The notes beneath the pieces are model-generated. The model had not been told where the DNA came from, did no database searches, and saw only the letters and a list, made by a program, of their open reading frames with translations. Position numbers and translations under genes: made by a program. From positions 1 to 12,249 of the forward strand of contig JAJXXG010000782.1 in assembly GCA_021781255.1 (NCBI GenBank): a stretch of 12,249 nucleotides of DNA, read 5' to 3'. Of this stretch, positions 1 through 12,249 are shown in pieces. Source of the DNA: Acidobacteriota bacterium (GTDB taxonomy: Bacteria; Acidobacteriota; Terriglobia; Terriglobales; Acidobacteriaceae). How positions within the stretch are numbered: the stretch's first letter is position 1; each line of letters starts with the position of its first letter.

Positions 1-1
1 G

Positions 2-178
2 GTCATCCTTCTCGCCGCATCGAAAACGAATCCAGCTGTCGTCTTACGCGATGCCGCCACTGCTTACAAGGTGGACACTGACGCCATTGCAGCCAAGGTG
101 AAACAGGAGTTCGCCGCAAAGGAAAAGGCCAAAAAGACGGCGCGACCCGCGAGCAAGTCCGCTAAGAAGGCCGCATAA
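2..178 (+). CDS. C-terminal end of a ParB-like (partition/nuclease-domain) protein, 5' truncated
   Basis: An open frame runs in from the window edge and stops at TAA 176-178, giving 58 visible residues. It reads VILLAASKTNPAVVLRDAAT, then a YKVDTDAIAAKVKQEFAAKE segment, and finishes in a Lys/Ala-rich basic tail. The middle segment and basic tail resemble my recollection of C-termini of ParB/RepB-type proteins on acidobacterial replicons. The ParB nuclease-like and HTH domains, which would prove the call, lie outside the window, so the family is a guess while the coding frame is well supported: it stays open, ends just before a textbook terminator, and has sensible codon use. It is convergent with the restriction operon and may mark the edge of the defence island or a plasmid-type backbone gene. 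Confidence 0.5.
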   Translation, partial: VILLAASKTNPAVVLRDAATAYKVDTDAIAAKVKQEFAAKEKAKKTARPASKSAKKAA

Positions 179-202
179 ATCAACCACGCCACAGTACAAT
201 AC

Positions 203-232
203 AAGAGGGACGGCGATGCCGTCCCTCTTTTT
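203..232 (+). terminator. Intrinsic terminator of the ParB-like gene
   Basis: A perfect 12-bp stem (203-214 with 218-229, AAGAGGGACGGC and its complement) closes on a 3-nt GAT loop and runs into TTTTT at 228-232. It begins 25 bp after the TAA of the upstream partial gene. Stem, loop and T-run are all in the order expected for rightward termination. Confidence 0.9.
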
Positions 233-239
233 GTCGTCC

Positions 240-267
240 AAAAACGGCAGGGGAACACGTGCCGTTT
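240..267 (-). terminator. Probable intrinsic terminator of the leftward hsd operon
   Basis: Read on the minus strand, an 8-bp stem (AAACGGCA at 267-260 with TGCCGTTT at 249-242) encloses a 10-nt loop and is followed by further T residues, giving TTTTT across 244-240. It lies about 90 bp past the hsdR stop and next to the rightward terminator at 203-232, so the two convergent transcription units end back to back. The stem is shorter and the loop larger than in the neighbouring terminator. Confidence 0.6.
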
Positions 268-315
268 CCCCCTGCACCCTCTTCGCCATCTCCGGCCCCG
301 CACGCCGGCTGCGCG

Positions 316-342
316 CCAAGGAGTCAAGTTCCTCCTCCTTGG
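316..342. other. Small inverted repeat just past hsdR
   Basis: CCAAGGAG (316-323) and CTCCTTGG (335-342) can pair over an 11-nt loop. An alternative pairing, GTTCC 328-332 with GGAAC 341-345, competes with it. No T-run follows on either strand, so it may be an mRNA 3'-end stabiliser or simply chance. The rest of 179-358 shows no gene. Confidence 0.3.
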
Positions 343-358
343 AACCTGCCCCCTATTC

Positions 359-3300
359 TCAAGAGCCACTCGCCGCAGAAGAGGACGATGTGCCCGCATC
401 CCCGCTTGTCAGTTGGTAGACCATGTCCCCAACAAAGCGTCTGAAGGACTCGTTTTCAACGAACTGCTTGTACACCTGAGTATCGTCCGTCAAAAGGTGT
501 TGCATCACCTTCCCGAGCGCTTCATCGTGTGCCATCCGCGCTGTGTGCGGCGTATTTTCCTTGGCGTTTTGATAGGCAACATCGGCGGCAACCTTCGGCG
601 CGATGTCCTCCCGGATTCGCTTCGCAACTCGGTCCGAATCAGTGAACAATGTCCCAAACTGGTCGTTGAATGTCTTGAGAATATTGCTAAGGCGATCCAA
701 CTCCGGCTCACTCTTGTGACCACCGCCGTCCGTCGGAGCAGGTTCAATCTCTGCATCGCTATCAGCCAAGGCGATCTGCATTGCTGATTTCTTTTCGACT
801 CGATAGCTATCCATATCGATCGCTTCCAGGATGCCTTGGGACAGATCCTCTTCTTTCGGCGCGGGTAGCTTCGGCGTCAGAAGGTTCAAGAAGATCGACA
901 GCTTTTCCCATCCCGCATTCGTGTACGGAATCACCGAGGAGAGAAAGCTGTAGGTTCGGCAAAAGGCCTTAGCCTTTCCCTTAAAATCGACCTGGGCGTC
1001 TTCATCCAGTGTATCGACGTAAACCGCAACGCACGCGTCGAGGATCGGATCGAGCTTGTCCCGTTCCGCCCCGCTCAGAAAAAGCTCCACGACCTGCTGT
1101 ATCTGTGCGGACGAGTAAACCTGGGCACCATCGAGCGACGCTTTCAGATCGTGCAGCTTGTTTGGGTCTGTCTCCTCCGCAAGAAGTGTGGTGCGGTAGT
1201 AGTCCTGAAAGGCATAGGTGATCGCATCGCTGTTGTTCTGGAAATCCAGAACAAAGCAGTCGTACTTTTGCGGATGAGCGCGATTCAACCGCGAAAGCGT
1301 CTGAACCGCCTTGATGCCGGAAAGTGCTTTGTCCACATACATGGTGTGGAGCAGGGGCTCGTCGTAGCCCGTCTGAAACTTGTCGGCGCAGATCAGAAAA
1401 CGGTATGGATCGCTCTTGATCCTGTCGGCGATGTCTCCGCTTGGGAACCCATTCAGTGACGACTCGCTGACTTTCGCTCCCCCGTACTCGTGCTCGCCAG
1501 AGAAGGCTACGATGGCCTGGTAGGGGCTCTTCCGCTCAATCAGGTAGTCCTTGAAGGCGTGGAAGTATTGGATGGCCCGCTCGATGCCGCTGGTCACGAC
1601 CATCGCACGCGCCTGGCCGCCGATCTTTCCAGCCGCCATCACTTGCTCGTGGAAGTGATCCACCATAATCTCTGCCTTCAGACGGATCGCGTGGTCATGG
1701 CTTTCCACGTAGCGACGCAGCTTCTTCTTCGCTCTCTTTGTGTCGAACTCCGGGTCTTCGTCCGTCTTCTTGATGAGCTTGTAGTAGCTGTTGACTGGCG
1801 TGTAGGCCTTCAGCACATCGAGGATGAAGCGCTCTTCGATGGCTTGCTTCATCGTGTAGGAGTGGAAGGGGCAATGCTTCACCTTGCCCTCCGCATCCGC
1901 TGGCAGCGGGATACCGAACATCTCCAGCGTCTTCGGCTTCGGGGTTGCCGTAAACGCAAAATAGCTGGCGTTCTTCAACATCTTGCGCGCTGCCATGCGC
2001 TTCTCGAGCGCATCGTTCACCGCATCCTCAGGGTCGATTCCATCTTCCTTTGCCTTAGAGGTGAGCGCCTCGCTCATGGCAGCAGAGGTCTTGCCGCCCT
2101 GGCTTGAGTGCGCCTCGTCAATCACGATGGCGAACGTCTTGTCCGCTTCCGTGGCAATCTCGTCAAGGATGAACGGAAACTTCTGCACCGTGCTGACGAT
2201 GATCTTCTTGCCTTGCTCGATGAACTTCCGCAGGTCGCCGGAGTGTTCCGCATGGCCTACCGTTGCACCCACCTGCATGAACTGCTTAATCGTCTTCTGA
2301 ATCTGGTCATCCAAGATACGCCGATCCGTGACGACGATGACCGAATCGAAGACTTCTTTGTCCTTGCGCTTGAGCCCAATCAGTTGATGAGAAAGCCATG
2401 CAATGGAGTTTGACTTTCCGCTGCCGGCAGAATGTTGCAGCAGGTAGCGCTTGCCCGCTCCATTGGCTCGCACATCCGCCAACGCATTGCGAACCAGGTC
2501 GAGCTGGTGATAGCGTGGCCAAACCTGCCTGCGCCGCTTCCTTCCAGTCTTCGGGTCTTTCTCTTCGACAATCTGAGCGTAGTTTTCAAGAATGTTCGTC
2601 AACCCAGCCGGAGTCAGAACCTCTTTCCAGAGGTAGTCCGTCTTCAGGCCGTTGGGATTCGGCGGATTTCCCGCGCCATCGTTATAGCCCTTATTGAAGG
2701 GCAAAAACCACGAAGCCTTGCCTCTCAGCTCCGGGCACATGCGCACTTCGCTGTCGTCCACCGCAAAGTGGACAACGCAGCGACCAAATTCGAAGAGGCG
2801 TTCGCGCGGATCGCGGTCCCGACGGTACTGCTCGACAGCATCCTCTACGGTCTGTTTGGTGAGGCTGTTTTTCAATTCAAACGTGGCAATGGGAAGGCCG
2901 TTGATAAACAGGCAGAGGTCGAGCGCGCGCCGCGTCTCATCCATGCTGTAGGCCAACTGCCGCGTGATGGAGAAGCGGTTCTTCGCGTGCAAGGCCTCGG
3001 CCTTCGCGTTGCCAGGAGAGGGCGTCCCGTAGAACAGGTCAAAGTGCAGCGGCCCGTCGTCGATGCCCTTGCGCAACACATCGATCACGCCGCGCTTGCC
3101 CACTTCGCTGGAGATGCGCGTCAGGAACTTCACTCGCTGGAAGTCCTTCGGGGCATCGGTCATGCCCAACTTACGGAAGGCCTCTGGCTGGGTGGCACTG
3201 AAAAAAGCGAAGAGCTGCGGCACATCGATCGCCACCGCCCGGTCATAGTCCTTGGCGCTGCCGGCAAAGTAGCCGGTGCCAGACGCCTCTGGCCTCTCGG

Positions 3301-3394
3301 CCACGGCGCCAGGGGCGACTGCCAAACCGTGTGTGCCCGTCATGTGGCGCACGATGAGCGTTTCCAAGCCAGCTTCGGAAGTGTTCGTCGGCAT
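359..3394 (-). CDS. hsdR: Type I restriction enzyme, R (restriction/translocase) subunit
   Basis: This 1011-residue protein is the endonuclease and ATP-dependent DNA translocase of a Type I restriction complex (normally R2M2S). The N-terminal part carries a PD-(D/E)XK nuclease signature: D159 in the RALDLCLFINGLP stretch, then E173 and K175 in TFELKN. The SF2 helicase motor follows, with Walker A GSGKS at 324-328, DEAH box at 426-429, TATP (motif III) at 482-485, FQTGYDEP at 673-680 and QTLSRLNR (motif VI) at 698-705. A helical C-terminal region ends in an unusual Ser/Ala/Gly-rich tail. All key residues are present, so the enzyme looks active. The start is supported by GGGGAG five bases before the ATG (3400-3405). 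Unlike the rest of the operon it does not overlap its upstream neighbour: a 140-bp gap with repeated motifs precedes it, which suggests separate control of restriction. Confidence 0.96.
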   Translation of the reverse strand: MPTNTSEAGLETLIVRHMTGTHGLAVAPGAVAERPEASGTGYFAGSAKDYDRAVAIDVPQLFAFFSATQPEAFRKLGMTDAPKDFQRVKFLTRISSEVGKRGVIDVLRKGIDDGPLHFDLFYGTPSPGNAKAEALHAKNRFSITRQLAYSMDETRRALDLCLFINGLPIATFELKNSLTKQTVEDAVEQYRRDRDPRERLFEFGRCVVHFAVDDSEVRMCPELRGKASWFLPFNKGYNDGAGNPPNPNGLKTDYLWKEVLTPAGLTNILENYAQIVEEKDPKTGRKRRRQVWPRYHQLDLVRNALADVRANGAGKRYLLQHSAGSGKSNSIAWLSHQLIGLKRKDKEVFDSVIVVTDRRILDDQIQKTIKQFMQVGATVGHAEHSGDLRKFIEQGKKIIVSTVQKFPFILDEIATEADKTFAIVIDEAHSSQGGKTSAAMSEALTSKAKEDGIDPEDAVNDALEKRMAARKMLKNASYFAFTATPKPKTLEMFGIPLPADAEGKVKHCPFHSYTMKQAIEERFILDVLKAYTPVNSYYKLIKKTDEDPEFDTKRAKKKLRRYVESHDHAIRLKAEIMVDHFHEQVMAAGKIGGQARAMVVTSGIERAIQYFHAFKDYLIERKSPYQAIVAFSGEHEYGGAKVSESSLNGFPSGDIADRIKSDPYRFLICADKFQTGYDEPLLHTMYVDKALSGIKAVQTLSRLNRAHPQKYDCFVLDFQNNSDAITYAFQDYYRTTLLAEETDPNKLHDLKASLDGAQVYSSAQIQQVVELFLSGAERDKLDPILDACVAVYVDTLDEDAQVDFKGKAKAFCRTYSFLSSVIPYTNAGWEKLSIFLNLLTPKLPAPKEEDLSQGILEAIDMDSYRVEKKSAMQIALADSDAEIEPAPTDGGGHKSEPELDRLSNILKTFNDQFGTLFTDSDRVAKRIREDIAPKVAADVAYQNAKENTPHTARMAHDEALGKVMQHLLTDDTQVYKQFVENESFRRFVGDMVYQLTSGDAGTSSSSAASGS

Positions 3395-3399
3395 TCGTT

Positions 3400-3405
3400 C
3401 TCCCC
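3400..3405 (-). promoter_or_regulatory. hsdR ribosome binding site
   Basis: Minus-strand GGGGAG lies five bases before the hsdR ATG (3394). It directly abuts the proximal copy of the TACTTGA repeat, so a protein bound to that repeat, or an RNA structure formed by it, could affect hsdR initiation. The site supports 3394 as the start. Confidence 0.65.
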
Positions 3406-3427
3406 GTCAAGTACCAATCAAGTAACG
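3404..3427. repeat. Direct repeat copy 1: two TACTTGA units, 11-bp period
   Basis: On the plus strand, TCAAGTA occurs at 3407-3413 and again at 3418-3424, an 11-bp spacing of about one helical turn. The whole 24-bp block matches the block at 3491-3514 at 21 of 24 positions. It lies immediately upstream of the hsdR ribosome binding site. Same-face tandem units of this sort are typical of operators, but the protein that binds is unknown. Confidence 0.7.
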
Positions 3428-3490
3428 CGCGCCAAATATGGCCCCTGGAATCAACATCTTGCAAAATACAACGCCCCGGATCGGGCAAAT

Positions 3491-3514
3491 CCATCAAGTA
3501 CCCATCAAGTAAAG
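3491..3514. repeat. Direct repeat copy 2: two TACTTGA units, 11-bp period
   Basis: TCAAGTA occurs at 3494-3500 and TCAAGTA again at 3505-3511 on the plus strand. This is the second copy of the 3404-3427 block, shifted by exactly 87 bp and differing at three positions. It begins 21 bp after the stop of the AlbA_2/ATPase gene. Together the two copies bracket the presumed hsdR promoter region, an arrangement compatible with looping or cooperative repression. Confidence 0.7.
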
Positions 3515-3534
3515 CCACAACCCAGCCAAGACCC

Positions 3535-5025
3535 TCAACCGGCCGGATTCCGGTCGGGCATGGCCCAGTGAGGCAAATAGCGCATCAGTTTCGGGGCCGC
3601 GTCGTGGTCGTAAGGAACCAGTTCGCCGGACTCTACCGCCTCTCGAATCAGCCGCGACGCCGTCGCGCTGTTCTTTGCCTCAATCCCAAAACGCTCTCGA
3701 ATCGAAGAGTTTGTCGTTGGCTGCTGGCTCACATAGCGAAGGCAAGCATGCCAGTAGACGGCGCGAATTCGGTCGGCCTTGTCCATCTGGGTCAGGGAAC
3801 GAGGAGCAAAAAGCACTACGCGTGTGTGGTCCGCCGTCGCCTCCACCAGCGGCGCAGGCAATTGATAGAACTCCGTTTGAAAAACGACCTTGTCCCAACC
3901 GCTGCCGCGCTCCTCGCAGATTCCGATCCGCCGCATCAGCGAGGCCAGCGCTTCGTTGCGTGACCTTGGCGGCGAGTCCACAAAGCGTTCAATGGCCACC
4001 AGCGGCACGCCGGGATTACCGATCTCAATGCGGTCCGTAAAGATTTCAATCATAAGGCCAGCGCCAGACACAAAGAAGTCCTGATGAATCAGCGCATTCG
4101 CCACCAACTCGCGCACAGCGAGCTCCGGGTAAAGCGGAAGTTGCTTGCGGAGCGCCTGGCCGATGACTTCGTTTCTGGGAAGCAGACCGTTGATGTATCC
4201 GATCAGCCCTTCAAACCCGTTGGCGTAACCCTTGTTCCCGTCCTGCTCCTTGATCGTCTCCACGCGACTCGTTCCGCGATACTGGATCACGCGCATGGCT
4301 TTGCGTTTGAGGGAGGTAAAATCATCCAACCGCTTGGCAAACAGAATCGCCCCAAGATTGGTGACGCTCCAGCCGCCGGCCTCGCAGACGCGAATCAGAT
4401 TGTCTCCGGCAAGCCCATGAAGAATCGCCTTCTTATTCTCCGGTAAGGGGAGGTTCAGCAACTCGAAGTAGGCCGGGTAATCCAGCAGACGCAAAACTTC
4501 GTCGTCCCGCACATGATCGACGGCGATCCCGTCTTCAAAAAGGGCCTTGTCGAAGAGCCGCCACAGCGCCCGCTCCTTCTCAGAAAACTCTTTCAGCTTC
4601 TTCTTGTAGGAGCCAACGCGAATAAACTCCACTCCGCCGAACTGAACCGGCTGCCGATAGGCGCGCTCAATCTCCAGCAGGACGAACGTCTTCCCATCGA
4701 TCTGCGCATCCAGAAAGCGAAAGTGAATCTTGGGCGTGAGCAGCCGCAGCAGCCAGTTCTCCAGTTCTTCGTTGCCCACCTTGGCGGCGCGTGGTTTGAA
4801 GCTCGTTCCAACTCGTGCGTGACTTGTATCCTCGACACCCCATACCAGATAGCCAAAAGCCTTGCCCACCAGCGCGGCGGAGTTCGACAGGGCCGAAATA
4901 TATTCACCAATCTCCTGCGGATCGGAGTTATTAACCTTGAACTCGACCCACTCCGTCTCCTGCGGCAATTTGCAGAGCTCATGGATCAGACTCGCCAGGT
5001 ATTCCGCTGTGTAGTTCGTCGTCAT
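3535..5025 (-). CDS. AlbA_2 (Schlafen-like) domain / GHKL-type ATP-binding protein
   Basis: This 496-residue protein belongs to the COG2865-type family, usually labelled putative transcriptional regulator or ATP-binding protein. Residues about 20-145 form an AlbA_2/Schlafen domain (ETEWVEFK at 23-30, GYLVWGVED at 58-66). A RecG-like HATPase_c_4 segment follows: ELAVRELVANALIHQDF (301-317), IGNPG (335-339), RNEALASLM (356-364) and ERGSGWDKV (372-380). Residues about 417-475 look like a winged helix. ATG 5025 overlaps the hsdS TGA (ATGA), with GGAG eight bases upstream. Relatives are known as accessory genes in hsd loci, but their job is unsettled: DNA-binding regulator, or a nucleic-acid-targeting effector, since some eukaryotic Schlafens cleave tRNA. 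Its position between hsdS and hsdR matches that of prrC in the Prr system. Family call is firm; function is open. Confidence 0.88.
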   Translation of the reverse strand: MTTNYTAEYLASLIHELCKLPQETEWVEFKVNNSDPQEIGEYISALSNSAALVGKAFGYLVWGVEDTSHARVGTSFKPRAAKVGNEELENWLLRLLTPKIHFRFLDAQIDGKTFVLLEIERAYRQPVQFGGVEFIRVGSYKKKLKEFSEKERALWRLFDKALFEDGIAVDHVRDDEVLRLLDYPAYFELLNLPLPENKKAILHGLAGDNLIRVCEAGGWSVTNLGAILFAKRLDDFTSLKRKAMRVIQYRGTSRVETIKEQDGNKGYANGFEGLIGYINGLLPRNEVIGQALRKQLPLYPELAVRELVANALIHQDFFVSGAGLMIEIFTDRIEIGNPGVPLVAIERFVDSPPRSRNEALASLMRRIGICEERGSGWDKVVFQTEFYQLPAPLVEATADHTRVVLFAPRSLTQMDKADRIRAVYWHACLRYVSQQPTTNSSIRERFGIEAKNSATASRLIREAVESGELVPYDHDAAPKLMRYLPHWAMPDRNPAG

Positions 5026-6458
5026 CCTACTGGCTCCGTGATCTCATCTTCAATCATCTCGCTGTCGTCTTCTACAAGTTCTTCTGGCTCGATGGTCAGT
5101 TCTTCAACTGGCAACTTCGCTGCAACCTCGCGCACATCCAGCTTGCCGGTCACGACGTCAGCAACAAGACGGGTGCGGCACTCGCGGAGAAGGTCGATCT
5201 CGCGTTCAAGGCGGGAAATGGCGGCGAGTATAGGAGCGCAATCTGCGTCAATTCGGTGGACAATGTCCAGTTGTTCATTCGTTGGAGGAAGCAGAATGCG
5301 CCATGATTTAATATGGCGTTGAGAAATCTTAGGCATTGTCCCGCTTGAGCCTCTTGCATCTTGCTCAATTTGCGCGCGACCTACTCGTGATAGAAGTTGA
5401 TATACCAAAAACTCAGGAACAATTTCGCTGTCGCTGACTCGGAGACGATAGATCAGATCGCAAAGAATCGTCCTATTTCGTGAATTGCGAACAATGCAGA
5501 CATCTCCAACTCGGTCCCGCGTATTAGATCTCGTGAGAAGGATATCTCCATCGTGGATCTCAATGCCGGAGGGGATTGTGGCCTTTCGCGACACGGGCTT
5601 GATTGCGGATGGATTAAAGGTGCCGCGTCGCACAGAAGAAAGAGTCAAAACAGTCCATTGGTCGAATGCGATTTCGCCCTCAGCTCCGACTGGACTCCAG
5701 CCCTGTTCGATTCCCCTAAGTAAGCGACCAAAGAGAGGCATCTCCCAATAGTGGGGGATGTCGCCGAGCCAGGGGATGCCGGAGGGTTTGAGGGGGACGG
5801 AGGGATCGAGGCCGCGCGTGACGGCGCGATGAATGTTGGCCTGCTTCTGCTCATTGAGCAGCGCAATCACCTTCCGCTTCGCCCGGATCGCCCGCTCCAG
5901 CCGCCCGTTCGCCCAATCCAGAAACCGTACAATCGCATCCTGCTCATCGGATGGAGGAATTGGAAATGGTTCACATTTCAGAAGTTCCATTGGAATTCGC
6001 ATTCTATGAGCCAGAATTCCATTGCCAATGCGTACTAGACTTTCGTGAAAAGACTTCGTCGCAAAAACGGCGGCCAGGTATCGGGGATTGTCCGTTTCAT
6101 TCCTTTGGGTCAATACGTAATACACCGGGCTAAGGCAACCAGTGTATCGAGAACGTCCAACCGATCCGATGATGACGTTCATGCAGTTCACCACGATGTC
6201 ATCGGGCCGAACTATCTTGTAACGCCCTGTGTCCTCAGACCTCTTGTTGCCAATATTGCCTTTGTCCTCGTAACGAATGACACCGATCCCCTTCATGACT
6301 GAGAGAACCTGCTCTATCTGCCGCTTTTCGTTGGTCTCTTTACGCTCACATAAGACCGATCCAAGTCGTGGCAGATTCCAGTGACCTGGAATATTTCCCA
6401 GCCAAGGCGATCCTGACACTCTATATTCTGCATACGGCCTGAGGTCAGCAATCATCAC
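5022..6458 (-). CDS. hsdS: Type I restriction enzyme, S (specificity) subunit
   Basis: HsdS reads the bipartite DNA target for both modification and restriction. The 478-residue protein shows the classic two-half build. SGSPWLGNIPGHWNLPRLG (15-33) is echoed by SGIPWLGDIPHYWEMPLFG (226-244) at the start of each target recognition domain, and IPPSDEQDAIV (167-177) by LPPTNEQLDIV (390-400) at the start of each conserved helical spacer. Both recognition domains are full length. The end is an extra Glu/Asp-rich tail from about 451 onward that is not part of the core fold. The start is GTG 6458, seven bases after GGAGG; the next codon, ATG 6455, is also possible. Either overlaps the upstream TGA. 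The recognition-domain regions look more AT-rich than the conserved spacers, as expected for exchangeable specificity modules. The target sequence cannot be read from the protein. Confidence 0.95.
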   Translation of the reverse strand: MMIADLRPYAEYRVSGSPWLGNIPGHWNLPRLGSVLCERKETNEKRQIEQVLSVMKGIGVIRYEDKGNIGNKRSEDTGRYKIVRPDDIVVNCMNVIIGSVGRSRYTGCLSPVYYVLTQRNETDNPRYLAAVFATKSFHESLVRIGNGILAHRMRIPMELLKCEPFPIPPSDEQDAIVRFLDWANGRLERAIRAKRKVIALLNEQKQANIHRAVTRGLDPSVPLKPSGIPWLGDIPHYWEMPLFGRLLRGIEQGWSPVGAEGEIAFDQWTVLTLSSVRRGTFNPSAIKPVSRKATIPSGIEIHDGDILLTRSNTRDRVGDVCIVRNSRNRTILCDLIYRLRVSDSEIVPEFLVYQLLSRVGRAQIEQDARGSSGTMPKISQRHIKSWRILLPPTNEQLDIVHRIDADCAPILAAISRLEREIDLLRECRTRLVADVVTGKLDVREVAAKLPVEELTIEPEELVEDDSEMIEDEITEPVG

Positions 6459-8281
6459 AGCCCGGCCTCCGCCAATAGGTTCTTTGGATTCCAGATGCGC
6501 TCGGCAATCTTCCGATAAAGCAAGCTACGCGCTTCGAGGTCCGCCTTGTTGAACTTCTCATACGCATCGAAGGGCAAGCTACTGTTGGCTTTGAAACGGA
6601 GGAAGCCGGGGTTGTGCTCGTAGCACTGCGAGTGGAGTGAGCGAGCGAGCATGTTCTGCGTGTTGTAGTGGGATAGCTTTTCGGCGTAGGTCAGGTCGCC
6701 GTAGCTGGCGTTGAAACTCTTCGGCAGCAGCAGCAAGCCGCCAATTCGATTGCGGTGCTCTGCGAAGTCTGCCGGGTGCGTAAATTCATCCGTGTGACGT
6801 TCGGGGTGGTCGGCCCAGATGTGCTCCACCTCATAGCGGGTCTTGCCCTCACTCACATAATCAAGGTAACGGGATGGCTGCCCTGATTCCGTCTCGACGT
6901 AATCAGTAAGTCGAGCCAGGATGCGGTGCAGCGCATAGCGATTCTGTTGGTGCATCCGCAAGCGGTCGTTCGTAGAGAAAGTCTCGTCTTCCTTGGAAAG
7001 GAAGTCGTGCAGCTTGTGCGCCAGAGCGTCAGGCGCAAGGCCGCGAATGTCACGCATTACCACGAACATGGCGTACTGCATGGTCGAGTAGGCGATGGTA
7101 CGGAAGTTCCAGAGCCTCCAGGTCAGGAGGATATCGAGGTACTGCGCCACGAGGCCAGCCTTGCGGATGACCACAGAGTCCGGATCGTCAGGCCGAAGCG
7201 GCGCGAGTAGCAGCATGTACTGCAGCGTGAAGCCTTGCTGCGCGTTATAGAGCACATGCTCCAGCCCGTTGACAGGCCTCTCCGCTGCATCGATGAGGCG
7301 CAGGTACTGACGACTATAGAAGTCGAAGTCTCGATCAATGAAGCGGAAAAAGTCGTCGCTTTGCTTCAGGCCAACGAGAGGGGCAGCATCGCGCAACCAG
7401 CGGTGGAACTCCGTTCCGATGCGATCGAAGTCTTCAGGCTTCGCCCCCTTCTTACGCTCACGAATCTTGGTTGCATACTGACTTCGTAGCCAGGCTTTGA
7501 AACAATCCGCTTCGACTTCCTTGCCGGCATCGTTCAACTCCCGGATGCGGTCTCGCCACCTCGTGTTCGCGGCTGTGTGCTTGGCCTCGTCGATATTGGC
7601 CAACAGATATCCCTTGAGCATGTCCGTGGGGCTGAGCGACAGTCCGCGGTCGTTCATCGTTTCGAAGATCGTGTAGGCATCATCGTCGGAGTACGCGGTG
7701 ATCTCGACCAGGTGTACGTTCTCAAGAAGCCAGTCGATAAAGTACGGCAGTGCCGCGTTGCGGAGCTCTTCTGGGAAATAGGCCTCCAGATCGCGATAGC
7801 GCTGAACCAGGTTCTGCACCGACTCCGGCCGATCCGTCACGTCGAAGGGCTGACCTTCGTAGAGCGCATCCATAGCTGGCGTGCGCTCGTCGACATGGAG
7901 GTTGAAGGATTTCTGCCCATATCTTTCGGAGAATATGAGCTCATCAACGTTGACCTTTTCGGCGTGTTCCTTCTGCAAATTGCGGAGCAGTACCAGCAGC
8001 AAAGTCAGGCTCGTGAGCCGCTGCTGCCCATCGACGATGTAGCCGACACTCTCTTTCTTGCTGATGATGATGGAGCCGAGAAAATAATGCGGGTAGTCAG
8101 CAACTTTGTTGCGTGCATGGCTCGGCTGGTATTCCTCCAGGAACTTGTCGCTCAGGTCATCCACAAGCTCGCGAATCTGCTTTTCGTGCCACTTGTACTC
8201 CCGCTGGTAGTAGTCAATGGAGTATTTGACTCCCTTGAGCAACTCGCGAACAGTCTGGGCCTTGCCAAGAATCTCTCTCAT
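6455..8281 (-). CDS. GmrSD/SspE-like nuclease: DUF262 NTPase + DUF1524 HNH
   Basis: This 608-residue protein has the N-terminal DUF262 fold with its hallmark DGQQRLTSL (84-92) and the second conserved block FETMNDRGLSLSPTDMLK (206-223). A helical middle leads to a C-terminal DUF1524 His-Me/HNH nuclease with EVEHIWADH (484-492), H509-R-N-R-I-G-G and a conserved SFNASYGD (522-529). In GmrSD, BrxU and SspE the DUF262 part binds or hydrolyses nucleotide and senses modified DNA (glucosylated cytosine or phosphorothioate), and the DUF1524 part nicks or cuts DNA. Both key motifs are intact, so an active nuclease is likely; what it senses is unknown. The gene is locked between hsdM and hsdS: its ATG overlaps the hsdM TGA (8278-8281) and its TGA overlaps the hsdS start. 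That implies fixed co-expression with the modification enzyme rather than chance proximity. Confidence 0.93.
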   Translation of the reverse strand: MREILGKAQTVRELLKGVKYSIDYYQREYKWHEKQIRELVDDLSDKFLEEYQPSHARNKVADYPHYFLGSIIISKKESVGYIVDGQQRLTSLTLLLVLLRNLQKEHAEKVNVDELIFSERYGQKSFNLHVDERTPAMDALYEGQPFDVTDRPESVQNLVQRYRDLEAYFPEELRNAALPYFIDWLLENVHLVEITAYSDDDAYTIFETMNDRGLSLSPTDMLKGYLLANIDEAKHTAANTRWRDRIRELNDAGKEVEADCFKAWLRSQYATKIRERKKGAKPEDFDRIGTEFHRWLRDAAPLVGLKQSDDFFRFIDRDFDFYSRQYLRLIDAAERPVNGLEHVLYNAQQGFTLQYMLLLAPLRPDDPDSVVIRKAGLVAQYLDILLTWRLWNFRTIAYSTMQYAMFVVMRDIRGLAPDALAHKLHDFLSKEDETFSTNDRLRMHQQNRYALHRILARLTDYVETESGQPSRYLDYVSEGKTRYEVEHIWADHPERHTDEFTHPADFAEHRNRIGGLLLLPKSFNASYGDLTYAEKLSHYNTQNMLARSLHSQCYEHNPGFLRFKANSSLPFDAYEKFNKADLEARSLLYRKIAERIWNPKNLLAEAGL

Positions 8282-10599
8282 TGCTTGCCACCCCCTATGA
8301 TCGCGCTCAACAGCCCTTCGGATTCTTGCTCAATGGCCAGAATATCTGCGCTGATCTCTTCGAGCGTGCGCAGCGGCTGCGGCTTGTAAAAGTGCCGCGT
8401 GAAGCTGACTTCGTATCCGATCTTGGTGGCGTCTTCCTTGACCCATGCATCGGGTGTGTAGGGCAGCACCTCGCGACGGATAAACGCCTCGATGCCGCCC
8501 TCTTCGAGCAGCGGAATCTGCTCGGTATCGCGCAGATCGGAGTCCGGCTCGTATTCGAGCACAAGCTTCCTGTCGCCTGCGGGCGAGGCGAAGCGGCCGT
8601 GGATGGGATCAGCCGTCGCCTTGCCAGGCCTGTGGACCTTGGCGATGACGGGCGGGGCAGTCTCATCGCGCCGACTGACGGCACGAAGGATGAGCTTTAG
8701 GTCAGCGGCGGAGAGTTTGATGGCCAGCTTGTTCAGCTCGTCGTCGACGCGTTCGCGGAAGATGTTGTGATCTTCGAAAAGCATCTCTCCCAACCCTGCG
8801 CGCAACTTCGTGGCTACTTCAACCAGCCGCCCATCGCGCTCCCACGTCTTCGAGTCCAGCAGCTTCTTTTTCTTCTTTTCCGGCAGGCCTTTTTTCGTTC
8901 CACCGCCTTCTTCCTCGTCCTCTTCTTCTGTCTCGGCTCCCCAGTCGTTCAATCGGACTTCCAGTGCGGGTAAGATCTTCGCGAATGCGGTGAATAGCTG
9001 ATCGCCGAACTCTTCATAGAGGACAGAACGAATCTCTTCGTCTCCAGAGGCGAAGCGGAGCGTCTCGATTGCCTTGAGGGACAGTTGGCTGTGCAGGCGG
9101 AGCGGGCGCTCTACGGTTACCTTCCAGTATCCGAAGGCGGCATTGGGGAATATCTTCGACTCCGGGGTCTCCTTGAACTCAAGGAACGTGCGGCTGATGC
9201 GTTCAATGTCCTCGGGAGAAAGCTCGCAGTTCTTCTTGCCAAGGTTCTTGCGGAGCGGCTTGAACCACTGACTGGCGTCGATCAACTGAACTTGGCCACG
9301 GCGATGTTCCGGTTTCCTATTGGACAGCACCCATATATAGGTAGCGATGCCGGTGTTGTAGAAGAGGTTCAGCGGCAGAGCAACAATAGCTTCGACCCAA
9401 TCGTTTTCGATGAGCCAACGGCGAATGTTACTCTCTCCCTGGCCGGCGTCTCCGGTGAAGAGCGACGAGCCATTGTGAACTTCTGCGATGCGGCTGCCGA
9501 GGGCTGACTTGCCGTTCATCTTTGAGGCCATGTTGGCAAGGAAAAGCATTTGGCCATCGCTGGAGCGAGTGACAAGAGAAAGCTCTTCGCCTTCGTGCAT
9601 GACCTTAAATCGCAGGTCGCGCATTCCGTCCTTGCCCCCCATCGCTTCAAGGTCCTTCTTCCAGCTTTTGCCGTAAGGCGGATTGGCGAGCATGAAGTCG
9701 AACTCTTGCGCGGGAAACGCGTCGTGAGCAAGGGTTGACCACTCCGCTCCGCCAACGATGTGGTCCGCGCTTTCGCCTTCGCCCTTGAGCAGCATGTCGG
9801 CCTTGCAGACCGCGTAAGTCTCGGGATTGATCTCCTGGCCGTAGAGGAGGCACTTCACGGATTGGTTTTGCTTCGCCGCAATCTCGATCAGGGTCTGCTC
9901 TGCGACTGTGAGCATTCCACCGGTTCCGCAGGCGCAGTCGTATAGCAGGTACGTCCCCGACTTGATCTCTTTGTCAACGGGCAGGAATATCAGATTCGCC
10001 ATGAGGCGAACGGCGTCTCTCGGAGTCCAGTGTTCGCCTGCTTCCTCGTTATTGTCTTCGTTGAACTTGCGAACCAGCTCCTCAAAGATGGTCCCCATCG
10101 AGTGATTGTCAACGCCTGCCGGGGAAAGATCGATTTCTGGATCGAGGAGCTTGTTGATCAGTGTGCCGAGGGCATCGGCTTTGGACAACGTCGGAAGCTG
10201 ATTGCGGAACTTGAAGTTGTCGAGGATGTCCTGGACGTTGGGAGAAAAGCCGTTGAGATAGTCCTCGAAATCTGCGAGCAACTGCTGCTGGCTTCCGCGA
10301 GATTTGAGATCACGGAGAGTGAACTTCGACGTGTTGTAAAAAGCCTGGCCGGACGCACCGCACAGAGCAGCTCGTTGCTCTGTGATGAGAGCGGCATCCA
10401 GCATATTCTTGGTATCGAGGACGGCTTGCTTCGTTGGTTCAAGCACCGCATCCATGCGACGGATCACGCACATGGGGAGAATGACATCGGGGTACTTGCC
10501 GCGCTTGAATAGATCACGCAGAACATCATCGGCGATACCCCAGATAAAGGAGACGATTTTGTTATGTGTAGCCTGGTCCACTATTGTTTTTCGCTCCAT
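8278..10599 (-). CDS. hsdM: Type I restriction enzyme, M (N6-adenine methyltransferase) subunit
   Basis: HsdM transfers methyl groups from SAM to adenine at the site chosen by HsdS, protecting host DNA. Counting from ATG 10599 (773 residues), the N-terminal HsdM helical domain begins THNKIVSFIWG, HWTPRDAVRLM lies at about 190-200, the SAM motif DCACGTGG at 221-228, and the catalytic NPPY at 306-309. Unlike a compact HsdM of about 500 residues, it goes on past a Glu-rich then Lys-rich linker (about 555-580) into an extra 190-residue C-terminal region. The start is uncertain: an in-frame ATG at 10632 would add 11 residues and has a GGGA eight bases upstream. 10599 is preferred because relatives begin just before THNKIVSF. 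It is the first gene of the leftward operon and overlaps the next by ATGA. Confidence 0.95.
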   Translation of the reverse strand: MERKTIVDQATHNKIVSFIWGIADDVLRDLFKRGKYPDVILPMCVIRRMDAVLEPTKQAVLDTKNMLDAALITEQRAALCGASGQAFYNTSKFTLRDLKSRGSQQQLLADFEDYLNGFSPNVQDILDNFKFRNQLPTLSKADALGTLINKLLDPEIDLSPAGVDNHSMGTIFEELVRKFNEDNNEEAGEHWTPRDAVRLMANLIFLPVDKEIKSGTYLLYDCACGTGGMLTVAEQTLIEIAAKQNQSVKCLLYGQEINPETYAVCKADMLLKGEGESADHIVGGAEWSTLAHDAFPAQEFDFMLANPPYGKSWKKDLEAMGGKDGMRDLRFKVMHEGEELSLVTRSSDGQMLFLANMASKMNGKSALGSRIAEVHNGSSLFTGDAGQGESNIRRWLIENDWVEAIVALPLNLFYNTGIATYIWVLSNRKPEHRRGQVQLIDASQWFKPLRKNLGKKNCELSPEDIERISRTFLEFKETPESKIFPNAAFGYWKVTVERPLRLHSQLSLKAIETLRFASGDEEIRSVLYEEFGDQLFTAFAKILPALEVRLNDWGAETEEEDEEEGGGTKKGLPEKKKKKLLDSKTWERDGRLVEVATKLRAGLGEMLFEDHNIFRERVDDELNKLAIKLSAADLKLILRAVSRRDETAPPVIAKVHRPGKATADPIHGRFASPAGDRKLVLEYEPDSDLRDTEQIPLLEEGGIEAFIRREVLPYTPDAWVKEDATKIGYEVSFTRHFYKPQPLRTLEEISADILAIEQESEGLLSAIIGGGKQ

Positions 10600-10651
10600 T
10601 TCAACCCAAATAACCGAAAGACCTGACCTCATGGAAGTTGTCCCAAGCCCT

Positions 10652-10667
10652 CAGCAGCTACCTGCTG
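10652..10667. repeat. Inverted repeat in the hsdM leader
   Basis: CAGCAG (10652-10657) and CTGCTG (10662-10667) flank a 4-nt spacer. It lies just upstream of the longer hsdM reading frame and beside the palindrome at 10671-10689. It could be a small RNA hairpin in the hsdM 5' leader or part of an operator. Short arms make chance possible. Confidence 0.4.
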
Positions 10668-10670
10668 CAA

Positions 10671-10689
10671 TGGGGTTTTCAAAACCCCA
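10671..10689. promoter_or_regulatory. Perfect palindrome TGGGGTTTTCAAAACCCCA, candidate operator
   Basis: The 9-bp arms are perfect around a single central base (10680). No T-run follows on either strand, so it is not a terminator. It lies 72 bp upstream of the preferred hsdM start and 39 bp upstream of the longer one, between hsdM and any leftward promoter, for which TTGACT at 10726-10721 (-) is a possible -35 box. An operator for a dimeric repressor or activator is the simplest reading; a leader hairpin is the alternative. The binding protein is not known. Confidence 0.55.
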
Positions 10690-10820
10690 ATGAAATCACA
10701 AGGATATGGTAAATCGGTCCAGTCAACAGTCTAAGGCCCAAGGCCGTGAAGCCGCTGATTTTATCCAATCCAGCGGTAAACCCCGAAAGGCCTTTGAGAC
10801 ATGCGCCGCTTGTCCACGAG

Positions 10821-10844
10821 CGGTTACTTCTCCGAAAGTAACCG
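10821..10844. promoter_or_regulatory. Candidate HipB operator 1 (CGGTTACTT / AAGTAACCG)
   Basis: A perfect 9-bp inverted repeat, CGGTTACTT at 10821-10829 and AAGTAACCG at 10836-10844, has a 6-bp spacer and sits about 70-90 bp before the hipB start. The same GGTTAC half-site recurs at 10874-10879. HipB proteins are autoregulators that bind several upstream inverted repeats, so this is probably one of its sites. The sequence differs from the E. coli HipB box (TATCC-N8-GGATA). Confidence 0.6.
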
Positions 10845-10854
10845 AACGCGCACT

Positions 10855-10882
10855 TTGCAATATGTCACCGATCGGTTACTCT
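10855..10882 (+). promoter_or_regulatory. Candidate hipBA promoter
   Basis: TTGCAA (10855-10860) and TACTCT (10877-10882), 16 bp apart, are a passable -35/-10 pair placed about 30 bp before the hipB ATG. The palindrome at 10864-10879 fills the spacer, as expected for repression by steric block. The boxes are weak matches to the sigma-70 consensus. Confidence 0.4.
10864..10879. promoter_or_regulatory. Candidate HipB operator 2, centred on ACCGATCGGT
   Basis: A perfect 10-bp palindrome at 10867-10876 extends to 16 bp with one mismatched pair (GTCACC ... GGTTAC). It shares the GGTTAC half-site with the inverted repeat at 10821-10844 and overlaps the presumed hipBA promoter. Half-site spacing differs between the two operators (10 bp versus 4 bp between the hexamers), which is odd if a single dimer binds both. 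Confidence 0.55.
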
Positions 10883-10895
10883 TGGATTGCAGCGC

Positions 10896-10903
10896 AGGGG
10901 AGG
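10896..10903 (+). promoter_or_regulatory. hipB ribosome binding site
   Basis: AGGGGAGG lies eight bases before the ATG at 10912. It decides the start of hipB: an in-frame ATG at 10801 would add 37 residues unlike any HipB and would place the operators inside the coding region. Confidence 0.85.
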
Positions 10904-10911
10904 TTCCGGCT

Positions 10912-11202
10912 ATGCGGATACGGACTGCAACTGATTTAGGCGCTTTCATTCGGGAGCGCCGCGTCAAGCTGGCGATGGATCAAAGTGACCTGGCGGAGAA
11001 GGCGGGAACTAGCCGCAAGTGGATCGTGGAAGTGGAGCAGGGGAAACCGCGCGCTGAAATCGGCCTTGTTCTCCGAACACTCAAGGCATTAGGAGTTTCT
11101 CTTGATCTTGCTGCTGACCGCTCGCAGAAGGCGGCCCCGGCCAGCGAACCCAGGAAGGTAGACATTAACAGCATTCTCGATTCCCTGAAGAAGCGCCCAT
11201 GA
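10912..11202 (+). CDS. hipB: HipB-type antitoxin, XRE-family repressor
   Basis: This 96-residue protein is an XRE (lambda Cro/C1) helix-turn-helix protein. LGAFIRERRVKLAMDQSDLA (9-28) leads into the recognition-helix region KAGTSRKWIVEVEQGKPRAE (30-49), followed by TLKALGVSLDL. The Ala/Pro/Glu linker and the basic C-terminal tail NSILDSLKKRP are the part that in HipB families contacts partner toxin and controls turnover. HipB neutralises HipA and represses its own operon. The start at 10912 is fixed by an excellent ribosome binding site. Its TGA overlaps the hipA ATG (ATGA, 11199-11202), giving coupled translation, as is usual for the pair. Inverted repeats upstream are probably its operators. 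The identification rests on domain plus context. Confidence 0.92.
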   Translation: MRIRTATDLGAFIRERRVKLAMDQSDLAEKAGTSRKWIVEVEQGKPRAEIGLVLRTLKALGVSLDLAADRSQKAAPASEPRKVDINSILDSLKKRP

Positions 11203-12249
11203 CCAATCAACTCATTGCTCTGCTGGATGGCCGGGAGGTCGGGACAGTCCATTACAAGGACTCCAGGCTCTCGTTTGCCTACAGCGACGCATGGAGGAGC
11301 GATCCAGATTCGTATCCGCTCTCGCTGTCTATGCCGCTCGGTTCGGCGACCCACGGTCATGCCCGGATCGAGGCGTTCCTGTGGGGATTGCTGCCTGATA
11401 ATGACCGTGTTCTCCAGAACTGGGGCAAACGCTTCCAGGTCTCGCCGAAGAATGTCTTCCGGCTGATTACCCATGTGGGCGAGGACTGCGCCGGAGCCGT
11501 TCAGTTTGTCACTCCTGAACGGCTGGAAACCTTGATTGCGGAGCCATCTGCGCGGGAAGTTCAATGGCTCACAGAAGCGAATGTGGCGGAGCGCCTGCTT
11601 GCTCTGCGCGCCGACCATTCTGCATGGCGGGCCGCGAGTGATACGGGACAGTTCAGCCTTGCGGGCGCACAGCCGAAGACAGCGCTTCTGTTTGAGCGCA
11701 GGCGGTGGGGAGTGCCGTCTGGCCGCATTCCCACCACGCACATCCTGAAACCGCCAACAGGAGAGTGGGACGGACACGCAGAGAACGAGCATTTCTCCCT
11801 GCAACTTGCGCGTGCGCTGGGCCTCATTGTTCCGAACTCGAATGTACTGCGGTTTCAGAATGAGATCGCTATTGTTGTCGAGCGGTATGACCGCGCGCGC
11901 GCCGGGGGGCGATGGGTGCGCATCCACCAGGAAGATATGTGCCAGGCCCTCGGCCTGCACCCGACGCGGAAGTACGAAAATGAGGGCGGACCGGGAGTGC
12001 GGCGGATCGTCGAACTGCTCAGGGAGCAGTCCAGCAGTCCGGACGAGGACGTTCCATCCTTTCTGGATGCGATTGCGTTCAACTGGTTGATAGCGGGAAC
12101 AGATGCCCATGCGAAGAACTACTCTCTGCTTCTCGGCCAGAACGGAGTTGTGCGGCTTGCTCCTTTTTACGATTTAGCAAGTATCCTTCCCTATCCGTCT
12201 GTGGACATGAGCAAGGTAAAACTCGCAATGAAGATTGGCGGGGAGTACC
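11199..12249 (+). CDS. hipA: HipA-type Ser/Thr kinase toxin, 3' end beyond window
   Basis: HipA toxins phosphorylate a glutamyl-tRNA synthetase (E. coli HipA) or related targets and stop growth. The visible 350 residues contain the N-terminal subdomain (LLDGREVGTVHY; ARIEAFLWGLLPDN) and most of the kinase. FSLAGAQPKTAL (152-163) carries the Ser equivalent to the autophosphorylated S150 of E. coli HipA. HILKPP (181-186) has the nucleotide-binding Lys, VVERYDR is at 226-232, and RIHQEDMCQALGL (241-253) is the family signature. Catalytic Asp302 is in GTDAHAKN (300-307) and the metal-binding Asp325 in PFYDLAS. All key residues are intact, so the toxin is probably active. It is the single-chain type with the N-subdomain attached, not the split HipS/HipT type. 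About 70-90 residues of a typical HipA remain outside the window. Confidence 0.94.
   Translation, partial: MTNQLIALLDGREVGTVHYKDSRLSFAYSDAWRSDPDSYPLSLSMPLGSATHGHARIEAFLWGLLPDNDRVLQNWGKRFQVSPKNVFRLITHVGEDCAGAVQFVTPERLETLIAEPSAREVQWLTEANVAERLLALRADHSAWRAASDTGQFSLAGAQPKTALLFERRRWGVPSGRIPTTHILKPPTGEWDGHAENEHFSLQLARALGLIVPNSNVLRFQNEIAIVVERYDRARAGGRWVRIHQEDMCQALGLHPTRKYENEGGPGVRRIVELLREQSSSPDEDVPSFLDAIAFNWLIAGTDAHAKNYSLLLGQNGVVRLAPFYDLASILPYPSVDMSKVKLAMKIGGEY

Follow-up and report, generated by a model that had tools for sequence, protein, structure and literature searches.

A conserved GmrSD-family nuclease gene between hsdM and hsdS as a probable cargo of Type I restriction-modification operons

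Several nucleases and other defence genes have been described inside Type I restriction-modification loci. The TgvAB genes encode DUF262/DUF1524 nucleases, are embedded in a Type I operon, and are reported to act on phages with modified cytosine (PMC11411939, PMC12409362). RloF is a DUF262 gene in a Type I locus, and Machnicka et al. (2015) found that, of all defence genes, Type I genes lie most often next to GmrSD homologues (both in PMC4619093). For C. jejuni, Miller et al. (2005) gave the name 'mlo' to open reading frames (ORFs) lying between hsdS and hsdM (cited in PMC5183652), and DarTG2 has been located inside an E. coli Type I operon, where the hsdS-hsdR gap was called a potential recombination hotspot (excerpt of PMC12255303). 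Outside Type I loci, DndI is toxic without its DNA mark and is released by that mark (PMC11662687, in part).

Here we analyse a GmrSD-family nuclease gene in a 12,249-nucleotide stretch of DNA (the window, taken at its whole length). Like TgvAB, the window nuclease is embedded in a Type I operon and carries a DGQQR motif and a His-Me finger; TgvAB, however, consists of two proteins, both needed, on the hsdR-hsdS side as for RloF, whereas the window holds one protein between hsdM and hsdS, a comparison of layout and motifs rather than of sequences. RloF lies between hsdS and hsdR, and it too was compared by description only. BrxU, a GmrSD family member (PDB 7P9K/7P9M), is about 15% identical to the window nuclease, reads DHIYP where the latter reads EHIWA, and is found beside BREX rather than Type I genes. 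DndI (9JFL) and SspE (6JIV, 7DRS) read phosphorothioate made by Dnd and Ssp, respectively, and the window nuclease has Asp23 at the position of DndI Pro23. DarTG2 is a toxin-antitoxin pair in the hsdS-hsdR gap, whereas the window nuclease is unrelated to it and occupies the hsdM-hsdS gap. A preprint by Payne et al. (2024) is said to deal with embedded defences. In the openly accessible journal literature searched, no description of an hsdM-nuclease-hsdS family was found, and the available portions of PMC7641849, PMC12373910, PMC12707154, PMC8713573, and PMC10030836 do not address this layout. Type I-embedded GmrSD genes have already been published (TgvAB, RloF), as a sequence-only reading of the window had noted, and the window gene is a further, very well conserved member.

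Table 1. Features of the Type I operon in the window
Feature	Position	Strand	Description
hsdM, Type I DNA methyltransferase	8278..10632	-	784 aa; HsdM_N + N6_Mtase, NPPY at 317
GmrSD-family nuclease gene	6455..8281	-	608 aa; DUF262/GmrSD_N + DUF1524/GmrSD_C; DGQQR 84-88, EH 486-487, N511, N524
hsdM/nuclease overlap	8278..8281	-	4 bp, ATGA; purine-rich Shine-Dalgarno-like stretch precedes start (by eye)
nuclease/hsdS overlap	6455..6458	-	4 bp; hsdS start is GTG, with ATG immediately after
hsdS, specificity subunit	5022..6458	-	478 aa; Methylase_S; conserved repeats enclosing two variable target domains
SLFN_AlbA_2 + HATPase_c_4 accessory gene	3535..5025	-	496 aa; overlaps hsdS by 4 bp; second of the embedded genes
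hsdR, Type I endonuclease/translocase	359..3394	-	1011 aa; HSDR_N + helicase; FELKN 172, GSGKS 324, DEAH 426

The genes are ordered hsdM - nuclease - hsdS - SLFN_AlbA_2/HATPase_c_4 gene - hsdR, all on the minus strand (Table 1). The host Type I operon is intact, with hsdR, hsdM, and hsdS all full length and carrying their own motifs, and the nuclease is, as first read, a complete DUF262-DUF1524 protein that overlaps both of its neighbours by 4 bp. No dnd or ssp modification genes were detected among the genes of the window by ORF, Pfam, and defence-model scans.

The nuclease matches GmrSD_N at residues 12-226 (E 6.6e-33; 114.9 bits against a Pfam cut-off of 33.2) and GmrSD_C at residues 444-587 (E 3.6e-8; 33.8 bits against a cut-off of 23). 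With both domains over cut-off in one protein, the 608-aa product is, by its domain content, a member of the GmrSD family. QR, DGQQR, and FxxxN are named DUF262 motifs (available text of PMC11411939), and their counterparts Q26-R27, D84-R88, and F206...N210 are kept in 35/35 aligned rows (window counted). E486, H487, R510, and N524 are, like D84-R88, invariant in all 35, and N511 is kept in 32. E486-H487 starts the His-Me/HNH motif, which in this family reads EHIWA and lacks the P of EHxxP, and H487, N511, and N524 provide the catalytic histidine and two asparagines that define a His-Me finger. Both motifs reported earlier are therefore intact, and the residues D84 and H487 were correctly numbered.

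By predicted fold, the protein is closest to DndI, and SspE and BrxU match as well. Among PADLOC models the best were HEC-06 (E 2.7e-38), Orf5 (5.1e-32), and SspE (7.8e-15), the best stretches being partial; none of the models listed covers the protein full-length in one stretch, and no NCBIfam model matched. Pfam domains, defence models, and predicted fold thus agree on a nuclease of the GmrSD/SspE/BrxU class, which upholds the earlier assignment. The phosphorothioate-binding patch of DndI (P23, Y25, Q26) does not recur in the family: Asp occupies the P23 position in 34/35 and 44/44 rows of two alignments, and the Y25 position holds Y in 28 of 35 rows and F in 7, with Q26 in all. From these alignments, a phosphorothioate patch of the DndI kind appears unlikely in this family.

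A database search with the nuclease returned 7995 of 8000 scored candidates at E <= 0.001, with identities of at least 84% to the window protein among the matches listed (best 120 of 7995). Sixteen further loci, 67-90% identical, came from a scan of GTDB contigs; their records belong to Acidobacteriota, Pseudomonadota, Verrucomicrobiota, Chlorobiota, Spirochaetota, and Chloroflexota. Presence is patchy, with matches at E <= 1e-50 in 3/398, 4/297, 7/288, and 11/301 genomes of four phyla, the genome at the centre of each sample being included in its count; a fragment in G1133 (L039) and a match with stop codons in G1216 (L040) are absent from the placement analysis below. No relative was found by a pattern scan of IMG/VR, and phage records gave one partial match. 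Six of ten nuclease pairs had dN/dS of 0.05-0.10 (dS > 1 in 5 of those 6), three were saturated, and the pair L003-L004 gave 0.35 on very few changes. Judged from these ratios, purifying selection on the nuclease looks strong. Because of the number of candidates at E <= 0.001 and the low dN/dS in 6/10 pairs, the gene is not a product of chance.

The placement of the nuclease was compared in 46 rows (designated by L-numbers) from 47 loci, L072 having yielded no row; Hsd genes were detected by phmmer with iterated queries, by which divergent hsdS genes may be missed (L060, L070). Among the 18 rows at >= 66% identity (window counted), 12 hold the nuclease between hsdM and hsdS, on one strand and in several phyla, so that the synteny proposed from the window recurs and is not confined to one genome. 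Ten of these 12 adjoin both hsdM and hsdS directly; in L002 a YhcG gene precedes the nuclease, and in L007 YhcG, a short scar ORF, and RhuM share the interval. The nuclease follows hsdS in L010 and L012 (M-S-nuclease-R), lies between decayed hsdM and hsdS in L003 and L004, is accompanied only by opposite-strand hsdR and hsdS in L011, and in L015, with no hsd gene nearby, stands alone between the Ribosomal_L9 (rplI) and DnaB (dnaB) genes. Below 66% there are 28 rows. L056 alone among them is M-nuclease-S and, AlbA gene included, repeats the five-gene order of the window; two (L048, L067) lie directly after hsdS, two (L055, L064) lie before hsdM, and 8 further rows have some hsd gene within 9 kb. 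The other 15 show no hsd gene, some being short or broken and others clearly elsewhere (Pantoea, E. coli plasmid genes); for L063 and L066, the single neighbouring ORF tested per locus matched no family. Linkage to hsdM and hsdS is not obligate, given the rows in which the nuclease comes after hsdS or before hsdM, adjoins remnants, or stands alone.

The nuclease is whole in L003 and L004, whose hsdM and hsdS survive only as pieces of 103 and 101 aa (start and end of the gene). Assembly error was considered as the source of this decay and rejected, as the two are separate MAGs with the same junctions (98.1% identity over 3363 bp); both are named Opitutus sp. GAS368 and were counted as one lineage. 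By eye, the hsdS remnant leaves the frame of L005 past its conserved end.

Searches for Type I genes in nuclease-bearing genomes, whose completeness is not stated, found no HsdM relative at E 1e-5 in G015 (L015) and G1068 (L063), 2 of 7 genomes searched, and no Methylase_S in G015, G1068, and G004, 3 of 5 genomes (the control matched in 9/14). N6_Mtase matched in all five, weakly in G015, G1068, and G004. A single contig of G003 (L003) carries a Methylase_S match together with a strong N6_Mtase match, and G1019 (L066) has several matches to each; these two genomes are no test of independence, and a mark supplied from elsewhere is conceivable.

Compared with the window, L010 has 76% identity in the nuclease, 47% in HsdM, and 38% in HsdR (a different Type I family), and L061 has 68% in the nuclease and 47% in HsdM; L056 shows the opposite pattern (nuclease 52%, HsdM 65%, AlbA 65%). 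Elsewhere the nuclease and HsdM show similar identity to their window counterparts (L008, 80/81%; L014, 67/71%; L016, 73/73%). Strict co-inheritance with HsdM was rejected, as L010, L061, and L056 contradict it while L008, L014, and L016 fit; by these identities, the nuclease has moved between Type I families. Trees were built from 35, later 34, of the 46 rows (L004, L006, L044, L049-L051, L064, and L068-L071 lie outside both; the second omits L052, a long branch, and includes L062 uncounted). When rows were labelled as between hsdM and hsdS, remnant included (13 vs 20 rows), 5 changes were required against 10.5 after shuffling, with 1 of 500 shuffles as low; with finer labels, M-nuclease-S required 8 changes against 9.0 (131/500 as low), which is no clustering. 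On the first labelling, the place between hsdM and hsdS is therefore partly inherited, and lying there may bring some advantage.

The hsdM-hsdS junction was surveyed in 398 genomes of Pseudomonadota, the phylum of G010, the genome behind L010. The window HsdM found 20 matches at E <= 1e-120 in 18 of these genomes, and of the resulting 20 loci, 12 have hsdM and hsdS side by side or overlapping, 7 have them more than 300 bp apart, and one (L083) is cut by a contig end. None holds a close relative of the window nuclease (best 76 bits). Six of the 7 junction fillers could be assigned to a family, and 5 of the 7 loci hold genes unrelated to the nuclease: Abi_2 in L099 and L104, a 936-aa TPR protein in L097, a similar 934-aa protein in L098 (which had no scan of its own), and a nucleotidyltransferase and HepT pair in L102, where a 95-aa ORF without a Pfam match is RhuM-like by eye. 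L095 holds a different GmrSD_N protein, and L106 a 120-aa ORF without a Pfam match. L105 and L110 carry other GmrSD proteins in the hsdS-hsdR gap, and one Citrobacter and one Enterobacter plasmid carry them upstream of hsdM; none is present on an Aeromonas plasmid whose hsdM is similar. The fillers of L097, L098, and L102 start with a 4-bp overlap at the hsdM end, as in the window. Since unrelated fillers share this overlap or start just past the stop codon, the overlap alone is no argument for a joint machine; it goes with the slot, whichever gene fills it. The junction resembles a slot in which one defence gene can take the place of another. The novelty initially seen in tight coupling inside the M-S pair is weakened by a junction that is empty in 12/20 loci and filled by unrelated genes, with like overlap or a start just past the stop codon, in 5 of 7, and by the 'mlo' precedent; on comparison of these loci, tight coupling is better explained by a general cargo slot.

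We consider it likely that the nuclease is a self-sufficient GmrSD-family (Type IV-like) enzyme, carried as cargo of Type I operons and complementing them against modified phage DNA. This reading is based on an intact DUF262 NTPase/sensor-type domain joined to an intact DUF1524 His-Me finger domain, on strong conservation, on the gene being one cargo among several, and on loci in which the Type I genes are absent or decayed. The protein would bind NTP and its activity would be NTP-regulated; it may sample DNA in the manner described for BrxU, as a dimer or by cycling between dimer and monomer, and would nick or cut DNA that carries a phage base modification. The target would most probably be hypermodified cytosine, a choice borrowed from the relatives GmrSD, BrxU, and TgvAB, and the trigger is inferred. 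HsdRMS would take unmodified DNA and the nuclease modified DNA, with the gene overlaps serving co-expression rather than a joint enzyme. Some observations point the other way: DndI, the nearest fold, works with a host DNA mark, nuclease and HsdM are similarly conserved in L008, L014, and L016, the M-S place is kept beyond chance (5 vs 10.5 changes), and the genomes lacking HsdS are of unstated completeness.

Of the two mechanisms originally proposed, attack on phage-modified DNA fits better, and sensing of the HsdMS mark is disfavoured. In the latter, the nuclease would read HsdMS adenine methylation and either spare the host while attacking unmarked DNA (the logic of DndI) or fire only in marked cells (the logic of SspE). 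In its favour are the place of the gene within the methyltransferase pair, where it overlaps both partners, the nearest folds (DndI and SspE), and the mark-dependent toxicity of DndI. It is nevertheless unlikely, given the move between Type I families, the nuclease in genomes with no HsdS domain or HsdM found and beside decayed hsdM and hsdS, and the Asp at the DndI P23 position; moreover, in 9 other loci the HsdS target domains beside the nuclease are 9-33% identical to those of the window in 20-residue blocks, while the nucleases are 52-90% identical (the HsdS repeats in the same loci reach 57-81%). That the nuclease harms the cell upon loss of the Type I methylase, and so keeps the operon as a guard or addiction module, would suit the likely co-expression through the overlap and the known toxicity of DndI without its mark; we regard it as very unlikely, as an intact nuclease persists beside remnants of hsdM and hsdS and in genomes where these are not found. 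Licensing and guard roles were both rejected on the remnant and Type I-less loci.

An integral subunit that docks on HsdM/HsdS and changes restriction, for example as a second nuclease steered by HsdS, would account for the M-S position of 12 of the 18 closest rows (window counted), a place that is partly inherited. We hold this to be quite unlikely, as other rows place the nuclease behind hsdS, ahead of hsdM, on its own, or in the different Type I family of L010, and as hsdM and hsdS adjoin each other in most of the related loci, none of which has a close nuclease relative. A neutral hitch-hiker with no function in these hosts would agree with the patchy presence in four phyla, but is highly improbable given the low dN/dS in 6/10 pairs (of the others, 3 are saturated and 1 has few changes) and the unchanged catalytic residues. 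There is also a small chance that, in the crown clade that keeps the M-nuclease-S order, the nuclease is tied to HsdMS by binding or by a response to N6-methyladenine at large, independent of any single recognition sequence; if so, the locus would be a hybrid of Type I and Type IV, with methyl state and phage modification both weighed by a single operon.

The GmrSD subfamily described here is widespread, highly conserved, and without a match among NCBIfam models, and its loci caution against taking gene overlap as functional coupling. As the hsdM-hsdS junction looks like a slot with interchangeable fillers, genes found there may be screened as candidate defence systems.

Some loci carrying relatives of the window's GmrSD-family nuclease gene bear possible traces of recombination. 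At two of them (L003 and L004), where the nuclease lies between a decayed hsdM and hsdS, dS between the loci is 0.43 in the hsdM remnant, far above the 0.01 of the adjoining nuclease gene, which suggests recent recombination across the latter. At a third (L007), a scar ORF joins an hsdS start to an hsdM end, as if produced by recombination between two units of hsdM, passenger (cargo) and hsdS. A further relative, at L015, occupies a core-operon position.

Features at the Type I operon of the window and at related loci
Feature	Locus	Coordinates	Strand	Remarks
Scar ORF	L007	4368-4589		between two cargo genes
hsdM remnant	L003	8693-9004		
hsdM remnant	L004	4882-5193		
936-aa TPR protein	L097	5303-8110		cargo between hsdM and hsdS
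934-aa TPR protein	L098	4750-7551		cargo between hsdM and hsdS
Intact nuclease gene	L015	9001-10827		between rplI and dnaB
SLFN_AlbA_2/HATPase_c_4 gene	window	3535-5025	-	between hsdS and hsdR
hipB-like HTH gene	window	10801-11202	+	TIGR03070, 71.0 bits (slightly short of the 71.65 cut-off); divergent from operon
hipA-like gene	window	from 11199, past window end (12249)	+	Couple_hipA + HipA_C

The TPR proteins, from loci matched by the window HsdM, both contain a GSGKT stretch, recognised by eye, and presumably resemble STAND-type defence ATPases. Adjoining the window operon, the hipB-like gene and the overlapping hipA-like gene, the latter incomplete in the window, form a predicted toxin-antitoxin pair. 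Genes of the SLFN_AlbA_2/HATPase_c_4 kind are likewise found between hsdS and hsdR at L056, L100 and L103, and are a second recurrent passenger in the window's Type I family.
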